This document shows, piece after piece, positions 1 through 64,000 of a DNA stretch of 64,000 nt. This DNA comes from Pyramidobacter porci (GTDB taxonomy: Bacteria > Synergistota > Synergistia > Synergistales > Dethiosulfovibrionaceae): contig NZ_VUNH01000010.1 of the NCBI RefSeq assembly GCF_009695745.1, positions 62,001 to 126,000 on the forward strand. Reading direction: 5' to 3'. A model generated the notes under the pieces. The model searched no databases. It was given only the letters and a program-made list of their open reading frames with translations, and had not been told where the DNA came from. Positions within the stretch are counted from its first letter, which is position 1. Every line of letters begins with the position of its first letter. Both the position numbers and the translations under genes were made by a program.

Positions 1-1407
1 TGCCAGCGAACCGTCAGCATAAACCATGCTCGACATCCAGTTGTTCTCCATCATGCCCCCGAGGATCGTTGAAAGGATCAGCGGCGCTTGGGGCAGGCCG
101 AACTTCCAGAACAGATAACCGATCACGCCAAAGAAGATCATGACGCCGATATGGAACGGGTTGTTCTGATACGCAAATGCTCCCGTGACGCACAGAACAA
201 GGACGCCGGCGGCAAGAATCTGCGGATTCAGCTTTAACACCTTCGTCGCAACGTGTTTGCAGAACTGAAGGCTCATCGGCAGCATAATAAGATTGGCAAG
301 AATGAAGCCCACGATGATCATGTAGCCCATATCGGCGTGTTCGCCAAAAAGCTCTGGCCCCGTTTGAAGACCCTGAATCGTTAAAGCGCCAAGGAACAGC
401 GCTGAGGTTCCGTTGCCGGGAATTCCCAGCGAAAGTAGGGGCACCATCGAGCTGGCCACGACGGCGTTGTTCGCCGATTCAGGAGCCGCGACGCCTTCGG
501 GCACGCCCGTGCCGAACGGAAGGTCGGGACGCGATTTTTTCGCCTGATCGTAGGCAAGGAAAATCGCCATCGTCATTCCGGCCCCGGGAATGACGCCGAG
601 GATATTCCCGATCGCGCTTGACCTGAGCCACGTGGGAAACAGGTGTTTGCACATTGCCCACGAAGGAACCGCGATTTTATCGTCTGTCACCGATTTTGCG
701 GCTTCCAAAGCAATCGCCGCTTCGGACTTTCCTTTGCCGACGGCATCGCAGATCTTCAGGATCGAGAAAATCCCAAACAGCCCGATCATTCTGGGGATCA
801 GAGGAATCCCGTCAAGCAGTGACGCATAGCCGAACGTATATCGGTCAAGCCCTGTCATGGGGCTCATGCCGATGCAGGCAAGCCAAAGGCCCAACGTCAT
901 CGATAGGAAGTTTTTCGCGATGTCTTTGCCTGCCATGCCGATAACGGTACTCATACCGAGAATGGCCAGCATAAAATATTCGGGAGGGCCAAAACGCAGC
1001 GCGAACGAGGCGAGGATCGGGGCAAAAAGCAGAAGGACAATGGCGGAGCTGATCCCGCCAAAGAACGAGCTGAACATGCAAAGGCTCAAAGCCCGTTTGC
1101 TGTATCCCTTCAGCGTCATCGGATACCCGTCCCATGCCGTTACCATTGCGGAAGCTGTGCCGGGAATCTCAAGCAGAACGGCGGGGATTGAACCACCGCA
1201 GGCCGAAGCCGTGTAAATGCCGACCAAAAGCGACAGGGCGACATGAGGATCCATTCCGAACGTTATCGGGATCAACACGGCGATGGTAATGCTGTCGTTT
1301 AATCCCGGCAGAGCGCCGACAACCAATCCGAGCGCAGTTCCTCCGATAAGAGCGAGGAGCACAAGCGGATTAAAAAACTGCTCTAACCCGAGCATTATAT
1401 TTTCCAT
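1..1407 (-). CDS. tctA: TTT system 1 large membrane subunit (TctA family), 3' end cut by window
   Basis: Large permease subunit of a tripartite tricarboxylate transporter, which imports organic acids delivered by a periplasmic receptor. I translated it by hand from ATG 1407 because the stop lies left of the window; about 469 residues are visible, against roughly 500 for the family. The N-terminal motif GALPGLN lies at residues 31-37, and further on are the usual IPGTASA and VIPGAGMT loops and long hydrophobic segments. It is the last visible gene of a leftward tctC-tctB-tctA set. It closely resembles TctA of system 2 (8705-10228), so the two probably share a recent ancestor. The substrate cannot be told. 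Confidence 0.93.
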   Translation of the reverse strand, partial: MENIMLGLEQFFNPLVLLALIGGTALGLVVGALPGLNDSITIAVLIPITFGMDPHVALSLLVGIYTASACGGSIPAVLLEIPGTASAMVTAWDGYPMTLKGYSKRALSLCMFSSFFGGISSAIVLLLFAPILASFALRFGPPEYFMLAILGMSTVIGMAGKDIAKNFLSMTLGLWLACIGMSPMTGLDRYTFGYASLLDGIPLIPRMIGLFGIFSILKICDAVGKGKSEAAIALEAAKSVTDDKIAVPSWAMCKHLFPTWLRSSAIGNILGVIPGAGMTMAIFLAYDQAKKSRPDLPFGTGVPEGVAAPESANNAVVASSMVPLLSLGIPGNGTSALFLGALTIQGLQTGPELFGEHADMGYMIIVGFILANLIMLPMSLQFCKHVATKVLKLNPQILAAGVLVLCVTGAFAYQNNPFHIGVMIFFGVIGYLFWKFGLPQAPLILSTILGGMMENNWMSSMVYADGSLA

Positions 1408-1489
1408 AAAATTTCTCCCTTACAGTTCAAACCGCGCTGAGATGCGCGTTAAGAGAAGGTTTCGGGCGCAAGGCCCGAAACCTCTTTTG

Positions 1490-1927
1490 TTAAAATTCAA
1501 AGAAAAGCATTGGCAGCGGAACGTTCAAAAGCACCTTGAACACGAAGAAGACCACTGCAGTAATGCTCACGGCCGAGATGAGGACAACGCCCCATCTTCT
1601 GTAGCCCAGCGTCACCATCGTGTAAATCGCGAGCACTGTCGTATCGATCACATAGCCTATTTTTTTAAGCATGAACACATAAAGCGACATGACCGCGACG
1701 GCTTCGATAACCTTCCACACGTTGCTGTTTTTGAATTTATTCACATGCTCAGATTTCGTAAGATCGAAATAAAGCTGAAACAGCGCAACACTTAACTGAA
1801 AGCCGCCCACCATCAAAGGGAACGTTCCTTCTTCAGAACCCATCTGATAAGCAGTAACTACGATCCAAATGCTGAAGATCACAAAAAAAACAGGCATTAT
1901 GAGGTTGATTGCTTTTTCCTTGCTCAA
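1490..1927 (-). CDS. tctB: TTT system 1 small membrane subunit (TctB family)
   Basis: Small four-helix membrane subunit of the same transporter, 145 residues, the usual size for TctB. The hydrophobic segments are evenly spaced and the C-terminus (NVPLPMLFFEF) has the conserved VPLP end also seen in the TctB at 10242. The start appears to be TTG at 1927, with AGGGGG a few bases upstream. It sits 34 bp downstream of tctC and 82 bp upstream of tctA. Confidence 0.9.
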   Translation of the reverse strand: MSKEKAINLIMPVFFVIFSIWIVVTAYQMGSEEGTFPLMVGGFQLSVALFQLYFDLTKSEHVNKFKNSNVWKVIEAVAVMSLYVFMLKKIGYVIDTTVLAIYTMVTLGYRRWGVVLISAVSITAVVFFVFKVLLNVPLPMLFFEF

Positions 1928-1961
1928 AAAAAATTCCCCCTCTGACAGTCAGCTTTCGGTT

Positions 1962-2936
1962 TTACTGTTTCTTGGTCAGCACGGGCTTTAAAGCTTTGAT
2001 CCCGTCGGCCGTAAAGTCGATATAAGCCTGATACTCAGCGGGGCTCTGAACGCCGGAAACCATTCCCGCTTTATCCATCATATCAACGTACTCCTGCGAA
2101 GAAGCGACTTTACGGAACTCTTCAACAAGATACTGATAAATGTCATCAGGAACGTCTTTTCTGCACGCGATGCCTCTGTTAGCGCCGTCGATCCAGCCCT
2201 TATAGCCCTGCTCAAGGAATGTGGGGACATCGGAAATCGACTTTTCGCGCTCAGCGGCCATAACGCCGATTCCGCGAACCTTGCCGCTGCGGATGGCGCT
2301 GGCAGCTTCGGAAACCGTCATATACGACACGTCGCAATGGCCGCCCATGAGCTGAGCCATCTGCATGGCCGCGCTGTTGCTGTGAATATAGGCGAACTTA
2401 AGATTCATCAGGCGAGCCATATTCAGTGCGCGAACGTGATGCCCCGAAGAATGGCCGGGCGTGGCGACTTTAATGGTTTGGGTCTTCGCGGCCTCAAGAA
2501 GCTCATTCAGGTTGTGATAGGGCGAATCCACGGGGACGGCAAGGAGCTCGGCGTCAGGATTGCAGCCGATGATCGGCTTAAAATCCTCATACGAATACTT
2601 CACGTTTTTCAGCAGAGAATTGTTAATACAGGAACTCGTATACAACATTACGGTGTAACCGTCAGGCTCGGCCGTTTTAGCCACATAGGTTTGGCCAATA
2701 ACGCCGCCGCCGCCCCCCATGTTCTCAACGATCAGCGAACGCCCGTCAAAATACTTTTTACCGGCGGCCGTCGAAAGAATGCGGGCCATGGTGTCGGTTC
2801 CGCCGCCGGCCGAGAACGGAACAACGATTCTGATGTCCTTTTGGGGGAACCCAGAGGACGTGGCAGCCACGGCGGCTGTCGCGACAAGGGCGCCAAGAAG
2901 CATTCCGAACAACGGTTTCACAGCAAACTTTTTCAT
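1962..2936 (-). CDS. tctC: TTT system 1 periplasmic receptor (TctC family)
   Basis: Extracytoplasmic solute receptor of the TTT transporter, 324 residues. There is a clear Sec signal peptide in the first ~25 residues, then the family fold with IVVPFSAGGGTD near residue 40 and VENMGGGGGVIGQ near residue 70, the loops that bind the carboxylate ligand. A good Shine-Dalgarno (AGGGAGG) precedes the ATG. It lies 23 bp downstream of the MalY-like gene, so the C-S lyase and the transporter are probably co-transcribed. It is strikingly similar to TctC of system 2. Confidence 0.94.
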   Translation of the reverse strand: MKKFAVKPLFGMLLGALVATAAVAATSSGFPQKDIRIVVPFSAGGGTDTMARILSTAAGKKYFDGRSLIVENMGGGGGVIGQTYVAKTAEPDGYTVMLYTSSCINNSLLKNVKYSYEDFKPIIGCNPDAELLAVPVDSPYHNLNELLEAAKTQTIKVATPGHSSGHHVRALNMARLMNLKFAYIHSNSAAMQMAQLMGGHCDVSYMTVSEAASAIRSGKVRGIGVMAAEREKSISDVPTFLEQGYKGWIDGANRGIACRKDVPDDIYQYLVEEFRKVASSQEYVDMMDKAGMVSGVQSPAEYQAYIDFTADGIKALKPVLTKKQ

Positions 2937-2959
2937 AACAAAAGCCTCCCTATAAAATG

Positions 2960-4141
2960 TTAACGGAACAGTTTTTGATACTCAACGTAAACCTGGTCCA
3001 GCCCTTTTTCAAGAGTAATGCGAGGGCAGCCAAAGTTCAGGCGCACAAATTTTTTGCCCTCGGGTCCGAATGAATCGCCGCGGTTAATGGCAACCTTGCA
3101 GCGGTTAATGAAGAAATCCGCCAGCGCATCGCCCTCCATGCCCGTTTCAGAGCAATCAAGCCAGGCAAGATACGTTGCCTCGGGATGTACCATTCTGATT
3201 TTGGGCATTTTTTCTTTTAAGAATTCCTCAATGTACAACACGTTGCCTTCGAGGTAAGCCAAGAGCTGTTCGAGGTAATCATCGCACTCGGTGTAAGCCG
3301 CAATGTACGCCGGAAGGGCAAAAATGTTCTGCTGGATCGCGCGGTTTCTCTTAAACTGCTTTTCCAGCTTAGCGCGAATTTCAGGATTGGGAACGACGAT
3401 CCCCGAGCCTCTTAATCCGGCGGTGTTAAAGGTTTTTGACGGCGCATAGCATGTAACCGTCATTTCCTCATAGCGCTTATCGAGAGAAGCCAGAGGTGTA
3501 TGCTTATGCCCGAACAGGATAAGGTCAGAATGAATTTCGTCGCTGACAAGGATAATGTGATGTTTGAGGCAAATTTCAGCGACTTTTTTCAGTTCTTCGA
3601 CGGTCCACACGCGCCCTGCTGGATTATGAGGGTTGCAGAAGAACATGAGTTTTGCCTTGGGGCTTGACGCGCGGCGCTCCAGATCGTCAAAATTAATCTC
3701 ATAGCGGCCGTTCTTATACAGGAGCCCGTTATCGCTGATGACGCGGCCCGTATCGCGCACGGCGTTTGCAAACTGCGGATACACCGGCTGCTGAATGACG
3801 ATTTCATCGCCCGGCTCGGAATAAATCTGCGCCATCGTATTCATCACGGGCACAACGCCGGTGGCAAACATAAGCCATTCGGGCTGAATCTCCCAGCCGT
3901 GGCGCCTTTTAACCCAGTCTACGGTAACTTTCTGGAACTCGGGAACTACGAACGTGTAGCCATAAATGGGATGCTGAGCGCGCTTCGCGACCGCGTCGAC
4001 AACAGGCTGCGGAGTCTGAAAATCCGTATCCGCCACCCACATGGGCAGCGCGTCCGGATTTCCCACGCGGGGGCCGACGTTATCCCATTTGGAACTCTGC
4101 GTTCCCCTGCGCTCGATCACTTTGTCAAAATCATATTTCAT
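2960..4141 (-). CDS. PLP-dependent C-S beta-lyase / aminotransferase (MalY/PatB family)
   Basis: A 393-residue fold-type I PLP enzyme of the MalY/PatB branch, whose members cleave cystathionine or cysteine conjugates to thiol, pyruvate and ammonia. The opening with KWD and LPMWVADTDF is diagnostic of the branch. The PLP-contacting CNPHNPAGR (169-177) and SDEIHSD (200-206) are present, and the Schiff-base lysine is K236 in APSKTFN. Its place between TAXI receptors and a TTT transporter suggests it acts on an imported sulfur compound or amino acid; that is inference. A regulatory side role as in E. coli MalY cannot be judged. Confidence 0.88.
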   Translation of the reverse strand: MKYDFDKVIERRGTQSSKWDNVGPRVGNPDALPMWVADTDFQTPQPVVDAVAKRAQHPIYGYTFVVPEFQKVTVDWVKRRHGWEIQPEWLMFATGVVPVMNTMAQIYSEPGDEIVIQQPVYPQFANAVRDTGRVISDNGLLYKNGRYEINFDDLERRASSPKAKLMFFCNPHNPAGRVWTVEELKKVAEICLKHHIILVSDEIHSDLILFGHKHTPLASLDKRYEEMTVTCYAPSKTFNTAGLRGSGIVVPNPEIRAKLEKQFKRNRAIQQNIFALPAYIAAYTECDDYLEQLLAYLEGNVLYIEEFLKEKMPKIRMVHPEATYLAWLDCSETGMEGDALADFFINRCKVAINRGDSFGPEGKKFVRLNFGCPRITLEKGLDQVYVEYQKLFR

Positions 4142-4210
4142 GTGCAGAAATCCGCTCCTCTTGATTTTTTTACAGAAAAACTGTCCCTTCTTAAAAGAAC
4201 GGGAAGCTCT

Positions 4211-5197
4211 TTAAATATAGCCTTTTTCTCTAAAATAACGCTCTGTTCCGGGGTGAAGCGGCGCAATCTGCGTGTCAATCGTATTACGCGCCGTAGCGCC
4301 TTTTACGCCGGCGAAAATCGTCGTCCATTCGTTATAATTCTCATCCAACGTTTTTGCGATTTCATAAGCAACTTCTTCCGGGAAATCTTCGGTAACGAGC
4401 AGTGCATACGGGCTGCCGATGCTGTGATAATCTTCCGTCTGGCCAATATAAGTTCCTGCAGGACGAACGGCAGGCGAAAGGTATGAATGAGTTTTCAGGA
4501 AAAGTTCTTTTTGTTCCTGACTGAATTCAATAAAGCGAGCGCCGCCGCGCATGGCAAAAATTTCCGTCACAGCGACGTGCGGATCGCACGCGCAAATCCA
4601 AAGGGAGTCAATATTGCCTGTTTTTAAAGCATCCATGCTCTCGGAAGGGGTCAAATATTGGAGATTGTAATATCCGTTATCGCGCCCCATCGCTTTAAGC
4701 AGATCGGCAACCAAAAGCTGACCTGAATTGCCTTTATTGCAGATAGAGACTTTTTTGCCTTTCAGGTCCTCAATCGTTTTATAGGGCGATCCGGCAGCGA
4801 CGATAACGCTTAATGTGCTGTTGGGAGAACCATATAATGTACGCAGTTGAGGGCAAGGCTTGATTTTTCCTGAGCCATGATAGTACTTATCAATGTATGC
4901 CGCTGATGCAACGCCAACCGGCAATTCTCCGGCTGCAACGCGAACCAGATTTTCGCCGCCGCCCGTAGTAATCTGCGGCGTCACGTTGATATTGGGATTT
5001 TTATCGCTGATCAATTTTGCGGCTGACGACACGTACATGTACGTCCATCCGCCGGTAGTTGTCGCCCCCATCATGATTTCGGCAACGCCATTAACCACGG
5101 GAATATTCTTCGATCCTTTAAATTCCATTGCGTTCGCCGAAGAAGCGGCGATAGACGCGATGCCTAAGACTGCGACCATTTCCTTGAAGAATTTCAT
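4211..5197 (-). CDS. TAXI-family TRAP solute receptor (downstream copy of a tandem pair)
   Basis: Periplasmic receptor of the TAXI class (328 residues), which normally works with a fused TRAP permease on small carboxylates or amino acids. It has a signal peptide (residues 1-23), the MMGATTTGG strand-loop, ITTGGGEN, and DLKGKKVSICNKG in the middle of the protein. It is plainly a tandem duplicate of the next gene upstream (5229-6200): the AVRPAGTY and HSIGSPYALLV blocks match almost residue for residue. No TRAP permease is adjacent. The start ATG 5197 follows GGGGGGAGA. Confidence 0.92.
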   Translation of the reverse strand: MKFFKEMVAVLGIASIAASSANAMEFKGSKNIPVVNGVAEIMMGATTTGGWTYMYVSSAAKLISDKNPNINVTPQITTGGGENLVRVAAGELPVGVASAAYIDKYYHGSGKIKPCPQLRTLYGSPNSTLSVIVAAGSPYKTIEDLKGKKVSICNKGNSGQLLVADLLKAMGRDNGYYNLQYLTPSESMDALKTGNIDSLWICACDPHVAVTEIFAMRGGARFIEFSQEQKELFLKTHSYLSPAVRPAGTYIGQTEDYHSIGSPYALLVTEDFPEEVAYEIAKTLDENYNEWTTIFAGVKGATARNTIDTQIAPLHPGTERYFREKGYI

Positions 5198-5228
5198 TTT
5201 TCTCCCCCCTTATTCTTTCAATAATGCC

Positions 5229-6200
5229 TTACTTCAGCAAACCCTTCTCTTTAGCATATTTCACAACGCCGGAGTGAAGCGGTGCATAGGCATTCTTAAC
5301 AGTCGCTTCAAGAGTGGAACCTTTTACGTTAGCAGCGATATTAACCCATTCGTCATAGTTCTCATCAAGGACTTTCGCGATCTGATAAGCAAGATCCTCG
5401 GGAAAATCTTTGTTAACGACAAGCACATACGGGCTGCCCACGCTGTGAAGATCTTTTGTCTGACCTTTGTACGTTCCGGCAGGGCGAACTGCGGGCTTCA
5501 GATACGGAATCTCCTTTAAAAGGGTATCAATGACTTCGGGTTCAAAATCAAGGAAACGGGCTCCGCCGGGCATGTTGAAAACTTCAGTCATAGCGGTATG
5601 AGGATCGGAAGTATTTGTGAAGAATCCGTCAATATTATGCGTTCTCATCGCGTCAAGGCTCTCGTTCATCGTCAGGAACTGGAGCTTATAATAATTGCCG
5701 TCCTTTCCCAAGGCTTTCAAGAACGCAGAGATAGAATCATACGCCGAACCACCTTTGTTTCCGATAGAAACCTTCTTGCCTTTAAGATCATTGATTGACT
5801 GATACGGAGAATCTTTATGCACAATCGCGCTGAAAATCGTCGACTTTGAGACCCAGATAGTTCTTAAGTTTTTATGAGCTTTAATTTTAGTTCCTGAAAT
5901 GCCATCATAGAAAGATTGGATAATATTGCTTCCAACAACGCCCATTGGCATTTCTCCGGCAACAATGCGGATAATGTTCTCGTTTCCACCCGTAGTAATT
6001 TGTGCGGTTATATTTACAGAAGGAACATATTTGTTAATGATCTGCGCTGCGGCGGCTCCCCAGATATACGTGAATCCGCCGGTCGTCGCGGTTCCCATCA
6101 TGAGTTCCCGTTTTTCCGCCGCTCCTGCATTTCCTCCAAAAGAGAACACCGAAGCAGCCATCAGGCACGCAGCAAACAGACACTTTCTCATTTTCTTCAT
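5229..6200 (-). CDS. TAXI-family TRAP solute receptor (upstream copy of a tandem pair)
   Basis: A 323-residue TAXI receptor with an Ala-rich signal peptide, a MMGTATTGG motif, ITTGGNEN, and DLKGKKVSIGNKG. It is the first gene of the leftward cluster that runs through the second receptor, the C-S lyase and TTT system 1; gaps are mostly below 70 bp. A strong Shine-Dalgarno (AGGAGGAG) precedes ATG 6200, and the AT-rich stretch 6240-6340 is the likely promoter region. The two receptors differ in several pocket residues (for example SICNKGNSG versus SIGNKGGSA), which suggests related but different ligands. Confidence 0.92.
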   Translation of the reverse strand: MKKMRKCLFAACLMAASVFSFGGNAGAAEKRELMMGTATTGGFTYIWGAAAAQIINKYVPSVNITAQITTGGNENIIRIVAGEMPMGVVGSNIIQSFYDGISGTKIKAHKNLRTIWVSKSTIFSAIVHKDSPYQSINDLKGKKVSIGNKGGSAYDSISAFLKALGKDGNYYKLQFLTMNESLDAMRTHNIDGFFTNTSDPHTAMTEVFNMPGGARFLDFEPEVIDTLLKEIPYLKPAVRPAGTYKGQTKDLHSVGSPYVLVVNKDFPEDLAYQIAKVLDENYDEWVNIAANVKGSTLEATVKNAYAPLHSGVVKYAKEKGLLK

Positions 6201-6345
6201 CGTTTTCTCCTCCTGTTATTCTGTTATTAAATAAGCAACGCAATTTTCCCATACTTAATTTTTAGCGTTAAAATACAGTTTTTAGGTTTGATTGTCCAAT
6301 ACTAAAAAGATAATATAGAAGATAGAGAAAAACTATCTTCGATTA

Positions 6346-7182
6346 GGCCTTGTTAAAAAACGTCAAAGTTGCCCCAATCGATCCAATCATTTAAACTTTC
6401 CCCATGGAAACGATAAAGATATGAACTAACCTCCAGCGAGTGGAATCGAATCAAGAGAATGTTGCCGCCAGAACACCCGAAATCAGGTCAACGCGGACGC
6501 ACGGCAAAATACGATAACCGTAGGATAAGCAGTGGAATTCTGTGGCTTACCGGAAGTGGAGCTCTATGGAGAGAACTTCCGGAGCGTTACGGCAAATGAC
6601 AGGTAGTCTCCGCACATTTCAGGCTGTGGAAACAGCGGGGAATATTCGAGGCAATCTTTGCTGCGTTAAGTGCCAATGCCGATATGGAAAATCTCTCTAT
6701 CGACTCGACGTCCTGCAAAGTACATCAAAGTGCCAACGACAAGGGGGAAACCCTCGGAAGGGGAAAGAAGGGGCTCAAGCGATCAGCATGTTCAGGGGCG
6801 GCAGGAATACGAAAATTCACGCAACAGGAGATGGTTGAGGCAATCCGCGCTAACACTCCTGCCCAGTCCAGGCAATGACCATGATTCCCGTCATGCCGTG
6901 TCCTTGCTCGGGCAAACGGAAATCAGAGTGAACAACATCATAACATCGTCGGCGATAAAGCTTACGGTTCGCAAGCCATCAGAGAGTACATTACTTCTCG
7001 GGAAGGGCTTGTTTGTAAGGAACGACACCTGGTCGAATGTTTCTTTCAGAAACTCAAATGGTTCTGTAGAATTTTCACCTGTTATGACGAACGTGACGCT
7101 TCGTTCTTCGCCTTTGTTCTTGTTGCTGCCAGTGTTATTTTATTGAAGCAGTATAAGTTAAAATATTTTTTAACAACTGCCC
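6346..7182 (+). mobile_element. Decayed IS5-family (IS427-like) insertion sequence
   Basis: The left end (6346 on, GGCCTTGTTAAAAAA) and the right end read on the other strand (from 7182, GGGCAGTTGTTAAAAAA) form imperfect terminal inverted repeats. Each is flanked by TA (6344-6345 and 7183-7184), fitting the short TA-containing targets of this group. Between them lies a transposase broken by frameshifts. At about 840 bp the element is near full IS length, so it inserted whole and decayed in place. Confidence 0.8.
6459..7170 (+). pseudogene. IS5-family transposase, frameshifted and internally deleted
   Basis: Transposase fragments can be read across several frames in order: LPPEHPKSGQRGRTAKYDNR then WRELPERYGK up to a stop; FRLWKQRGIFEAIFAAL into SIDSTSCKVHQ; RGGRNTKIHA; SPGNDHDS; GDKAYGSQAI; and KERHLVECFFQKLKW near the end. 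The DDE residues survive (D of SIDST, D of GDKAY, E of HLVE), but at least three frame changes break the chain. The block between GDKAY and KERHLVE is also too short, by about 25 residues against intact relatives as I remember them. It cannot make an active enzyme. Confidence 0.85.
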
Positions 7183-7215
7183 TAGCTCGGCTAAACAAAT
7201 CTTTGTTGCTCTTTA

Positions 7216-7373
7216 TACTATTTCTCAATTAAAATGCCGAACACAGAGGCGCTGCGAGGGAGATTCACAAAGTGAGCTGCGCAGACTACGCAGCAGTCGA
7301 GTATGTCCGAGCGACTAAACTTCCTCGCAGCGCCTTGCAAATCATGTTAGTGCTTTTTATCAAGAAATAGCAT
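7216..7373. repeat. Hairpin repeat family A, copy 1
   Basis: About 158 bp. The outer arms are ACTATTTCTCAATTAAAA (left) and CTTTTTATCAAGAAATAG (right), which are inverted to each other. Inside, GGCGCTGCGAGG and CCTCGCAGCGCC form a second inverted repeat around a 60-bp core. Two further copies lie at 19278-19435 and 24840-24991. It has no coding capacity and looks like a non-autonomous REP/MITE-type element. It lies between the IS remnant and the dehydratase gene, and nothing else is recognisable in 7183-7470. Confidence 0.85.
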
Positions 7374-7470
7374 TACATAAAAAATTATGTCGCTTGTTAT
7401 GCTTAGCATAACAAGCGACGCGTTTTTATCCAAATATTTTGAATCAAAGAAGATGGGGGTCTTTTGAGTT

Positions 7471-8673
7471 TTACAAGCCTCTCCAGAACTCGTCAACGCA
7501 ATCATGCATTAGGGCGGTATCAATCGCGTGCTGTGAAAGTTCCTGACCGATTCCGGGAATATTAGGAATTCCATAGCGACCGTTCTTCGGTTGATAATCA
7601 TATTCACACAGAACGGTCAGCGCCGGCTGTGTACTGCGAAAATGATGTTCGTGAATGCAGAAATTTGGGATCGCTGCTTCAAGTTGAAGCGCCGCCGCTG
7701 TAGAAATGGGAGAACCTGCGCAGTGGGCCTGAACCGTTGCGTCAAAAACCGCCGCCATATCGCAGATCTTCTTTCCTTCCGTTAAGCCGCCGCAGTTGCA
7801 GATATCAGGCTGAATAAGCTGAACAGCATCCTGCTTAAAGAAATTGTAAAATCCCCATGTGCCAAAAATACGCTCACCTGATGCAATCGGTGTATGGATT
7901 TTATTACGGATTACCTTGTGCATATCAGGATTCAGCGGAATTGCGGGTTCTTCATAAGCCATCACTTTGTATTTATCGCAAAGCTCTCCGAGCATAACGC
8001 CGCTGATCGCATCGGTGCGGCAATGATTCTCAACAATAATATCAAAGTCATAGCCAAGTTCCTTACGAATGGCACCCATGCGCTCGTCAATCATGTTAAT
8101 AAACGGACGCGTAAGGATTCCCTCTGCAACCGTCGTCGGAAGGCGTTTCGCGTCGCGGTCAAACTGCGTAAAGTCAATTTTTACGCAATCGTACCCCTGA
8201 GACAGAGCGTATTCGACAATTTTTACATAATCTTCTGTTTTGCCCCAAGGTCCGATTTTATCGTACCAGCCAAACTGGAGCTGCGAGGCATAGCAGCGTA
8301 CGTCATCGCGGCATTTTCCGCCTAGGAGCTGGTAGACAGGCACGCCCAGAGCTTTTCCTTTAATATCCCAAAGAGCGATATCAAGAGCGCTGATTCCCGC
8401 AAAAACAACCGGGCCGCCGCCCATTCCCCAGAAAGAACTCTTGAACAAACGGTGCCAGATTTGCTCCGTATTCATCGGATCCATTCCGATGATCAGCCTT
8501 GCAAGATCTTTAACCATTCCATAAGCTGCAGGAGCCCCCGTTCCTAAGGCAATGCCGGCTTCTCCATCGCCATAAAGCCCCTCATCGGTATGAACGCGGG
8601 TAATGATGGGACGGCGACTGGCTCTCTGAACTGTGGCATCGAGCATATAGACGTCAACTTTTGTGATCTTCAT
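7471..8673 (-). CDS. Enolase-superfamily sugar-acid dehydratase (mandelate racemase/GalD-like)
   Basis: A 400-residue mandelate racemase/muconate lactonising-type enzyme that abstracts the alpha-proton of a carboxylate; relatives dehydrate aldonates such as galactonate. The N-terminal capping domain is followed by the barrel with K165 in VKIDF, likely metal ligands E215 (VENH), E241 or E242 (YEEP) and E267 (SGER), and a catalytic-position H317 (VQAHCAG). It starts 31 bp after tctA of system 2, so it is probably the last gene of that operon. The imported substrate is then likely a hydroxy or sugar acid; the exact one is not predictable. Confidence 0.88.
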   Translation of the reverse strand: MKITKVDVYMLDATVQRASRRPIITRVHTDEGLYGDGEAGIALGTGAPAAYGMVKDLARLIIGMDPMNTEQIWHRLFKSSFWGMGGGPVVFAGISALDIALWDIKGKALGVPVYQLLGGKCRDDVRCYASQLQFGWYDKIGPWGKTEDYVKIVEYALSQGYDCVKIDFTQFDRDAKRLPTTVAEGILTRPFINMIDERMGAIRKELGYDFDIIVENHCRTDAISGVMLGELCDKYKVMAYEEPAIPLNPDMHKVIRNKIHTPIASGERIFGTWGFYNFFKQDAVQLIQPDICNCGGLTEGKKICDMAAVFDATVQAHCAGSPISTAAALQLEAAIPNFCIHEHHFRSTQPALTVLCEYDYQPKNGRYGIPNIPGIGQELSQHAIDTALMHDCVDEFWRGL

Positions 8674-8704
8674 AAAAACACTTCCTTGGAAATTTCTTCA
8701 GAAA

Positions 8705-10228
8705 CTACGCCTTTTCTCTTCTTTTGCGCAAGGCGCGGCAAATCGGCATGAGAAGGAATATAACGGTCAGGATAAGCAGAACGTCGCAAATGGGACGACT
8801 AAAGATCAGCATGATATTTGAGCGGAACATGACCATTGTCCCTATGTAATAACTTTCTACCATGCTTCCAAGAACAACTGAAAGAATGAGCGGGCCAAAC
8901 GGAATTTCATACTTCTTCAGAATAAATCCGATTATCCCGAAAACAATGGCAATCATGATGAACTGATAATTGTTCCCGGTCGTAAAGGCTCCGGTAACGC
9001 ATAAAATCAGAATTAATCCGTTCAGAACTTCACGTTTTAATGACAAGACATACGTTGCGCAGTAATTGACGAAAAGGTGCATAACGGGAATCAATAGAAT
9101 ACTCGCGAGCAGGAACGCGGCGATTAAGGTGTATGCAACGCTTGCGCTGTGAACAAAGAAATTTGGGCCGGTGCGAAGCCCCTGAATAAGCAAGGCCCCC
9201 AAGAAAAGCGCCGAGGCCGCGTTTCCCGGAACGCCAAGCGCCAGCAGAGGAATCATCGACGAACCGACGACTGAATTATTGGCGCACTCAACCGCCGCGA
9301 TCCCTTCAGGAACGCCCGTTCCAAACTTCAAATCAGGACGATAGCGTTTTACCTGATCATAAGCCATAAAAATAGCAACGGTCATGCCTGCTCCAGGGAT
9401 AGCACCAACGATATTGCCGACCACGGTTGATTGCATCCAGATGGGAAGAAAACTGCAAATCATTTTTTTATCAGGATAGGCCATACGAACGCGCTTTGCG
9501 GTTTCTTTTAAAATAAAAGCGGCATTTCCCGCTCTTTGCAAAGGCTTCATATTCGCGATAACGCCCAAAAGGGCGCTGATTCCAAACAAACCAATCAGCA
9601 TCGGAACCAGAGGAACGCCTTCCAGCAGAACATTGAAACCAAACGTAAAACGTTTGATGCCGCCCTGAGGGCTAATTCCTATAATGCTGATCAACAGTCC
9701 GAGCAAAATTGCCATAATATTTTTTGATATGCGCCCTGTGCTCATGCCGATAACAGAGGCAAAACCCATTAGACACAGCGCAAAATACTCAGGCGAAGCA
9801 AACTTTAGCGCTTGTTCGGCAATAAACGGAGCTCCAAAGCATAAGACCACCGCCGCGATAACGCCGCCGACAGCGGAACTGACCGCCGTAATGCCAAGCG
9901 CTAAACCTCCCTCGCCGCGCTGCTGCATTTTATAGCCGTCGAAAGCTGTTACAACGGCCGCGCCCGTTCCTGGAATTTCCAGAAGGATAGCGGAAATGCT
10001 GCCTCCACACGTAGAACCCGTATAGATTCCCGCAAGAAGACACAGAGCAGCGCCGGGATCCATCCCGTAGGTAATGGGGATCAACACTGCCATAGTAATG
10101 GAACTGTTCAGACCGGGCAGAGCACCTACTAACACGCCAAGGGCCGTGCCGCTGACCAAAAGGAAAATATCAAACGGAGCGGTAAAAATATTGCCAATGC
10201 CGGAAAAAAGATTTAACAGAGCATCCAT
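8705..10228 (-). CDS. tctA: TTT system 2 large membrane subunit (TctA family)
   Basis: A TctA permease of 507 residues with VGALPGLN near the N-terminus, the ILLEIPGTGAA loop, the GNIVGAIPGAGMT loop, and many hydrophobic helices. A longer frame begins at GTG 10249 inside the tctB stop region, but ATG 10228 has AAGGGGG eight bases upstream and is preferred. It follows tctB by 13 bp. Its sequence runs closely parallel to TctA of system 1. Confidence 0.93.
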   Translation of the reverse strand: MDALLNLFSGIGNIFTAPFDIFLLVSGTALGVLVGALPGLNSSITMAVLIPITYGMDPGAALCLLAGIYTGSTCGGSISAILLEIPGTGAAVVTAFDGYKMQQRGEGGLALGITAVSSAVGGVIAAVVLCFGAPFIAEQALKFASPEYFALCLMGFASVIGMSTGRISKNIMAILLGLLISIIGISPQGGIKRFTFGFNVLLEGVPLVPMLIGLFGISALLGVIANMKPLQRAGNAAFILKETAKRVRMAYPDKKMICSFLPIWMQSTVVGNIVGAIPGAGMTVAIFMAYDQVKRYRPDLKFGTGVPEGIAAVECANNSVVGSSMIPLLALGVPGNAASALFLGALLIQGLRTGPNFFVHSASVAYTLIAAFLLASILLIPVMHLFVNYCATYVLSLKREVLNGLILILCVTGAFTTGNNYQFIMIAIVFGIIGFILKKYEIPFGPLILSVVLGSMVESYYIGTMVMFRSNIMLIFSRPICDVLLILTVIFLLMPICRALRKRREKA

Positions 10229-10241
10229 AAATACGGCCCCC

Positions 10242-10679
10242 TTAAACACCCAATAAAGTCGGCAGCGGAACTTTCAGCAAAATCTTAAAAATAACAAACG
10301 TGACTCCAACAAGAGAGGCAGGCCACAAAATAGCGCCTATCCAGCTTTTATAACCAAGCCCTCTTATGATGCAAAACCCCAACAAAAAGGTTGACGCCAC
10401 GTAGCCGATCCTTGGGAAAAGAAAGACATATGCGACCATTGCTGCAATCGATAGGAGGATACCCTTCCAATTAATCTCGGAAAAAACAATCGGCTTTCCT
10501 TTTCCCACTAGCTCCTCTATGATCATCCAAACTGACACGATAAAAACTAAACACCCCAGAAGCATGGGGAAATATTTATCGTTTCCACGGTATGCATGCC
10601 CTTCAATAAAAATATACACCGAGAAAAAAGCTAGAAATAGAGGCAATAAGATATTTGAAAGTTTTTCTTTTTTTTTCAT
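10242..10679 (-). CDS. tctB: TTT system 2 small membrane subunit (TctB family)
   Basis: Small TctB-type subunit, 145 residues from ATG 10679, with hydrophobic helices and the conserved C-terminal VPLPTLLG. An upstream extension to 10739 is open, but it would read through the hairpin at 10704-10740. ATG 10679 has AAGGAGG about 12 bases upstream and matches the length of TctB of system 1. It lies between tctC and tctA of the same set. Confidence 0.9.
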   Translation of the reverse strand: MKKKEKLSNILLPLFLAFFSVYIFIEGHAYRGNDKYFPMLLGCLVFIVSVWMIIEELVGKGKPIVFSEINWKGILLSIAAMVAYVFLFPRIGYVASTFLLGFCIIRGLGYKSWIGAILWPASLVGVTFVIFKILLKVPLPTLLGV

Positions 10680-10703
10680 GGATGGTTTGCTCCTCCTTAA
10701 AAA

Positions 10704-10740
10704 GGTGTCTCTCAATCGAATTGACGACTTTTGAGACACC
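10704..10740 (-). terminator. Terminator-like hairpin between tctC and tctB of system 2
   Basis: Read leftward, GGTGTCTC, a 21-base loop, GAGACACC and then TTTTT lie directly after the tctC stop and before the tctB ribosome binding site. This looks like a weak intrinsic terminator that would let the receptor be made in excess of the membrane subunits. Confidence 0.65.
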
Positions 10741-10768
10741 TTCCTAAAAGTACAGCCTTTATCTTTGA

Positions 10769-11755
10769 CTATTTCTCAACTTCTTTTGAGAGCTTCTCCG
10801 TCATTGACTTCACCGTGTTATATGTGTCGTCCATGTACTTCTTATATTCTCCGGGCGTCTGATACGCCGGGATTGCATTAATCTGGTACATTTGCCGAAC
10901 AAAGAAGTCCGTTTCGATAACTTTTTTGAATTCGTCAACAAGATACTGATAAATCTCAGGATCAACGCCTTCACGGATGCAAATGCCGCGATTTGCGCCG
11001 TCTACTAGATTGACGCCCTGCTCAACGAACGTCGGAATTTCGGGGCAGTCCGCCATTCTTTCTTTGGTCGCAATCGCCAGAATCTTTACCTTTCCGTCTT
11101 TATAAGCGTTTTTCGTTGCTCCCCAAGTGTTCATACTGAAGTCAGCATGATTTCCAACAACTTGAAGAAGTTGTTCCGACGCGCTGTTAAAATGGATATA
11201 CTGAAAGTTAAATCCATTATCTTCGGCAATATTCATCATTCTCAGATGGTGCCCCGTCGTATGTCCCGGAGTAACGCCAACAACATATTCAGCTTTTTTG
11301 CAATAGTCATAAAAATCTTTCAGAGTATTACAAAGGGAATTGGCTGGCACATAAAGGACTTCAGGGTCAGGATTATATCCGGCGATTGGAAGGAAGCTGT
11401 CATATTTATAGCTCGTATTATTGAAAAGCGCGTTGTTGATGAGCGAAGAAGTATACAGCATCAGCGTATATCCGTCGGGTTTTGCCCTGTATCCGGCGGT
11501 CTGACCGATAACGGCCCCGCCTCCGCCAATGTTTTCCACGTACATATTTACGCCTTTAAAAAATTTTCCGTGATTCGCGGCAGCGACAAGCGCTCTCATA
11601 GAAAGATCCGCGTTCCCCCCCGCATTAAAGGGGACGATCACTCGAATATCCCTCTTGGGATAATCAAGATCTTTTGCAAGAGAACTCTCGTTCATTCCCA
11701 GGCTGCTGAAGGTTACGGCGGTCAGCGCGCAAGCAAGCAAAATTTTTTTCATCAT
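10769..11755 (-). CDS. tctC: TTT system 2 periplasmic receptor (TctC family)
   Basis: A 328-residue extracytoplasmic receptor with a signal peptide (first ~27 residues), IVPFNAGGNAD, VENIGGGGAVIGQ and DGYTLMLYTSS. It is much closer to TctC of system 1 than to that of system 3, so systems 1 and 2 look like diverged duplicates. It is first in its operon, transcribed away from the LysR gene at 11899, which probably controls it. ATG 11755 is followed by a second ATG; GGAGGG precedes both. Confidence 0.94.
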   Translation of the reverse strand: MMKKILLACALTAVTFSSLGMNESSLAKDLDYPKRDIRVIVPFNAGGNADLSMRALVAAANHGKFFKGVNMYVENIGGGGAVIGQTAGYRAKPDGYTLMLYTSSLINNALFNNTSYKYDSFLPIAGYNPDPEVLYVPANSLCNTLKDFYDYCKKAEYVVGVTPGHTTGHHLRMMNIAEDNGFNFQYIHFNSASEQLLQVVGNHADFSMNTWGATKNAYKDGKVKILAIATKERMADCPEIPTFVEQGVNLVDGANRGICIREGVDPEIYQYLVDEFKKVIETDFFVRQMYQINAIPAYQTPGEYKKYMDDTYNTVKSMTEKLSKEVEK

Positions 11756-11898
11756 AATCCCTCCTAAAAAATATAGATACCATCAACTAACTAAAATAAC
11801 GTTGATGTTTAGAATATATCGATCTATACTACTATAAGTCAAATATGGCCTTTCTATAAAAAAAATAAGTTTTTCCTATAAATTGGAGACAGCAAAGA
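11756..11898. promoter_or_regulatory. Divergent promoter region, tctC (system 2) / lysR
   Basis: An AT-rich 143-bp spacer between divergent genes, the classic place for LysR control. The sequences TTTCTATAAA and TTTCCTATAAA recur about 20 bases apart near 11850-11880, as possible repeated contacts. No -35/-10 pair stands out enough to name. Confidence 0.5.
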
Positions 11899-12876
11899 AT
11901 GATCAATTTAAGCGTTAAAGATGCGGAATATATTCTGACAATTGTTAAAGAAGGTAATCTAAGTACAGCAGCGCAAAAATTGTGTATTAGTCAGCCGTCA
12001 TTAACCCAACTGATCCAACGCTTAAAAGGACAGACAGGATCAAATTTGTTTTATCGAAATGGGCACAATTTTGTGCCGACAAAAGAAGGCGAGCTGCTTG
12101 CTGGGGCCTGCCAAAAAATTTACATGCTCAGCCGCGATTTAGAAAAACAGCTCGACAATATTTCAAAGAAACGAAAAGGAACCGTAATTGTAGGAGCCCC
12201 TTTCAATATCGGAGCATATCTTTTTCCACGCCTGTTTAAAATCTATCAGGAGAAAAAAGCTTCCGCCAAATTTCAGCCTTATGAAGCCCGCTCGCCGCAA
12301 TTAGAAGAATCTCTTTTAAAAAATGAAATTGACTTGGCGGTCATGTCGAAAAAGCAGAAGGTATTAAATCCTCAACTGGAACGTATCCTTCTTATGCAGG
12401 AGCGACTTCTTTTATCGGTTCCGCAGGGGCATCCCTTGAACAGGGCCGCAAAGAGAATTCGCGGTAAGAGACATCCTTTTATTGACATCAGGCTTACCGA
12501 TGGCGCCGACTACATTCTGAGCGCACCAGGACAGCGGCTTTACGATGTCTGCAATGAGATCTTTAAAAAAGCGAATATAACGCCTCACCCGGTGCTTGTA
12601 TCGCGCAGTTTTGAGGTGAAAGAACGTATGTCGGCGGCAGGGCTGGGAGTGACAATTTTCCCGGAGCATTATGTTGAGTTTTATCAATCAAAACTTGATG
12701 CCAATTATTATTATCTTCTTCCTCCATATAATTTTTTATGGGATATTTCTCTTTATTACCGCAAAGACGATCTACGGCTTTCGGCCATAGCGGAGTGCAT
12801 TCATATTCTGAAAAGATTATTTCAGGAAGAACCCATCGCAGTTCCTCCCGAAAAAGAAGACTTCACGCTGTTATAA
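11899..12876 (+). CDS. LysR-type transcriptional regulator
   Basis: A 325-residue LysR-family regulator. The N-terminal winged helix-turn-helix (residues ~1-65) includes GNLSTAAQKLCISQPSLTQL; the rest is the inducer-binding domain, whose fold starts around VIVGAPFNIG. It is divergent from the system 2 transporter and its dehydratase and so is probably their activator, with the imported acid or a product as inducer (inference). Codon usage is AT-rich like the rest of the left island. ATG 11899 follows GGAG. Confidence 0.92.
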   Translation: MINLSVKDAEYILTIVKEGNLSTAAQKLCISQPSLTQLIQRLKGQTGSNLFYRNGHNFVPTKEGELLAGACQKIYMLSRDLEKQLDNISKKRKGTVIVGAPFNIGAYLFPRLFKIYQEKKASAKFQPYEARSPQLEESLLKNEIDLAVMSKKQKVLNPQLERILLMQERLLLSVPQGHPLNRAAKRIRGKRHPFIDIRLTDGADYILSAPGQRLYDVCNEIFKKANITPHPVLVSRSFEVKERMSAAGLGVTIFPEHYVEFYQSKLDANYYYLLPPYNFLWDISLYYRKDDLRLSAIAECIHILKRLFQEEPIAVPPEKEDFTLL

Positions 12877-12921
12877 AATTCCCGTAGCTTATGAGAGGTT
12901 TTTAGAGGCACCCTAAAGAGT

Positions 12922-12959
12922 GGCGGCGCTTCATCCGATGCAGAAACGCCGCCGCTTTT
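12922..12959 (+). terminator. Terminator of the lysR gene
   Basis: GGCGGCG (12922-12928) pairs with CGCCGCC (12947-12953) and is followed by GCTTTT. It also marks the switch from the AT-rich left island to GC-rich sequence. Confidence 0.6.
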
Positions 12960-13120
12960 CCGCCTCGAAGGCGGGATCGTTTTTCGATTCCCCAATTTCG
13001 ATTCCCCAAAGAAATTCTTTTTTCCGTCAACTTTCCTTTGAAAAAAAACTCTCTGAATTGTACAATGGAGAAACGATCTGTTTCACCAACATCATATCCA
13101 AAGAACGGAGTGATCGTTTT

Positions 13121-14065
13121 ATGAAGAAACTGTTTGCTGTTCTCGCTTTCGTCGCTGTGGCGGGCTGTGCCGGCGCGGCCGCGGCCGCTTATCCCGAAAA
13201 ACCGGTGCACGTGATTGTCCCCTCAGAGGCGGGCGGCGGCACCGACACGATGGCCCGTCTGCTGGCCAAGTTCGGCGAGAAGTATCTGGGCGCGCCCATG
13301 GTGATCGACAACCTGCCTGGCGCCGGCGGACAGATCGGATTCCAGGCCATCGCCAACGCCAAGAAGGACGGCTACACGTTCGGCTGTCTCTACACGCCGC
13401 ACCTGACGGCCCACGTCTCCGCCAAGCGCGCGCAGTACACGCTGGCAAGCTTCGACTATGTCGGCAACCTCGTCACCGATCCGGGCGCGATCGTCGTCCC
13501 CGGCAACAGTCCGATCATGGATCTGAAAGGGCTGGCCGAATTCGTCAAGAACAACGAAAACTGCACGGCGTCCACCTCCGGTCCCGGCGGCGACGACGAT
13601 TTCGCCCGCCTGGCCGCGGAGGCCGATCTCGGCATCAAGCTGCGTCCCGTGCCTTCCAAGGGATCGTCCGCAGCCAAGGCCAACGTCATGGGCGGACACG
13701 TCACGGTTGGTTTCATGAACGTTTCCCAAGTCGAGGCGCAGGTCCGTTCCGGCGAGATGCGCTGCCTGGCCGTGATGGCTGGCAAGCGCAGCGACATGAT
13801 GCCCGACGTGCCCTGCACGGCCGAGCTCGGCTATCCCAAGATGGTCTCCGACTCTTCGCGTGGCTTCGCGGCTCCCGCCGGTATGGACGCCGAGGCGCTC
13901 GCCAAGATCCGCGAGATGTTCACCAAGACGATCGCCGATCCCGAGTTCCAGGCAGCCGCCAAGGGCGTGCTGCTGATCAACGAGATGAACGGCGACGAGT
14001 ACAAGGCGTACCTCGAAGCGCTGCAGGCGGCAACCGACAAAGCCTACGAAGTCGCGCCCTGGTAA
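13121..14065 (+). CDS. tctC: TTT system 3 periplasmic receptor (TctC family)
   Basis: A 314-residue receptor starting at ATG 13121 (MKKLFAVLA), with an Ala-rich signal peptide, VIVPSEAGGGTDTM, IDNLPGAGGQIG and GFMNVSQVEAQV. The frame is open back to 12920, but the extension lacks a signal peptide and CGGAG sits upstream of 13121. It is distinctly less like the receptors of systems 1 and 2, and its strong GC3 bias fits the chromosome background. It is the first gene of tctC-tctB-tctA on this strand. Confidence 0.93.
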   Translation: MKKLFAVLAFVAVAGCAGAAAAAYPEKPVHVIVPSEAGGGTDTMARLLAKFGEKYLGAPMVIDNLPGAGGQIGFQAIANAKKDGYTFGCLYTPHLTAHVSAKRAQYTLASFDYVGNLVTDPGAIVVPGNSPIMDLKGLAEFVKNNENCTASTSGPGGDDDFARLAAEADLGIKLRPVPSKGSSAAKANVMGGHVTVGFMNVSQVEAQVRSGEMRCLAVMAGKRSDMMPDVPCTAELGYPKMVSDSSRGFAAPAGMDAEALAKIREMFTKTIADPEFQAAAKGVLLINEMNGDEYKAYLEALQAATDKAYEVAPW

Positions 14066-14092
14066 ATTTTCGCCGCAGACGTTCACATTCCG

Positions 14093-14596
14093 ATGAACAA
14101 AAAAACGGTCAGCATTCTTTCCGGCGCCGCGGGGATCGTCCTCGCCGGCGCCATCTATTCCGAAGTTCTCAAATTTCCGGCCTACGCCGTGCATGCTTCG
14201 CAGTACGTCAAATTCCTGCTGGCGGTGATGGCGATCCTCTGCGCTCTGCTGATCGCCGCGTCACTGCGCGGCGTGGATCCCGGCAAACCGCAGTGGGTGA
14301 AGGCTCCCGGGGCGTTTACCGCCACGGTGGCGCTGACGCTCGTTTATGTGTTGTCGCTCAAATACGTCGGATTTTATGCGGCCAGCGCCGTTTACATGCT
14401 CGTCCTCGCGCTCCTGCTGGGGCTGCGCCGGCCGCTGCTGCTGATCGTCAGCACGGCCGCGCTGCTGGCGCTGGTGTACGGGGTGTTCGTGCGCTTCCTC
14501 GGCGTGCCGGTGCCGCTGGGGATCTTCGAAGAATTCACGTTTGCCGACGTGCCCGGCTCGCTCGCCAAGGCCAAAGCGGCCCTGGCGCTTCTGTAA
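14093..14596 (+). CDS. tctB: TTT system 3 small membrane subunit (TctB family)
   Basis: A 167-residue TctB-type membrane protein with about four hydrophobic segments and the typical C-terminal FLGVPVPLGIFEE. It lies 27 bp after tctC and 10 bp before tctA. No strong ribosome binding site is seen ahead of ATG 14093, so translation may partly depend on the upstream gene. Confidence 0.88.
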   Translation: MNKKTVSILSGAAGIVLAGAIYSEVLKFPAYAVHASQYVKFLLAVMAILCALLIAASLRGVDPGKPQWVKAPGAFTATVALTLVYVLSLKYVGFYAASAVYMLVLALLLGLRRPLLLIVSTAALLALVYGVFVRFLGVPVPLGIFEEFTFADVPGSLAKAKAALALL

Positions 14597-14606
14597 AGGA
14601 GGCGGA

Positions 14607-16079
14607 ATGATGATGGAAATGATCACTGAGGCGGCGTTGAGCCTGTTCGCTCCCGCGCCGCTGATTGCCATCGTCGCGGGCACGCTGGGCGGCGTCATCA
14701 TCGGCGCCATTCCCGGCCTGACGGCGACAATGGCCGTGGCGCTGCTGATCCCCGTCACGTTCGGCATGAATCCCGTCGTCGGTCTGGCGCTGATGGGCGG
14801 CGTCTATTCCGGCGGCATGTTCGGCGGCGCGATCTCGTCGATTTTGCTGTCCACGCCCGGCACCCCAGCCGCCGCGGCGACGGCGCTCGACGGCTATCCG
14901 ATGACCCGCAAGGGCAAAGGCGGCGTGGCGATCACGATCGCCACGGTAGCCAGCTTCTGGGGCGGCATCATCTCCACGTTCGCGCTGCTGCTGGTGGCTC
15001 CGGTGCTGGCCAAGTTCTCGCTGCGCTTCGGCCCGCCGGAGAATTTTCTGCTCGCCGTCATGGGGCTGACCAGCATCGTCACCCTGACCAGCGGCAATCT
15101 GATCAAGGGGCTGATCTCGGGCGTGATCGGTCTGCTGCTGGCCGCCGTCGGCATGGACCCGATGGACGCCTATCCGCGCTTCGCCGGCAGCGTGCCGGAG
15201 CTGTTCGACGGCATCAAGGACATCCCCGCGCTGATCGGCCTGTTCTCGGTCAGCCAGCTGCTCGATCTGACCGGCGAGGCCAGCATCGTGCAGGAACTGG
15301 CGGCCGACGTCTCGACGCTGAAGGACAACAAGATGCCCAAGGGACTTTATCCCACAATCTGTCGCGGCGGCGTCATCGGCACGATCGTCGGCATGCTGCC
15401 CGGCGCGGGCGCGACGATCTCGGCCTTCATCTCCTACAACACGGCCAAGTCGCTCGACAGGGAACCGGAGACGTTCGGTCACGGCAACCCGAAGGGCGTG
15501 GCCGCGTCGGAGAGCGCCAACAACGGCTGCGTCGGCGGCTCGCTGGTGCCGATGCTGACGCTGGGCATTCCCGGCAACTCGGTGGCGGCCTGCCTGATGG
15601 GCGGCCTGACGATCAACAACCTGATCCCCGGGCCGGAGCTGTTCACCAAATACGGCACGATCACCTACGGCTTCATCCTCTCGCTGTTCCTCGCCAATAT
15701 CGTCTTTCTGTTCCTCGGCATCTATCTGGCGCCGTTTTTCGCGCGCATCTCCACGGCTCCCAACTCGCTGCTGGTGCCGGCGATCGCCGTGCTCTCGGTG
15801 GTGGGCAGCTTCGCGATGCGCAACATGATGTTCGACGTCTGGACGATGCTGGCTTTCGGCGTCGGCGGCTACTTCCTGCACCGTATGGGGTTCGATCTCG
15901 GCGCGGTGGTGCTGGGGCTGATCCTCGGGCGCATCACGGAAGAGGGCTTCGGCGGCGCGCTGGCGATCTCCAACGGCTCGCCGGCGATCTTCTTCACGCG
16001 CCCGCTCTGCCTCGTGCTGTGGGCGTTGATCGCCCTGCTTCTGCTGCCGGCGCTGCGCAAGAAAAAGAAGACGGCGTAG
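14607..16079 (+). CDS. tctA: TTT system 3 large membrane subunit (TctA family)
   Basis: A 490-residue TctA permease with GAIPGLTATM near residue 30, SILLSTPGTPAA, GMLPGAGATI and LTLGIPGNSVAA. The frame extends upstream into tctB, but ATG 14607 directly follows AAAGGAGGCGG, so that start is chosen. No regulator or enzyme is attached to this set, and the next gene is trkA behind a very strong terminator. Confidence 0.93.
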   Translation: MMMEMITEAALSLFAPAPLIAIVAGTLGGVIIGAIPGLTATMAVALLIPVTFGMNPVVGLALMGGVYSGGMFGGAISSILLSTPGTPAAAATALDGYPMTRKGKGGVAITIATVASFWGGIISTFALLLVAPVLAKFSLRFGPPENFLLAVMGLTSIVTLTSGNLIKGLISGVIGLLLAAVGMDPMDAYPRFAGSVPELFDGIKDIPALIGLFSVSQLLDLTGEASIVQELAADVSTLKDNKMPKGLYPTICRGGVIGTIVGMLPGAGATISAFISYNTAKSLDREPETFGHGNPKGVAASESANNGCVGGSLVPMLTLGIPGNSVAACLMGGLTINNLIPGPELFTKYGTITYGFILSLFLANIVFLFLGIYLAPFFARISTAPNSLLVPAIAVLSVVGSFAMRNMMFDVWTMLAFGVGGYFLHRMGFDLGAVVLGLILGRITEEGFGGALAISNGSPAIFFTRPLCLVLWALIALLLLPALRKKKKTA

Positions 16080-16086
16080 CCTTCCG

Positions 16087-16144
16087 TTCCGCCCCCAAAA
16101 TCATTCCGCCGCGGCGGAATGATTTTGGGGGCGGAATTTTTTTT
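16087..16144. terminator. Terminator formed by a perfect 50-bp palindrome
   Basis: Positions 16087-16136 are a perfect palindrome whose central turn is GCCGCGGC. It is followed on the plus strand by a run of T broken by nothing but its first As. It closes the TTT system 3 operon just before the trkA promoter. Confidence 0.9.
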
Positions 16145-16182
16145 GGAACCGCGACGCCGGAGTCATCGCCGCAACCGCGCTA

Positions 16183-16191
16183 TGCTATAAT
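16183..16191 (+). promoter_or_regulatory. Extended -10 promoter of trkA
   Basis: TGCTATAAT is a consensus extended -10 about 90 bases upstream of trkA ATG 16280. No good -35 is needed or seen. Confidence 0.6.
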
Positions 16192-16279
16192 TTAAATCGA
16201 TGTGTTTTTGCAGACGAAATCAAACGAAAAGAACGCCGCAAAGCGGTTTTTTTCCGCTGCGGCGCAGGAGCGTGAGATC

Positions 16280-17650
16280 ATGAAAATAGTGGTCGTGGGC
16301 GCGGGCAACGTGGGCTGCACGGTGGCACGCACTCTATCCGCCGAGGGACGGGACGTGGTGATCATCGAACGCGACGCCGAGACCGCCGCCCGCCTCGAAG
16401 AGGAACAGGACGTCAGCGTCGTCCGCGGCAACGGCGCGCGTCCCGCCGTGCTGGAAAAGGCCGGCGTCGTCAAAGGCGGCAATGTGGATGTGCTGATCGC
16501 CTGCACCGATCGCGACGAGACGAATCTGATGGCCTGCTGGCTGAGCAAACGCGCCGGCGTGCGGCAGGTGCTGGCCCGCGTCAGGGATCTGGAATTCACC
16601 GACACGCCCGACTGGGCCGAGGACCTCGGCATCGACGTGCTGGCCTCGCCGGAGCGTTCGCTGTCGCGCGAGATCGCTTCGCTGCTGCGCTTCAACGCCG
16701 CCGTCCATTCGTCGGAGCTGTTCAACGGCCGCGCCGGCAGCTTCGCGTTCCGCGTCGAGGCCGATTCGCCGATCTGCGGCATGAGCCTGCGCGAGCTGGG
16801 CGTCAAGTATCCGGGACTGGGAGCCATCATCGTCTACGTGGAACGCGGCGACGACGGCTTTGTGCCCTCCGGCGACTGGACGGCGCGCGAGGGCGACCTG
16901 TGCTTCGCCGTCACGCTGCACGAGCGCGTCCCGGCGCTGATGCGGCTGTTCGACGTCGAACATCACAAACGGCTGTCGCGCGTCATCATCGTCGGCGGCG
17001 GCAAACTGGGCGCCAATCTGGCGCACCGGCTCAGCTCCAACGTGCCGCGCGTGGAGACGACGCTGGTCGAAAAAGATCTGGAAAAATGCGCGCGGCTGGC
17101 CCGCGAGTTCCCCGACGTGAAGGTCATCAACGGCGACGGCATGGACAAGGATCTGATGCTCCAGCTCGGCGTGGACAAAGCCAACGGGGTCGTGGCCGCC
17201 ACGTCCAACGACGAGATGAACGTGATCATCGCCGCGCTGGCCAACGTGCAGGAAGACGTGAAGACGATCGCCGTCGTGCGCAAGGACGTGTACGAAGATC
17301 TGGAGGGCAAGCTGCCCGTGGACGTGCTCGTCAATCCCAACAAGACGCTGGCGTCCACGTTCCTGCGCTACATCCGCTATCCCAATTCGGCCGGCATGCT
17401 CTCGCTGATCGACCGCATCGGCGCGGAGATGCTCGAGTTCCTGCTGCGTCCCGGCAATCCCGCCGTCGGCAAGCGCATCATGGATCTGAATCTGCGCAAG
17501 GGGATCCTGATCGCCATCATCAAGCGCGGCGGCAAGTACCTCGTCCCCGGCGGCGCGGAAACGCTGCTGGAAGGCGACGTGATCTCCGTCTTCGCCATGG
17601 CCGAGATGATGCCCGAGGCGATGCGTTTCTTCAAGGTCGATCAGGCATGA
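16280..17650 (+). CDS. trkA: Trk potassium uptake regulatory NAD-binding subunit TrkA
   Basis: Cytoplasmic gating subunit of the Trk K+ uptake system, 456 residues with two RCK_N-RCK_C repeats. The first nucleotide loop is VVGAGNVGCTVA at residues 4-15; the second is IVGGGKLGANLA near residue 236. The acidic residue after each second strand (IIERDAE, LVEKDLE) fits NAD(H) binding. The start is ATG 16280 with AGGAG upstream. Its last four bases (ATGA) overlap the trkH start, so the two are translationally coupled. Confidence 0.95.
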   Translation: MKIVVVGAGNVGCTVARTLSAEGRDVVIIERDAETAARLEEEQDVSVVRGNGARPAVLEKAGVVKGGNVDVLIACTDRDETNLMACWLSKRAGVRQVLARVRDLEFTDTPDWAEDLGIDVLASPERSLSREIASLLRFNAAVHSSELFNGRAGSFAFRVEADSPICGMSLRELGVKYPGLGAIIVYVERGDDGFVPSGDWTAREGDLCFAVTLHERVPALMRLFDVEHHKRLSRVIIVGGGKLGANLAHRLSSNVPRVETTLVEKDLEKCARLAREFPDVKVINGDGMDKDLMLQLGVDKANGVVAATSNDEMNVIIAALANVQEDVKTIAVVRKDVYEDLEGKLPVDVLVNPNKTLASTFLRYIRYPNSAGMLSLIDRIGAEMLEFLLRPGNPAVGKRIMDLNLRKGILIAIIKRGGKYLVPGGAETLLEGDVISVFAMAEMMPEAMRFFKVDQA

Positions 17651-19113
17651 ACTTCCGCGTCGTTCTCTTCGTGCTCTCGCTGATCGGTTCGATCGTCTCC
17701 GGCAGCATGTTCCTGCCCGCCGCCTGGGCGTGGTTCGACGGCACGCCCGACGCCGCCGTACTGCTGCGCTGCGCGCTCTTCTCGCTGGCCGCCTGCGTCG
17801 CGCTCGCGCTGGTCACGCGCCCTTCGCGCAAAAGCGCTCCCGGCCACAGCGACATCGGCGTGCGCGAGGCGTTCGCCATCGTCTCCTTCTCGTGGGTCGT
17901 GGCCTCCGCCATCGGCGCGCTGCCTTACGCGCTCTACGGCACGACGGCGAACTTCACCGACGCGTTCTTCGAGGCCATGTCGGGCTTCACCACCACGGGA
18001 GCGTCCATCCTTTCCAACATCGAAGAAAATCCCCGCGGCATCCTGCTCTGGCGCGCGCTCACGCATTGGCTCGGCGGCATGGGCATCATCGTCCTCAGCC
18101 TCACCATTCTGCCTTTCATCGGCGGAGGCGGCATGCAGCTTTTCAAGGCCGAGTCGCCGGGGCCGCTGCCGGAAAAACTCACGCCCCGCCTGCAGCAGAC
18201 CGCCGCGATCCTGTGGGAGATCTACATCTTCCTCACCGCGCTGGAAGTCGTCGCGCTGATGCTGTGCGGCGCCTCGTTCTACGAGGGCGTCACCCACGCC
18301 TTCGCTACCGTCGCCACCGGCGGGTTCTCCATCTACAACGACAGCATCGCCCACTTCCGCAGTCCCGCCGTCGAGTGGGTCGTCGCTGCGTTCACGTTTC
18401 TGGCCGGCGTCAACTTTTCGCTGCACTATCTGTTCCTGCGCGGCAGCTTCGGCGCGTATTTCAAAGACGACGAGTTCCGCTGGTACGTCCGCATCATCCT
18501 GATCGTCGCCGCGGCCGTCGCCTGCTCGGCGCTGTGGAGCAGGCCGGACATGCCGTTCGGTCAGGCGCTGCGCCATGCCGCCTTTCAGACGGTGACGCTG
18601 ATGACCACGACCGGATTCATGGTCACCGACACGCTGCAGTGGCCGTATTTCGCCCAGATGGCGCTGCTGGCGATCATGCTCGTCGGCGGCTGCGCCGGCT
18701 CCACTTCGGGCGGCGTCAAGGTGGTGCGCTTCATGATCGCCGCGCGCCACGCCAAAAACGACATGATCCGCACGCTCCAGCCTCACCGCGTGCTCTGTGT
18801 GCGCGTCAACGGCAAGCCGCAGGAAAGCCGTCTGATCAGTTCGGTGCTCTCGTTCTTCGTCTGCTACATCGTCATCCTCATCGCCGTCAGCCTGTTTTTG
18901 GCGGCGCTGGGCATCGACCTGCTCTCGTCCTTTTCGGGCGCTCTGGCCTGCGTCAGCAACGTCGGCCCCGGGCTGGGCGCCTTCGGCCCCGCCAGCAACT
19001 ACGCCTCCGTCCCCGCCGCCGGCAAATGGGCTCTGGCTTTCGCCATGCTCGTCGGCCGCCTGGAGCTCACCACCGTGCTGCTGCTGTTCGTCCCCGACAC
19101 GTGGAGGAGGTAA
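17647..19113 (+). CDS. trkH: Trk potassium transporter membrane subunit TrkH
   Basis: A 488-residue K+-translocating subunit with four M1-P-M2 repeats. Selectivity-filter-like glycines are visible in SGFTTTGAS, VATGGFS, TTTGFM and SNVGPGLG. It is coupled to trkA by a 4-bp overlap. The start ATG 17647 is chosen over a long upstream open frame that only shadows trkA. Downstream come a structured 3' region, a terminator and a family A repeat. Confidence 0.95.
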   Translation: MNFRVVLFVLSLIGSIVSGSMFLPAAWAWFDGTPDAAVLLRCALFSLAACVALALVTRPSRKSAPGHSDIGVREAFAIVSFSWVVASAIGALPYALYGTTANFTDAFFEAMSGFTTTGASILSNIEENPRGILLWRALTHWLGGMGIIVLSLTILPFIGGGGMQLFKAESPGPLPEKLTPRLQQTAAILWEIYIFLTALEVVALMLCGASFYEGVTHAFATVATGGFSIYNDSIAHFRSPAVEWVVAAFTFLAGVNFSLHYLFLRGSFGAYFKDDEFRWYVRIILIVAAAVACSALWSRPDMPFGQALRHAAFQTVTLMTTTGFMVTDTLQWPYFAQMALLAIMLVGGCAGSTSGGVKVVRFMIAARHAKNDMIRTLQPHRVLCVRVNGKPQESRLISSVLSFFVCYIVILIAVSLFLAALGIDLLSSFSGALACVSNVGPGLGAFGPASNYASVPAAGKWALAFAMLVGRLELTTVLLLFVPDTWRR

Positions 19114-19139
19114 GGCGCGGCCGGCAAGATTCTGATCGA

Positions 19140-19248
19140 TTTTGCAGCGCGAAGGTGCTGCAAAACGGTCAGGGGTTGCAATCCCGAAGGAACGACAAAG
19201 CCGGATAAGACACGGGCTGAAACTCCCGCGGCTTATCCGGCTTTTTTT
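19140..19248 (+). terminator. Structured 3' region and terminator of trkAH
   Basis: A first hairpin is TTTTGCAGC (19140-19148) with GCTGCAAAA (19157-19165). The terminator proper is AAGCCGGATAAG (19198-19209) with CTTATCCGGCTT (19232-19243) and a T run. The 30 bases between them are unexplained. The rest of 19114-19467 is repeat family A copy 2. Confidence 0.8.
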
Positions 19249-19277
19249 GATTGGGGATGTCTGAACGATGAAAATAA

Positions 19278-19435
19278 TACTATTTCTCGATAAAAAGCAT
19301 TAACAGAGTTTGCTGGGCGCTGCGGGGAAGATTCGCAAGGCGAACTGCGCAGACTGCGCAGCAATCAAGATGGTTCTGAGCGACTGAACTTCCTCGCAGC
19401 GCCCTTGTGTTCGGCCTTTTATACTGAGAATAGCA
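19278..19435. repeat. Hairpin repeat family A, copy 2 (core inverted relative to arms)
   Basis: The core (GGGCGCTGCGGGGAAG through CTTCCTCGCAGCGCCC) has the same direction as copies 1 and 3. The left arm CTATTTCTCGATAAAAAGCA, however, matches the reverse complement of the right arm of copy 1, and the right arm (TGTTCGGCCTTTTATACTGA) matches the reverse complement of its left arm. It lies between the convergent trkH and yitT genes. Confidence 0.85.
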
Positions 19436-19467
19436 TAAATCGGAATTTTACGCGCAGAGCTTTTGCT

Positions 19468-20355
19468 CTAGGACGCTTCCCACTTCTTGAAACCTTCGCC
19501 GACGACTTCGGAGACGTCGCTGAGGATCAGGAACGCGCCCGGGTCGATGGAGCGCACGAAGCGCTTCAGTTCCACGGCCTGACGGCGCGTGAGGATGACC
19601 ATGATCATTTCCATGGGGGCGCGGCGATACGCTCCTTTGGCGGCCACGAGCGTGGCTGTGCGCTCCAGCGAGTCCATGATGAAACGGGTGATCTCGCCGG
19701 TCTTGGCGCTGATGACCATGACCTGCGTGCGGCGGTCGAACGATTTGATCACCCAGTCGATGACGACGGATTCCACGTAGAGGCTGAAAGCTCCCATGAG
19801 GACGCGCTCGAAATCGACGGCCACGAAGGACAGCACGAGGATGCCGACGTTGACGAAGAACGACGCCGAGCCGACGTCCACGCCCCAGCGTTTTTTCGCC
19901 ACGGCCGCCGCCACGTCCATGCCGCCGGACGAAGCGCCTTCGCGAAAGAGGATGCCCATGCCGAGGCCGCCGACGACGCCGCCGAACAGCGCGGCCAGGA
20001 TCGTGTTGCTGATCAGCGGATAACGGAACATCTCGAACAGCGGCAGCGCCAGGGTGGTAAGCAGGGTGTTGTACAGCGTCCAGAGCGCGAAGCGCGGCGA
20101 CAGGGCTTTCCAACCCCAGGCAAGCAGCAGCGCGTTGCCGCCGGTGAGCACCCAGACGGGCGAAATCCCCCAGAGGTAGTTGGTGATCAGGCCGACGCCG
20201 GTCACGCCGGTGCTGGCGAACTGGTAGGGTTCGATCAGCGCGGCGATGCAGAGGCAGATGAGCAGCGTGCCGACGGTGACGTTCAAAAACGTCGCCAGTT
20301 CCCGCCGGCAGGCCGCCCGAAGCGCCAGTCCGCCGATTTTCAACCGTTTATCCAT
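19468..20355 (-). CDS. YitT family membrane protein (DUF161/DUF2179)
   Basis: A 295-residue integral membrane protein with about five N-terminal helices and the family signature of an Ala/Gly-rich helix (FGGVVGGLGMGILFREG) followed by SSGGMDV. A C-terminal cytoplasmic DUF2179 domain begins around residue 210 (TAKTGEI). The family's function is not settled. ATG 20355 is chosen because AGGGGG stands seven bases ahead; the frame is open to 20424. It is convergent with trkH. Confidence 0.9.
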   Translation of the reverse strand: MDKRLKIGGLALRAACRRELATFLNVTVGTLLICLCIAALIEPYQFASTGVTGVGLITNYLWGISPVWVLTGGNALLLAWGWKALSPRFALWTLYNTLLTTLALPLFEMFRYPLISNTILAALFGGVVGGLGMGILFREGASSGGMDVAAAVAKKRWGVDVGSASFFVNVGILVLSFVAVDFERVLMGAFSLYVESVVIDWVIKSFDRRTQVMVISAKTGEITRFIMDSLERTATLVAAKGAYRRAPMEMIMVILTRRQAVELKRFVRSIDPGAFLILSDVSEVVGEGFKKWEAS

Positions 20356-20493
20356 GGACATGCCCCCTTGCAGAGCGAATTCAATTTTAACAAGCCAACT
20401 GGAATATGATAACATAAAAACCACGCGTCGAGAATTTTTTTTAACCGCGTCCGACGCGCCGGTTCATTTTCCGCAAAAGAATGCAAAAACGGC

Positions 20494-20521
20494 TTGCCCT
20501 GCGGCCGAATCCTTTTATAAT
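20494..20521 (+). promoter_or_regulatory. Promoter of the LUD-domain gene
   Basis: TTGCCC (20494-20499), a 16-bp spacer and TATAAT (20516-20521) lie 47 bp upstream of ATG 20569. Confidence 0.65.
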
Positions 20522-20568
20522 GGAAGCATCGTCGGCGCTGCCGCAAAAAAATTTTCGGAGGTGAGCCC

Positions 20569-21171
20569 ATGCCCTGTGAAAAATTCATCGCCAATTTACG
20601 CCGCAACCGTTTTCAGGCCGTCTATTTCGCCGCCGCCGCAGCGGCCGCCGACTATCTGGCTTCCCGCGTGCGCGGCAAAACGGTGGGCTTCGGCGACTCG
20701 CACACGCTGCTGGAGATGGGGCTGGTCGAACGCCTGCGCGAGCGCAACGTCGTTTACGATCCCACGCCGCTTTCCGGCGCGGAGTTCAAGGCCGCGGCGG
20801 ACCGGGCCATGACGGCGGACGTCTTCATGCTGTCGGTCAACGCCGCCGCGGAAACGGGTGAACTGGTCAACATCGACAGTTCAGGCAACCGCGTCGCCGG
20901 CTCACTGTGGGGGCACGAAAAAGTCTATTTCGTCTTCAGCGCCAACAAGATCGAGCCGACGCTGGAGGCGGCGATTTTCCGCGCCCGCAACACGGCGGCG
21001 GTGATCAACGCCTCGCGCTTCGGCTTCAAGACGCCGTGCGCCGCCAGAGGAGACAGATGTTACGACTGCTCGTCGCCCGACCGCATCTGCAACACGCTGG
21101 TCGTGTACATGAAAAAGGAGAAGTCGATGGACATGGAGGCGGTGATCGTCGGCGAAAAATTGGGGTACTGA
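20569..21171 (+). CDS. LUD domain protein (LutC/YkgG-like, DUF162)
   Basis: A 200-residue member of the LUD family, whose best-known members serve lactate utilisation (LutC/LutB). The motif GFGDSHTLLEMGL near residue 42 and the C-terminal NASRFGFKTPCA block with CYDCSSPDRIC are typical of the short stand-alone subgroup; the three closely spaced cysteines may bind metal. No lutA or lutB is adjacent, so a lactate role is not supported by context. GGAGG precedes ATG 20569. Confidence 0.85.
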   Translation: MPCEKFIANLRRNRFQAVYFAAAAAAADYLASRVRGKTVGFGDSHTLLEMGLVERLRERNVVYDPTPLSGAEFKAAADRAMTADVFMLSVNAAAETGELVNIDSSGNRVAGSLWGHEKVYFVFSANKIEPTLEAAIFRARNTAAVINASRFGFKTPCAARGDRCYDCSSPDRICNTLVVYMKKEKSMDMEAVIVGEKLGY

Positions 21172-21179
21172 ATTCGAGA

Positions 21180-21369
21180 CAAGACCCGCCGCGGAGAAGC
21201 AGCGAAGCGGAGAAAACCCAAAGAATACGATCCGATGAAAGACAAAAGCGCGGGGAGAGATGAACGGACCGTCACCGTTCACTTCTCCCCGCGCTTTCGT
21301 TTTTGGAACCGACGTTCAACGTTACGATCCTGCTTCGCCTCGCCGTTTCTCCGCAGGAGCTGCCGTTCA
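21180..21369. repeat. Nested inverted repeat, family B, copy 1 (divergent)
   Basis: The outer arms are built from CCGCCGCGGAGAAGC-type sequence (21190-21225) and its approximate inverse CGCCGTTTCTCCGCAGG (21339-21355). They enclose a strong terminator at 21245-21297. The gene order around it is convergent (LUD protein and ridA), as for the clearer copies at 40287 and 44193. Confidence 0.55.
21245..21303. terminator. Bidirectional terminator between LUD gene and ridA
   Basis: AAAGCGCGGGGAGA (21245-21258) pairs with TCTCCCCGCGCTTT (21284-21297). The inner pair TGAACGG/CCGTTCA continues the stem. T-rich sequence follows on the plus strand. Confidence 0.85.
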
Positions 21370-21381
21370 AAAGCGTAATGA

Positions 21382-21753
21382 CTACTTGACGGCCACGACC
21401 TCGATCTCGACCTTGCCGTCCTTGGGCAGCTTGGCGATCTGCACGGCGCTGCGGGCGGGGAACGGCTCCTTGAAGTACTGGGCGTAGATGCCGTTCATGA
21501 CGGCGAAGTCGTTCATGTCCTTGAGGAAGACGGTGGTCTTGACGACCTTGTCCATCGAGCTGCCGGCAGCTTCGAGCACAGCCTTGACGTTCTCGAGCGA
21601 CTGCATGGTCTGTTCCTCGATCGTCTCGGGCAGTTTGCCGTCGGGCGTCAGGCCGAGCTGGCCGGAGGTATAGACCATGGAATCGGTGGCGATGCCCTGC
21701 GAATAGGGGCCGATGGCGCCGGGAGCCTTTGTCGTTGCAACTGCGCTTTTCAT
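21382..21753 (-). CDS. ridA: RidA family reactive enamine/imine deaminase
   Basis: A 123-residue RidA/YjgF protein that hydrolyses enamine and imine by-products of PLP enzymes such as threonine dehydratase. The family features are present: GPYSQG near residue 20, SGQLGL near 31, NVKAVLEAAGSSMDKVVKTTVFL in mid-protein, and the substrate-carboxylate arginine in FPARSAVQ. AAGGAGG precedes ATG 21753. It is a single gene, convergent with the LUD gene. Confidence 0.95.
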   Translation of the reverse strand: MKSAVATTKAPGAIGPYSQGIATDSMVYTSGQLGLTPDGKLPETIEEQTMQSLENVKAVLEAAGSSMDKVVKTTVFLKDMNDFAVMNGIYAQYFKEPFPARSAVQIAKLPKDGKVEIEVVAVK

Positions 21754-21925
21754 TGTGATGTTGCCTCCTTGGAATGATCGATATGAACTTCACGGGAAAA
21801 CCCCGGGATCTTTTTTGATTATACCCATCTGCGCGCGTTAAGGCAAATTCCAAACGGACGCTTTCGCGGACGCCGTCTGTGCTAGAATAGATTTTAAGAT
21901 TTTTTTGCCTTAAGGAGGAATCACC

Positions 21926-22774
21926 GTGAACAAAACGTTCCGCCGCGCCCTGGCCGCCGCGTTCGCCATGCTTCTGAGCGCCGCTTCGGCTTTTGCCATG
22001 ACGATCGGCACGTTCAACATCGAATTCTTCACCATGAGCGGTTCCAGCGAAGACCGTTCCCAGCCCTACACGCCCGCGGACATGCGCGAGCTGGCGGATT
22101 CGATCCGCCGCAGCGGCGCCGACGTGCTGGCGCTGCAGGAGATCGAGGGCAACGCCACGATGCGCTTTTTCACCGCCACGGCGCTGCCGGGCTGGAAATA
22201 TTTCGGCAACGACACCGACGGCACGCAGGACCTGTTTTTCCTCTGGAACCCGTCCAAGGTCACGCTGGTCGGGACTCCGCAGCTGTATTACGCCAATCGG
22301 ACGGGACGCTTCGAGGGGCGCAAGTTCAAGCTCTTCGACCGCCCGCCGCTGGTGGCCCGCTTCAAGGACAACGCCTCGGGCAATATTTACACGCTGGCAA
22401 ACGTCCATCTCAAGAGCATGACCACGATCGGCAAGAGCGACGCCGAGTACGCGGCGCGTTACAACCTGGCCAAGCGCGCCGCGCAGACGAAAAAGCTCGA
22501 CGAGCTGGCGCAGCGTCTGGAGAAGCCGGCGTTCATCCTCGGCGACTACAACAGTCCCGACCCGCAAAAGGAAGTGAACTTCCCGCTGCTGGGTCTGCGA
22601 TACGGCTACAGCTTCGACAACTGGAACAACAATCTCGACTACATCGGCTATGTCGGCATCGGCCGCGACAAGCTAGGTGAGGTGAAGGAGACGGAGACGC
22701 GCATCCGCCACCGCTCCACGAGGCGCAAGGACCATCCCGACCACGATATCGTCGCCGTCGAGATCCGGGATTAG
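21926..22774 (+). CDS. Secreted endonuclease/exonuclease/phosphatase-family protein
   Basis: A 282-residue EEP-fold hydrolase (nuclease or phosphatase) with a signal peptide (residues 1-24) and so an extracytoplasmic site. Catalytic blocks are visible: IGTFNIEFF, ALQEIEG (metal Glu), LANVHLKS, ILGDYNSP (catalytic Asp/Asn) and the final DHPDHDIV. The start is GTG 21926 behind AAGGAGG; an extended -10 (TGCTAGAAT) stands near 21885. It is followed after 3 bp by the DUF2207 gene. The substrate is unknown. Confidence 0.88.
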   Translation: MNKTFRRALAAAFAMLLSAASAFAMTIGTFNIEFFTMSGSSEDRSQPYTPADMRELADSIRRSGADVLALQEIEGNATMRFFTATALPGWKYFGNDTDGTQDLFFLWNPSKVTLVGTPQLYYANRTGRFEGRKFKLFDRPPLVARFKDNASGNIYTLANVHLKSMTTIGKSDAEYAARYNLAKRAAQTKKLDELAQRLEKPAFILGDYNSPDPQKEVNFPLLGLRYGYSFDNWNNNLDYIGYVGIGRDKLGEVKETETRIRHRSTRRKDHPDHDIVAVEIRD

Positions 22775-22777
22775 GTC

Positions 22778-24757
22778 ATGAACGCCCGCCGTTTTCCCTT
22801 CGCGTGGTTTCTCTCGCTGCTTGGCGCGCTTTGCCTCGGCGGCGCGGTGCAGGCGGCAGGAAGCGCGCCGCGGCGCGAGCGCATCCTCCGCTTCGACGTC
22901 GGCGCCACGGTCAACGAAGACGCTTCGCTGACCGTGCGCGAAGACCTCGAGTTCGTCGCCATGGGAATCAAGATCAGCCGCGGCATCGTTCGCGGCATCC
23001 CCGTCCGCTATCGCGACGAGAACGGCCGTCCCGTCGCCGTGGGGCTGAAGGTGCTGTCCACCTCCGTCGATGGGATCGAACTGCCGTGGAAAGAGTCGAA
23101 CGAAGGGCGCGGCCGTTTTATCCGCATCGGCGATCCCGCTCGGACGCTTTCACCCGGCGTCCACCGTCTGTCGCTGACCTACCGCACCACCAAGCAGCTG
23201 GGGTTTTTCGCCGACCACGACGAGCTGTACTGGAACGTGACCGGCAACGACTGGGATCTCCCCATTCAAAGCGTCTCGTTCCGCCTCGCCCTGCCGGGCA
23301 AGGCCGCGGGCGATGGATTCAACCGCGTCGCATGGTACGCGGGACACTACGGCAGCACGTCGAGCGACGGCGCGCGCCTCGACGATTCCCGCGCCGTTCT
23401 CACGACGCGCCCTCTGCAGCCCGGCGAAGGACTGACCGTCGTGTATTCGTGGCCGAAAGGCGTCGTCGCGGCGCCGCAGCCTTCCTTCGGCGAGCGCTTC
23501 GAGGATTTCGTCTCCGCCCACGGCGACGCCATCGCCAGAGGGCTGATGTGGGCCGGCGCGGCGCTGGCCGCATCCTGCCTCACTTGGGGCGCGCTGCGCG
23601 CCCGCGGCGAGCACAGCGGCGAAATCACCGTGATCCCGCTCTTTCACGCGCCCAGGGGCATGACGCCCTCGCTGGCGCGGCGCCTCACGCGCGGGACCGA
23701 CGACTTTGCCAGCCTCAGCGCCGAGCTGATCGCCCTAGCGGTAAACGGCGCGCTGAAAATCAGCGGCGACCGGCGCGGCGGCTACCGCCTCGAAAAGGCC
23801 GGCGGCGCGCCGTCCGACGGATTGCCCGCCGCGCTGATGGGCGCGCTCTTCCCTTCTTCCTCCCAGGAAGCGCTGAACGTGACCAACGCCCATCGCAAAC
23901 GTTTCGAAAAGTCGCTCGAACTGATCAAAGGCGACGCCCAAAAACGCGCCGAAGGCAACTTTCTTGACCGGCGTGCGCCGCTGCGCCGCGCTTATTCAGC
24001 TTTGCTGGCCGGCGCGGCGGCAACGGGGGCGTTGTTCCTGCTGACCGAGGCCGTCTCCGCCGAGTGGGGAGCCGTCAGCCTGCTCCTGGGCGCGCTGGCG
24101 CTCCTGTCGCTGCGGTATGCGCGGCGAGAGCCCACGCTCGCGCCGCGAAGCTTCGCGCGCTCGCTGCGGAACGGCTTCAGCCTGAAGGGCTTCTTTGCGG
24201 CGCAGGCAGGCGTCTTCGTTGCGGCATTGCTGGCGACGGCCGCGGCGCACAGCAGCGACCGTCCCCTGGTCTTCGCGGGCGCGGTGCTGGCGCTGCTGGG
24301 ACTGCCGCTGGGTAAAAAGCTGATCTTCTGGACGGACAAAGGACGGAAACAGTTCGAGCAGGCGCTGGGACTGAAAATGTTCATCACCGCCGCGGAAAAA
24401 GACCGCCTGGAGATGCTGAACGCCCCCGACGATACGCCGCAGCTCTTCGAGGAACTGCTCCCCTACGCCGTCGCCATGAACTGCGCCGCAACGTGGGCCA
24501 ACCGCTTCGAAAAAGTCCTCGCCGCGGCCGCCTGGCAGCCGGTGTGGAACGACAGCCCCGCCTGGCGCTCGAGCACCGCGCACGCCCTTTGGAGAAGCGA
24601 CGGCATCGCCCACGGGCTGAGCGACTTCTCCAAAGGCTTCTCTTCCAGCCTCGGCGCCGCCGCGCGCGCCCCCGGTTCGTCTTCGGGGAGCAGAGGCGGC
24701 TCCGGCGGCGGATTTTCCGGAGGCGGCGGGGGTGGAGGCGGCGGACGCGGGTGGTAG
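22778..24757 (+). CDS. DUF2207 domain membrane protein
   Basis: A 659-residue membrane protein of unknown function. A signal peptide (1-25) leads an extracellular beta-rich DUF2207 domain (~35-220, with ISRGIVRGIPVRY). Then come a helix near residue 255, a long cytoplasmic part, two to four further helices around residues 410-510, and a Gly/Ser-rich tail ending in a glycine run and RGW, which is typical of the family. It starts 3 bp after the EEP gene without a clear ribosome binding site, so it is probably coupled. It is convergent with the thiolase operon. Confidence 0.85.
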   Translation: MNARRFPFAWFLSLLGALCLGGAVQAAGSAPRRERILRFDVGATVNEDASLTVREDLEFVAMGIKISRGIVRGIPVRYRDENGRPVAVGLKVLSTSVDGIELPWKESNEGRGRFIRIGDPARTLSPGVHRLSLTYRTTKQLGFFADHDELYWNVTGNDWDLPIQSVSFRLALPGKAAGDGFNRVAWYAGHYGSTSSDGARLDDSRAVLTTRPLQPGEGLTVVYSWPKGVVAAPQPSFGERFEDFVSAHGDAIARGLMWAGAALAASCLTWGALRARGEHSGEITVIPLFHAPRGMTPSLARRLTRGTDDFASLSAELIALAVNGALKISGDRRGGYRLEKAGGAPSDGLPAALMGALFPSSSQEALNVTNAHRKRFEKSLELIKGDAQKRAEGNFLDRRAPLRRAYSALLAGAAATGALFLLTEAVSAEWGAVSLLLGALALLSLRYARREPTLAPRSFARSLRNGFSLKGFFAAQAGVFVAALLATAAAHSSDRPLVFAGAVLALLGLPLGKKLIFWTDKGRKQFEQALGLKMFITAAEKDRLEMLNAPDDTPQLFEELLPYAVAMNCAATWANRFEKVLAAAAWQPVWNDSPAWRSSTAHALWRSDGIAHGLSDFSKGFSSSLGAAARAPGSSSGSRGGSGGGFSGGGGGGGGGRGW

Positions 24758-24839
24758 CTCAGATCGGACAAAAAACGCGAAAGCACCGCTCTCATCTGCG
24801 CTAAGTCCCTCAGATGAACAGCCTGGCGAAAATAGACCC

Positions 24840-24991
24840 ATACTATTTCTCAATTAAAAGACTGAACACAAGGGCGCTGCGAGGAAGATTCACAAAGCGA
24901 ACTGCGCAGCAGTCGAGGTAGTTCTGAGCGACTGAACTTCCTTGCCGCTCCCTGCAAACTATGCCAATGCTTTTTACCAAGAAAGAGTACC
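24840..24991. repeat. Hairpin repeat family A, copy 3
   Basis: Same arm order as copy 1 (TACTATTTCTCAATTAAAAG left, GCTTTTTACCAAGAAAGAGT right). The core is about ten bases shorter, one ACTGCGCAG unit having been lost. It lies between convergent genes; the rest of 24758-25094 holds only a terminator. Confidence 0.85.
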
Positions 24992-25034
24992 AGCTGCGAT
25001 ACACCGCTCCGCCGCCGTCAGCCCGTACAGAATT

Positions 25035-25071
25035 CAAGAGCACCTCTCACCGAGTTTGAGAAGTGCTCTTG
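25035..25071. terminator. Hairpin at the end of the thiolase operon
   Basis: CAAGAGCAC (25035-25043) pairs with GTGCTCTTG (25063-25071) around a CTCTCA/TTTGAGA inner match. It lies 23 bp past the thiolase stop. It has no long T run, so its strength is uncertain. Confidence 0.6.
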
Positions 25072-25094
25072 AAAATGATCATGCTGCCGATCGA

Positions 25095-26279
25095 TTAGAT
25101 TCTGCGCACCACCATGGCCACGCCCTGGCCGCCGCCGATGCAGGCGGAAGCGATGCCGAGCTCCTTGCCCTGCTGCCCGAGCGCGTTGATCAGCGTAGTC
25201 GCGATCTTGGCGCCGGTCGCGCCGATGGGATGCCCAAGGGCGATCGCGCCGCCGTGGACGTTCAGCTTTTCCATGTCGAACGGCATTTCGCGGTGACAGG
25301 CGATGACCTGGGCTGCAAACGCTTCGTTGATCTCGATCAGATCCATGTCGCTCAGTTTCAGTCCGGCTTTGGACAGCGCCTTGGGCATGGCGACAACGGG
25401 GCCAAGCGGGAAACGCTCGGCGTCAAGCGCCGCGACGCTGTAGCCAAGGATCTCGGCCAGCGGTTCGAGGCCGCGTTCTTTCGCCCATTCGCGGTCGGCT
25501 ACGATGACGATCGCGCCGTTGTCGCACAGGGCCGAACTGCTGCCGGCGGTGATCGTGCCGCCGTCCTTTTTGTAGATGGGAGGGAGTTTGGCGAGTTTCT
25601 CCAGCGAGGTATCGGCGCGGAAGATCTCGTCGGTGTCGCAGACGATCTCGCCCATCTTTTTGTCCTTGACGGCGACGGGAACGATCTCGTCCTTGAAAAG
25701 TCCGGCTGCCGCAGCGGCGGCGGCCTTTTGATGAGAAGCGAGCGCGAATTCGTCCTGTTCCCGGCGCGAGATTTTGTACTCGGCGGCGATCTCTTCGCAC
25801 AGTTCCCCCATCAGGTGCTGAGCGACGGGGCAGAAGAAGCCGTCTTTGTGCAGAGCGTCGAGAACTTTCTGTTCGCCCATGCGATAGCCCCAGCGCGCCT
25901 TGGGCAGAAGATAGGGGACGTTCGAGGCGCTCTCCATGCCGCCGGCGACGATGACTTTGGCGTCCCCGAGGCGGATGCGGTCGGCCGCCAGCATGATGGT
26001 GCGCAGGCCGGAGCCGCAACGGATGTTCACGGTGAACGCGGGAACGGAGCTGGAGATGCCGGCGCCGTACATGGCGATACGGGCGGGGTTGGCGCCGACG
26101 CCGGCCTGCCAGCCGGTGCCGAGGATCACTTCGTCAATGTCCTCGCCTCTGACGCCGGCACGCTGAACTGCCGCTTTGAGTGCGATGGCACCCAATTCTG
26201 GGCCGCTCATCTTGGAAAGCGCGCCGCCGAACTTTCCCCCGGCCGTACGCGCTGCGCTGATAATAACGGGGTTGCTCAT
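25095..26279 (-). CDS. atoB: Acetyl-CoA C-acetyltransferase (thiolase)
   Basis: A 394-residue degradative/biosynthetic thiolase that interconverts acetoacetyl-CoA plus CoA with two acetyl-CoA. The nucleophile is C88 in NIRCGSG, the general-base histidine is H350 in GHPIGATG, and the second cysteine is C380 in ACIGGGQG. It starts 1 bp after the stop of CoA-transferase subunit B, so the three genes form a tight acetoacetate module at the end of the TAXI-TRAP operon. Confidence 0.95.
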   Translation of the reverse strand: MSNPVIISAARTAGGKFGGALSKMSGPELGAIALKAAVQRAGVRGEDIDEVILGTGWQAGVGANPARIAMYGAGISSSVPAFTVNIRCGSGLRTIMLAADRIRLGDAKVIVAGGMESASNVPYLLPKARWGYRMGEQKVLDALHKDGFFCPVAQHLMGELCEEIAAEYKISRREQDEFALASHQKAAAAAAAGLFKDEIVPVAVKDKKMGEIVCDTDEIFRADTSLEKLAKLPPIYKKDGGTITAGSSSALCDNGAIVIVADREWAKERGLEPLAEILGYSVAALDAERFPLGPVVAMPKALSKAGLKLSDMDLIEINEAFAAQVIACHREMPFDMEKLNVHGGAIALGHPIGATGAKIATTLINALGQQGKELGIASACIGGGQGVAMVVRRI

Positions 26280-26280
26280 T

Positions 26281-26979
26281 TTATTTCACCGCCTCCGTTT
26301 CTGACACTTCCGTGCCTTTCATCTGCGTGATGCTTTCAGCCTCGGCATAGTCCGCTTCGGTGTGAGCGCGGACGTCTTCCTTGGTCACTTCGGGCGCGAT
26401 TTCCAGCAGGGTCATTCTGCCGTCTTTAATGGAGAACACGGCGAACTCTGTGACGATCAGGGAAACCACGCCTACCGCCGTCAGGGGCAGGCGGCACTTT
26501 TTGAGGATTTTGGAATGTCCTTTTTTATCGCAGTGGGTGGTGGCGACGATGACGCGTTTGGCGCCGACGACGAGATCCATCGCTCCGCCCATGCCGGGCA
26601 GCAGTTTGCCGGGGATGATCCAGTTGGCGAGGTCGCCTTCCTGATCGACTTCCAGCGTGCCGAGAACGGTGGCGTCGACATGTCCGCCGCGGATCAGGCC
26701 GAAGCTCATGTCGCTGCCGAAGAACGAGCAGCCGGGCAGCGGCGTGAGGAAGCGTCCGCCGGCGCCGATAAAGCGGTAATCTTTATGCTCGGGCTCAGGG
26801 CCAGCGCCGAGACAGCCGTTTTCAGTCTGAATGATGAGACGGCGTCCTTCGGGCACAAAGTTGGAGACCAGCGTGGGGATGCCGATGCCGAGATTGACCA
26901 CGTCGCCGTCTTCAAACTCCAGAGCGATGCGTTTGGCAATACGATTGCGGACGACGTCTTCGTTAAGTACGGGCAGCAT
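26281..26979 (-). CDS. atoA: 3-oxoacid CoA-transferase subunit B (AtoA/ScoB type)
   Basis: A 232-residue beta subunit of a family I CoA-transferase. The catalytic glutamate is E53 in QTENGCLG, and GIGIPTLV and GSDMSFGLIRGGH are typical. It probably activates acetoacetate (or a related beta-keto acid) with acetyl-CoA or succinyl-CoA as donor. It overlaps the end of subunit A by 17 bp, with its ribosome binding site (GGGAGA) inside the A gene, which is tight coupling for a 1:1 complex. Confidence 0.93.
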   Translation of the reverse strand: MLPVLNEDVVRNRIAKRIALEFEDGDVVNLGIGIPTLVSNFVPEGRRLIIQTENGCLGAGPEPEHKDYRFIGAGGRFLTPLPGCSFFGSDMSFGLIRGGHVDATVLGTLEVDQEGDLANWIIPGKLLPGMGGAMDLVVGAKRVIVATTHCDKKGHSKILKKCRLPLTAVGVVSLIVTEFAVFSIKDGRMTLLEIAPEVTKEDVRAHTEADYAEAESITQMKGTEVSETEAVK

Positions 26980-27652
26980 AATAGTTGTCTCCCTTCACGA
27001 CCAGGATGTCCACCAGAATGCCGGGGGTCACGATGTTGTCGGGGTCAAGCTCGCCCACGTCGACAATCGAATCGACTTCGGCAATCACCAGATCGGCCGC
27101 GGTGGCCATGGTGGGATTGAAGTTGCGGTTCGTGCCGAAATAGGTCAGGTTGCCCATGCGATCGGCCGTGTGAGCTCGGATCAACGCCACGTCGGCGCGC
27201 AGCGGCAGTTCGAGCAGATATTTTTTGCCGTTCACTTCGATGACTTGCTTGCCCTCCTCCACTTTGGTGCCGACGCCGGTAGGCGTCAGGAATCCGCCCA
27301 GACCGAAGCCGCCGGCGCGGATGCGCTCGACGAAAGTTCCCTGAGGAACGAGTTCCAGTTCGAGCGTGCCGGCGTTGTACTGCTCACCGGTCTTCTTGTT
27401 GATGCCGATATGCGAGGCGATGACCTTTTTGATCTGTCCCGCGGCCACAAGCCGGCCGTGCCCGACGTCAGCGTAACTCGTGTCGTTGGAGATCATGGTC
27501 AGTCCGTTGGTGCCGGCTTTCTCGAGCGCTTCGACGAGCGTGTAGGGAACGCCGCCGAAGTTGAATCCCCCGATCATGACGGACATGCCGCCTTTGACGT
27601 TTTTTACGGCTTCATCGGCCGACATGACCGGCTTGATTATCTTTTGTGCCAT
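26963..27652 (-). CDS. atoD: 3-oxoacid CoA-transferase subunit A (AtoD/ScoA type)
   Basis: A 229-residue alpha subunit of the CoA-transferase from ATG 27652 (MAQKIIKPVM), chosen for AAGGAGG upstream over an open extension to 27733. Family marks are GMSVMIGGFNFGGVPYTLVE and the GTFVERIRAGGFGLGGFLTPTGVGT block. It forms the complex with the subunit encoded directly downstream. It lies 35 bp after the TRAP permease, so import and activation are co-expressed. Confidence 0.93.
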   Translation of the reverse strand: MAQKIIKPVMSADEAVKNVKGGMSVMIGGFNFGGVPYTLVEALEKAGTNGLTMISNDTSYADVGHGRLVAAGQIKKVIASHIGINKKTGEQYNAGTLELELVPQGTFVERIRAGGFGLGGFLTPTGVGTKVEEGKQVIEVNGKKYLLELPLRADVALIRAHTADRMGNLTYFGTNRNFNPTMATAADLVIAEVDSIVDVGELDPDNIVTPGILVDILVVKGDNYYAART

Positions 27653-27687
27653 TTCTCTTCCTCCTTCGTCCGATCTTTGCGAACCCC

Positions 27688-29646
27688 TTATTTCTCCCCT
27701 GCGAGATTTACACGCTGACGGTACTTCTGCCACAGAAAGAGCGTCGCGATAATGGCGCAGCCTACGACATTGCTGGTCAGCGTGGGATAGATGACAAAAA
27801 ACGGCACGGAGACAAGGGCCATTCGTTCCAAAACGTTCAGATCGTCAACCAAAAAACCTTGGACGCCCGCTGAAAGTCCTATGATGCCAACCAAGGCGGT
27901 ACCGCAACCAATAATGATGTGCCAGATATCGCCCTGAAGCAGTAAATAGGGATTGTAGACAAACATATAGGGGACCAAAAAGCCTGCCACCGCAGTCATC
28001 AAAGCTGTATAGCCCGTCTTCATGGGGTTTGACTTCGCTATGCCGGCTGCCGCATAGGTTGCAAGCGCCACAGGAGGCGACACATCGGCCAAAACGCCAA
28101 AATAGAGACAGAACAAGTGGGCCGATATCATCGGAACTCCCATCTCGTAGAGCGCCGGAGCTGCCAAAGTAGAAGTAATGATATACTGCGCCGTGGTTGG
28201 AATGCCCATGCCCAATATAATGGAGCCTATCATGGTGAGGAATAGCGCCAGCGGCAGGATACCGCGGGAAAGACTCAGCACGTAGGATGAAAAAGCCAGT
28301 CCCACGCCCGTAATGGAGATCACGCCGATGACAATGCCGGAACACGCGCAGGCCGCCGCCACCTCGATGGCGCCGAGACCTCCCGCAATGAGAGCCTGAA
28401 GTATCCGGGCAGGCGTCAGACGGTGTTCAGGCTTGCCGAACCAGGATACGACAATGAGCATCACGATGGACCAGAACACGGCCTTGACAGGCGAGAATCC
28501 CTTGCCAAGAAACGTGACCAGTACGATGATAGGCGCCAGCAGAAACCATCCGTCCCGAAGGGGTTTCAGGATACTGGGCACTTCGTCGGCATTAAGGCTT
28601 GCCATACGTTGTTTGCCGGCACGAAAGTGTACCATGGCAATGATGGAGATGAAGTAAAGCGTAGCGGGAATGGCTGCCGCCACCACGATATCCCAATAAG
28701 CAATCCCCAAAAACTGAGCCATGATGAAGGCAGCCGCGCCCATGACCGGCGGCATGACTTGCCCTCCCGTGGAGGCCGCCGCTACGATAGCCCCTGCGAA
28801 ATTGGACTTATAGCCCGACTGTTTCATCAAAGGGATGGTAAAAGCGCCGGTGGTCACTGTATTGGCGCAAGAACTCCCCGATACCATGCCCATAAGGCCG
28901 GAGGCAATTACCGCGGCCTTGCCGGAACCGCCACGACTGCGTCCCGCTACCGCTACGGCCAAATCGATGAAGAATTGCCCGGCTCCGGACAAGTTCAAAA
29001 ACGCTCCGAAAAGCACGAACAGAAAGATGAACGAGGCCGATACGCCTAAGGGAGTGCCAAAAATCCCATCGGTTCTCAGATAGAGAAAGGGGGCTATTTC
29101 CTCTAGGGGAAACCCCCCGTGGGCCAGCATACCCGGGAAATAAGGGCCCCAAAATGCATAGGCCAAAGCCACAGCAGCCATGATGGGCAGAGGCCAGCCC
29201 ATGGAACGCCGAGCTCCCTCAAGCACCAACAGCGTCATGATTGTGCCTATCCAGATATCCGAAGGAATCGCCATTCCCTCGCGCATGGCGATATCCTCAA
29301 AATTGAGGAGGATATTGAGGCACCCTGCGATGGAAAGGGCGATCAGCACCCAATCCCAAAGGTCGACCTTGTTCTTGGGGCGGTTCTTCGTACAGGGGTA
29401 GCGCAGAAAGAGCATGGCGCTGATGAACATCCAGTGCCATGCTCGTTGATACATGGCCGAAAGCTGGCCGAAATAAGCCGTATAAAGGTGAAAGCAGGAC
29501 GCACAAAGAGCCAAGCCGCACAGCAAATAGTTTTGCCAGCCCGACAGAATTCGAAACTTGGCTTCCTCGGGGTTGTCTATTTTTACCCTCTCGGTTTTCG
29601 GAGGACCGACTTGAGACTCCCTCTCCTGCAAACGCGGTTCTACCAT
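27688..29646 (-). CDS. TRAP transporter fused 4TM/12TM permease (TAXI type)
   Basis: A 652-residue permease in which the small (DctQ-like, N-terminal ~200 residues) and large (DctM-like) TRAP subunits are fused, the standard partner of TAXI receptors. The large part has SGSSCANTVTTGAFTIPLM, ASTGGQVMPPVMGAAAFIMA and GMGIPTTAQYI, the conserved re-entrant loops. ATG 29646 with GGAGG is preferred to an open extension to 29739. It lies between the receptor (29743) and CoA-transferase A. Confidence 0.94.
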   Translation of the reverse strand: MVEPRLQERESQVGPPKTERVKIDNPEEAKFRILSGWQNYLLCGLALCASCFHLYTAYFGQLSAMYQRAWHWMFISAMLFLRYPCTKNRPKNKVDLWDWVLIALSIAGCLNILLNFEDIAMREGMAIPSDIWIGTIMTLLVLEGARRSMGWPLPIMAAVALAYAFWGPYFPGMLAHGGFPLEEIAPFLYLRTDGIFGTPLGVSASFIFLFVLFGAFLNLSGAGQFFIDLAVAVAGRSRGGSGKAAVIASGLMGMVSGSSCANTVTTGAFTIPLMKQSGYKSNFAGAIVAAASTGGQVMPPVMGAAAFIMAQFLGIAYWDIVVAAAIPATLYFISIIAMVHFRAGKQRMASLNADEVPSILKPLRDGWFLLAPIIVLVTFLGKGFSPVKAVFWSIVMLIVVSWFGKPEHRLTPARILQALIAGGLGAIEVAAACACSGIVIGVISITGVGLAFSSYVLSLSRGILPLALFLTMIGSIILGMGIPTTAQYIITSTLAAPALYEMGVPMISAHLFCLYFGVLADVSPPVALATYAAAGIAKSNPMKTGYTALMTAVAGFLVPYMFVYNPYLLLQGDIWHIIIGCGTALVGIIGLSAGVQGFLVDDLNVLERMALVSVPFFVIYPTLTSNVVGCAIIATLFLWQKYRQRVNLAGEK

Positions 29647-29742
29647 GAAATGCCTCCTTAAAAAATTAAGAGGGGGCCGGGAGAGTTTTCCAGCCCCCTT
29701 CCGGGACACCGAATCCTGTTCTCTTGCGAAGGCTGGCACGTT

Positions 29743-30696
29743 TTATTTGAGAGTGTCGAACCCCTGTTCTTTGAAATACTTTACGGCGCCGGAAGCGAAG
29801 CGAATGATACCTACGCTGGCCTCTTTGGGATTGAAGTGCTCCGCCTGGGTCGTTACCTTTTTAAAAGCCTCGCGGTTTTCCACGATGGTCTTGACGAGAC
29901 GATAGGAGAGGTCTTCCTTCATTTTGCCGTTGACCACCAGGAAGTTGCCATCTGCTACGGTTAGGCAGTCTTCTGCCTGGTTATATACATTCTTGTCAAT
30001 AGTGTAAGAAAACAGGAAAGGATTCGCCTCGCATACTTTCTTGACCACGTCCTCAGGAATCGGGATCAATACTACGTCGCGCACCGCGGCCACTTCGAGC
30101 ACCGCCGAACCGGGAGCCGCGAAGTTCCAGAATACCGCATCGATGTTGCCATCTACCAAAGCGGTAGCGCCCTCAGGCTGAGTCAGCTGCTCCCGCTTGA
30201 TATCTTTCTCTGGATCCCATCCAGCCGCTGCAAGGATGAGGTTGGTCAACACCTGATCTCCGCCGCCGGGGGCACCTACGGAGACCCTCTTGCCCCTCAG
30301 GTCTTCGAAGGTCTTGATGCCCGTCCTGCCGGTAGTAACAATATGCTGGGGGGCCGCGTACATATTCATGAGGATGTAGAGATCCAGCTTGCCATCCTTT
30401 TCGAAGGCTTCAGTGCCCGTATAGGCCTGCCACAGCGTGGAACCCATCACCATGCCTATCTGTACGGCGTCGCGAGCCAGCAGGCGGCAGTTTTCGCGAG
30501 AGGCCGAGGTGGCGCGGGAAGTCGCTTTTACGTCAATCTTGGCGTTGTTCAGGATCTCCGCCATGGAACCGCCCAGCGGATAATACGTGCCGCCCACGCC
30601 GCCGGAGCCAATGGTGACGAAGTCAAGAGCGAGGGCGGAATTGACGATGGCGAAAACCAATGCACACGCCATCAACGTGATCTTCGTTTTTCTCAT
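29743..30696 (-). CDS. TAXI-family TRAP solute receptor
   Basis: A 317-residue periplasmic receptor with a signal peptide (1-23), TIGSGGVGGTYYPLGG, KATSRATSASREN and LRGKRVSVGAPGGGDQV. It belongs with the fused TRAP permease downstream (97-bp gap). It is clearly distant from the two orphan receptors at 4211-6200. The ligand is probably an amino or keto acid, judging from the flanking aminotransferase and CoA-transferase (inference). Confidence 0.94.
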   Translation of the reverse strand: MRKTKITLMACALVFAIVNSALALDFVTIGSGGVGGTYYPLGGSMAEILNNAKIDVKATSRATSASRENCRLLARDAVQIGMVMGSTLWQAYTGTEAFEKDGKLDLYILMNMYAAPQHIVTTGRTGIKTFEDLRGKRVSVGAPGGGDQVLTNLILAAAGWDPEKDIKREQLTQPEGATALVDGNIDAVFWNFAAPGSAVLEVAAVRDVVLIPIPEDVVKKVCEANPFLFSYTIDKNVYNQAEDCLTVADGNFLVVNGKMKEDLSYRLVKTIVENREAFKKVTTQAEHFNPKEASVGIIRFASGAVKYFKEQGFDTLK

Positions 30697-30835
30697 GGAT
30701 AGTATGCCTCCTTCAAAAATGGAATAATGGATGATACGCTCGAACTCGTGGAACCATCAGGCGCGAAAAAACGCCTTTTCCTCTTGTGCATAAGACGCCT
30801 TCCCCGATTCCTTTCGGCGCTGGGAAAGATTTCAG

Positions 30836-32173
30836 CTATGCCAGCTTCGCCGCGGCGGCCGCAAGTCCCAATTCAAGTTTTTCAAGCAGTTCGTCGATCT
30901 GCTCCGATGTGGTGATCAGCGGCGGAGCGACCAGGAAATTGTCGCCGTCAATGGAGTCGACCATCCCGCCGCCGGGGTAGATGACCAGCCCGCGAGCGAG
31001 ACATTCTTTCATTGCCACGTTAGCAGCGCCGACATTCTTTGCAAATGGCGTCTTTGCAGCCTTGTCCCGAACCAGTTCAAAGCCCCACATGAAACCCTTG
31101 CCGCGGACATCGCCCACGATAGGATTGCTCTCGCCAATTTTCTTGAGCCCCTCGCCGAATTTGATTCCCAATGTAGCTACGTTCTCCACCAGCTTATGTT
31201 TCTTCATGTACTTGATCACGGCCGCAGTGGCGGCTCCGCTCAACGGATTCCCCGTATAGGTGTGTCCATGAGTAAAGGCTCCAGTCCCTTTCTGGATCTC
31301 TTCGGCAATCCAGTTCGAGGCGATCACGCCGCCGGTAGGAATGTATCCTGCCGCCATACCTTTGGCGGTCGCAATGATGTCGGGCTTCACTCCCCAGTGA
31401 TTGACGCAGAAGTTTTTCCCCGTGCGCCCCATGCCCGTCATCACTTCATCGGCAATAAGCAAAATGTCATATTTAGTACAGATCTCGCGCACCAAAGGCC
31501 AGTATTCGTCCGGCGGCACCAAGCCCCCCACGGAGGAGCCCACAATAGGCTCGGCAATAAACGCCATGACATTGCCTGGGCCTACGCGCTTGATGACCTC
31601 CTCGAGCTGACGGGCACAGCGCATATCGCAGGAAGGATGCGCCAGACCGAAGGGGCAGCGGTAGCAATAGTGAGGTGCAATATGGGGATTTTCTTTGAAG
31701 AGAGGGGCGTAGATGCGCCGCCTGGGAATCGAGCCGCCGATGGCCATAGTACCCAAAGTGCTCCCATGGTAAGCGTTCCACCGAGATATTATCGTCGACT
31801 TGCTGGAGTACCCCCCGTCCCGTTCGGTGTAGTACTGGCGCGCGAGCTTGACCGCCGCCTCGATAGCCTCGGAACCTCCGCAGGTAAACCACACATACTC
31901 CATGCCCGCCGGTGCCAGCGAAGCCATTTCTTCCGCAGCTTCCGAGACGCTGTCCAGACGCCAGCGCGACGTGTGGGCGAACTCTATTTTGTGCATTTGC
32001 GCCATCACCGCTTCGATAATTTCTTCGTTGCAGTGTCCCAAATTGCAGATCAAAGCTCCGCTGCATCCATCCAGATATTTCTTTCCTTCCTTGTCATAAA
32101 TATAAATACCCTCGCCTTGGACCGCCGTGAGATATTCCGTCTTAAAACTCCGCGGGAACAACTTGCCTGTCAT
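30836..32173 (-). CDS. Class III (omega) aminotransferase
   Basis: A 445-residue PLP enzyme of aminotransferase class III, which transaminates beta-, omega- and diamino compounds. It shows FTCGGSEAIEAAVKLAR (PLP phosphate site), Y135-H136-G137, D242 in ADEVMTG, and Schiff-base K271 in TAKGMAAGYIPTGG. It is the first gene of the leftward operon whose later genes encode TAXI-TRAP import, CoA-transferase and thiolase. A beta-amino acid giving acetoacetate, such as 3-aminobutyrate, would link all the steps; this is a hypothesis. A 139-bp gap separates it from the receptor gene. Confidence 0.92.
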   Translation of the reverse strand: MTGKLFPRSFKTEYLTAVQGEGIYIYDKEGKKYLDGCSGALICNLGHCNEEIIEAVMAQMHKIEFAHTSRWRLDSVSEAAEEMASLAPAGMEYVWFTCGGSEAIEAAVKLARQYYTERDGGYSSKSTIISRWNAYHGSTLGTMAIGGSIPRRRIYAPLFKENPHIAPHYCYRCPFGLAHPSCDMRCARQLEEVIKRVGPGNVMAFIAEPIVGSSVGGLVPPDEYWPLVREICTKYDILLIADEVMTGMGRTGKNFCVNHWGVKPDIIATAKGMAAGYIPTGGVIASNWIAEEIQKGTGAFTHGHTYTGNPLSGAATAAVIKYMKKHKLVENVATLGIKFGEGLKKIGESNPIVGDVRGKGFMWGFELVRDKAAKTPFAKNVGAANVAMKECLARGLVIYPGGGMVDSIDGDNFLVAPPLITTSEQIDELLEKLELGLAAAAAKLA

Positions 32174-32741
32174 CTTCGCTCCAACTCCTTTCCAAGACTT
32201 ATGACTTATGGATCCATGTAAAGAATGCGCTTTATATGGTGATGCAGGACAATATTGCTTCTCGTTTGAGAGCTCTTTCGCAGCTCATGACATCCTTCCT
32301 GACCAAAAGCTCCGCCCTATTCATCGTTATCGGAAAATCATCTATATTCGTGAGAGAGCCTTCTTGGCGCTATAAATAATATTATAATTCATATTTAATC
32401 AATAAAACCGACAAACATTTTCTCTCTCCCAAGATCTTCAAAACAGAGCGACAAACAATTTTACGATACGCTTGCCGCTTTCTTCTCACATGGCTTACAC
32501 TCATTTCATTACTTAGATAGCTGGTCTAATATTAATAGAAAACGCAACTACCGTCTTTATTCAAACAAACAGAAATAATAAACAAATTTTGTAGAAAACA
32601 ACAAGAGGTCACTTCGAGAGCAAACCGAAGCGACCTCTTTGATTACCATCTCAAGAATACCGGAGGCAAACCAATAAGTAAAAAATGAAAGTGCTCTCTC
32701 CTGTTTTCAAAGGCTGTTTCATCGTCTGAAATGAACGTCAA
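32174..32741. other. AT-rich intergenic region upstream of the aminotransferase
   Basis: A 568-bp stretch without a plausible gene on either strand. It should contain the promoter of the aminotransferase operon (AT-rich block 32365-32420) and the 3' end of nothing on the plus strand. One clear hairpin (32603-32639) stands near its right side. I see no known riboswitch or repeat. Confidence 0.6.
32603..32640. terminator. Terminator downstream of the PucR gene
   Basis: AAGAGGTC-A-CTTCG (32603-32615) pairs with CGAAG-C-GACCTCTT (32626-32639). A-rich sequence to the left gives a U-run for leftward transcription out of pucR. Confidence 0.7.
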
Positions 32742-34325
32742 TCATTCCCGGCTCATTTCAAAACAGAACAGCGCGCGGGCCAATATGGCCCGATCTCTGT
32801 AACGGAACAAATCGAGGCCCGTCAAATCCTTCATGCGCTGCACGCGGTAACGGAGCGTGTTTTCATGCACGTGAAGAGCCCCTGCCGCCTCGCTTAGGTT
32901 TTCCGTTCGGTTCATTGCCCTCAACGTATCCCGAAAAGCGGTATTGCCGTGGTCGCGGTCATACCGAAGCAGAGGATCAAGAACTTTCTTCACGAGCAGG
33001 CGGCTTTCCAGCGTATCCGCTCCTTCGATCTGGGAGAGCTCGAAGAGCCAATCGTCACAGCAAAGGAGCGCTCCCGGACTGTCGCATCGGCTGCAGACCG
33101 CGCGAAAACAGTTTTTCGCCATGCGGTAGCTGTCGCGGATCTCTTCGATCCTCCTTACCGACGGTCCGACCGACAAAACGGCCGATGGGTCGGTCGCCAG
33201 CAGCTCTTTGGCCTTGATCATATACTGAGGCAGTTTCTGCCCGCCGGTCGACGAACACAGCAGCACGCATTCCAAGGGAGTCACCCAGAGCAATATCTTA
33301 TGCGGGATCAGACGTCCAAGGCTCCCCATGGTGAACTGCGCTCCCCGCCGAAACGTCTCGTCCAGTCCCGGCCGGGCCGAAAACACCAGCACGCGGAACG
33401 CTTGTTCGGTGTCCAGGCCGCAACGCTCCAGCGTACGGCTGATGAACTCTCTTTTATCTTTGGGATTGTAGAGCAGGCTGTTCCACAGACTCATCAGCGT
33501 CCGGCGAGTATCCTCGAAGCGCTCGTTCCACTTCATCGTCAGTCTCATCTGCAGCTGTTGGATCATCAGACGCTCCTTGTCGCCCAGAGCCGGCTTATGA
33601 TGCACGACCAGATAACCAAGACAACAGTTCTTGCCCGTCAGAGGGAAGACATGCCACGGAGGCTCATGAAACTCTCCCTGCGTCACGCAGGCCTTGCGAA
33701 ACACTTCGTGCGCCCCCTGCAAAAGCGTGTTTTCAGCTCGCCCGATCTGCTGTTTTTGCGGCCATATGGGTTCCTGCAGGTCGGGAGGAAGAAGGAAGCA
33801 GAGCGCGCGGATCCGCTCGGAAAGCTGCGACAAGAGGACGGAATCCCGGCTGTCTTTCATCGCCAGTTCGTAGAGGTCGTGGAAATATTGGTTCACTTCC
33901 ATCAAAACGCTGGCCTGATAGAGGTTGATCTCGGCCATGATGGACTGGATGAGCCACCTGAACTGGCAGTCTGCGCGAATCTCGAACAGAGGAACGTTTT
34001 TCTCGTCGGCAATTTTGATGAACTCATCGGGGATTTCGTCGATATGAGGGCCGAGCTTGAACCCCATCGCCGACACGACGTTCGTCAACGCCCGAAAACC
34101 TTCCAGCGCCAGCGGCGGATTGGTTCGTGCCAAATACCCCACGCTGAAGACAAACTCCTGCCCTTCGAGGCGGCTCGCCAGCTCCGGCGATTCCCAGACA
34201 GTGGTATATGCTACCTGGCGGTCGAGCCCTTCCTCGCCGGCGACAAGACGCGTATATTTTTTGAAATTATGGAGCTGCGCGATCTGCCGCACCGTCACCG
34301 CCTGCGGAGCCCCAAGCGTTTTCAC
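32742..34325 (-). CDS. PucR family transcriptional regulator
   Basis: A 527-residue regulator. It has an N-terminal PucR ligand-sensing domain (~10-130, with GEEGLDRQVAYTTVWE), a central GGDEF-like/CdaR middle region and a C-terminal helix-turn-helix (LSEAAGALHVHENTLRYRVQ, HTH_30). Such proteins control amino-acid, purine or glycolate operons. It is transcribed in the same direction as, and lies upstream of, the aminotransferase-TRAP-CoA-transferase operon, which it probably controls (inference). The start is GTG 34325 with AGGGGG eight bases ahead. Confidence 0.9.
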   Translation of the reverse strand: MKTLGAPQAVTVRQIAQLHNFKKYTRLVAGEEGLDRQVAYTTVWESPELASRLEGQEFVFSVGYLARTNPPLALEGFRALTNVVSAMGFKLGPHIDEIPDEFIKIADEKNVPLFEIRADCQFRWLIQSIMAEINLYQASVLMEVNQYFHDLYELAMKDSRDSVLLSQLSERIRALCFLLPPDLQEPIWPQKQQIGRAENTLLQGAHEVFRKACVTQGEFHEPPWHVFPLTGKNCCLGYLVVHHKPALGDKERLMIQQLQMRLTMKWNERFEDTRRTLMSLWNSLLYNPKDKREFISRTLERCGLDTEQAFRVLVFSARPGLDETFRRGAQFTMGSLGRLIPHKILLWVTPLECVLLCSSTGGQKLPQYMIKAKELLATDPSAVLSVGPSVRRIEEIRDSYRMAKNCFRAVCSRCDSPGALLCCDDWLFELSQIEGADTLESRLLVKKVLDPLLRYDRDHGNTAFRDTLRAMNRTENLSEAAGALHVHENTLRYRVQRMKDLTGLDLFRYRDRAILARALFCFEMSRE

Positions 34326-34610
34326 ACCATGTTCCCCCTTTCCTTAGAAGGCAAATTCGCCCGCGTTTCAGCATAATAATACAAAAAAACGACGAAATTG
34401 AAAGGCCTTGCCGCCGTTTTTATGCCGCAGCGCCATTACTCCAGAGCGAAAAACGCGGCGGCCTGCGCTTTCGCCGGACGTTTTTCGGCGCGGGGCACGT
34501 CGCCCGTCCCAGAGCCCCATTCCCAGACGGCGCCGCTCATCATATAATGGACGGGAGGCGCGCCCGGAAGAGATCCGCGGCGGCACAATCCCACGAAAGC
34601 GGGGGATCCG

Positions 34611-35306
34611 ATGGACATACAAATTCTCGAACTGCTCGACGGCGCGCGGCGGGCCCGCGGGCTGACGGTCGTCATCGACGTGTTCCGCGCTTTTTCGCTG
34701 GAAGCCTGGCTGTTCGCGCGCGGCGCGGCAGCGATTTTCGCCGTCGGCGCCGAGGCGGAGGCTCGCCGCTTGAAAAGCGAGCATCCCGGCAGCGTGCTGA
34801 TCGGCGAGCGCGGCGGCGCGATCCTGCCGGGGTTCGATTTCGGCAACTCGCCGTCGCAGACGCGCGGCACGGATTTTCGTGGAAAAACCGTGATCCACAC
34901 CACCAGCGCCGGCACGCAGGGGCTGGCGGCCGCCTCCGGCGCGGCGGAGATCGTGGCCGGCAGCCTCGTCAACGCCGCGGCCACCGCGCGCTATATCCGC
35001 AGCCGCGATCCCGGGCGGGTGTCGCTGGTGGCGATGGGGCTGGCGGGCGTGTCCGGCACGCCGGAAGACCTCCTGTGCGCTCGCTACATCGCGGCGCGGC
35101 TCAAAGGGGAAATGTTGGACATGGAACGCGAACTGGCCGCCGTGCGCGCCGACCCGGAAGGGCAGAAGTTCTTCGACCCCGCCCGGCAGGACGTGTTTCC
35201 CGAGGACGACTTCTGGATGTGCGTCGACGCGGACCGCTTCGACTTCGCGATCCGCGCGCAGCGCCTCGGCGACGGACTGTTCCGCATGAGTGCGCTCGCG
35301 TGCTGA
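34611..35306 (+). CDS. comB: ComB-like 2-phosphosulfolactate phosphatase family protein
   Basis: A 231-residue ComB-family protein. The characterised activity is removal of phosphate from 2-phosphosulfolactate on the way to coenzyme M or sulfolactate. Family blocks are VIDVFRAF, LIGERGG, FDFGNSP, HTTSAGTQGL and MGLAGVSGTPEDLLCARYI. A TATAAT lies at 34543-34548 and GGGGG precedes ATG 34611. No other coenzyme M or sulfolactate gene is adjacent, so the true substrate here is open. It is divergent from pucR. Confidence 0.85.
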   Translation: MDIQILELLDGARRARGLTVVIDVFRAFSLEAWLFARGAAAIFAVGAEAEARRLKSEHPGSVLIGERGGAILPGFDFGNSPSQTRGTDFRGKTVIHTTSAGTQGLAAASGAAEIVAGSLVNAAATARYIRSRDPGRVSLVAMGLAGVSGTPEDLLCARYIAARLKGEMLDMERELAAVRADPEGQKFFDPARQDVFPEDDFWMCVDADRFDFAIRAQRLGDGLFRMSALAC

Positions 35307-35314
35307 AACACCCG

Positions 35315-35330
35315 CGTTCCACGCGGAACA
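35315..35330. promoter_or_regulatory. parS-like site 1
   Basis: The 14-mer GTTCCACGCGGAAC (35316-35329) sits just past the comB stop. It resembles the ParB site TGTTTCACGTGAAACA, with CC/GG in place of the inner TT/AA pair and one central change. Related sites are at 41759 and 52316. Confidence 0.5.
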
Positions 35331-35331
35331 A

Positions 35332-35381
35332 AAAACGGCCGGAAGCTGACGAACGCTCATTCGTCAGCTTCCGGCCGTTTT
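35332..35381. terminator. Bidirectional terminator between comB and rubrerythrin
   Basis: A 22-bp perfect stem (35332-35353 with 35360-35381) with AAAA at the left and TTTT at the right end, serving the convergent comB and rbr genes. Confidence 0.92.
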
Positions 35382-35399
35382 CACATTTTCGCCTTTTCC

Positions 35400-35942
35400 C
35401 TAGTAGTTCTCGGCGTGGATCTCGAAGTAACTCTGCGGATGGGCGCAGGCGGGGCACACGGCGGGCGCCCTGACGCCGACGACGATATGGCCGCAGTTGC
35501 GGCACTCCCAGATCTTCACTTCCCCCTTCTGGAAGACCTCGCCGCTCTCGACGTTCTTGAGCAGAGCGCGGTAGCGCTCCTCGTGATGCTTTTCGATGGC
35601 GGCGACAAGGCGGAACTTGGCGGCCAGCGCGGGGAACCCCTCTTCCTCCGCGGTCTTGGCGAAGCCGTCGTACATGTCGGTCCACTCGTAGTTCTCCCCC
35701 TCGGCGGCCGCGGCCAGATTGGCCTTGGTGTCGCCGATGCCCTCCAGCTCCTTGAACCACATCTTGGCGTGCTCCTTCTCGTTGTCGGCCGTCTTTTGGA
35801 AGAGCGCCGAGATCTGCTCGTAGCCTTCCTTCTTGGCGACCGAGGCGAAATAGGTGTACTTGTTGCGCGCCTGCGATTCGCCGGCGAACGCCGCCTGCAG
35901 GTTCTTGAGCGTCTGAGTGCCTTCGTACTTGTTCTGCGCCAT
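35400..35942 (-). CDS. rbr: Rubrerythrin
   Basis: A 180-residue non-haem iron peroxidase that reduces H2O2 in anaerobes. The N-terminal ferritin-like four-helix part carries the diiron ligands ([25 protein letters not shown]). The C-terminal rubredoxin-like domain has CRNCG and CPACAHPQ, four cysteines for one iron. ATG 35942 ([10 protein letters not shown]) is chosen over an open extension to 36047. It lies 111 bp downstream of the PerR-type regulator on the same strand, probably its target. Confidence 0.95.
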
Positions 35943-36053
35943 TTCCAATGATCCCCCTGATCTTTTCAAAACATGTCTTCCTCCGTCCCCCCCGGACGGA
36001 GGAAAATTTCCCCCTGGCTGCCGGCAGGACCGCCAGCCCTCCCACACACGCGC

Positions 36054-36431
36054 TTACCGTGCCGTCCCCTCCGCCTTGCGGCGGCATTCGGGACAGACGT
36101 AAAAGACTTTCAGGTCATAGGACGTGACGCGTTCCCCCAGCTGCTCTTCCAGCCCCCCGGTCAGATCGGCCAGCGTCACGTCCGTCAGCTTGCCGCATTT
36201 CTGGCAGATCAGATGATCATGCTTCTCGATCCGGTCGTAGCGCTCCGGCGATCCTTCGACGTGAACGCGGCGGATCAGCTTTTGCGCGCAGAGCGCGTGG
36301 AGATTGTTGTACACCGTCGCCAGAACGACCTTGGGCCGCGTCTTTTTCAGCTCCCAGAAAATCTGTTCCGCCGTCAGGTGGCTGCGCGAAGCGTTCACGA
36401 TGTCCAGAATTCCCTGAGCGTATTTTGTCAT
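36054..36431 (-). CDS. perR: Fur family regulator, PerR-like
   Basis: A 125-residue Fur-superfamily repressor. The winged helix includes LATVYNNLHAL (recognition helix). The structural zinc site is CQKC plus CPEC. The residues RYD, KHDH and the Asp of LTDV align with the PerR regulatory metal ligands, whose histidines are oxidised by peroxide. A palindromic operator (36447-36461) sits 16 bp ahead of its start. With rubrerythrin downstream, the pair looks like a peroxide response unit. Confidence 0.88.
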   Translation of the reverse strand: MTKYAQGILDIVNASRSHLTAEQIFWELKKTRPKVVLATVYNNLHALCAQKLIRRVHVEGSPERYDRIEKHDHLICQKCGKLTDVTLADLTGGLEEQLGERVTSYDLKVFYVCPECRRKAEGTAR

Positions 36432-36446
36432 GGCCTCGCCCCTTTT

Positions 36447-36461
36447 CTAGAATTATTCTAA
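36447..36461. promoter_or_regulatory. Per/Fur-box operator upstream of perR
   Basis: CTAGAATTATTCTAA is a 7-1-7 inverted repeat with one mismatch at the outer pair. It is very close to the PerR box TTATAATNATTATAA. It fits autoregulation of perR-rbr. Confidence 0.7.
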
Positions 36462-36575
36462 TTCTATTTTCTCGATCTGTCAAGCGCCTCTTTTTCGTTC
36501 GGCACAAAACGCTCGGAGCGCGGCGAGCGGCCGAAAATCTTCCGGCTGGTCGCCGCGCTCCGTAAAAGCGCCTCG

Positions 36576-37454
36576 CTAATTGCGTTCCGGCGCGTACAGT
36601 TTATACAGCGCCTGCGTACCGTCGTTCTCGCCGCCTTCGTCGGCCAGACGGCGGTAAAGTTTGTCGGCCAGCTCCAGACCGGGCAGATCGAGCTTCATTT
36701 CCCTGGCGCAGTCAAGGGCGATGCCCATGTCCTTGATGAAGTGCTTGACGTAAAAACCGGGCTTGAAATCCCCTTTCAGCATGCGCGGCGCCAGGTTACT
36801 CATCGAAAAGCTGCCCGCCGCGCCGCCGGAAATGCTGGCCAGTACCGACTGCGGGTCGAGCCCGGCGGCGCGCGCATAGGCCAGCGCTTCGCAGACGCCC
36901 ATCATGTTGGACGCGATGGCGATCTGATTGGCCATCTTGGTGTGCTGCCCCGCGCCCCACGCGCCTTGCAGCTTCCACTCCTTGCCCATGGCGGCGAACA
37001 GCGGCTCCGCCTTTTTGTACGCCGTTTCCGGGCCGCCGACCATGATCGTCAGCTTGGCGTCGCGCGCCCCCACGTCGCCGCCGGAAACGGGCGCATCGAG
37101 AGCTTCGCCGCCAAGTTCCCGCGCTCTGGCGCCGATTTTCGCGGCCAGCAGCGGCGACGAGGTGGTCATATCGATGACCAGCTTGCCCGGAGTAAAGCCC
37201 GCGAACAGACCTTTTTCGCCGAAGTAGACTTGCTCCACGTCGCGCGGATAGCCGACGATCGTGACCACCGCGTCGGCCGCGCGCATTACCGCAGCGGGAC
37301 TGTCGGCCCACGCCGCGCCGGACGCCAGCAGCGCTTCGGCGGAAGCCTTGCTGCGGTTGGAGACCGTCAGTTCGAAACCGGCTTTCATCAGGTTCGACGC
37401 CATCGCTCTCCCCATCACGCCCAGCCCGACAAAACCGATCTTCTTCAAAGTCAT
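36576..37454 (-). CDS. Beta-hydroxyacid dehydrogenase (HIBADH / tartronate semialdehyde reductase family)
   Basis: A 292-residue NAD(P)-dependent dehydrogenase of the 3-hydroxyisobutyrate/2-hydroxy-3-oxopropionate reductase family. The Rossmann loop is GFVGLGVMGRAM (residues ~6-17), the substrate motif is DAPVSGGDVGARD, and the catalytic lysine is in HTKMANQ. NRS after the second strand suggests NADP preference. ATG 37454 has AGGAGAGG upstream. It stands alone, so the substrate is not settled. Confidence 0.88.
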   Translation of the reverse strand: MTLKKIGFVGLGVMGRAMASNLMKAGFELTVSNRSKASAEALLASGAAWADSPAAVMRAADAVVTIVGYPRDVEQVYFGEKGLFAGFTPGKLVIDMTTSSPLLAAKIGARARELGGEALDAPVSGGDVGARDAKLTIMVGGPETAYKKAEPLFAAMGKEWKLQGAWGAGQHTKMANQIAIASNMMGVCEALAYARAAGLDPQSVLASISGGAAGSFSMSNLAPRMLKGDFKPGFYVKHFIKDMGIALDCAREMKLDLPGLELADKLYRRLADEGGENDGTQALYKLYAPERN

Positions 37455-37638
37455 CAGAACCTCTCCTTTTTCATCAGATCCCGCGCGGCGCAAGCCGCGT
37501 TCGTTTTCCTTTTTGTTTCATTCTAGCACGGATCGTTCGCATGAAGCGACATGAGTTCTCTCCGCCGGATATTTATCAAGCCGGCATGGAAATGTTATAA
37601 TGGCGCAAATTTGAAAAACCCAGTCAGGAGGCCTGACC

Positions 37639-38829
37639 ATGGAATACAGACTCAGTCATCGCGCCCAAAACCTGCGACGCTGCATGATGGACGCCTTTCA
37701 TCTGCGCGACGCGAAGGACATGATCTTTTTCAACTCCGGGCAGCCCGCGGCGGATCTTTATCCCCGCGGCCTGATGCGCGCCGTCCTCGACAAGCTGCTC
37801 GCCGAGGAGCCGCAGATACTCGCTTACCCCGGTTCGCAGGGCGACGAAGAACTGCGCGAAGCCCTGGCCGAACGCCAGAACCGCCTCGACGCCGGCGCCG
37901 GCATCCGGGCGGAACAGATCGTCGTCACCAACGGCGGCACCGGCGGCGCCGATCTGCTCGCACAGCTGTTCGTCGATCCCGGCGACGCGGTGCTGAGCGA
38001 AACGCCGACGTTTCCCGAGACGCTGGACTGTTTCGCCAAAGCCGGCGCGCGCCTCGCGGGCGTCTCCATGGACGCCGACGGCCCGTTGCCCGACGAACTC
38101 GAACACCTGGCGCAAAAGTGCCGGCCGCGTTTCTTTTATGTCATCCCCAACTTTCAGAACCCCACGGGGCGCTGCACTTCGCCCGAACGTCGCGGCGCCG
38201 TCGCGGAGATCGCGCGCCGGCACGGCTTCTTCATCGTCGAGGACGATCCCTATCGCGAGCTGAACTTCGACGCCGCGCCGCCGCCTTCCTATCATTCGCT
38301 GGCTCCTGACTGCACGATCTCCATGGGCAGCCTCTCCAAGACGATCGCCCCGGGCATCCGCATCGGCTGGCTGGTGCTGCCGGAAGAGCTGGTCGAGCGC
38401 GCCGTGATGACGCTCAAGGCCACGGCGCTGTGTTATCCCGCCCTGCTCCACCGCGCCGCCGCGCGCGTGCTCGAACATCCTCAGTTCGACGCGCACATCG
38501 ACGAGCTACGTCGCGATCTGAAGCGACGCTGCCGGCTTTTGACTGAATTGATGAGCGCACAGATCCCAACGGAATGGCTGACGTGGGAAACGCCGCTGGG
38601 GGGAATGTTCCTGTGGTGCCGCCTGCACGGCGGCGTTTCGGCCATGAATTTCGCCGTGCGCGCCCGCGACCGTTGGCACGTGGCTTTTTTCCCCGGCGTG
38701 TGTTTCACGCCCAACTACGAAGGGGAAGAGTTCTCGCTGCGCCTCACCTTCGCGCGCCAGACCGACGCCCAGATGGCCGAGGGCGTACGCCGCATCGCCG
38801 CGGCGCTGAAGAGCTTTCAACAAAACTGA
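37639..38829 (+). CDS. PLP-dependent aminotransferase (2-aminoadipate/aromatic class, MocR-like catalytic fold)
   Basis: A 396-residue class I/II aminotransferase resembling LysN and Aro8-type enzymes without a GntR domain. PLP features are TNGGTGGADL, PNFQNPTGR, VEDDPYRELNF and the Schiff-base lysine in SMGSLSKTIAPGIRIGW. A promoter with TGTTATAAT stands near 37590, and AGGAGGCC precedes ATG 37639. It is monocistronic. Likely substrates are 2-aminoadipate, branched or aromatic amino acids, but sequence alone does not decide. Confidence 0.9.
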   Translation: MEYRLSHRAQNLRRCMMDAFHLRDAKDMIFFNSGQPAADLYPRGLMRAVLDKLLAEEPQILAYPGSQGDEELREALAERQNRLDAGAGIRAEQIVVTNGGTGGADLLAQLFVDPGDAVLSETPTFPETLDCFAKAGARLAGVSMDADGPLPDELEHLAQKCRPRFFYVIPNFQNPTGRCTSPERRGAVAEIARRHGFFIVEDDPYRELNFDAAPPPSYHSLAPDCTISMGSLSKTIAPGIRIGWLVLPEELVERAVMTLKATALCYPALLHRAAARVLEHPQFDAHIDELRRDLKRRCRLLTELMSAQIPTEWLTWETPLGGMFLWCRLHGGVSAMNFAVRARDRWHVAFFPGVCFTPNYEGEEFSLRLTFARQTDAQMAEGVRRIAAALKSFQQN

Positions 38830-39084
38830 TGCGGCATGAGGGAAACGAAATGCGTGGAGCCGTCTGAATGATCAGTCCGGCGTCACCCTCCGTTCGGAGA
38901 AAAAGCGATCTCGAATGAGCGTTTCCCCTCGCTCTCGCGGCGCCGTCTTAGAGCGATCAACACATTTTAAAAGTGCCTTGCATAATACTCAACGGCTCGT
39001 GTGGCACATGAGCGGAAGTTTCCGAGACTGCCTTCGCGAAAGAAGGAGACGCTGCGCAACTTTATTTTTTAAGGAGGAACGTTT

Positions 39085-40278
39085 ATGTCTTTTATCAGCG
39101 CCGACGACACGTGGGGCCTTTGGGCTGTTATGGTCGGCGTCGCTTCGCTGAGCATCTGGCTGGAGCAGACGTACCGATGGGCCGGCAAGGTGACGGGGTG
39201 CGTTCTGGCCCTGCTCATGATGATGATCCTGGCCAATTTCCAGGTGATCCCCACCGACGCGCCCGCATACGACAACGTGTGGAACTACGCGGTGCCGCTG
39301 GCGGTGCCGCTGCTGCTGTTCAACTGCGATATCCGCACGATCGGGCGCGAGACGGGCAAGCTGCTGATCGTTTTCCTGCTCAGCGCGGCGGGCACGGCGG
39401 CAGGCGCGCTGCTGGGGGCGTTCGCGCTCGGCAAATACGTGCCGGAGCTGAAAGCCTTCGCCGCCATGTTCGCGGGCACGTACACGGGCGGCTCAGTCAA
39501 CTTCACGGCCATGGCCGACGCCTTCCTGACGGACAAAAAGCTGATCTCCGCCGGCGTCGTCGCCGACAATCTGCTGATGGCGATCTATTTCTTCGTGCTG
39601 ATCGCCATTCCCGGCATCGTCTGGTTCCGCACTCACTACAAACATCCGCTCGTCGACAAGGTGGAGAGCGGCGCCGCTTCGGCCAACGCCGCCGCCGACT
39701 ACTGGAAGCCGAAGCCGGTAGGGCTGAAGCACATCGCTTTCAACTTCGCCGCCGCCACGATCATCGTCGCCGTGTCGAGAACGCTGGCCGCGTATTTCAG
39801 CAGGACGATTCCCGCCGCTTCGACGGCGCTGTCGATCGCCAATCAGCTGCTGGGCAACCAGTACCTGGTGATGACCACCGTGACGATGATCCTGGCCACG
39901 TCGTTCCCCGGCGCGTTCAGCAACGCGCCGGGCGCGAGCGAGACGGGCACGTTTCTGATCTACATCTTCTTCGGCGTCATCGGCGCGTCCGCCTCGATCA
40001 TGGAGATCGTCTCCAGCTCGCCGATCCTGTTCGCTTACGCCGGCGTCGTCATCGTCATGAACATGATCGTGACGTTTTTCTTCGGCAGGCTCTTCCGCTT
40101 CAACCTTGAAGACCTCATCATCGCCTCCAACGCCAATGTCGGCGGCCCCACAACGGCCGCGGCCATGGCCATCTCCAAGGGCTGGTTCGACCTGGTCGGG
40201 CCGGCGCTGCTGGTCGGCACGCTGGGCTATGTGCTCGGCAGTTATCTCGGCGTCATCGTCGCCAACGTCGTAGGGTAA
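39085..40278 (+). CDS. DUF819 family integral membrane protein
   Basis: A 397-residue protein with about ten hydrophobic segments, of the DUF819 (YjcL-like) family; distant relatives are transporters, but no substrate is established. Gly/Ala-rich helices around GTYTGGSVNFTAMADAF and SNANVGGPTTAAAMA are family hallmarks, and the two halves look like an inverted duplication. AAGGAGG precedes ATG 39085. The 255 bp upstream hold no gene. A family B nested repeat follows. Confidence 0.88.
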   Translation: MSFISADDTWGLWAVMVGVASLSIWLEQTYRWAGKVTGCVLALLMMMILANFQVIPTDAPAYDNVWNYAVPLAVPLLLFNCDIRTIGRETGKLLIVFLLSAAGTAAGALLGAFALGKYVPELKAFAAMFAGTYTGGSVNFTAMADAFLTDKKLISAGVVADNLLMAIYFFVLIAIPGIVWFRTHYKHPLVDKVESGAASANAAADYWKPKPVGLKHIAFNFAAATIIVAVSRTLAAYFSRTIPAASTALSIANQLLGNQYLVMTTVTMILATSFPGAFSNAPGASETGTFLIYIFFGVIGASASIMEIVSSSPILFAYAGVVIVMNMIVTFFFGRLFRFNLEDLIIASNANVGGPTTAAAMAISKGWFDLVGPALLVGTLGYVLGSYLGVIVANVVG

Positions 40279-40286
40279 GGTTTTAA

Positions 40287-40443
40287 ACAAAGACCGCCGC
40301 AGAGACGCAGAGGTACAAAGAAAAACAAGAAGCAGATCGGGACGCAAGGAGCCGATGGTCACGTTGACCATCGGCTCTCTTTCTGTCATTAATAATTCAG
40401 TTTTCGCTTTTCTCCGCTTCTCCGTGGTCGGTTTTGTTTAAAA
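40287..40443. repeat. Nested inverted repeat, family B, copy 2
   Basis: The left arm (40291 on) TTTTAAACAAAGACCGCCGC and the right arm read inverted TTTTAAACAAAACCGACCAC match closely and continue with GAGACGCAGAGG / GGAGAAGCGGAG. The arms enclose a complete terminator (40349-40377). It lies between convergent genes. Confidence 0.85.
40349..40380. terminator. Bidirectional terminator inside family B repeat copy 2
   Basis: GAGCCGATGGTCA (40349-40361) pairs perfectly with TGACCATCGGCTC (40365-40377), with a three-base loop and pyrimidine-rich sequence after it. Confidence 0.85.
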
Positions 40444-40458
40444 CTGACCGCGCCCGGC

Positions 40459-41616
40459 TCAATAGCACTCGGTGAGGATGTCGAAAATCTCGCCGACGGT
40501 GAGCTGGCGGCAGCAGCCTTCCTTGATGTTGGTGCTGCGGGCGACGGCGTTGTAGAAGGAGCGGTCGGCGATGCCCATCTTGCGGAAGCTGTTGGGCAAG
40601 CCGACGTCGATCACGAACTGTTCCAGCGCGGCGATGCCGGCCAGAGCGGTCTCGCGGTCGTCGCCGCGGTCGGCTACGCCCCAGACGTTTTTCGCCCAGC
40701 GGGCGAAACGCTGCGGCGCGGCCTTGTAGAGGTGACGGTAGAGGATCGGCTGGATCACGGCCAGCCCCATGCCGTGGTTGCAGTTGGTGTACGCGCCGAC
40801 CTGATGCTCGATCTGGTGGGCCTGGAAATCGGTGACTTTGCCGATCTTGAGCAGGCCGTTTTCGCTCATGGCCGCCGCCCACATCAGCTCGCCGCGCACG
40901 CGCAGATCGCCCGGATCGTTCACGAGGGCGCGCGTGCTGCGGATGACGTGGCGCATCACGGCCTCGGCGATCTCGTCGGTGAGGTTGTCGTCGAGCGGCT
41001 TGCCGAAGTAGCTCTCCATGCAGTGCGAGAGCGTGTCGAACGCGCCCGAAAGGACCTGCGCCCTCGGCGCGGAGAGCGTATAGGCGGGATCGAGCGCCGC
41101 GAAGGACGGCGCCGCGCCGGTCATGCCGGCCTTGATCTTCTTCTCTTCGTTGGTGATCACGGCGATGTCGTTTTGCTCGGAGCCGGTGCCTGCCACGGTA
41201 ACGACGACGCCGAGGGGGATGAACTGCGCCGGGGCGGCCTGAAAGCGGAACCTCATCTCCCACAGGTCTTCGTCGGTCAGGGCCTGAGCGGCCACGATCT
41301 TGCAGCAGTCGCTCACCGAACCGCCGCCGACGGCGAGGATCAAATCGACACGCTTCCCTCGGGCGAGGCGCGCGCCCTCCTGGACTTTGGCGTACGTCGG
41401 GTTGGGCATGATGCCGCTGAACTCGACCACGTCTTTATTGGCTTCGCCCAGAAGCTTCATGACCGTATCGTAGACGCCGTTTCTTTTGACGGAACCGCCG
41501 CCGTAGGCGAGCATCACCGTGCGGCCGTACTTGGGCAGTTCGGTCCGCAGCGCACGAACGGCGGCGTCCGCGCCGAAATAAGTGACGGTCGGATAGGAAA
41601 AGACAAAATCGCGCAT
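40459..41616 (-). CDS. Iron-containing alcohol dehydrogenase
   Basis: A 385-residue group III (iron) alcohol dehydrogenase of the butanol dehydrogenase (BdhA/YqdH) type. NAD(P) contacts are GGGSVKR and LAVGGGSVSDCCK. Metal ligands lie in GAFDTLSHCMESYF and NCNHGMGLAVIQP. It probably reduces fermentation aldehydes with NADPH. ATG 41616 has AAGGAGG upstream. A parS-like site lies in the 254-bp gap between it and the CDF gene. Confidence 0.93.
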   Translation of the reverse strand: MRDFVFSYPTVTYFGADAAVRALRTELPKYGRTVMLAYGGGSVKRNGVYDTVMKLLGEANKDVVEFSGIMPNPTYAKVQEGARLARGKRVDLILAVGGGSVSDCCKIVAAQALTDEDLWEMRFRFQAAPAQFIPLGVVVTVAGTGSEQNDIAVITNEEKKIKAGMTGAAPSFAALDPAYTLSAPRAQVLSGAFDTLSHCMESYFGKPLDDNLTDEIAEAVMRHVIRSTRALVNDPGDLRVRGELMWAAAMSENGLLKIGKVTDFQAHQIEHQVGAYTNCNHGMGLAVIQPILYRHLYKAAPQRFARWAKNVWGVADRGDDRETALAGIAALEQFVIDVGLPNSFRKMGIADRSFYNAVARSTNIKEGCCRQLTVGEIFDILTECY

Positions 41617-41758
41617 GAAAAAGACCTCCTTTGCAGATCGGGATCGTTTACGCCCAGCATCAGTTTAAGGGCAAAGCCGCGCAAAGTCCACCGCCAGGAC
41701 GCCGCGGCGCGAAGAAAAAAATCGCCGCCGTCTGCGGCAAAAGAAGAAACGTTTTCAG

Positions 41759-41774
41759 CGTTCCACGTGGAACA
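41759..41774. promoter_or_regulatory. parS-like site 2
   Basis: GTTCCACGTGGAAC (41760-41773) is a perfect 14-bp palindrome with the CACGTG centre of ParB sites. It is the best of the three matches and is intergenic. Confidence 0.6.
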
Positions 41775-41870
41775 TTTTTCTTCGTTTGTGTGTTTGCAAG
41801 GGAGTAAAAAACATGTCATACAAACGATATCTTTTTCGAGGCTCCGCGGCGACTCTTATTCTGCGAGAAC

Positions 41871-42776
41871 TCAAAGCGGATTGACGTGGACCATCACGTG
41901 CTTGACCTGCGGAAAGTTCGTTTCGACCGCGTCGTGGACCCTTTCGGCGACGGCGTGGGCGGCGGCCAGCGAACAGCGGCCGTCCACGCCGATCTCAATG
42001 TCGACATAGACGCGGCTGCCGAACTCGCGCGTGTTCATCAGGTCGATGCGGCGCACGCCCGCCTGAGCGGCCACGCACTCGCGCAGCGCCCGTTCGGTGG
42101 CCTCGTCGCAGGCGTGGTCGACCATCTTGTCGGTGGCGTCCTTGAAGATGTCGATCGCCGCTTTGACGATGAACAGACAAATGACGAGACTGGCCGCCGG
42201 TTCCAGCACCGGAGATCCCATGCGCGCGCCGCCGATGCCGATCAGCGCGCCCACCGACGACAGCGCGTCGGAACGGTGATGCCACGCTTCGGCCTTCAGC
42301 GCCGTGGAGTCGATGCGCCGCGCCCGCAGCCACGTGTACCAGAACATCGATTCCTTGACGGCGATCGACAGCGCCGCCGCGAAGAGCGCGATGCCGCCCG
42401 GCTGCGGCATGTTCCGGTACGCGCCGCTCCAGATCTTCTCCAGGGCGCCCCAGCCGATCAACAGTCCGACCGCCGCCAGGATGCCGCCGAGGATCAGCCC
42501 CGCCACGCATTCGAGCCGCTCGTGCCCGTAAGGATGCGAGCGATCCGACGGCCGCGCCGAGGCCTTGACTCCCGCGACGACGATGACGCTGCCGAGGATG
42601 TCGGAGGTGGAATGAACGGCGTCACTGATCATGGCGCCGGAATGCCCGATCGCGCCGGATGCGAACTTGAACGCCGCCAGCAGCAGATTGCCCGCGCCGC
42701 AGACGACGGAAACGCGCGTGGCGATTTTTTCGAACTGATTTTTTTCCGGCGCGCCGACGCGTTTTTCTCGATCCAT
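41871..42776 (-). CDS. Cation diffusion facilitator metal exporter
   Basis: A 301-residue CDF antiporter that exports divalent metals (Zn, Fe, Mn, Co or Ni). Six transmembrane helices are followed by a cytoplasmic domain ending VMVHVNPL. Metal sites are in helix 2 (SDAVHSTSD) and helix 5 (HHRSDAL). The HHRSD form is common in Zn and mixed-specificity members, so the metal is uncertain. ATG 42776 follows AGGAGG. The mRNA leader carries a terminator hairpin (see 42838-42876). Confidence 0.92.
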   Translation of the reverse strand: MDREKRVGAPEKNQFEKIATRVSVVCGAGNLLLAAFKFASGAIGHSGAMISDAVHSTSDILGSVIVVAGVKASARPSDRSHPYGHERLECVAGLILGGILAAVGLLIGWGALEKIWSGAYRNMPQPGGIALFAAALSIAVKESMFWYTWLRARRIDSTALKAEAWHHRSDALSSVGALIGIGGARMGSPVLEPAASLVICLFIVKAAIDIFKDATDKMVDHACDEATERALRECVAAQAGVRRIDLMNTREFGSRVYVDIEIGVDGRCSLAAAHAVAERVHDAVETNFPQVKHVMVHVNPL

Positions 42777-42832
42777 GACAATTTCCTCCTGAACGGATGG
42801 TTTCATGAAATCCGTCCGCTTCGCGAAGCACG

Positions 42833-42876
42833 AAAAAATCCGCGGGACGCGCTCGAATCGCTTCCGTCCCGCGGAT
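42833..42876 (-). terminator. Intrinsic terminator in the CDF gene leader (candidate attenuator)
   Basis: Read leftward, ATCCGCGGGACG (42876-42865), a 15-base loop, CGTCCCGCGGAT (42849-42838) and a run of six T. It lies between a promoter (42977-43005) and the CDF start (42776), with no gene upstream on this strand that it could end. A control function is therefore likely. Confidence 0.75.
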
Positions 42877-42976
42877 CGTCGTCCGCTACCGCGCCGCGGC
42901 GGCCCGGCCCGATCCCCGAGGGGACGGCCTGTTCAGTTTGTGCAGTGTTGAAGGTTGTGCCAAAGCCTTGAATGAA

Positions 42977-43005
42977 TCTTAACAATCGGCCGCGGAATTA
43001 GTCAA
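42977..43005 (-). promoter_or_regulatory. Promoter of the CDF gene
   Basis: On the minus strand TTGACT, a 17-bp spacer and TTAAGA. It predicts an RNA starting near 42970 and a leader of about 190 bases. It is back to back with the promoter at 43023-43051. Confidence 0.65.
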
Positions 43006-43022
43006 GCCATATCGCCGCGCGC

Positions 43023-43051
43023 TTGCCGGAACGAGAACGCGCTGTTATAAT
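43023..43051 (+). promoter_or_regulatory. Promoter of the GNAT gene pair
   Basis: TTGCCG (43023-43028), a 17-bp spacer and TATAAT (43046-43051), 53 bp ahead of the first GNAT start. Confidence 0.75.
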
Positions 43052-43103
43052 GAACGGCAAAATTCCGCCGCGGCGCGGACATCGCCAGAGGAGGAGGACC
43101 CTT

Positions 43104-43637
43104 ATGAATCGCCTGAAATTGGTCCGGCCGGACGCGACGCACGAAGCGCAGGTCATGGACTACCGCCGTGTTTTTCTGGAAAACGGCGAATATTTCGCCG
43201 GCTGCGCCGGGCTCGAAGACGTCGAAAACTACGCCGAATGGCTCGACTTCGAAAATCGGCTCTCGAAAAAGTACGACGACGGTTACGTCCCTTCCTCGGT
43301 GTTCCTCGCCGTGAGAACGGAGGACGAAACGCTCGTCGGCATCCTTGAGATCCGCCACCGCCTCACGCCTTTCCTGCTCCGCCTCGGCGGGCACATCGGC
43401 TACAGCGTCCTGCCTTCGCAGCGGCGCCGGGGCTGCGCCGCAGAGATGCTCCGCCTCGCCCTGGAAGAGTGCCGGAAGCTGAACCTCGATCGCGTGCTCC
43501 TCACCTGCGACAAGGCCAACGTCGCCTCGGCGCGCACGATCGCCGCCAATGGCGGCGCGCTGGAAAACGAGATCGAAGACGACGCCGGCATGGGGCGCTC
43601 GGGCACGATCCAGCGCTACTGGATCGCCGTCGAGTGA
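43104..43637 (+). CDS. GNAT family N-acetyltransferase (1)
   Basis: A 177-residue acetyl-CoA-dependent acetyltransferase. The GNAT fold is shown by FLAVRTEDETLVGILEIR, the cofactor loop with VLPSQRRRGCAAEMLRLAL (the Q/RxxGxG/A P-loop) and the CDKANVASARTIAANGG strand. The N-terminal block EYFAGCAGLEDVENYAEWL is typical of a small YjaB/DUF-like subgroup with unknown acceptor. ATG 43104 follows GAGGAGG. The second GNAT gene begins 28 bp downstream. Confidence 0.88.
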   Translation: MNRLKLVRPDATHEAQVMDYRRVFLENGEYFAGCAGLEDVENYAEWLDFENRLSKKYDDGYVPSSVFLAVRTEDETLVGILEIRHRLTPFLLRLGGHIGYSVLPSQRRRGCAAEMLRLALEECRKLNLDRVLLTCDKANVASARTIAANGGALENEIEDDAGMGRSGTIQRYWIAVE

Positions 43638-43665
43638 CGCTCGTTCGCCGGGAAGGAGAACGCCC

Positions 43666-44193
43666 ATGATTGGTCAGATACGCACCGCCGGCGCGGAAAA
43701 ATTCGACGCGCTCTGGCGCTTTTACGAAGATGTCTGCCGCGCGCAGGAACACGACGAATACGGTCCCGACTGGCACCTCGGCGTCTATCCCGCCGCTGCG
43801 GACCTGAAAGCGCGCCTCGCCGCCGGCGAAATCCTCGCCGGCTGGAAAGACGGCCGCCTCGCCGCCGCCATGGCCGTCACCGCCGGCGAGGACGAGATGT
43901 ACCTCGGCTCGCCGTGGCCGCTGGAGGCCGCTCCCGACCAGATCGCAGTCCTGCACCTCTTTGCCGTCCACCCGGATTTCCGCGGCCGAGGCGCGGCGCT
44001 GGAAATGCTGGCGGCTCTGTTCGACCGCGCCCGCGCGCGGGGCTTTCGCGCCGTCCACCTCGACGTCGCCCAAGGCAATCTGGCCGCCGAAAAGCTCTAC
44101 CTCAAAGCCGGCTTCGCCTTCGCGGGGACCCGGCGCGTCCATTACGACGACCTCGGCGACACGACCGTGCGTCTCTTCGAATACGCGCTGTGA
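43666..44193 (+). CDS. GNAT family N-acetyltransferase (2)
   Basis: A 175-residue GNAT protein. The acetyl-CoA loop is HPDFRGRGAALEMLAALFDRA, and the following AVHLDVAQGNLAAEKLYLKAGF is the classic GNAT C-terminal strand-turn. It shares little sequence with the first GNAT outside the fold, so this is not a recent duplication. AAGGAG precedes ATG 43666. Its stop touches the family B repeat. The acceptor is unknown. Confidence 0.88.
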   Translation: MIGQIRTAGAEKFDALWRFYEDVCRAQEHDEYGPDWHLGVYPAAADLKARLAAGEILAGWKDGRLAAAMAVTAGEDEMYLGSPWPLEAAPDQIAVLHLFAVHPDFRGRGAALEMLAALFDRARARGFRAVHLDVAQGNLAAEKLYLKAGFAFAGTRRVHYDDLGDTTVRLFEYAL

Positions 44194-44437
44194 AACAAAA
44201 GCCGCCACGCAGACGCGGCGGCACGGAGAAAAACAAAAGAAAGGCTTGAACTGCCGCTTCGCGACGAGACCATCATAATTGAAAATCAGTACCGACAAAA
44301 AGGCACGACGCCCAACCGAGCGTCGTGCCTTTGCCGTGATGTCACGCCAGTTCCGTTTTTCGCGGCGAAGCCGCGGCAAGGTCTTTGACTTTCTCCGTGC
44401 CTCCACGTCTCCGTGGTGGCCTTTGTTTCCGCCTTTC
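44193..44437. repeat. Nested inverted repeat, family B, copy 3
   Basis: The left arm GAAACAAAAGCCGCCACGCA (44192 on), continuing to GGCACGGAGAAAAAC, matches the inverted right arm GGAAACAAAGGCCACCACGG, continuing to GGCACGGAGAAAG (down to about 44380). Another terminator is enclosed (44299-44332). It again lies between convergent genes. Confidence 0.88.
44299..44332. terminator. Bidirectional terminator inside family B repeat copy 3
   Basis: AAAGGCACGACGC (44299-44311) pairs perfectly with GCGTCGTGCCTTT (44320-44332), with A and T runs at both sides. Confidence 0.9.
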
Positions 44438-44438
44438 G

Positions 44439-45068
44439 CTAGCTCAGAGCTTTTTCCATCAGCTCGGTCAGATCGGACATGGCGGCGTCGATGACGCTCA
44501 GGGCGGCGTTCATGGCGGCGCGCTTTTCGGCGGCGTAAGCCTCGTCCTTGATGCCGAGCAGGTTGATGCGCACGTTGTAAGCGGCGCAGGTGCCGGCGGC
44601 GCGGGCGAACTGGCCGGCGGTGCCGGCGTCGCTTACGGCGTTGACGTTGCCCTCCCGCACAGCCACGAGCGCCAGCTTGGCCACCTCGGCGCAGAGGTTC
44701 AGCGTGCGCAGCGGCACTTCTACGGTGCTCTTGGCGGCCTCCTGCATAGCGGCCCTGCGGGCGGCTTTCTGTTCGTCGGTGTCCTTGGGCAGTTTCATGG
44801 CGGCCATGAAGTCGTTGAAGGCCGCGGTGTCCTCGTCGATCAGCTTCAGCAGCGTTTCGGCGTATTTCTTGCCCTTGGCGCAGAGCGCGTCCATGTCGGC
44901 CTGGACGGCGGCGTACTTTTCGCGGCCGCGGGTGAGCTCGCCGACCATGGAGACGAGGCCGGCCGCCAGCGCGCCGCCGAGCGCGGCGATGCTGCCGCCG
45001 CCGGGCGCGGGCGAGTTGGAAGCCAGTTCCGTGACGAAAGCGGGAAGAGTCATCTCATGAAGGATCAT
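44439..45068 (-). CDS. fchA: Formimidoyltetrahydrofolate cyclodeaminase
   Basis: A 209-residue cyclodeaminase (FTCD_C family) that turns 5-formimino-THF into 5,10-methenyl-THF and ammonia. It is all-helical, with SNSPAPGGGSIAALGGALAA near the N-terminus (folate loop) and DAGTAGQFARAA further on. It starts 14 bp after the transferase stop with GGGAGG upstream. The two activities that animals fuse in one chain are separate genes here. Confidence 0.93.
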   Translation of the reverse strand: MILHEMTLPAFVTELASNSPAPGGGSIAALGGALAAGLVSMVGELTRGREKYAAVQADMDALCAKGKKYAETLLKLIDEDTAAFNDFMAAMKLPKDTDEQKAARRAAMQEAAKSTVEVPLRTLNLCAEVAKLALVAVREGNVNAVSDAGTAGQFARAAGTCAAYNVRINLLGIKDEAYAAEKRAAMNAALSVIDAAMSDLTELMEKALS

Positions 45069-45082
45069 CGCGGGAGCCTCCC

Positions 45083-45997
45083 TTAGTCCTGCTGCATCAG
45101 GTCGAGCAGCTTCAGCTCGAGCACCTGCTCGTTGTGGAAGTTGTCGACCTGCAGGTAGTAGGCGGCGCTGTCGAGCATGGCGCCGGCGGGGATCATGCCG
45201 TAGACTTCGGTGCCGTTGACGGTGACGCCCCAGCGGGCCGCTTCCATGCGGATGAACTCGAGCACGCGGTACATGGCCGTCTTTTCGTAATCGACGAGAT
45301 TCATGGAGACCTGAACGAGGCCTTTCTCGGGCAGGTCGACGCCCATGCCCTTGACGCAGGAGAAACCGCCGTTGCTGGCGCGGACGCGCTTGCCGATGAT
45401 CTTGGCGATTTCCACGTTGGTGGTGTTGAGGTTGACGTTGAAGGCGACCAGGAACTTGCGCGCGCCAATGGCGGTGCCGCCCGCGGTGGGATGCAGCTCG
45501 TTGGGGCCGACGTCGGCGGCGCGGCTCGGATCGGTCTTGACGAGCTCTTTCAGAGCTTCGTACTGGCCCTTGCGCACCTGCTCGAGGCGCGTGCGGTCGG
45601 GACGCACAGACGAATCTTCGTAATAGAACACGGGCACTTTCAGCTCGTCGTAGAAGCGCTGCGCGAACTGGTGCGACAGCTCGACGCACTCCTCCATGGT
45701 GATGCCTTTGACGGGCGTGAAGGGGATCACGTCGACGGCGCCCATGCGCGGATGCGCGCCCTTGTGGGTGTTCAGGTCGATGGTGGCGACGGCGACCTTG
45801 CCGGCCTCGATCAGGGCGTCGCAGATGGCGTTCGGCTCGCCGCAGAGCGAGACAACCAGACGGTTGTGGTCTTCGTCGGCGCGGGAGTCGAACAGGTAGC
45901 AGCCCTTGCGGTTCTTGAACGGAGCGACGATCGCTTCGATGACGTCCTGACGCCGCCCTTCGCTGAAATTGGGTACGCATTCGATCAGTACAGACAT
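45083..45997 (-). CDS. ftcD: Glutamate formimidoyltransferase
   Basis: A 304-residue enzyme that moves the formimino group from N-formimino-glutamate (from histidine) to tetrahydrofolate. It opens with IECVPNFSEGRRQDVI, and has NRLVVSL, IDLNTHKGAHPRMGAVDVIPF (catalytic His region) and NELHPTAGGTAIGARKFLVAFNVNL. ATG 45997 follows AAGGAGG. With the cyclodeaminase it gives one-carbon units and glutamate. Other hut genes are not in the window. Confidence 0.94.
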   Translation of the reverse strand: MSVLIECVPNFSEGRRQDVIEAIVAPFKNRKGCYLFDSRADEDHNRLVVSLCGEPNAICDALIEAGKVAVATIDLNTHKGAHPRMGAVDVIPFTPVKGITMEECVELSHQFAQRFYDELKVPVFYYEDSSVRPDRTRLEQVRKGQYEALKELVKTDPSRAADVGPNELHPTAGGTAIGARKFLVAFNVNLNTTNVEIAKIIGKRVRASNGGFSCVKGMGVDLPEKGLVQVSMNLVDYEKTAMYRVLEFIRMEAARWGVTVNGTEVYGMIPAGAMLDSAAYYLQVDNFHNEQVLELKLLDLMQQD

Positions 45998-46067
45998 GTG
46001 TGACAAAACCTCCTTGATTTTCACAAAAATGCCTCCCGCCGTCGCGGGACGGCTGATTCAACCGATA

Positions 46068-47339
46068 TTACGCCTCCGGCTCGGCCGCGGCCGCCGTCAT
46101 CGCGGCGACTTCCTCGCGCAGCGGGCGCTCCACGTCGCGCTCCACGTCCAGCCCAAGCAGACGGCCGTCTTCCATGGTTTTGCGCCCGCCCACGTATACG
46201 TCGCGCACCGCGCCGTTTTTGACGACCTGCAGGTCGGCCCAGCCGCCCATGCCGAGCGCGCCGATATATCCGGCGCCGAAGTCGAAGCGCTGGCGGCCGA
46301 ATCCCTCGATCGTCTTCGGGTCGATCACGCCGCGGTAACGCGCCTTGAGGAACTCGCGCTCGCCCTGCACGTTCAGATCGTCGTTGCTGGCCTCGCCGTC
46401 GGTGCCGCACCACAGCGGGATCCCCGAGGCCAGCAGCGCGGGCACGTCGGGAAAGCCCGTTTTCACGCGTGCGTTCATGCGCGCGTTGAGCGCAACCTTC
46501 ATGCCGTTGCGGGCGATGAGGCGGCGTTCCTCGTCGTCGAGCCAGCAGCAGTCCGACACGATCACGTGTGACAGCGACGGCACGCGCCCCTCGTCCAGCA
46601 GGCGCTGCAAAAACGCCATCGGCCGGCAGCCGTGCCGTTTCAGCGACAGCTCCACGTCGCCCCGATCCTCCGAGAGATGGAACTGCACGGGACGGCGCAG
46701 CTCCCAGCCCAGCGCGATGCCGCGCGCGATCGCGGTTTCAGTGGAAGCGTGCATGCTGTGCAACGCCGGGCAGATCATCAGCGCCTCGTCTTCGAGCGCC
46801 GTCAGCTCGCGCAGATACTGCTCCGCAACTTCCGGCGTCTCGTAATAGGAGCGCTGCGAGGCCTTTTTGCCCGCGAAGGCGTCTTCGTTGACGACGTCGT
46901 AATTCATGCGGCCGAAGATCAGCCGGATTCCCACCGAGCGTGCCGCCGCCAGCACTTCACGGTCCAGTTCGTTGCCGCGATTGCCGTGCAGATAATAGCT
47001 CGCCATCACGCTCGTCGTGCCGAAAGCCATCATGCGCGCGAAGGCACGCTCGCAGGCCAGACGTACCCGCCGCGGCGTCATCGCCGTGGAATAACGGTAG
47101 ATCGTGCGGCGGCACCACGTGCCCAGATCCCATTCTTTATCGACGATATCCGCGTAGATCGACTGCTCGGGATGGGAATGGGCGTTGAAAAGCCCCGCCC
47201 GGATCACGGCGGCGTCCGACGAGCATTCGTCCGCGCCGCCGAGCGGCGTCAGTTCGGTCACGAGACCGCGCTCGTCCCACCCGATCCGTCCGTAAAAGAC
47301 CGACGCGCCGCCGTCGATCCAGCCCGTGAGCTGCGCCAT
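46068..47339 (-). CDS. Amidohydrolase-superfamily deaminase/hydrolase (ATZ/TRZ-like)
   Basis: A 423-residue metal-dependent hydrolase of the amidohydrolase superfamily, chlorohydrolase/SAH-deaminase branch. Metal residues are in FNAHSHPEQ, the helix MAFGTTSVMASYY follows, and FHLSEDRGD, SHVIVSD and CGTDGEASNDD supply the later His and Asp positions. It is not an imidazolonepropionase by these motifs. It lies 70 bp upstream of ftcD on the same strand, so a role near histidine or formimino compounds is possible. ATG 47339 is ten bases after GGAGG; GTG 47348 is an alternative. Confidence 0.8.
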   Translation of the reverse strand: MAQLTGWIDGGASVFYGRIGWDERGLVTELTPLGGADECSSDAAVIRAGLFNAHSHPEQSIYADIVDKEWDLGTWCRRTIYRYSTAMTPRRVRLACERAFARMMAFGTTSVMASYYLHGNRGNELDREVLAAARSVGIRLIFGRMNYDVVNEDAFAGKKASQRSYYETPEVAEQYLRELTALEDEALMICPALHSMHASTETAIARGIALGWELRRPVQFHLSEDRGDVELSLKRHGCRPMAFLQRLLDEGRVPSLSHVIVSDCCWLDDEERRLIARNGMKVALNARMNARVKTGFPDVPALLASGIPLWCGTDGEASNDDLNVQGEREFLKARYRGVIDPKTIEGFGRQRFDFGAGYIGALGMGGWADLQVVKNGAVRDVYVGGRKTMEDGRLLGLDVERDVERPLREEVAAMTAAAAEPEA

Positions 47340-47570
47340 GGTCATCACTCCTCCGAAAAAGTCTTTTTACGAAGATCCGCTTCCCCGCGGCCGCCTTGAA
47401 TTTTTTCGGACGGGCGCGCCGCCGACACGTTCCTGTTGTCATTTAAACATTTTATTACCAACTATGCAAGTCTTCGGCCCTGCGCGGCTCTCCGCAACGA
47501 ACGGCTTTTCCCTCGCCGGCGGCGCGGCGCGTTATCGCCTTTCAAATGATTTTATGCCGCGAATTTTTCA

Positions 47571-47599
47571 TTGTATTGAATCTAACAATATGATAAAAT
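47571..47599 (+). promoter_or_regulatory. Promoter of gltS
   Basis: TTGTAT (47571-47576), a 17-bp spacer ending in TGA and TAAAAT (47594-47599). The surrounding 337-bp gap between divergent amidohydrolase and gltS genes is AT-rich at 47560-47610 and holds no gene. Confidence 0.7.
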
Positions 47600-47676
47600 T
47601 TTTTCGATTTTAAGGTTTCGATTCATTCGGACCGTGCGGCCCGAAAATCACCTTTTCATCCAAGGAGTGATCGTCA

Positions 47677-48936
47677 ATGTCATGGAGTTTTGCGGAGAAC
47701 GTTCTGTCCATCCAGTTCGACGCGCTGTGGACCACCGCCGTCGCCCTGCTGCTGCTCATCGTCGGCTACGGGCTGCGCCGCCGCCTGCGCTTTTTCGAGA
47801 CGTTCTGCATCCCCGCGCCGGTCGTCGGCGGCCTGCTCATGGCCATCCTCGCCCTTGTCCTGCATCATAACGGCGGCGCCAGCGTGAAGTTCACCACCTC
47901 GCTGCAGTCGCCTATGATGCTCGCCTTCTTCACCACCGTCGGTATCGGCGGCAGTCTGGCCCTGCTGCGGCGCGGCGGCAAGGCGCTGATCGTCTATCTG
48001 GTCTTCTGCTGGATCCTCGCCGTCGTCCAGAACGGCGCGGGCGCGGCGCTGGCAAAGCTCTTCGGTATCCATCCCGCCCTCGGCGTCATGGCCGGAGCCG
48101 TCTCGCTCGAAGGCGGGCACGGCGCGGCCGCTTCCTTCGGACCGCTGACCGAGAATCTCGGCGTCACCGGCGCAGCCGCCGTCGCCATCGCTTCCGCCAC
48201 CTACGGTCTGATCGCCGGCGGCCTGCTCGGCGGCCCGATCTGCAAATGGCTGATCGACAAAAACCGCGTCGACATCCAGGCCAGCGACGACGCCATCTAT
48301 CAGAAGAGCGCCGCCGAAGTCATGCACGAAGGCGGCAGCAGCGAGGTCACTGCCGACGGCTTCATGAAATCGCTGTGCCTCGTGCTCGTCATCATGGCGC
48401 TCGGCTCGCTGCTCTCCGGTTATATCGCCCGCTTCACCAAGGGAACGAACTTCAGCCTGCCCGGCTACGTCACCGCCATGTTCGTGGCCGTGATCTTCCG
48501 CAATCTCAACGATCATCTCCATCTGGTCAAGATCAACACCAAATGCGTCGACCTGATCAGCGACGTCGCCCTCGGCGTGTTCCTGACCATGGCGATGATG
48601 AGTCTGCGCATTTGGGATCTGTACGATCTGGCGCTGCCTCTGATGGGCATCCTGCTGTTCCAGACGCTGCTGATCGCCGCGCTCGGCGTCTTTGTGCTGT
48701 TCCCGCTGCTGGGCAGGGATTACGACGCCGCCGTCATGTGCGCCGGATTCCTCGGCCACGGTCTGGGCGCCACGCCCAACGCCGTCGCCAACATGGGGGC
48801 CGTCTGCGAACGCTACGGCGTGATGTCGCACAAGGCGTTCCTTATCGTGCCGCTCTGCGGCGCGGTACTGATCGATCTGGTCGGCCTGCCCAATATCGTC
48901 TGGTTCATCAACTGGTGCACGGCCGCGCCCAAGTAA
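47677..48936 (+). CDS. gltS: Sodium/glutamate symporter GltS
   Basis: A 419-residue Na+-coupled glutamate importer of the ESS family. Two halves of about five helices contain the re-entrant loops LEGGHGAAASFGP and GFLGHGLGATPNAVANM, which are signature elements. It fits amino-acid fermentation and the neighbouring production of glutamate from formiminoglutamate. AAGGAG precedes ATG 47677. A terminator follows at 48951. Confidence 0.95.
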   Translation: MSWSFAENVLSIQFDALWTTAVALLLLIVGYGLRRRLRFFETFCIPAPVVGGLLMAILALVLHHNGGASVKFTTSLQSPMMLAFFTTVGIGGSLALLRRGGKALIVYLVFCWILAVVQNGAGAALAKLFGIHPALGVMAGAVSLEGGHGAAASFGPLTENLGVTGAAAVAIASATYGLIAGGLLGGPICKWLIDKNRVDIQASDDAIYQKSAAEVMHEGGSSEVTADGFMKSLCLVLVIMALGSLLSGYIARFTKGTNFSLPGYVTAMFVAVIFRNLNDHLHLVKINTKCVDLISDVALGVFLTMAMMSLRIWDLYDLALPLMGILLFQTLLIAALGVFVLFPLLGRDYDAAVMCAGFLGHGLGATPNAVANMGAVCERYGVMSHKAFLIVPLCGAVLIDLVGLPNIVWFINWCTAAPK

Positions 48937-48950
48937 GCCGCAAGAACAAA

Positions 48951-48988
48951 AAAATCAGCCCTGCCGTCCGGCAAAGCTGATTTTGTAT
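48951..48988 (+). terminator. Terminator of gltS
   Basis: AAAATCAGC (48951-48959) with GCTGATTTT (48976-48984) plus an inner TGCCG/CGGCA stem, 15 bp after the stop. Confidence 0.8.
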
Positions 48989-48992
48989 AAAA

Positions 48993-49042
48993 GACGCCCG
49001 AAGCGAACGGTTCGAACTCGTTCGTCTCGGGCGCCTGTTTTT
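48993..49042. terminator. Second hairpin downstream of gltS
   Basis: GACGCCCGA-AGCGAACG (48993-49009) pairs with CGTTCGTCTCGGGCGCC (49019-49035), then TGTTTTTT. It could end transcription from either side, including from the small frame at 49095-49250. Confidence 0.7.
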
Positions 49043-49094
49043 TGCATCTCTTTTCATGGCGGCGCCCCGTAGGACGCCGCTCTTGTTTTCACGG

Positions 49095-49250
49095 TTATTC
49101 GTTGTTCAGCAGCATGGTGGAGGTGCGCTCGGTCACTTCCGCCTTGAGCGAAGTCACGGGCGCGTCGTCAAAAACCGCGCCGGCGCGCGACCGGGCCGCA
49201 AAAAGCGTGCGGCACGCGATTTCATGCAGTCTTCGACGCGTCTTCGGCAT
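49095..49250 (-). CDS. Possible gene fragment or small protein, unrecognised
   Basis: A 51-residue frame (MPKTRRRLHEI to STMLLNNE) on the minus strand between gltS and the M15 peptidase gene. The acidic C-terminal stretch FDDAPVTSLKAEVTERTST reads like real protein, and a terminator-like hairpin lies after its stop. There is no convincing ribosome binding site and I recognise no family. It may be the 3' remnant of a decayed gene or chance. The remainder of 48937-49339 is empty. Confidence 0.25.
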   Translation of the reverse strand: MPKTRRRLHEIACRTLFAARSRAGAVFDDAPVTSLKAEVTERTSTMLLNNE

Positions 49251-49339
49251 TCTGAAAAGGGTGAAGAACCTGTGCTCTTTTTAACGAAAACGAGTATGAA
49301 TATCCCCAGTTGTTTTTTGCGGAAGTTTCTTCGTTTTGC

Positions 49340-49789
49340 CTACAGCGACAAATGCACGTAATTCCGCCGCGGATCCGGCAGCACGTACCGAAAGCCCAGC
49401 CGCCGCGCCAGCGCGCAGAAACGCGCCTGTTCCCGCGCCGCGACCGCCACGTCGGCCGCCTGCCCGGTCAGGTGGCGGCTGCGCGGCACGCCGCCGACGC
49501 GGGCGTTGTGCCGCCCGCAGCGCCGTCCGCTGGTAAAGGTCAGACGCTCTTTCCAGCGCGCTTGAAGTTCCGCCAGCTTCGCGAGCAAAACGGCGTCCAT
49601 GCCGGCCGCGCCGCAGCAGCGGCAGCGCAGCGCTTCCAGCTGCCGAACGTCGAGCCCGGCCGTTTTACGCTGAACGCGCAACGCTTCCAAGACCGTTCTC
49701 ACGCCGCGTTTCGCCGCGCCGCCAGGTTCGCCGGACGACCAAGAGACCGCCAACGCCGCCAGAACGGTCAGCAGTTTCCACAACTCCAT
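49340..49789 (-). CDS. Peptidase M15-family peptidoglycan hydrolase
   Basis: A 149-residue protein with an N-terminal signal or membrane segment and an M15A (DD-/LD-peptidase) domain that cleaves peptidoglycan cross-links or stems. Metal ligands are visible in SRHLTGQAADV (His and Asp) and the terminal YVHLSL (His). TSGRRCGRHNARVGG precedes them as in phage-endolysin-like relatives. A CRCCG cluster mid-protein is unusual. GGAGGTGATACG stands ahead of ATG 49789. It is monocistronic. Confidence 0.85.
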   Translation of the reverse strand: MELWKLLTVLAALAVSWSSGEPGGAAKRGVRTVLEALRVQRKTAGLDVRQLEALRCRCCGAAGMDAVLLAKLAELQARWKERLTFTSGRRCGRHNARVGGVPRSRHLTGQAADVAVAAREQARFCALARRLGFRYVLPDPRRNYVHLSL

Positions 49790-49906
49790 CGTATCACCTC
49801 CCTTCGCCTGAAGTCCTCGCCGGAAGACAATACACAGAGTGTTTTTACATCTCTATAATTACAACTAGAATATAACAATGCGACGCATCTTCAGGCGAAG
49901 CGTAGC

Positions 49907-49941
49907 AAAAAGTCCGATGCCTTAAGGCATCGGACTTTTTT
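49907..49941. terminator. Perfect 34-bp palindromic terminator
   Basis: AAAAAGTCCGATGCC and its exact inverse meet at TTAA (49907-49940), with U-runs both ways. It closes the leftward zinc-ribbon gene pair. It also insulates the M15 gene. Confidence 0.88.
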
Positions 49942-49946
49942 CATTC

Positions 49947-49970
49947 GCGTGGTCCCGCGCGGGACCACGC
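49947..49970. repeat. 24-bp perfect palindrome
   Basis: GCGTGGTCCCGC followed directly by its inverse GCGGGACCACGC. It lies between the terminator and the zinc-ribbon gene stop. It has no T run, so it may be a protein site or an extra 3' hairpin. Confidence 0.7.
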
Positions 49971-50005
49971 CGTCTGTTTTCAGCGGAGCTTCGCGCGGGG
50001 ACCGC

Positions 50006-50368
50006 TTATCGGCCGAAGAGCGCCGCGATCTGCTTGACGGTGTCGTCGAAAACGACGCTGAAAGGCTCGCCGGCGAAGAGGCGCTGGAAGGGGACGCGGC
50101 TTGCGGGGAAGAACCAGCCCACCGCGGCCGCGGCAACGACGACGACAGCCAGCCAGAACCAGAAGCGGCTCTTCCGCGACGCTTTGTCCTTTTTCGGCGC
50201 CACGACCGCGGCGGCTTCGCCAACGCGCACGCGCTTGGGGTCGGTCTGCAGAGGCGTCTTCACGACGGGCTTGGGCTGTTCGACGGGACGGGTCGCGCCG
50301 CAGTAAGGGCAGAAGTGCTGCTCGTCGTTTTCGAACTTCTTTCCGCAGGATGTGCAGTAAATTGCCAT
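50006..50368 (-). CDS. Zinc-ribbon membrane protein
   Basis: A 120-residue protein with an N-terminal zinc ribbon (CTSCGKKF ... CPYCG, first 25 residues), a Lys/Pro-rich linker, one transmembrane helix around residue 75 and a short outer tail. Such proteins are common but of unknown function. ATG 50368 (MAIYC) is preferred, being seven bases from AAAGGAGA. It follows the DUF4428 gene by 40 bp on the same strand, so the two zinc-finger proteins probably form an operon. Confidence 0.8.
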   Translation of the reverse strand: MAIYCTSCGKKFENDEQHFCPYCGATRPVEQPKPVVKTPLQTDPKRVRVGEAAAVVAPKKDKASRKSRFWFWLAVVVVAAAAVGWFFPASRVPFQRLFAGEPFSVVFDDTVKQIAALFGR

Positions 50369-50408
50369 TCTCATCTCTCCTTTGAAGTGATGCCGGCCAA
50401 ACTGGCTT

Positions 50409-51170
50409 TCAGTTTTTATGATCCGCCCGCGACGCGTCCAGCAAGGACTGGATCAGCGCGTGCATTTCGCAACAGCGGTCGCACTCGTCCAGCTCCTGCC
50501 GAGTGCGGCAATCGAGCTCGACGGGCGCGTTGAGGCCGAGGTCGGCAAGAAGCCCGGCGGGAGGCAGCTCGATGTGCGCTTTTACCTCGTGATACGCGTC
50601 GAGATGGGGCTGACGGCGCGCAATGCCTTCGGCGTGCAGCGGCAGCGAAGGACCGTTGAGACGGAAGCGGATCCGCTTCGCCCACGGATGGCTGGTCGTG
50701 ATGACCTCCCAGAAGTCGAAATAATGAAGAAAGCGCGGCGGCTCGTAACTCTGCTTCTTGCCGTCGATCATGCGCTTCTCCTCGTGACTGATGTGCTCAA
50801 CCTCCAGCTCAACGCGCTCGACCTGCGCCAGAGAGACGAGGTCGGGATTGACGGCCAGCAGGTCGTCATCGGCGTCTTCGAGCACGACAAAACGTCCCCC
50901 CGCTTCGTCGATCATCAGCCGCCCGCCGTCACCGACTCCGCGCGAGCTCGAGAAGCCGCGCAGTTCCTCGAGGTTGCGTTCGCGGTCCCGAAGCTGTTCG
51001 TCGATCTGCGCCACCGTGCTCTCGCGGCGCTCATCGAACCACGGCGAAAGCTTCTGGGCGCACTTCTTGCACAGATTGCCGTCCGCCAGCTTGCGGTTGC
51101 CGAGCAGGCCGATATCGCCGCCGCAGATGGAACAGATCTTTTTCTCGAAAAGTTTGCCGAAGAGCCCCAT
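50409..51170 (-). CDS. DUF4428-type zinc-finger protein
   Basis: A 253-residue cytoplasmic protein. The N-terminus MGLFGKLFEKKICSICGG with CKKCAQKL is a CxxC...CxxC zinc finger as in DUF4428. The rest has an acidic, beta-rich region with RFVVLEDADDDL and a PH-like section (FHYFDFWEVITT-like strands). A second CDRCCEMH cluster stands near the end. The function is unknown. ATG 51170 follows GGGGAG; a TATAAT box lies on the minus strand at about 51241-51247. Confidence 0.8.
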   Translation of the reverse strand: MGLFGKLFEKKICSICGGDIGLLGNRKLADGNLCKKCAQKLSPWFDERRESTVAQIDEQLRDRERNLEELRGFSSSRGVGDGGRLMIDEAGGRFVVLEDADDDLLAVNPDLVSLAQVERVELEVEHISHEEKRMIDGKKQSYEPPRFLHYFDFWEVITTSHPWAKRIRFRLNGPSLPLHAEGIARRQPHLDAYHEVKAHIELPPAGLLADLGLNAPVELDCRTRQELDECDRCCEMHALIQSLLDASRADHKN

Positions 51171-51675
51171 GCCGATCTCCCCTTGTCTTCCAGTTTTGGA
51201 AGCCCCGCACATTCGCGCCGCGGACGATCTTTCATAGTCGCATTATACCCTATCCGCCGCCATTCCACATCGCCCGATCGGGTGAAATGCGAAAGATCGA
51301 ACGCAACGGCGAGAATCAGCCACAACTGGTAAATCAGTTTACGCGCCCATCGAGCAAAGGAGAATAGCCGATGTCCCCACTCAGTCTCGGTGACATGGAA
51401 TCTGCAGATCGCAAGAGAAAGACGAACGAGAAACATGGACCGCTTCTTTGCTCCGTTGAGCTGCGCCGATCCTGTCATGTGCGTCCGCGCAGGGCGTGCA
51501 GGAGAGTTTCCCACATGCGGGGCATGATGGCCCCGAAGAAGGAATGTCATAGGCTATTCCCAACCGTATGGGATCACAAGAGACTGAAAGTGAATTTTTC
51601 GATTTTTAATCTCTTGCTTGCGCGGAGCTTGGATCGCCTTTTTTCGATGACTGTTTTATTCAGGGGGCCTTGGGC
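51171..51675. other. Intergenic region with promoter but no confident gene
   Basis: The 505 bp between the YwlG-like gene and the DUF4428 gene. The near half carries the DUF4428 promoter (minus-strand TATAAT at about 51241). The far half is open on the minus strand (from 51550) and on the plus strand (51374-51715), but neither frame has a ribosome binding site, a known motif or matching codon usage. It may be a decayed gene. Confidence 0.5.
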
Positions 51676-52245
51676 TTACCGCTTAATATCGCCGCCGGAG
51701 AGCGCGTCGTCGTAAACGGCCCGCGCGCCGCCGACGAACTTGGGGCGCGTGCGCGCGCAGACCAGGTTGGCCGCGCCGATTTTCTTCACGGAGACGCGCA
51801 CGGGCACGGCCACGTCGCGCAGGTGCATGCCGATCAGCGTATCGCCGATGTCCATGCCCGCGGCGGCACGAAGGTGCTCGACGGCGACGGGGCGTTCGCA
51901 ATTTTCGTAGGCGGTCGTCGCGAACGCGCCGCCGGCGTGCAGCTGCGGCACGACGTTGCAGATTTCCGCGCCGGGGAGCAGCGCCGCCTTTTCCACGATC
52001 AGGGCGCGGTTGAGGTGTTCGCAGCACTGCGCCGCCAAAAAGAGCCCGCGTTCGCGCAGCGCCGGCATGATGCCGCTGTAAACGGCTTTGGCGATTTCCG
52101 CGTTCGACTCTTTGCCGATGCGGAAGCCGCCGATCTCGCTGGTGGAGCAGCCAACCACGAAAATATCGCCGGGTTCCGTGCGCGCGACAGCGAGCAGTTC
52201 GCCGACAGCCTGTGCCGATAGGACTTGGATTTCTTCGTAAGACAT
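51676..52245 (-). CDS. YwlG/UPF0340 (TIGR01440) family protein
   Basis: A 189-residue conserved protein of unknown function found mainly in Firmicutes and relatives. Signatures are VGCSTSEIGGFRIGK, AQCCEHLNRAL and GMDIGDTLIGMHLRDVAVPVR, which place it firmly in UPF0340. It has paired cysteines (QCCEH) that could be redox-active or bind metal. AGGTCCTGAAAG precedes ATG 52245. A parS-like site lies 70 bp upstream. Confidence 0.9.
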   Translation of the reverse strand: MSYEEIQVLSAQAVGELLAVARTEPGDIFVVGCSTSEIGGFRIGKESNAEIAKAVYSGIMPALRERGLFLAAQCCEHLNRALIVEKAALLPGAEICNVVPQLHAGGAFATTAYENCERPVAVEHLRAAAGMDIGDTLIGMHLRDVAVPVRVSVKKIGAANLVCARTRPKFVGGARAVYDDALSGGDIKR

Positions 52246-52315
52246 CTTTCAGGACCTCCCGTTTTTGGTTGGAACGTTCACTGTTTTTATTCTAACACTT
52301 CGCGTTCCGCCGCGA

Positions 52316-52331
52316 TGTTCCACGCGGAACA
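52316..52331. promoter_or_regulatory. parS-like site 3
   Basis: TGTTCCACGCGGAACA within a longer near-palindrome (CGCGATGT...ACATCGCG, 52311-52336). It is the same 14-mer as site 1. It lies between divergent genes. Confidence 0.55.
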
Positions 52332-52410
52332 TCGCGGCGGCAAAACCGACGCGGCGCCGCTGTGATACAATCAGCCTGTGCCTCCTTTTCGGAAAGGATG
52401 AAAGGAAACA

Positions 52411-53286
52411 ATGAAAAAACTGTTGCTGCTTTGTGCCGCCTCGCTGATGCTGGCTGTCAGCGAGAGCTTCTTCGCGGCAGGCTGCGCTCCGGCGGCGCCG
52501 AAAGACGACGGGCGGAATCCGCACGATCGCCTGCTCGAATCGTTACGGGTCATGCCGACTCCATTCGAGAAAAGAGACGATGCCAAGACGCATGAGCGCC
52601 TGCGGGCCACCGATGTACGCGGCGATTACGACAGCGACGCCGTTTTCGCCAACTTTCGCGAAGTTCGCGGCGGGCGCCTGAGGCGCGGTTCTCTGTACCG
52701 CTCCAGCATTCCCTCGAGCACGGAGCGCCCGCGCGCCCCCTACGCCGACCGATTGGCGCGAGAAGCCGGCATCCGCACCGTGCTGAACCTGGCCAACTCG
52801 CCCGAACGTCTGAAGAAGAACATGGAAAGCCCCGCCTGCCGGTCGCCGTATTATCGCATGCTCTGGCGCGGCGGCCGCGTGATCGCCCGCGCCCTGCCCG
52901 CCGCGCCGGAGCACGCGACCTTTCGCGCCGGTCTGGCCGAGGAACTGCGTTTCATGACGAAACGCCCCGCCCCGTATCTGATTCACTGCGCCGAGGGCAA
53001 GGACCGCGCCGGTTTTGTCAGCTTTCTGCTGGCGGCGCTGCTCGACGCTTCCTTGGACGAATTGAAGGACGACTACGGCCAAAGCTTCGTCAACTATTAC
53101 CACCTGAAACGCGGCGAGCCCCGCTACGTCACGCATGTGGACGACGGCATCGAATCTTTTTGCCATGCCATTGCCAGGACTCCCAAAGAACCGCTTCGTC
53201 GGGCCGCCGAGCGCTATCTGCGCGGCATCGGCCTGACCGCCGCCGAGATCGAAACGTTGAAACGCCGCCTGGCGCGAGACGGCTGA
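52411..53286 (+). CDS. Lipoprotein tyrosine/dual-specificity phosphatase
   Basis: A 291-residue extracytoplasmic phosphatase of the Tyr_phosphatase3 type. The signal sequence ends in a lipobox-like FAAGC (Cys about 28), so it is probably a lipoprotein. The CX5R active site is IHCAEGKDRAG (nucleophile Cys, phosphate-binding Arg), preceded by GSLYRSSIPS and IRTVLNLANS. Relatives act on phosphotyrosine or phosphoinositides. An extended -10 (TGATACAAT) lies near 52365. The HD-domain gene follows 82 bp later. Confidence 0.87.
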   Translation: MKKLLLLCAASLMLAVSESFFAAGCAPAAPKDDGRNPHDRLLESLRVMPTPFEKRDDAKTHERLRATDVRGDYDSDAVFANFREVRGGRLRRGSLYRSSIPSSTERPRAPYADRLAREAGIRTVLNLANSPERLKKNMESPACRSPYYRMLWRGGRVIARALPAAPEHATFRAGLAEELRFMTKRPAPYLIHCAEGKDRAGFVSFLLAALLDASLDELKDDYGQSFVNYYHLKRGEPRYVTHVDDGIESFCHAIARTPKEPLRRAAERYLRGIGLTAAEIETLKRRLARDG

Positions 53287-53368
53287 GAGCGAAATTTATT
53301 TGTGAAACAGTCGTTACTGTTTTGCCTATTCAGCATAATTGGCGCACCACGCCATAGGAGGTGTTGGA

Positions 53369-53893
53369 ATGAATCCGAAGCACGCGCGCCTGCTTGCTGC
53401 GGCAATCCGTTATGACCGCGGCGATGCCCGGCGCATCCAGCATTTCGTCAAGGTCCACGATCTGGCCGCGGCGATCGGCGCACTGGAAGGACTGGACGAG
53501 GAGACGCAGTTCATTCTCGAGACGGCGGCCATTCTCCACGACATCGGCATTCATCAGGCCGAAGCCACGCACGGCAACGGGCACGGCAAGTATCAGGAAC
53601 GGGAGGGGCCCGGCGTCGCCGAGGCGATCTTGCGCGAGCTCGGCGGCTACGGCGAAGCGCAGATCGAGCGCGTCAAATATCTGATCGCCCATCATCACAC
53701 CTACGGCGACATCGATGGCGCCGATTATCAGATCCTCGTCGAGGCCGACTTTCTCGTCAACGTCTTCGAAGAAGGTTTTGACTGTCACGGGCCTGCCGAA
53801 AAGGTCAGGGAACGTATTTTCAAAACGGCAACCGGAAAGCGTTTTCTCGACGACATGTTCGCCGCCGGCGCTTACCATCCCCTCACGTCCTGA
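53369..53893 (+). CDS. HD domain phosphohydrolase
   Basis: A 174-residue HD-superfamily protein. The metal-binding H...HD...D set is visible: QHFVKVHDL, LETAAILHDIGIH, IAHHHTYGDID and EADFLVN. Such small HD proteins hydrolyse nucleotides or act in signalling; the substrate is unknown. ATG 53369 follows GGAGG. It ends at a strong bidirectional terminator shared with the convergent receptor gene. Confidence 0.88.
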   Translation: MNPKHARLLAAAIRYDRGDARRIQHFVKVHDLAAAIGALEGLDEETQFILETAAILHDIGIHQAEATHGNGHGKYQEREGPGVAEAILRELGGYGEAQIERVKYLIAHHHTYGDIDGADYQILVEADFLVNVFEEGFDCHGPAEKVRERIFKTATGKRFLDDMFAAGAYHPLTS

Positions 53894-53910
53894 AAGATTT
53901 TCACAAACGA

Positions 53911-53965
53911 ATCGCGGCAGTCCGCCGGGAAAGTTCCGGCGGACTGCCGCGATTTGTTTTTCAAC
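53911..53965. terminator. Bidirectional terminator between the HD gene and the ABC receptor gene
   Basis: An 18-bp perfect stem (53911-53928 with 53936-53953) with a seven-base loop and TTTGTTTTT after it. Confidence 0.9.
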
Positions 53966-53967
53966 GG

Positions 53968-55035
53968 TTATTTTTGCAGAACCGAGGCGCTCCGCACCGT
54001 GTCCTGGGAGTCTTTCAGCTGATCGCTCCGCGCCACTTCGCTGGTCCAGCGGTCGATCAGGCGCAGGCGATTCTGGCTTTTCCACGGCACGCTGCACTGG
54101 AGCAGCCTGATCGAATTCAGATCGAGCAGCTTGTTGAGCTCCCGCAGCTCAGGGCAAGCGGGAAGGTAACACGGCTTCTGCTCCATACGGCTGCGCGCGA
54201 AATCCTGCGACGCCAGCCACTGCAACAGATACTTCGCCTCCTCGGGGGACGCCGCGCCGTCGAGCAGCGCGCAGCCGTCCACCGCATACGTCACGCCCTC
54301 CTTGGGGAAAACGATTTCCACGGGATAACCTTCCAGCTTCAGGCTCATCGCGTCCACGTAATAGAACACGCCCGCAGCGGCCTGTCCCAAGGCGACAGGC
54401 ATGGCGCCGCCGACACCGTTTCTGGCGTATGCGCGCACGTTTTCCGCCAGCTTTTTCTGGTACTCGAAAGCCTCTCTCTCGCCGTAGATGCGCACGAGCG
54501 AATAGATTTGTTCCGAGGCCGTCGCCGACGCGCGGGGATCAACCATCTGCAGCGCCCCGCGATACGCAGGGTCAAGCAGATCCTGCCAGGAATCGGGCAT
54601 TCTCAGCCCGTTCTTCTCGATAAAATTCCTGTTGACGAGAAAGCACAACGGCGTCACGCCGATGCCGAACCAGCGATTGTCAGGATCGCGATACCCGACC
54701 GGCATGGCCTTGGCCGCTTCGGGAACATACCGGGCCAGCGCGCCTTCGCGTTTGGCGGCATCGTAAATGTCGGCCGGGCCGCCAATGATCAGGTCGGCCT
54801 GCGGACAAACCTTTTCGGCGATGACGCGCCTCAACATCTCGCCCGACGAGAGTCGTGAAAAGCTGACCCGCAACCCGGTATAATCGGTAAAGCGTTGAAA
54901 CAGCACCGCCGCTTCCTTCTCCGGGATCGTCGTGTACGCGCGGATCACCGGCGGCGCGGCAAACTTCCGATACAGCCATAATCCCGCCGCCACGGTCAGC
55001 ACGGCCGCAAGAGCAAACACACTTTTTCTGCGCAC
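53968..55035 (-). CDS. Iron(III)-type ABC transporter substrate-binding protein
   Basis: A 355-residue periplasmic receptor of ABC binding protein family 1/8 (AfuA/FbpA- or 2-aminoethylphosphonate-type). An N-terminal uncleaved or signal helix (~5-25) is followed by YTTIPEKEAAVLFQRF, ADLIIGGPADIYDAA, GIGVTPLCFLVN and the hinge WQDLLDPAYRGALQM. The start is taken as GTG 55035 behind AGGGGGG; the frame is open to 55182 but that extension has no signal. No permease or ATPase gene is next to it, so partners must lie elsewhere. The ligand is uncertain. Confidence 0.85.
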   Translation of the reverse strand: MRRKSVFALAAVLTVAAGLWLYRKFAAPPVIRAYTTIPEKEAAVLFQRFTDYTGLRVSFSRLSSGEMLRRVIAEKVCPQADLIIGGPADIYDAAKREGALARYVPEAAKAMPVGYRDPDNRWFGIGVTPLCFLVNRNFIEKNGLRMPDSWQDLLDPAYRGALQMVDPRASATASEQIYSLVRIYGEREAFEYQKKLAENVRAYARNGVGGAMPVALGQAAAGVFYYVDAMSLKLEGYPVEIVFPKEGVTYAVDGCALLDGAASPEEAKYLLQWLASQDFARSRMEQKPCYLPACPELRELNKLLDLNSIRLLQCSVPWKSQNRLRLIDRWTSEVARSDQLKDSQDTVRSASVLQK

Positions 55036-55380
55036 GGAAAATCCCCCCTGCACTGGAACGTTCCTTGATACTGTCAGTGCTTTTTGATCTTCATCGGCTT
55101 CCCTTTTCTGACTTTCAAATATTATACACGGTACTTGCATCCTTTTGTAGGATACAACGTAGAAAAAAATGCTGGTTTGCAAAGAGTTGCAGAATAGTTT
55201 CCAAAACCGACGGAGAAGCGCGTCGAACCGGCGTGCCGGCGCCGAAAAATTTTTGCCGAAAGATATCGTTCCACCGTTCGCCCCGATCGCGGACGAATAA
55301 AAGCGGCGCGGGACGTTCGAACAGTTTCGAACCGGCCCCGCGCCGCTTTTCGTTTGTTTTTGTCCGTCGTACGGCCGCTC
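55036..55380. other. Intergenic region between ABC receptor and MBL-fold genes
   Basis: 345 bp with the receptor promoter region at its left and a terminator (55299-55350) at its right. No gene, repeat or riboswitch is recognisable. Confidence 0.6.
55299..55350. terminator. Terminator of the MBL-fold gene
   Basis: AAAAGCGGCGCGGG (55299-55312) pairs with CCCGCGCCGCTTTT (55337-55350), with an inner GTTCGAA/TTCGAAC match. Confidence 0.85.
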
Positions 55381-56178
55381 CTAAAGCGCCAGCTCATCGC
55401 CCGCCGCCAGATAGCGCAGCTGCTCGCCCATCTTTTGCCGCAGGTAATCATACTGGGACACTCCTGTGCAATGGCAGGTGTAGTACGTCACGGGCCAGCG
55501 TTTCAGTTCGGCCGCGGCCGCATCCATGCGGCGGAACTGATCTTCCGGCACGTCCTTGAAGTGAAATCCGCCGACGACCGCCTGAGCCCCTTCTTTCGAA
55601 GCCCATTCCATGATGTTGAGAATACCGCGGTGACTGCAGCCGCTGATCAGTACCTTTTTCGCCCCTTCGCTGACCAGCAGGTACTGTTCGTGCCCGAACT
55701 GTTCCGGCACCAGCACGCCGCCGGCCTCCATCATCATGCCGCAGGTATCGACGGGCCACTCGCAGGGCTTGCCCGCATAGCTGGCGATGGTCAGCTCGTT
55801 GTCAAGGCGCAGGCGATCCTCGCCGACGGCAACGATCCGAGGATGGCCGATCAGCCGCGGTTCCACGCCGATGTATTTGCCGTCGCGGTTGTAGCGCGGC
55901 CGGTCGTACGTCGCGCGCGCGTAAAGTTTGGCGTGATCGTTCAGGCGGAAAAACGTCGTCATGCCGCCCGAATGATCGCTGTGCCCGTGAGACAGCACGG
56001 CCGTATCCACGGCCGCGAGGTCGACGCCCAGCGCCAGCGCGTTTTTCGCAAACAGACCGCTGGCGCCCGCGTCGAACAGCACTTTGTGGCGATCCGTCTC
56101 GATGTACAGGCTCAAACCGTGCTCCGCGCGGCAGCATTCTTTCCCTGAGGTATTCTCCATCAAGGCCACAATCCGCAT
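55381..56178 (-). CDS. MBL-fold metallo-hydrolase (MptE/beta-RFAP-like family)
   Basis: A 265-residue metallo-beta-lactamase-fold hydrolase. The metal motif is LSHGHSDHSGG, followed by ISGCSHRGILN and GGFHFKD (later His ligands), typical of the family annotated as dihydropterin ribofuranosyl-aminobenzene phosphate synthase-like. That activity is not assured for bacterial members. CRAEHGLSLYIE near the start is also usual. ATG 56178 with AAGGAGG is preferred to an in-frame TTG at 56184. It is monocistronic with its own promoter. Confidence 0.87.
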   Translation of the reverse strand: MRIVALMENTSGKECCRAEHGLSLYIETDRHKVLFDAGASGLFAKNALALGVDLAAVDTAVLSHGHSDHSGGMTTFFRLNDHAKLYARATYDRPRYNRDGKYIGVEPRLIGHPRIVAVGEDRLRLDNELTIASYAGKPCEWPVDTCGMMMEAGGVLVPEQFGHEQYLLVSEGAKKVLISGCSHRGILNIMEWASKEGAQAVVGGFHFKDVPEDQFRRMDAAAAELKRWPVTYYTCHCTGVSQYDYLRQKMGEQLRYLAAGDELAL

Positions 56179-56224
56179 GGACAATCCTCCTTAATGCGTT
56201 GTTTTCCCCATGATGAGTCCTTTT

Positions 56225-56252
56225 ATTATACCGTGATATGATTAAAATACAA
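56225..56252 (-). promoter_or_regulatory. Promoter of the MBL-fold gene
   Basis: On the minus strand TTGTAT, a 16-bp spacer and TATAAT, about 50 bp ahead of the start. The other part of the 356-bp gap (56253-56534) holds only an unclear plus-strand promoter for the DUF2157 gene. Confidence 0.72.
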
Positions 56253-56534
56253 TTATCGTGAATTCCGCCTCTCCATAGAAACCTATTTTTCTTTTGGTGC
56301 AAATAGCGCGAACGCAAAATTTTTAATGCGACGGACGAGGATTTGCCGCGACACGCGCCCCGCTTTCCCCGTGCGCCGAACTGCCGGCGCGGCGGCGGAC
56401 TTAAAGCGTTGGGAAACGTTATACCGCCACGGGTGTTTGCGCCATCTTGCGCGCCGGAAGAAAATGCTTTAAGCTGTATACGTCGGCCGGAAGCCGCGAG
56501 ACGATTCATGAACGCGAAGGGAGCCGGAAAAGAG

Positions 56535-57707
56535 ATGACTCGCTCTATTTCAAAACGAAAGCTGGACTTTTTGCGGGAAGAACTGCAGGTCTGGCAACAG
56601 GAAGGTCTGATCGGCGCGGACTCGGCGGCGCGGATCGCGTCGCTCTACTCGGCGCGCTCGCGCAGTTTCGCGCAAACGCTGCTTTGCGCGGGCGCGGCGC
56701 TGGTCGGGCTGGGGGCCATCAGCGCGGTGGCGGCCAACTGGTGGACGATCCCGCGCCTGCTGCGGACGGCGCTGGTTCTCGCGGCGTACGCGCTGTCGAT
56801 GGGCGCGGCCTGCTTCTGCGAAAAAGATTCGCCGTCCGGAGCCCGGGCGCTGCGTCTGCTGGCCGGGCTGATCTTCGGCGGCGGCATCTTCCTGGTCGCG
56901 CAGATGTACCATCAGGGCGGGCACTGGTCCACGGCGTTCGGCTGGTGGGCGCTGGGGCTGATCCCGGCGGTGCGGATCTTCCGCGACGCCTGGCAGATGT
57001 ATCTGCTGCAGGCTGTTTCGTTGATTTACGTCGCCGGGCAGGGAGTGTTTTTCTTCTGGGAAAGAACCCCTGATCTTGCCTCGTTCCGCGGCGACGTCTT
57101 ACCGGGGGCGCTGCTGCTGGCGCTCTGGTGGCTGTGGCGGCAGATGCGCTGGAACCTGCGCGCGTTCAATTTCAACGTGCAGATGACGATCTTTTTCTTG
57201 TTCACGCGGCTGACGCAGTATTTCGGCTTGACCGCCGCGCTGCTTGCGTTTTTCGCCGCCGGAGCGGCGCTGCCGGCGTTCTCGCGCGCGAAGCGCGGGG
57301 AAGAATGGCGCGATGTTCTGTCGGCCTGGGGCACGCTGCTGGCGGGAGCCGCCGGAGTGGCGCTGTCGGTGCCGGAAGTCTGGTACGATTTTCCTTGTCT
57401 GCGCGTTTTGGACGGAACGGCGGCGCAGGAATTGAACGCGCTGCGCCTGGCGGCGAACGGCGCGGCCGCGCTGACGGCCGCTGTCATGGGCTGGCGGCTT
57501 TACCGGGGCGCGCGGCTGGGCGGCCTGTTCCTCGCCCTGCTGGTCCTGCGCTACTTTGCGGACCATTTCTTCGGCTTCATGTCCAAGGCGGCGACGTTTT
57601 CGGGGCTCGGCCTGCTGTGCCTGATCGCCGGATTCTGGTGGGAACGTTCGGCGCGCCGCACAAAGGCAAAGCGCGACAAGGAGGGCGACGCTTATGAAAA
57701 ACTTTAA
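56535..57707 (+). CDS. DUF2157 family membrane protein
   Basis: A 390-residue polytopic membrane protein. The N-terminal cytoplasmic DUF2157 part (REELQVWQQEGLIGADSAARI) is followed by about ten hydrophobic helices beginning with GAALVGLGAISAVAANWW, the family mark. The function is unknown. ATG 56535 is chosen from local AAGGGAG spacing; ATG 56508 is possible. It overlaps the GDYXXLXY gene by 14 bp, a widespread pairing. Confidence 0.85.
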   Translation: MTRSISKRKLDFLREELQVWQQEGLIGADSAARIASLYSARSRSFAQTLLCAGAALVGLGAISAVAANWWTIPRLLRTALVLAAYALSMGAACFCEKDSPSGARALRLLAGLIFGGGIFLVAQMYHQGGHWSTAFGWWALGLIPAVRIFRDAWQMYLLQAVSLIYVAGQGVFFFWERTPDLASFRGDVLPGALLLALWWLWRQMRWNLRAFNFNVQMTIFFLFTRLTQYFGLTAALLAFFAAGAALPAFSRAKRGEEWRDVLSAWGTLLAGAAGVALSVPEVWYDFPCLRVLDGTAAQELNALRLAANGAAALTAAVMGWRLYRGARLGGLFLALLVLRYFADHFFGFMSKAATFSGLGLLCLIAGFWWERSARRTKAKRDKEGDAYEKL

Positions 57708-58248
57708 ATATTTGGCGGCATCGCTGCTGCCCGTGCTGATCCTGCTGGCGCTGCCGCTGCGCCCCGCCTGCGTGACCCGCTTTGGCGCGGAGGTGCGTCT
57801 GGCGGTGCGTCCAGTGGACCCGCGCGACCTGTTCCGCGGCGATTACGTGGCGCTCAGCTTCGAAGCCGAGTCGGTGCCGTTGGCGCTGTTTCCGGCGCCC
57901 GACGAGAAAAGATCGGAATACGCCGTACCGGACCTCAGCGTATGGTACGTGGCGCTGGCGCCGGACAAAGAGGGGCTGTGGGCTCCCAGCGGCGTTTTCG
58001 CGGAAGTTCCCGAAGGCCCGTATCTGAAAGGGACCGCCAAGTACCTGGCCGAGCGCGCCGACGGCTCGACGGCGGCGGAGATGGACTACGGCGAGGGACT
58101 GAAACGCTTTTACGTCAAAGAGAACACGGCGCGCGAACTCGAAGAAGCGGCGCGGCAGTCCCGTCTGCGGGCAACCGTGAAAGTCTGGCGCGGCATGGCC
58201 GTGATCCAGTCGGTGGAAGCCGTTCCGGATACGGCTGGCGAACCATGA
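57694..58248 (+). CDS. GDYXXLXY-motif protein, partner of DUF2157
   Basis: A 184-residue protein with an N-terminal membrane anchor and an outer domain carrying LFRGDYVALSFE near residue 49, the family motif (the last Tyr replaced by Phe). A second conserved block is RFYVKENTARELEEA. The role is unknown; genes for these proteins usually sit directly after a DUF2157 membrane protein, as here, so they likely form a complex. AAGGAGGG precedes ATG 57694. Confidence 0.88.
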   Translation: MKNFKYLAASLLPVLILLALPLRPACVTRFGAEVRLAVRPVDPRDLFRGDYVALSFEAESVPLALFPAPDEKRSEYAVPDLSVWYVALAPDKEGLWAPSGVFAEVPEGPYLKGTAKYLAERADGSTAAEMDYGEGLKRFYVKENTARELEEAARQSRLRATVKVWRGMAVIQSVEAVPDTAGEP

Positions 58249-58316
58249 ACTCCTTAAGTCACAGCTGATACGCCGTAACAAAAATTTTATCGGGCGCCGT
58301 TCGGGGCGGAAAAAGA

Positions 58317-58366
58317 GAAAAGACGGAAACAAAGCTCGCAATGAGCCTTGTTCCCGCCTTTTCTTT
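58317..58366. terminator. Bidirectional terminator between GDYXXLXY and DUF2023 genes
   Basis: AAAAGACGGAAACAAAGCTC pairs imperfectly with GAGCCTTGTTCCCGCCTTTT around GCAAT (58319-58363), with T-rich sequence on both exits. Confidence 0.8.
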
Positions 58367-58385
58367 GTACCGTTATCGTCCGGCT

Positions 58386-58730
58386 TCAGTCGGCGGCGCA
58401 GCTTCCGCCGTACTGTTGTGCGCTGAGGGAGATGAAGCGCCGGCACTCCTCGAGGCGTCCGTAGCCGAGCATGATGCCGAGAATGAAATCTTCTTCTTTC
58501 GTGAAGTCGCAGAGACTGCTTTTGCCGATGATCTCGAGGACGCGAATACAGTCCGGGCAGCCGAAAAAAACGTTGACGTGCCCGTTTTTCAGGTAGGCCA
58601 GACGATAGGCGATGCCCTGCGCCTGAAGGGCGCGCTCGATCTCCGGCACGTCGCCGAGAGGCGCCGTATGGAGGATCAGATTTCTCAATCCTTTTTTGAA
58701 TTCATAGATATGGTGGCGAAAAACTTCCAT
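58386..58730 (-). CDS. DUF2023 family protein, flavodoxin-associated
   Basis: A 114-residue small protein. The opening MEVFRHHIYEFKKGLRNLIL and the central NVFFGCPDCIRVLEII match DUF2023, a family of unknown function that often sits beside flavodoxin genes. Here it is divergent from the flavodoxin at 59044. A TTAG/CTAA inverted repeat (58778-58795) lies upstream of its start. The CPDC pair may be redox-active or bind metal. Confidence 0.82.
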   Translation of the reverse strand: MEVFRHHIYEFKKGLRNLILHTAPLGDVPEIERALQAQGIAYRLAYLKNGHVNVFFGCPDCIRVLEIIGKSSLCDFTKEEDFILGIMLGYGRLEECRRFISLSAQQYGGSCAAD

Positions 58731-58777
58731 ACGCCGTCGCTCCTTCCTCTCACAAACGAGTGCAGTACGCTTCTTTT

Positions 58778-58795
58778 AATTAGCCAAAACTAATT
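58778..58795. promoter_or_regulatory. Operator-like repeat upstream of the DUF2023 gene
   Basis: AATTAG-CCAAAA-CTAATT, a 6-6-6 inverted repeat. It shares TTAGC and the TTAG-N6-CTAA layout with the flavodoxin site at 58992-59007, suggesting one repressor. Confidence 0.55.
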
Positions 58796-58962
58796 CAGTT
58801 GCGAGAATTCTAAAGGAACTTGAACGCGATGTCAACGGGGTTTTCATGAGCTTGTTTCGATAAAAGAATGGCGGTGAATCGTTTTTTCGTGCGCGCCAAA
58901 ACCTCGGACAAACTCTTTAAAATGTTGCCGCGACTGATCTTGAAGAATTTTTAAATAGCCTC

Positions 58963-59007
58963 TTGACAGAATGGGATTTCCGGCTAAAATAGTTAGCGTG
59001 ATCTAAC
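58963..59007 (+). promoter_or_regulatory. Flavodoxin promoter with overlapping operator
   Basis: TTGACA (58963-58968), a 16-bp spacer and TAAAAT (58985-58990), followed at once by GTTAG-CGTGAT-CTAAC (58992-59007) across the likely start point. This is a typical repression layout. The rest of the 313-bp gap shows nothing else. Confidence 0.72.
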
Positions 59008-59043
59008 ATAGTATGAAAGTCTCTCATGCAGGAGGTTATAGGA

Positions 59044-59538
59044 ATGTCCATAGCAGTTGTTTACGGCAGCACGACCGGTATGACGGAGGAAGCTGCGTCG
59101 AAGATCGCGTCGATCCTTCAGGCCGATTGCCTGAACGTTGCGGAAGTTTCTCCCGAGCAGCTGGCGGGGTACGACGCTCTGATCCTCGGTTCCTCCACAT
59201 GGGGCGCCGGCGATCTTCAGGACGATTGGGACGCGTTCCTCCCCAAGCTTGAAGGCATGGATCTGAAGGGCAAGAAGGTCGCCGTGTTTGGCACGGGCGA
59301 TCACGAAGGTTTCGCCGACACGTTCGGTCTCGCCCTCGTCAAGCTGCGCGAAGCGGCTGCGGACGCCGGAGCGACTCTGATCGGCGAAGCGCCGGTGGAA
59401 GGCTACGACAACATCGACTCCGCGGTCGCCGCGGACGGAAAGTTCGTGGGCCTGGCGCTGGATTCGCAGAATCAGCCCGAGCTGACCGACGCGCGTATCG
59501 AAGCGTGGTGCGGCGTTCTCAAAAGCGCGCTCGCTTAA
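59044..59538 (+). CDS. fldA: Flavodoxin
   Basis: A 164-residue long-chain-type flavodoxin, an FMN electron carrier that replaces ferredoxin under iron shortage. The FMN phosphate loop is VVYGSTTGMTEE (residues ~4-15). SSTWGAGDLQDDW supplies the stacking Trp, and FGTGDHEGFADTF supplies the second flavin loop. ATG 59044 follows GCAGGAGG. With a DtxR-type gene downstream and DUF2023 upstream, iron-linked control is likely. Confidence 0.94.
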   Translation: MSIAVVYGSTTGMTEEAASKIASILQADCLNVAEVSPEQLAGYDALILGSSTWGAGDLQDDWDAFLPKLEGMDLKGKKVAVFGTGDHEGFADTFGLALVKLREAAADAGATLIGEAPVEGYDNIDSAVAADGKFVGLALDSQNQPELTDARIEAWCGVLKSALA

Positions 59539-59690
59539 GGAGCAGCCCTTTCGTCCGACCGCGCCGAAAAGTTTTGTTGAAGGAAGAAAAAGCGTTTTTC
59601 CTTTAACTGCAAAATTTTCGAGGCGGCGAAAGGTTTTGTATCTTCTTTCGCAGTGATGGTACTTGCAAAACTCGCCCTTTAATGGCATCA

Positions 59691-59706
59691 TATAAGTTAG
59701 CTTATA
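59691..59706. promoter_or_regulatory. Operator-like repeat upstream of the DtxR-type gene
   Basis: TATAAG-TTAG-CTTATA inverted repeat, 22 bp ahead of the regulator start. It contains the TTAGC half-site found upstream of flavodoxin and DUF2023, though the layout differs, so it is a weaker member. Confidence 0.45.
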
Positions 59707-59728
59707 AGAATGAAAGCGAGGGGTAGAC

Positions 59729-60097
59729 ATGCAAATACATCAGTCTGCGGAGGATTATCTGGAAAAGATCTTGATGCTCCACGAACGGCTGGGTTATGCC
59801 CGATCGGTGGACATCGCCACGGAGCTGAACGTGACAAAACCGAGCGTAAGCGTGGCGATGAAGCGCCTGCGCGAGAACAATTACATTCTCATGGACAAGG
59901 ACGGTCTGATCACTCTGACCCCCGCGGGCAGGGAGATCGCCGATCGGATCTACGATCGTCACAAGGTGCTTTCGGCCTTTTTCAGAGAACTCGGAGTGGA
60001 CAGCGAAGTCGCGGCGGAAGACGCCTGCAAAGTGGAACACGTCATTTCCGACGAAAGCTTTGCCGCGGTGTGCCGTTTCGTTCATAAGTCGCTCTGA
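59729..60097 (+). CDS. DtxR/MntR family metal-dependent regulator (short form)
   Basis: A 122-residue DtxR-family repressor. The winged helix-turn-helix is YLEKILMLHERLGYARSVDIA then VTKPSVSVAMKRLRENNYI. The dimerisation domain carries metal-site residues in DRHKVLSAFFRELGV and DACKVEHVISDE. The SH3-like third domain is absent, as in MntR. It is probably the Fe2+- or Mn2+-sensing repressor of flavodoxin and DUF2023 (inference from shared sites). Confidence 0.9.
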   Translation: MQIHQSAEDYLEKILMLHERLGYARSVDIATELNVTKPSVSVAMKRLRENNYILMDKDGLITLTPAGREIADRIYDRHKVLSAFFRELGVDSEVAAEDACKVEHVISDESFAAVCRFVHKSL

Positions 60098-60325
60098 GCC
60101 TTTCCTTTTCATTGGATGTTCGCCGCCTCCCCCCGGCGGCTTATGTCGCGGATTTCCCTTTTCTCTTGCCTGCTCGGCAGCGGGCGCAACGGGCCGCCTC
60201 CCCCTTAAAAAATTGGCAGTCCATGCAAAGTTTTCGTGCGCTTTCGCGTCTCCCCCCAGATGCGATGGAACGCAGTGACATGCCGGCAGAAATGCAGTAC
60301 AGCACTTCCAACACACAAACACCCC

Positions 60326-60370
60326 ATAAGAACGCCGCCGGTCTGTCCCCCAGACCGGCGGCGTTCTTAT
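60326..60370. terminator. Hairpin downstream of the DtxR-type gene
   Basis: A perfect 20-bp stem (60326-60345 with 60351-60370) and a five-base loop; no long T run follows. The rest of 60098-60473 has no gene I can support. Confidence 0.65.
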
Positions 60371-60473
60371 GTCTGCGCGGATCGTAAAGAACGCGGGAAA
60401 CGCGGTGCTTCCAATTTCGTCGCTCCTGTTTTAAAATAAACTTAATCAACGTTGAATGAAAGGAAGGATTCCC

Positions 60474-61601
60474 GTGAAAAAATTGTTGCTTGCGCTCCTC
60501 TTTTGCGCATTCTGCGCCGTCGGCGCTCCGGCGTTCGTGTTCGACGAGCCGATCTCGCTCGTCAAGGCGAAGAGCGGCACCGAGTATTTCCTGGACGAGT
60601 TCGATTACAACGAATCCAGCGGGCGGCTGACCGTCGTCATCAACGGACATTACAGCGACGCCGAAAAGCTGAAGACGATCGAATGGCTGACGAAAAAGAA
60701 GGGCGTGTCGTTCGTCAAAGCCCGAAAGCTGACCAACAACATCTTCTGCTTCCGGTTCAACGAGGCCGGCGACCAGTTTCAGCGCGTGTACGACCGCTAT
60801 TTCGACGAGGACGGCGAACTGATCGCCGACGTGCCCGTCAACAAGAAAAAATGGGAGCCTTCCAAGCCCAAGCTCACCTCCGGCATGGCCTATTCCGTCG
60901 CTATGGAAGCGTTGGACGCGCAGAGCGAGCCCGACGACCGCGCCGCTCGTTCCGGCGACGGTCCCGACGAACCCGCCGCGGCGGACGGCGAACCGCTGAA
61001 TTGGGCGAATAGTTCCTACGCCTCCGCCGCGGCCGCCGTCAAAAAGGGCGCCGACGTCAACGCTTTCATCCCCTACACCGACACCGAAGGCAACGAGCTG
61101 GAAGGGTACGTCATCGCCGTCGTGGCGAGCCGTACCGACAAGGACGCGGGGCGCATCCTCGGGCTGATGCTCGATTCCGGCGCCGATCTCGAGAACGAGC
61201 CTCAGGCGCTGGCCAACTACATCCGCGCGCAAGGCGGCAAGGTCGACATGGCCGTAGTGGACCGCATGGCCAGGTCGAAAGCGCAGCTCAATCCGGCCCT
61301 GCTGGCCTGTTCCGTCAAACCCTATCCCGGCGACGCGCTGGCGCGGAAACTGATCGAAGCGGGCGCGAGCGTGAACGACATCGCCGATCAGAACAGCTCC
61401 ATGCTGCTTGAGGCGCTGAACGCCAAGGCCGATCCGCGCCTGATCAAACTGCTGATCGCCAACGGCGCCGACGTCGAGCTTGAAGGCGAGGTCTGGGAAG
61501 GCGACATGGAAAACGGCGAAACAGTCCGCGGCACGCCGCTGGACATCGCCAAGCGCCGCGGCTACGGCCAGGACATCCTCGACCTGCTCGCGCACAGATG
61601 A
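60474..61601 (+). CDS. Secreted ankyrin-like repeat protein
   Basis: A 375-residue exported protein from GTG 60474 (AGGAAGGA upstream; ATG 60456 is possible but has no ribosome binding site). After a signal peptide comes a ~110-residue domain (GTEYFLDEFDY ... VYDRYFDEDGELI) also found in the next gene. A Ser/Asp-rich linker follows, then about four ankyrin-like repeats (KKGADVNAF, MLDSGADLEN, LIEAGASVND, LIANGADVEL, ending TPLDIAKRRGY). It is probably a periplasmic protein-binding factor. I do not recognise the N-terminal domain. Confidence 0.8.
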   Translation: MKKLLLALLFCAFCAVGAPAFVFDEPISLVKAKSGTEYFLDEFDYNESSGRLTVVINGHYSDAEKLKTIEWLTKKKGVSFVKARKLTNNIFCFRFNEAGDQFQRVYDRYFDEDGELIADVPVNKKKWEPSKPKLTSGMAYSVAMEALDAQSEPDDRAARSGDGPDEPAAADGEPLNWANSSYASAAAAVKKGADVNAFIPYTDTEGNELEGYVIAVVASRTDKDAGRILGLMLDSGADLENEPQALANYIRAQGGKVDMAVVDRMARSKAQLNPALLACSVKPYPGDALARKLIEAGASVNDIADQNSSMLLEALNAKADPRLIKLLIANGADVELEGEVWEGDMENGETVRGTPLDIAKRRGYGQDILDLLAHR

Positions 61602-61638
61602 GGGACATTTGGAGCTCCGGTTTCAACCGGGGCTTTTT

Positions 61639-61667
61639 TTGTCCCTGAGATCGCGTCATGCTATAAT
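61639..61667 (+). promoter_or_regulatory. Promoter of the second secreted protein gene
   Basis: TTGTCC (61639-61644), a 17-bp spacer ending in TGC and TATAAT (61662-61667). It sits next to the T run that follows the upstream gene, so the two paralogues have separate promoters. Confidence 0.75.
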
Positions 61668-61705
61668 TGACCACGTTACAAATCCATTTGAAAGGACCGT
61701 GAGCT

Positions 61706-62572
61706 ATGAAAAAACTGATTTTTACGTTCCTGTTCATCATGAGCTGCACCGCGGCTTTCGCCGCCGCGCCCGCCGAGCCGATCCTGCTCGATACGACCCG
61801 CACGGGAAATGATTTCTACCTCAACGAATACTCCAAAGACGCCGAAAACGGCATGATCTCCGTCGTGATACGCTGCGTCCTCTCGGAGAGCGAGATCCGG
61901 CGGCTCTCCGCGCTGATGGTGAAACAGGATATTCCCGCCGACCAGGCAGCCGGCGTGAAGTACAACGACTTCTGCCTGCGCTATTCCAACGATGGCACCC
62001 GATACCAGCGCCGCTACGACCGCTACGTCGACGTCAATGGCGCTATCATCCGCCGCCTGCGCGTCAACCCTGACGATTGGTTCGACACGACCAACTCCGC
62101 GGCGCTGCTGCCTGCAAAGGCGTTGGCCGAAGCCAGCCGCTTGCTGGACCAGCCTGATCCGCTGCCCAAGAGCGCGCTCGAACTGACGCCCGTCGAACCG
62201 GCGGACGCCAATTCGCCGCAGTCTTCCTCGCCCAAGAAGGCCGAGAAAGTCGACGCGATGATAGAAGCCTACCGCGCCAACGTGGCCCGCTTCGAGGCCC
62301 AGTACGAAAACGCGCTTACGCAAGTGCAGGGACGCATGGGCGACATGGGCGTGTCCGGCGACCTGTACACCGTGCTCCTCCAGTCCGAGAAAGAGGGCGG
62401 CGATTCGATCCTCTGCTATTTCGACGCCGATGACCGCGGCGACCTGGCCAAGTGCAGCAAAGGCGACCTGCTGATCGTCGAAGGCGCCTACCGCCGCACC
62501 AAGGTCCGCAACGCCGTCTTCGCTCTGGACCGCTGCAACGTGATCAAAAACATCACAGCCGGCGGGAAGTGA
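61706..62572 (+). CDS. Secreted protein, N-terminal domain shared with upstream gene, OB-like C-terminus
   Basis: A 288-residue exported protein with signal peptide (1-21). Residues ~25-135 repeat the domain of the upstream protein (GNDFYLNEYSKD, ISVVIRCVLSESEI, FCLRYSNDGTRYQRRYDRY, DVNGAIIRRL). A coiled, Ala/Glu-rich middle (~170-225) leads to a C-terminal part (ILCYFDADDRGDLAKCSKGD, LLIVEGAYRR) like the tRNA_anti-like OB fold. There are no ankyrin repeats here. No function is known. Confidence 0.78.
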   Translation: MKKLIFTFLFIMSCTAAFAAAPAEPILLDTTRTGNDFYLNEYSKDAENGMISVVIRCVLSESEIRRLSALMVKQDIPADQAAGVKYNDFCLRYSNDGTRYQRRYDRYVDVNGAIIRRLRVNPDDWFDTTNSAALLPAKALAEASRLLDQPDPLPKSALELTPVEPADANSPQSSSPKKAEKVDAMIEAYRANVARFEAQYENALTQVQGRMGDMGVSGDLYTVLLQSEKEGGDSILCYFDADDRGDLAKCSKGDLLIVEGAYRRTKVRNAVFALDRCNVIKNITAGGK

Positions 62573-62607
62573 GCTTAAGACAAAAAAAAATTGTAATAGG
62601 GAGCGAA

Positions 62608-62694
62608 ACGGCGCGAAGTTCACAAAAAACCGCGCCGTCTCACAAGAAGCCCTGCGAGGAGTAAAAAGTCACTCCTCGCAGGGCTTCTCTTTTG
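62608..62694 (+). terminator. Double hairpin terminator
   Basis: ACGGCGCG/CGCGCCGT (62608-62638) is followed by an 18-bp perfect stem (62645-62662 with 62671-62688) and CTTTT. Together they separate the secreted-protein genes from cas3. Confidence 0.88.
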
Positions 62695-62727
62695 CTGCAG
62701 CGCCAGACTGAAATTCATTCTTTTTTA

Positions 62728-62736
62728 TGGTATACT
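62728..62736 (+). promoter_or_regulatory. Extended -10 promoter of cas3
   Basis: TGGTATACT in AT-rich sequence, 50 bp ahead of the cas3 start. Confidence 0.6.
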
Positions 62737-62785
62737 AATTAAATAACTAGAATAGACACAAATAGAATAGAGGCAGGTGAAAACC

Positions 62786-64000
62786 TTGAAAGACAAAGAT
62801 CCTTTTTCTGCCAGTGACATCGCGTCCCTCGTCTGGGCGAAGAGTTCTCCTTATAAAAGTCTGAAACGACACATGATCGAAACGGGCTGCTGCGCTCAGG
62901 TTCTGATGCGTAAAGGCCCGGGGCAGCCTTTTTTGAAAGAATTGAGCCGCCTGACGGGGCGCAGCGACGATGAAAACATCCGCTTGATCGGTTACATTAC
63001 GGCGCTCCACGATATCGGCAAGTGCCATCCGGTTTTTCAGAAGAGCGCGGACGATCTGCCGCAAGTTCAGCGTCTCAAAGAAGCGGGGTGCTTAGCGTCA
63101 TCTGGTGTTCGCTGCCACTTTCGCCACGAACTCTATTCGGAAGAGGTCCTCGATCGGATCTGGAAAAAAACGCAGTTTTTCCCCCGCGACACGCGCGACA
63201 CGATCACCCGCGTCCTGTCCATGCATCATCAAGGAAAAAACGGCGGAAGTTGTGAAATCGAGAGAGAAACGTCTCTGTGGGAGCAGGCGCAGGATCAACT
63301 GGAGCGTGAAATGCGCCAGGTCTTTCAGGTCTCGCAGTTGCCCCCCATGCCTGATTTTGGGCGCGGTGACGCCTTTGCCCTCAGCCTGATGGGGGTAGTC
63401 ATCCTTTCCGACTGGCTCGCTTCCAGCGAGATATTCGAAAAATTTGCCGTTACAGAAACCCCTTCGCTGAGCGATATTCGCGCCGCCGCGAAACGGACCG
63501 TGGAGAACTGCGGCCTTGTAAGCGGAACGAAACTGACTTCATACGACGATTTCTGCGAACTCTGGCCTGAAATTTCGCGTGAAGGGATGCGCCCGCTGCA
63601 AAAAGAATGCGCCGGCATGGATTATCATGACACTTCGCTGTGTCTGCTTGAAGCGCCCATGGGCGAAGGCAAAACCGAAGCGGCGCTGTACGCCGTCAGC
63701 CGCATGATGGAAACGCGCGGCAAAGACGGCTTCTATGTGGCGCTGCCCACGTCGGCGACCAGCAATCAGATGCACGCTCGCGTCAACGAGCTTTTCCAGC
63801 GGCACGGACTTGCCCCGTCACGGCTACTTCACAGTATGGCCTGGCTCGTTGACGCCCAGGCGCAGCATCATCATGCCAGCCTTGGAGACGACGATGACCG
63901 TCAAAGCCTTGCCCAATGGCTGATGCCGCTGCGTCGCGGCCTGTTGAGCCAGTATGCCGTCGGCACCGTCGATCAGGCGATGATGTCCGTGATGCAGATC
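62786..64000 (+). CDS. cas3: CRISPR-associated helicase/nuclease Cas3, cut by window edge
   Basis: The first 405 residues of a type I Cas3, translated by hand because the frame runs off the window. The N-terminal HD nuclease domain has H29, LHDIGKCHPVFQ (H75, D76), HFRHELYS and MHHQG. The SF2 helicase part has Walker A APMGEGKT (290-297), LPTSATSNQM and VGTVDQAMM. The style is closest to subtype I-E, with I-C possible. The start is TTG 62786 after AGGTG, or GTG 62777. It degrades DNA marked by Cascade; the other cas genes and the array should lie to the right. Confidence 0.92.
   Translation, partial: MKDKDPFSASDIASLVWAKSSPYKSLKRHMIETGCCAQVLMRKGPGQPFLKELSRLTGRSDDENIRLIGYITALHDIGKCHPVFQKSADDLPQVQRLKEAGCLASSGVRCHFRHELYSEEVLDRIWKKTQFFPRDTRDTITRVLSMHHQGKNGGSCEIERETSLWEQAQDQLEREMRQVFQVSQLPPMPDFGRGDAFALSLMGVVILSDWLASSEIFEKFAVTETPSLSDIRAAAKRTVENCGLVSGTKLTSYDDFCELWPEISREGMRPLQKECAGMDYHDTSLCLLEAPMGEGKTEAALYAVSRMMETRGKDGFYVALPTSATSNQMHARVNELFQRHGLAPSRLLHSMAWLVDAQAQHHHASLGDDDDRQSLAQWLMPLRRGLLSQYAVGTVDQAMMSVMQI

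Follow-up and report, generated by a model that had tools for sequence, protein, structure and literature searches.

The Mn2+ riboswitch (yybP-ykoY) is a metal riboswitch class found in front of metal transporters. For the NiCo (czcD) class, passages of a review (PMC7689651) describe a mechanism in which metal binding at junction guanines relieves a terminator, and place the metal-site guanines of the solved Erysipelotrichaceae RNA at G45–G47, G87 and G88. The metal of this class is disputed: the first description named Ni/Co, while Fe(II) and others were put forward later, according to the relevant portions of four sources (PMC7689651, PMC9481103, PMC9971707, PMC11477304).

We analyzed a 64,000-nucleotide stretch of Pyramidobacter porci DNA, hereafter the window, in which a structured leader precedes the gene for a CDF (cation diffusion facilitator) transporter. 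The features of the locus are as follows.

42976–43005, minus strand: sigma-70-type promoter, TTGACT-18-TAAGAT, with the same hexamers and spacing in leaders L007, L008 and L014
42862–42946, minus strand: NiCo (czcD) riboswitch aptamer, four-way junction P1–P4, identified by RF02683 match and covariation in 48 sequences
42903–42905, minus strand: conserved G run after P2, aptamer positions 42–44 (48 sequences)
42866–42870, minus strand: J4/1 and start of the P1 3' strand, GGGAC, positions 77–81 (48 sequences)
42833–42877, minus strand: intrinsic terminator, 12–13-bp stem and U6, its 5' arm shared with J4/1 and the 3' strands of P4 and P1
42785–42790, minus strand: Shine-Dalgarno sequence AGGAGG, 8 bases before the ATG at 42776
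41871–42776, minus strand: CDF transporter, 301 aa, PF01545 and PF16916, HD-HD site H55/D59 and H166/D170

As judged by covariance search, the leader is a member, new but no more than that, of an already described metal-sensing RNA class, the NiCo (czcD) riboswitch. The RF02683 model covers 42862–42946 of the minus strand end to end (model positions 1–96 of 96), scoring 53 bits where the gathering score is 37 (E 2.9e-9, cmscan on the whole window), and this is the single match reported in the 2.5-Mb genome. Fourteen named control genomes yielded no RF02683 match. No other Rfam class exceeded its gathering threshold in the window, and within 42760–43060, searched at E up to 5, the only models to appear besides NiCo were isrK and PhotoRC-I, at E 3–4 and far below gathering. 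The yybP-ykoY class, for which the initial annotation had suggested a search alongside NiCo, resembles this leader in being a metal riboswitch class ahead of metal transporters, but differs in that it produced no match, either in the window at gathering or in 42760–43060 at E up to 5.

The initial annotation had read the region as a leader under terminator control in front of a CDF gene, which is borne out, and as an attenuator or riboswitch of an unrecognised metal-responsive class, which the full-length RF02683 match rules out. Nothing speaks for such a class except the leader itself, and against it stand a curated class matched along its entire length and the presence of the conserved junction guanines; we assign this reading a negligible probability. 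The two alternative pairings that had been noted in the GC-rich leader both fall inside the NiCo aptamer, CCCCTCGGGG being the tip of P2 and CCGCCGCGG lying within the P3 hairpin. The window form shares with RF02683 the four-way junction, the conserved G runs, a terminator that overlaps P4 and P1, and a CDF gene downstream. It differs in its length of 85 bases, its GC content (73%), its origin in Synergistota and an A-A combination at the outermost Rfam P1 pair, which are ordinary variations. In the literature searched, mostly papers outside subscription, we found no description of NiCo riboswitches in Synergistota.

An alignment of leaders from related genes, another check proposed with the initial annotation, revealed a conserved fold with covariation, the opposite of the missing leader conservation that was to refute the earlier reading. 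The alignment comprises 48 aptamers, 21 from Synergistota and 27 clostridial; L027 (with the same aptamer score as L007), L071 (which has a long insertion) and the repeat copies L008, L023 and L024 were left out, the last three because they most likely reflect assembly redundancy. The four-helix fold is kept, with 87.5% of cells pairing, compared with 27–44% in a control in which the 3' partners were slid by 1–3 columns. Changes on both sides occur in 20 of 25 pairs, and the observed pairing value was reached by none of 500 shuffles on any of five measures, these shuffles being ones that do not keep relatedness. A few pairs depart from this pattern: P2 pair 25–79 fails to pair in 42 of the 48 aptamers, the P4 pair adjoining the loop in 29 of the 45 with letters there, and the outermost P1 pair in 11 of 47. 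The window aptamer, besides its A-A combination at the end of P1, has C-A at the loop-adjoining P4 pair.

Positions G43, G44, A60, G78, G79, A80 and C81 are among those that are invariant in the aligned aptamers, and G42 and G77 are kept in at least 90% of them. The G runs of the metal core are present in the window and conserved across the 48 sequences, and we infer their mapping position by position: the run at 42903–42905 would correspond to the metal-site guanines G45–G47 of the solved Erysipelotrichaceae RNA, and GGGAC at 42866–42870 would hold the counterparts of G87 and G88.

The terminator arms span 42877–42865 and 42849–42837, with the U6 run at 42838–42833. Its fold reaches −27.4 kcal/mol (z −4.0), a value that none of 200 shuffles equalled, and its stem of 12–13 bp agrees with the 12-bp stem and U6 originally reported. 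It was missed by a simple terminator scan because its loop is longer than the scan's 8-base limit. The possibility that it ends transcription of an upstream gene was ruled out, since the neighboring gene, which encodes a GNAT acetyltransferase, is divergent and lies on the plus strand, in keeping with the earlier statement that no gene upstream on the leader strand needs ending. The 5' arm (42877–42865) is made up of aptamer sequence: the 3' strand of P4, the J4/1 guanines and the first part of the 3' strand of P1. Owing to this shared segment the aptamer and the terminator are mutually exclusive, as in the ON switches published for the NiCo class.

Energy folding of the single sequence does not recover the four-way junction, the support for which comes from covariation. 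For the aptamer alone, the best fold has −39.3 kcal/mol and the four-way-junction fold −29.5, placing the other fold ahead by 9.8, and the stability of the aptamer is ordinary (z −0.54; 51 of 200 shuffles equally good). The rival fold has J4/1 and P1 paired with the P2 5' strand; this pairing would also hide the terminator arm, and basal leakage is therefore possible. Over the longer sequence that reaches to the U run, the terminator fold beats the enforced aptamer by 22 kcal/mol in an energy model that is metal-free. Termination is thus expected by default, and preventing it requires something that keeps the aptamer together.

These energies bear on another reading, in which a plain terminator permits constitutive partial read-through and the aptamer is a degenerate relic. 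The failure of energy folding to predict the junction for the isolated aptamer would suit a relic; its junction guanines, however, are intact, and the overlap between aptamer and terminator is retained in G114, G115, G116 and G117. We regard a relic as highly improbable.

Instead, the leader is almost certainly a NiCo riboswitch that works as a transcriptional ON switch, in which metal would relieve the terminator and allow production of the exporter. The analysis itself establishes class membership in sequence and structure, the mutual exclusion of the two folds, conservation with covariation and the transporter gene that follows. What is drawn from the NiCo class is metal binding, expected to be cooperative, together with the direction of control, export and the identity of the metal. 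By this analogy, in the absence of metal the aptamer's 3' portion (P4 3' strand, J4/1 and P1) would pair with the adjacent downstream segment as a terminator, ending transcription some 56 bases short of the CDF start codon. In excess, Ni2+, Co2+ or, as argued in later work on the class, Fe2+ would bind the four-way junction, and the metal-bound junction would hold P4, J4/1 and P1 in the aptamer, blocking the terminator so that the exporter could be made. With such a switch, the cell would most likely produce its metal-export pump only under transition-metal excess. A CDF gene of a Synergistota genome thereby gains a likely regulator and a likely role in metal stress.

To place the leader in its phylum, we searched 185 Synergistota genomes and found an RF02683 match at E ≤ 0.001 in 22 of them (13 of 62 genera). 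There are 24 such matches, of which 22 reach the curated cut-off, leaving 20 of the 185 genomes above it. The match is present in four of five congeners; in the fifth, G118, which is 83% complete, the CDF fragment begins at a contig end. The gene downstream encodes a CDF protein in 13 of the 24 leaders (called as tblastn relatives of the window protein) and a P-type ATPase in 10 (four called by NCBIfam, six by Pfam), and the remaining leader, L004, abuts a contig end. G116 contributes three copies to the 24, of which two are identical to each other.

The overlap between aptamer and terminator recurs across the phylum. In 20 of 22 distinct Synergistota leaders, some of which are near-identical, the aptamer 3' end can form 10 or more pairs with a segment preceding a U run, compared with 247 of 2200 dinucleotide shuffles. 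For the window leader taken singly the test is weak: when its downstream 60 bases were shuffled, 10 pairs were still reached in 24 of 100 cases. L002 and L003 lack four consecutive T within 140 bases; a complementary segment can be seen in both by eye.

The P-type ATPase leaders are L010, L012, L013 and L015–L021. For the four ATPases tested with NCBIfam, P2/P3-type models (PMR1-type Ca, plasma-membrane H) outscore the heavy-metal P1B models, with P2/P3-type scores that stay below the model cut-offs on partial proteins. The three G116 copies of leader and CDF gene (L008, L023 and L024) all lie within 47 kb of one contig's ends; L008 and L023 are identical over 3,085 bases, L024 is without two aptamer bases, and the set most likely represents redundancy of the assembly.

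Relatives of the window CDF, which itself matches PF01545 at E 7.7e-46 and thus places the leader ahead of a metal transporter gene, are encoded by at least 574 candidate stretches in named genomes, the best 80 of which were kept. Within these 80, the nearest named relative is the CDF of Pyramidobacter sp. C12-8 (97% identity), and the other 79 are 55–65% identical and nearly all labelled Clostridia. RF02683 matches ahead of 29 of these best 80 loci, the Pyramidobacter one included; four of the 80 have fewer than 300 upstream bases. A model built from the 48 aptamers added 10 further leaders, for a total of 39 of the best 80, 27 of these 39 having belonged to the building set.

The eight genomes of the sister genera gave a different picture. 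None has an RF02683 match, and their CDF proteins, found in seven of the eight, are 25–40% identical to that of the window. With model R1, no such leader was found in the roughly 1,450–1,500 upstream bases of each of seven sister-genus CDF genes (L112–L117 and L119), nor over the same length ahead of the second CDF-family gene of the window's own genome (L026). L111 and L118 gave no match to model R1 either, nor L111 to a pattern search, over only 20 and 1 upstream bases, respectively. L111 and L009 share a 219-base overlap (98% identity) at contig ends, so that L111 most likely represents the G117 gene whose leader is seen in L009.

In a tree of 96 CDF proteins, the Pyramidobacter proteins fall within a set of 19 rows together with clostridial ones (100/95), and the sister-genus proteins lie far from them. 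This distribution suggests that the transporter and the switch may have been acquired together by horizontal transfer, which is only suggestive given a midpoint root, some long-branched rows and a choice of rows made mostly as hits to the window protein.

The identity of the metal is in dispute for the class as a whole. The NiCo fold may here mainly sense another metal, such as Fe2+ or Zn2+, which would make the "Ni/Co" name misleading; we consider this a serious contender, if not the favored one. Parts of one review report in-vitro responses of the class to Fe(II) and Zn(II) and name Fe(II) and Mn(II) as the only metals compatible with the availability estimated for cells (PMC7689651), and another review, in the portion concerned, lists the class as an Fe2+ riboswitch (PMC11477304). 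On the window CDF, the NCBIfam models for MamM, MamB and FieF outscore the Co/Ni model DmeF, with each of them below its own cut-off. The metal site of the transporter, however, does not settle the matter: aligned to the FieF site, its first residue is H where FieF has D, and the resulting HD-HD arrangement is common to all of the best 80 of at least 574 related loci, with or without a detected leader. A single leader does not in itself change any view of riboswitches, and the value of the collected Synergistota and clostridial leaders is as a diverse natural set for the metal question of the class.

Nine clostridial CDF leaders (L028, L031, L032, L040, L043, L063, L074, L079 and L080) read CGCAGGAC where others read CGCGGGAC, with A as the first base of J4/1. 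The guanine replaced in these leaders would, by inference, be a metal-site base. Six of the nine (L028, L031, L040, L063, L074 and L080) score below the Rfam gathering threshold, and the CDF proteins of all nine sit in the clade adjoining Pyramidobacter. They are possibly an altered-ligand variant of the NiCo class. A broader proposal, that the metal choice of the NiCo scaffold has diversified among Pyramidobacter and its nearest clostridial CDF relatives and that Fe2+ or another metal, and not Ni2+ or Co2+, may be the ligand of the GC-rich Pyramidobacter form, is in our view unlikely.

The promoter anticipated by the initial annotation at 42977–43005 is present, with TTGACT at 43005–43000, an 18-base spacer and TAAGAT at 42981–42976; it scores 9 of 12 against the consensus, and a TG precedes the −10 element. 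Identical hexamers with equal spacing are found in the leaders L014, L007 and L008 of the congeners G114, G115 and G116. A leader of about 190 bases, as first estimated, is expected from this predicted promoter, and the distance from the end of the U run to the ATG at 42776 is 56 bases, close to the 57 of the initial annotation.

Between the terminator and the Shine-Dalgarno sequence lies a second hairpin (42791–42817, minus strand), the loop of which holds an in-frame upstream ATG at 42806. A similar stretch is found in L007, L008 and L014, and the hairpin with its ATG could affect translation. On the plus strand, ahead of the GNAT gene, a promoter-like element at 43023–43051 (TTGCCG-17-TATAAT, 10 of 12) stands back to back with the exporter promoter.
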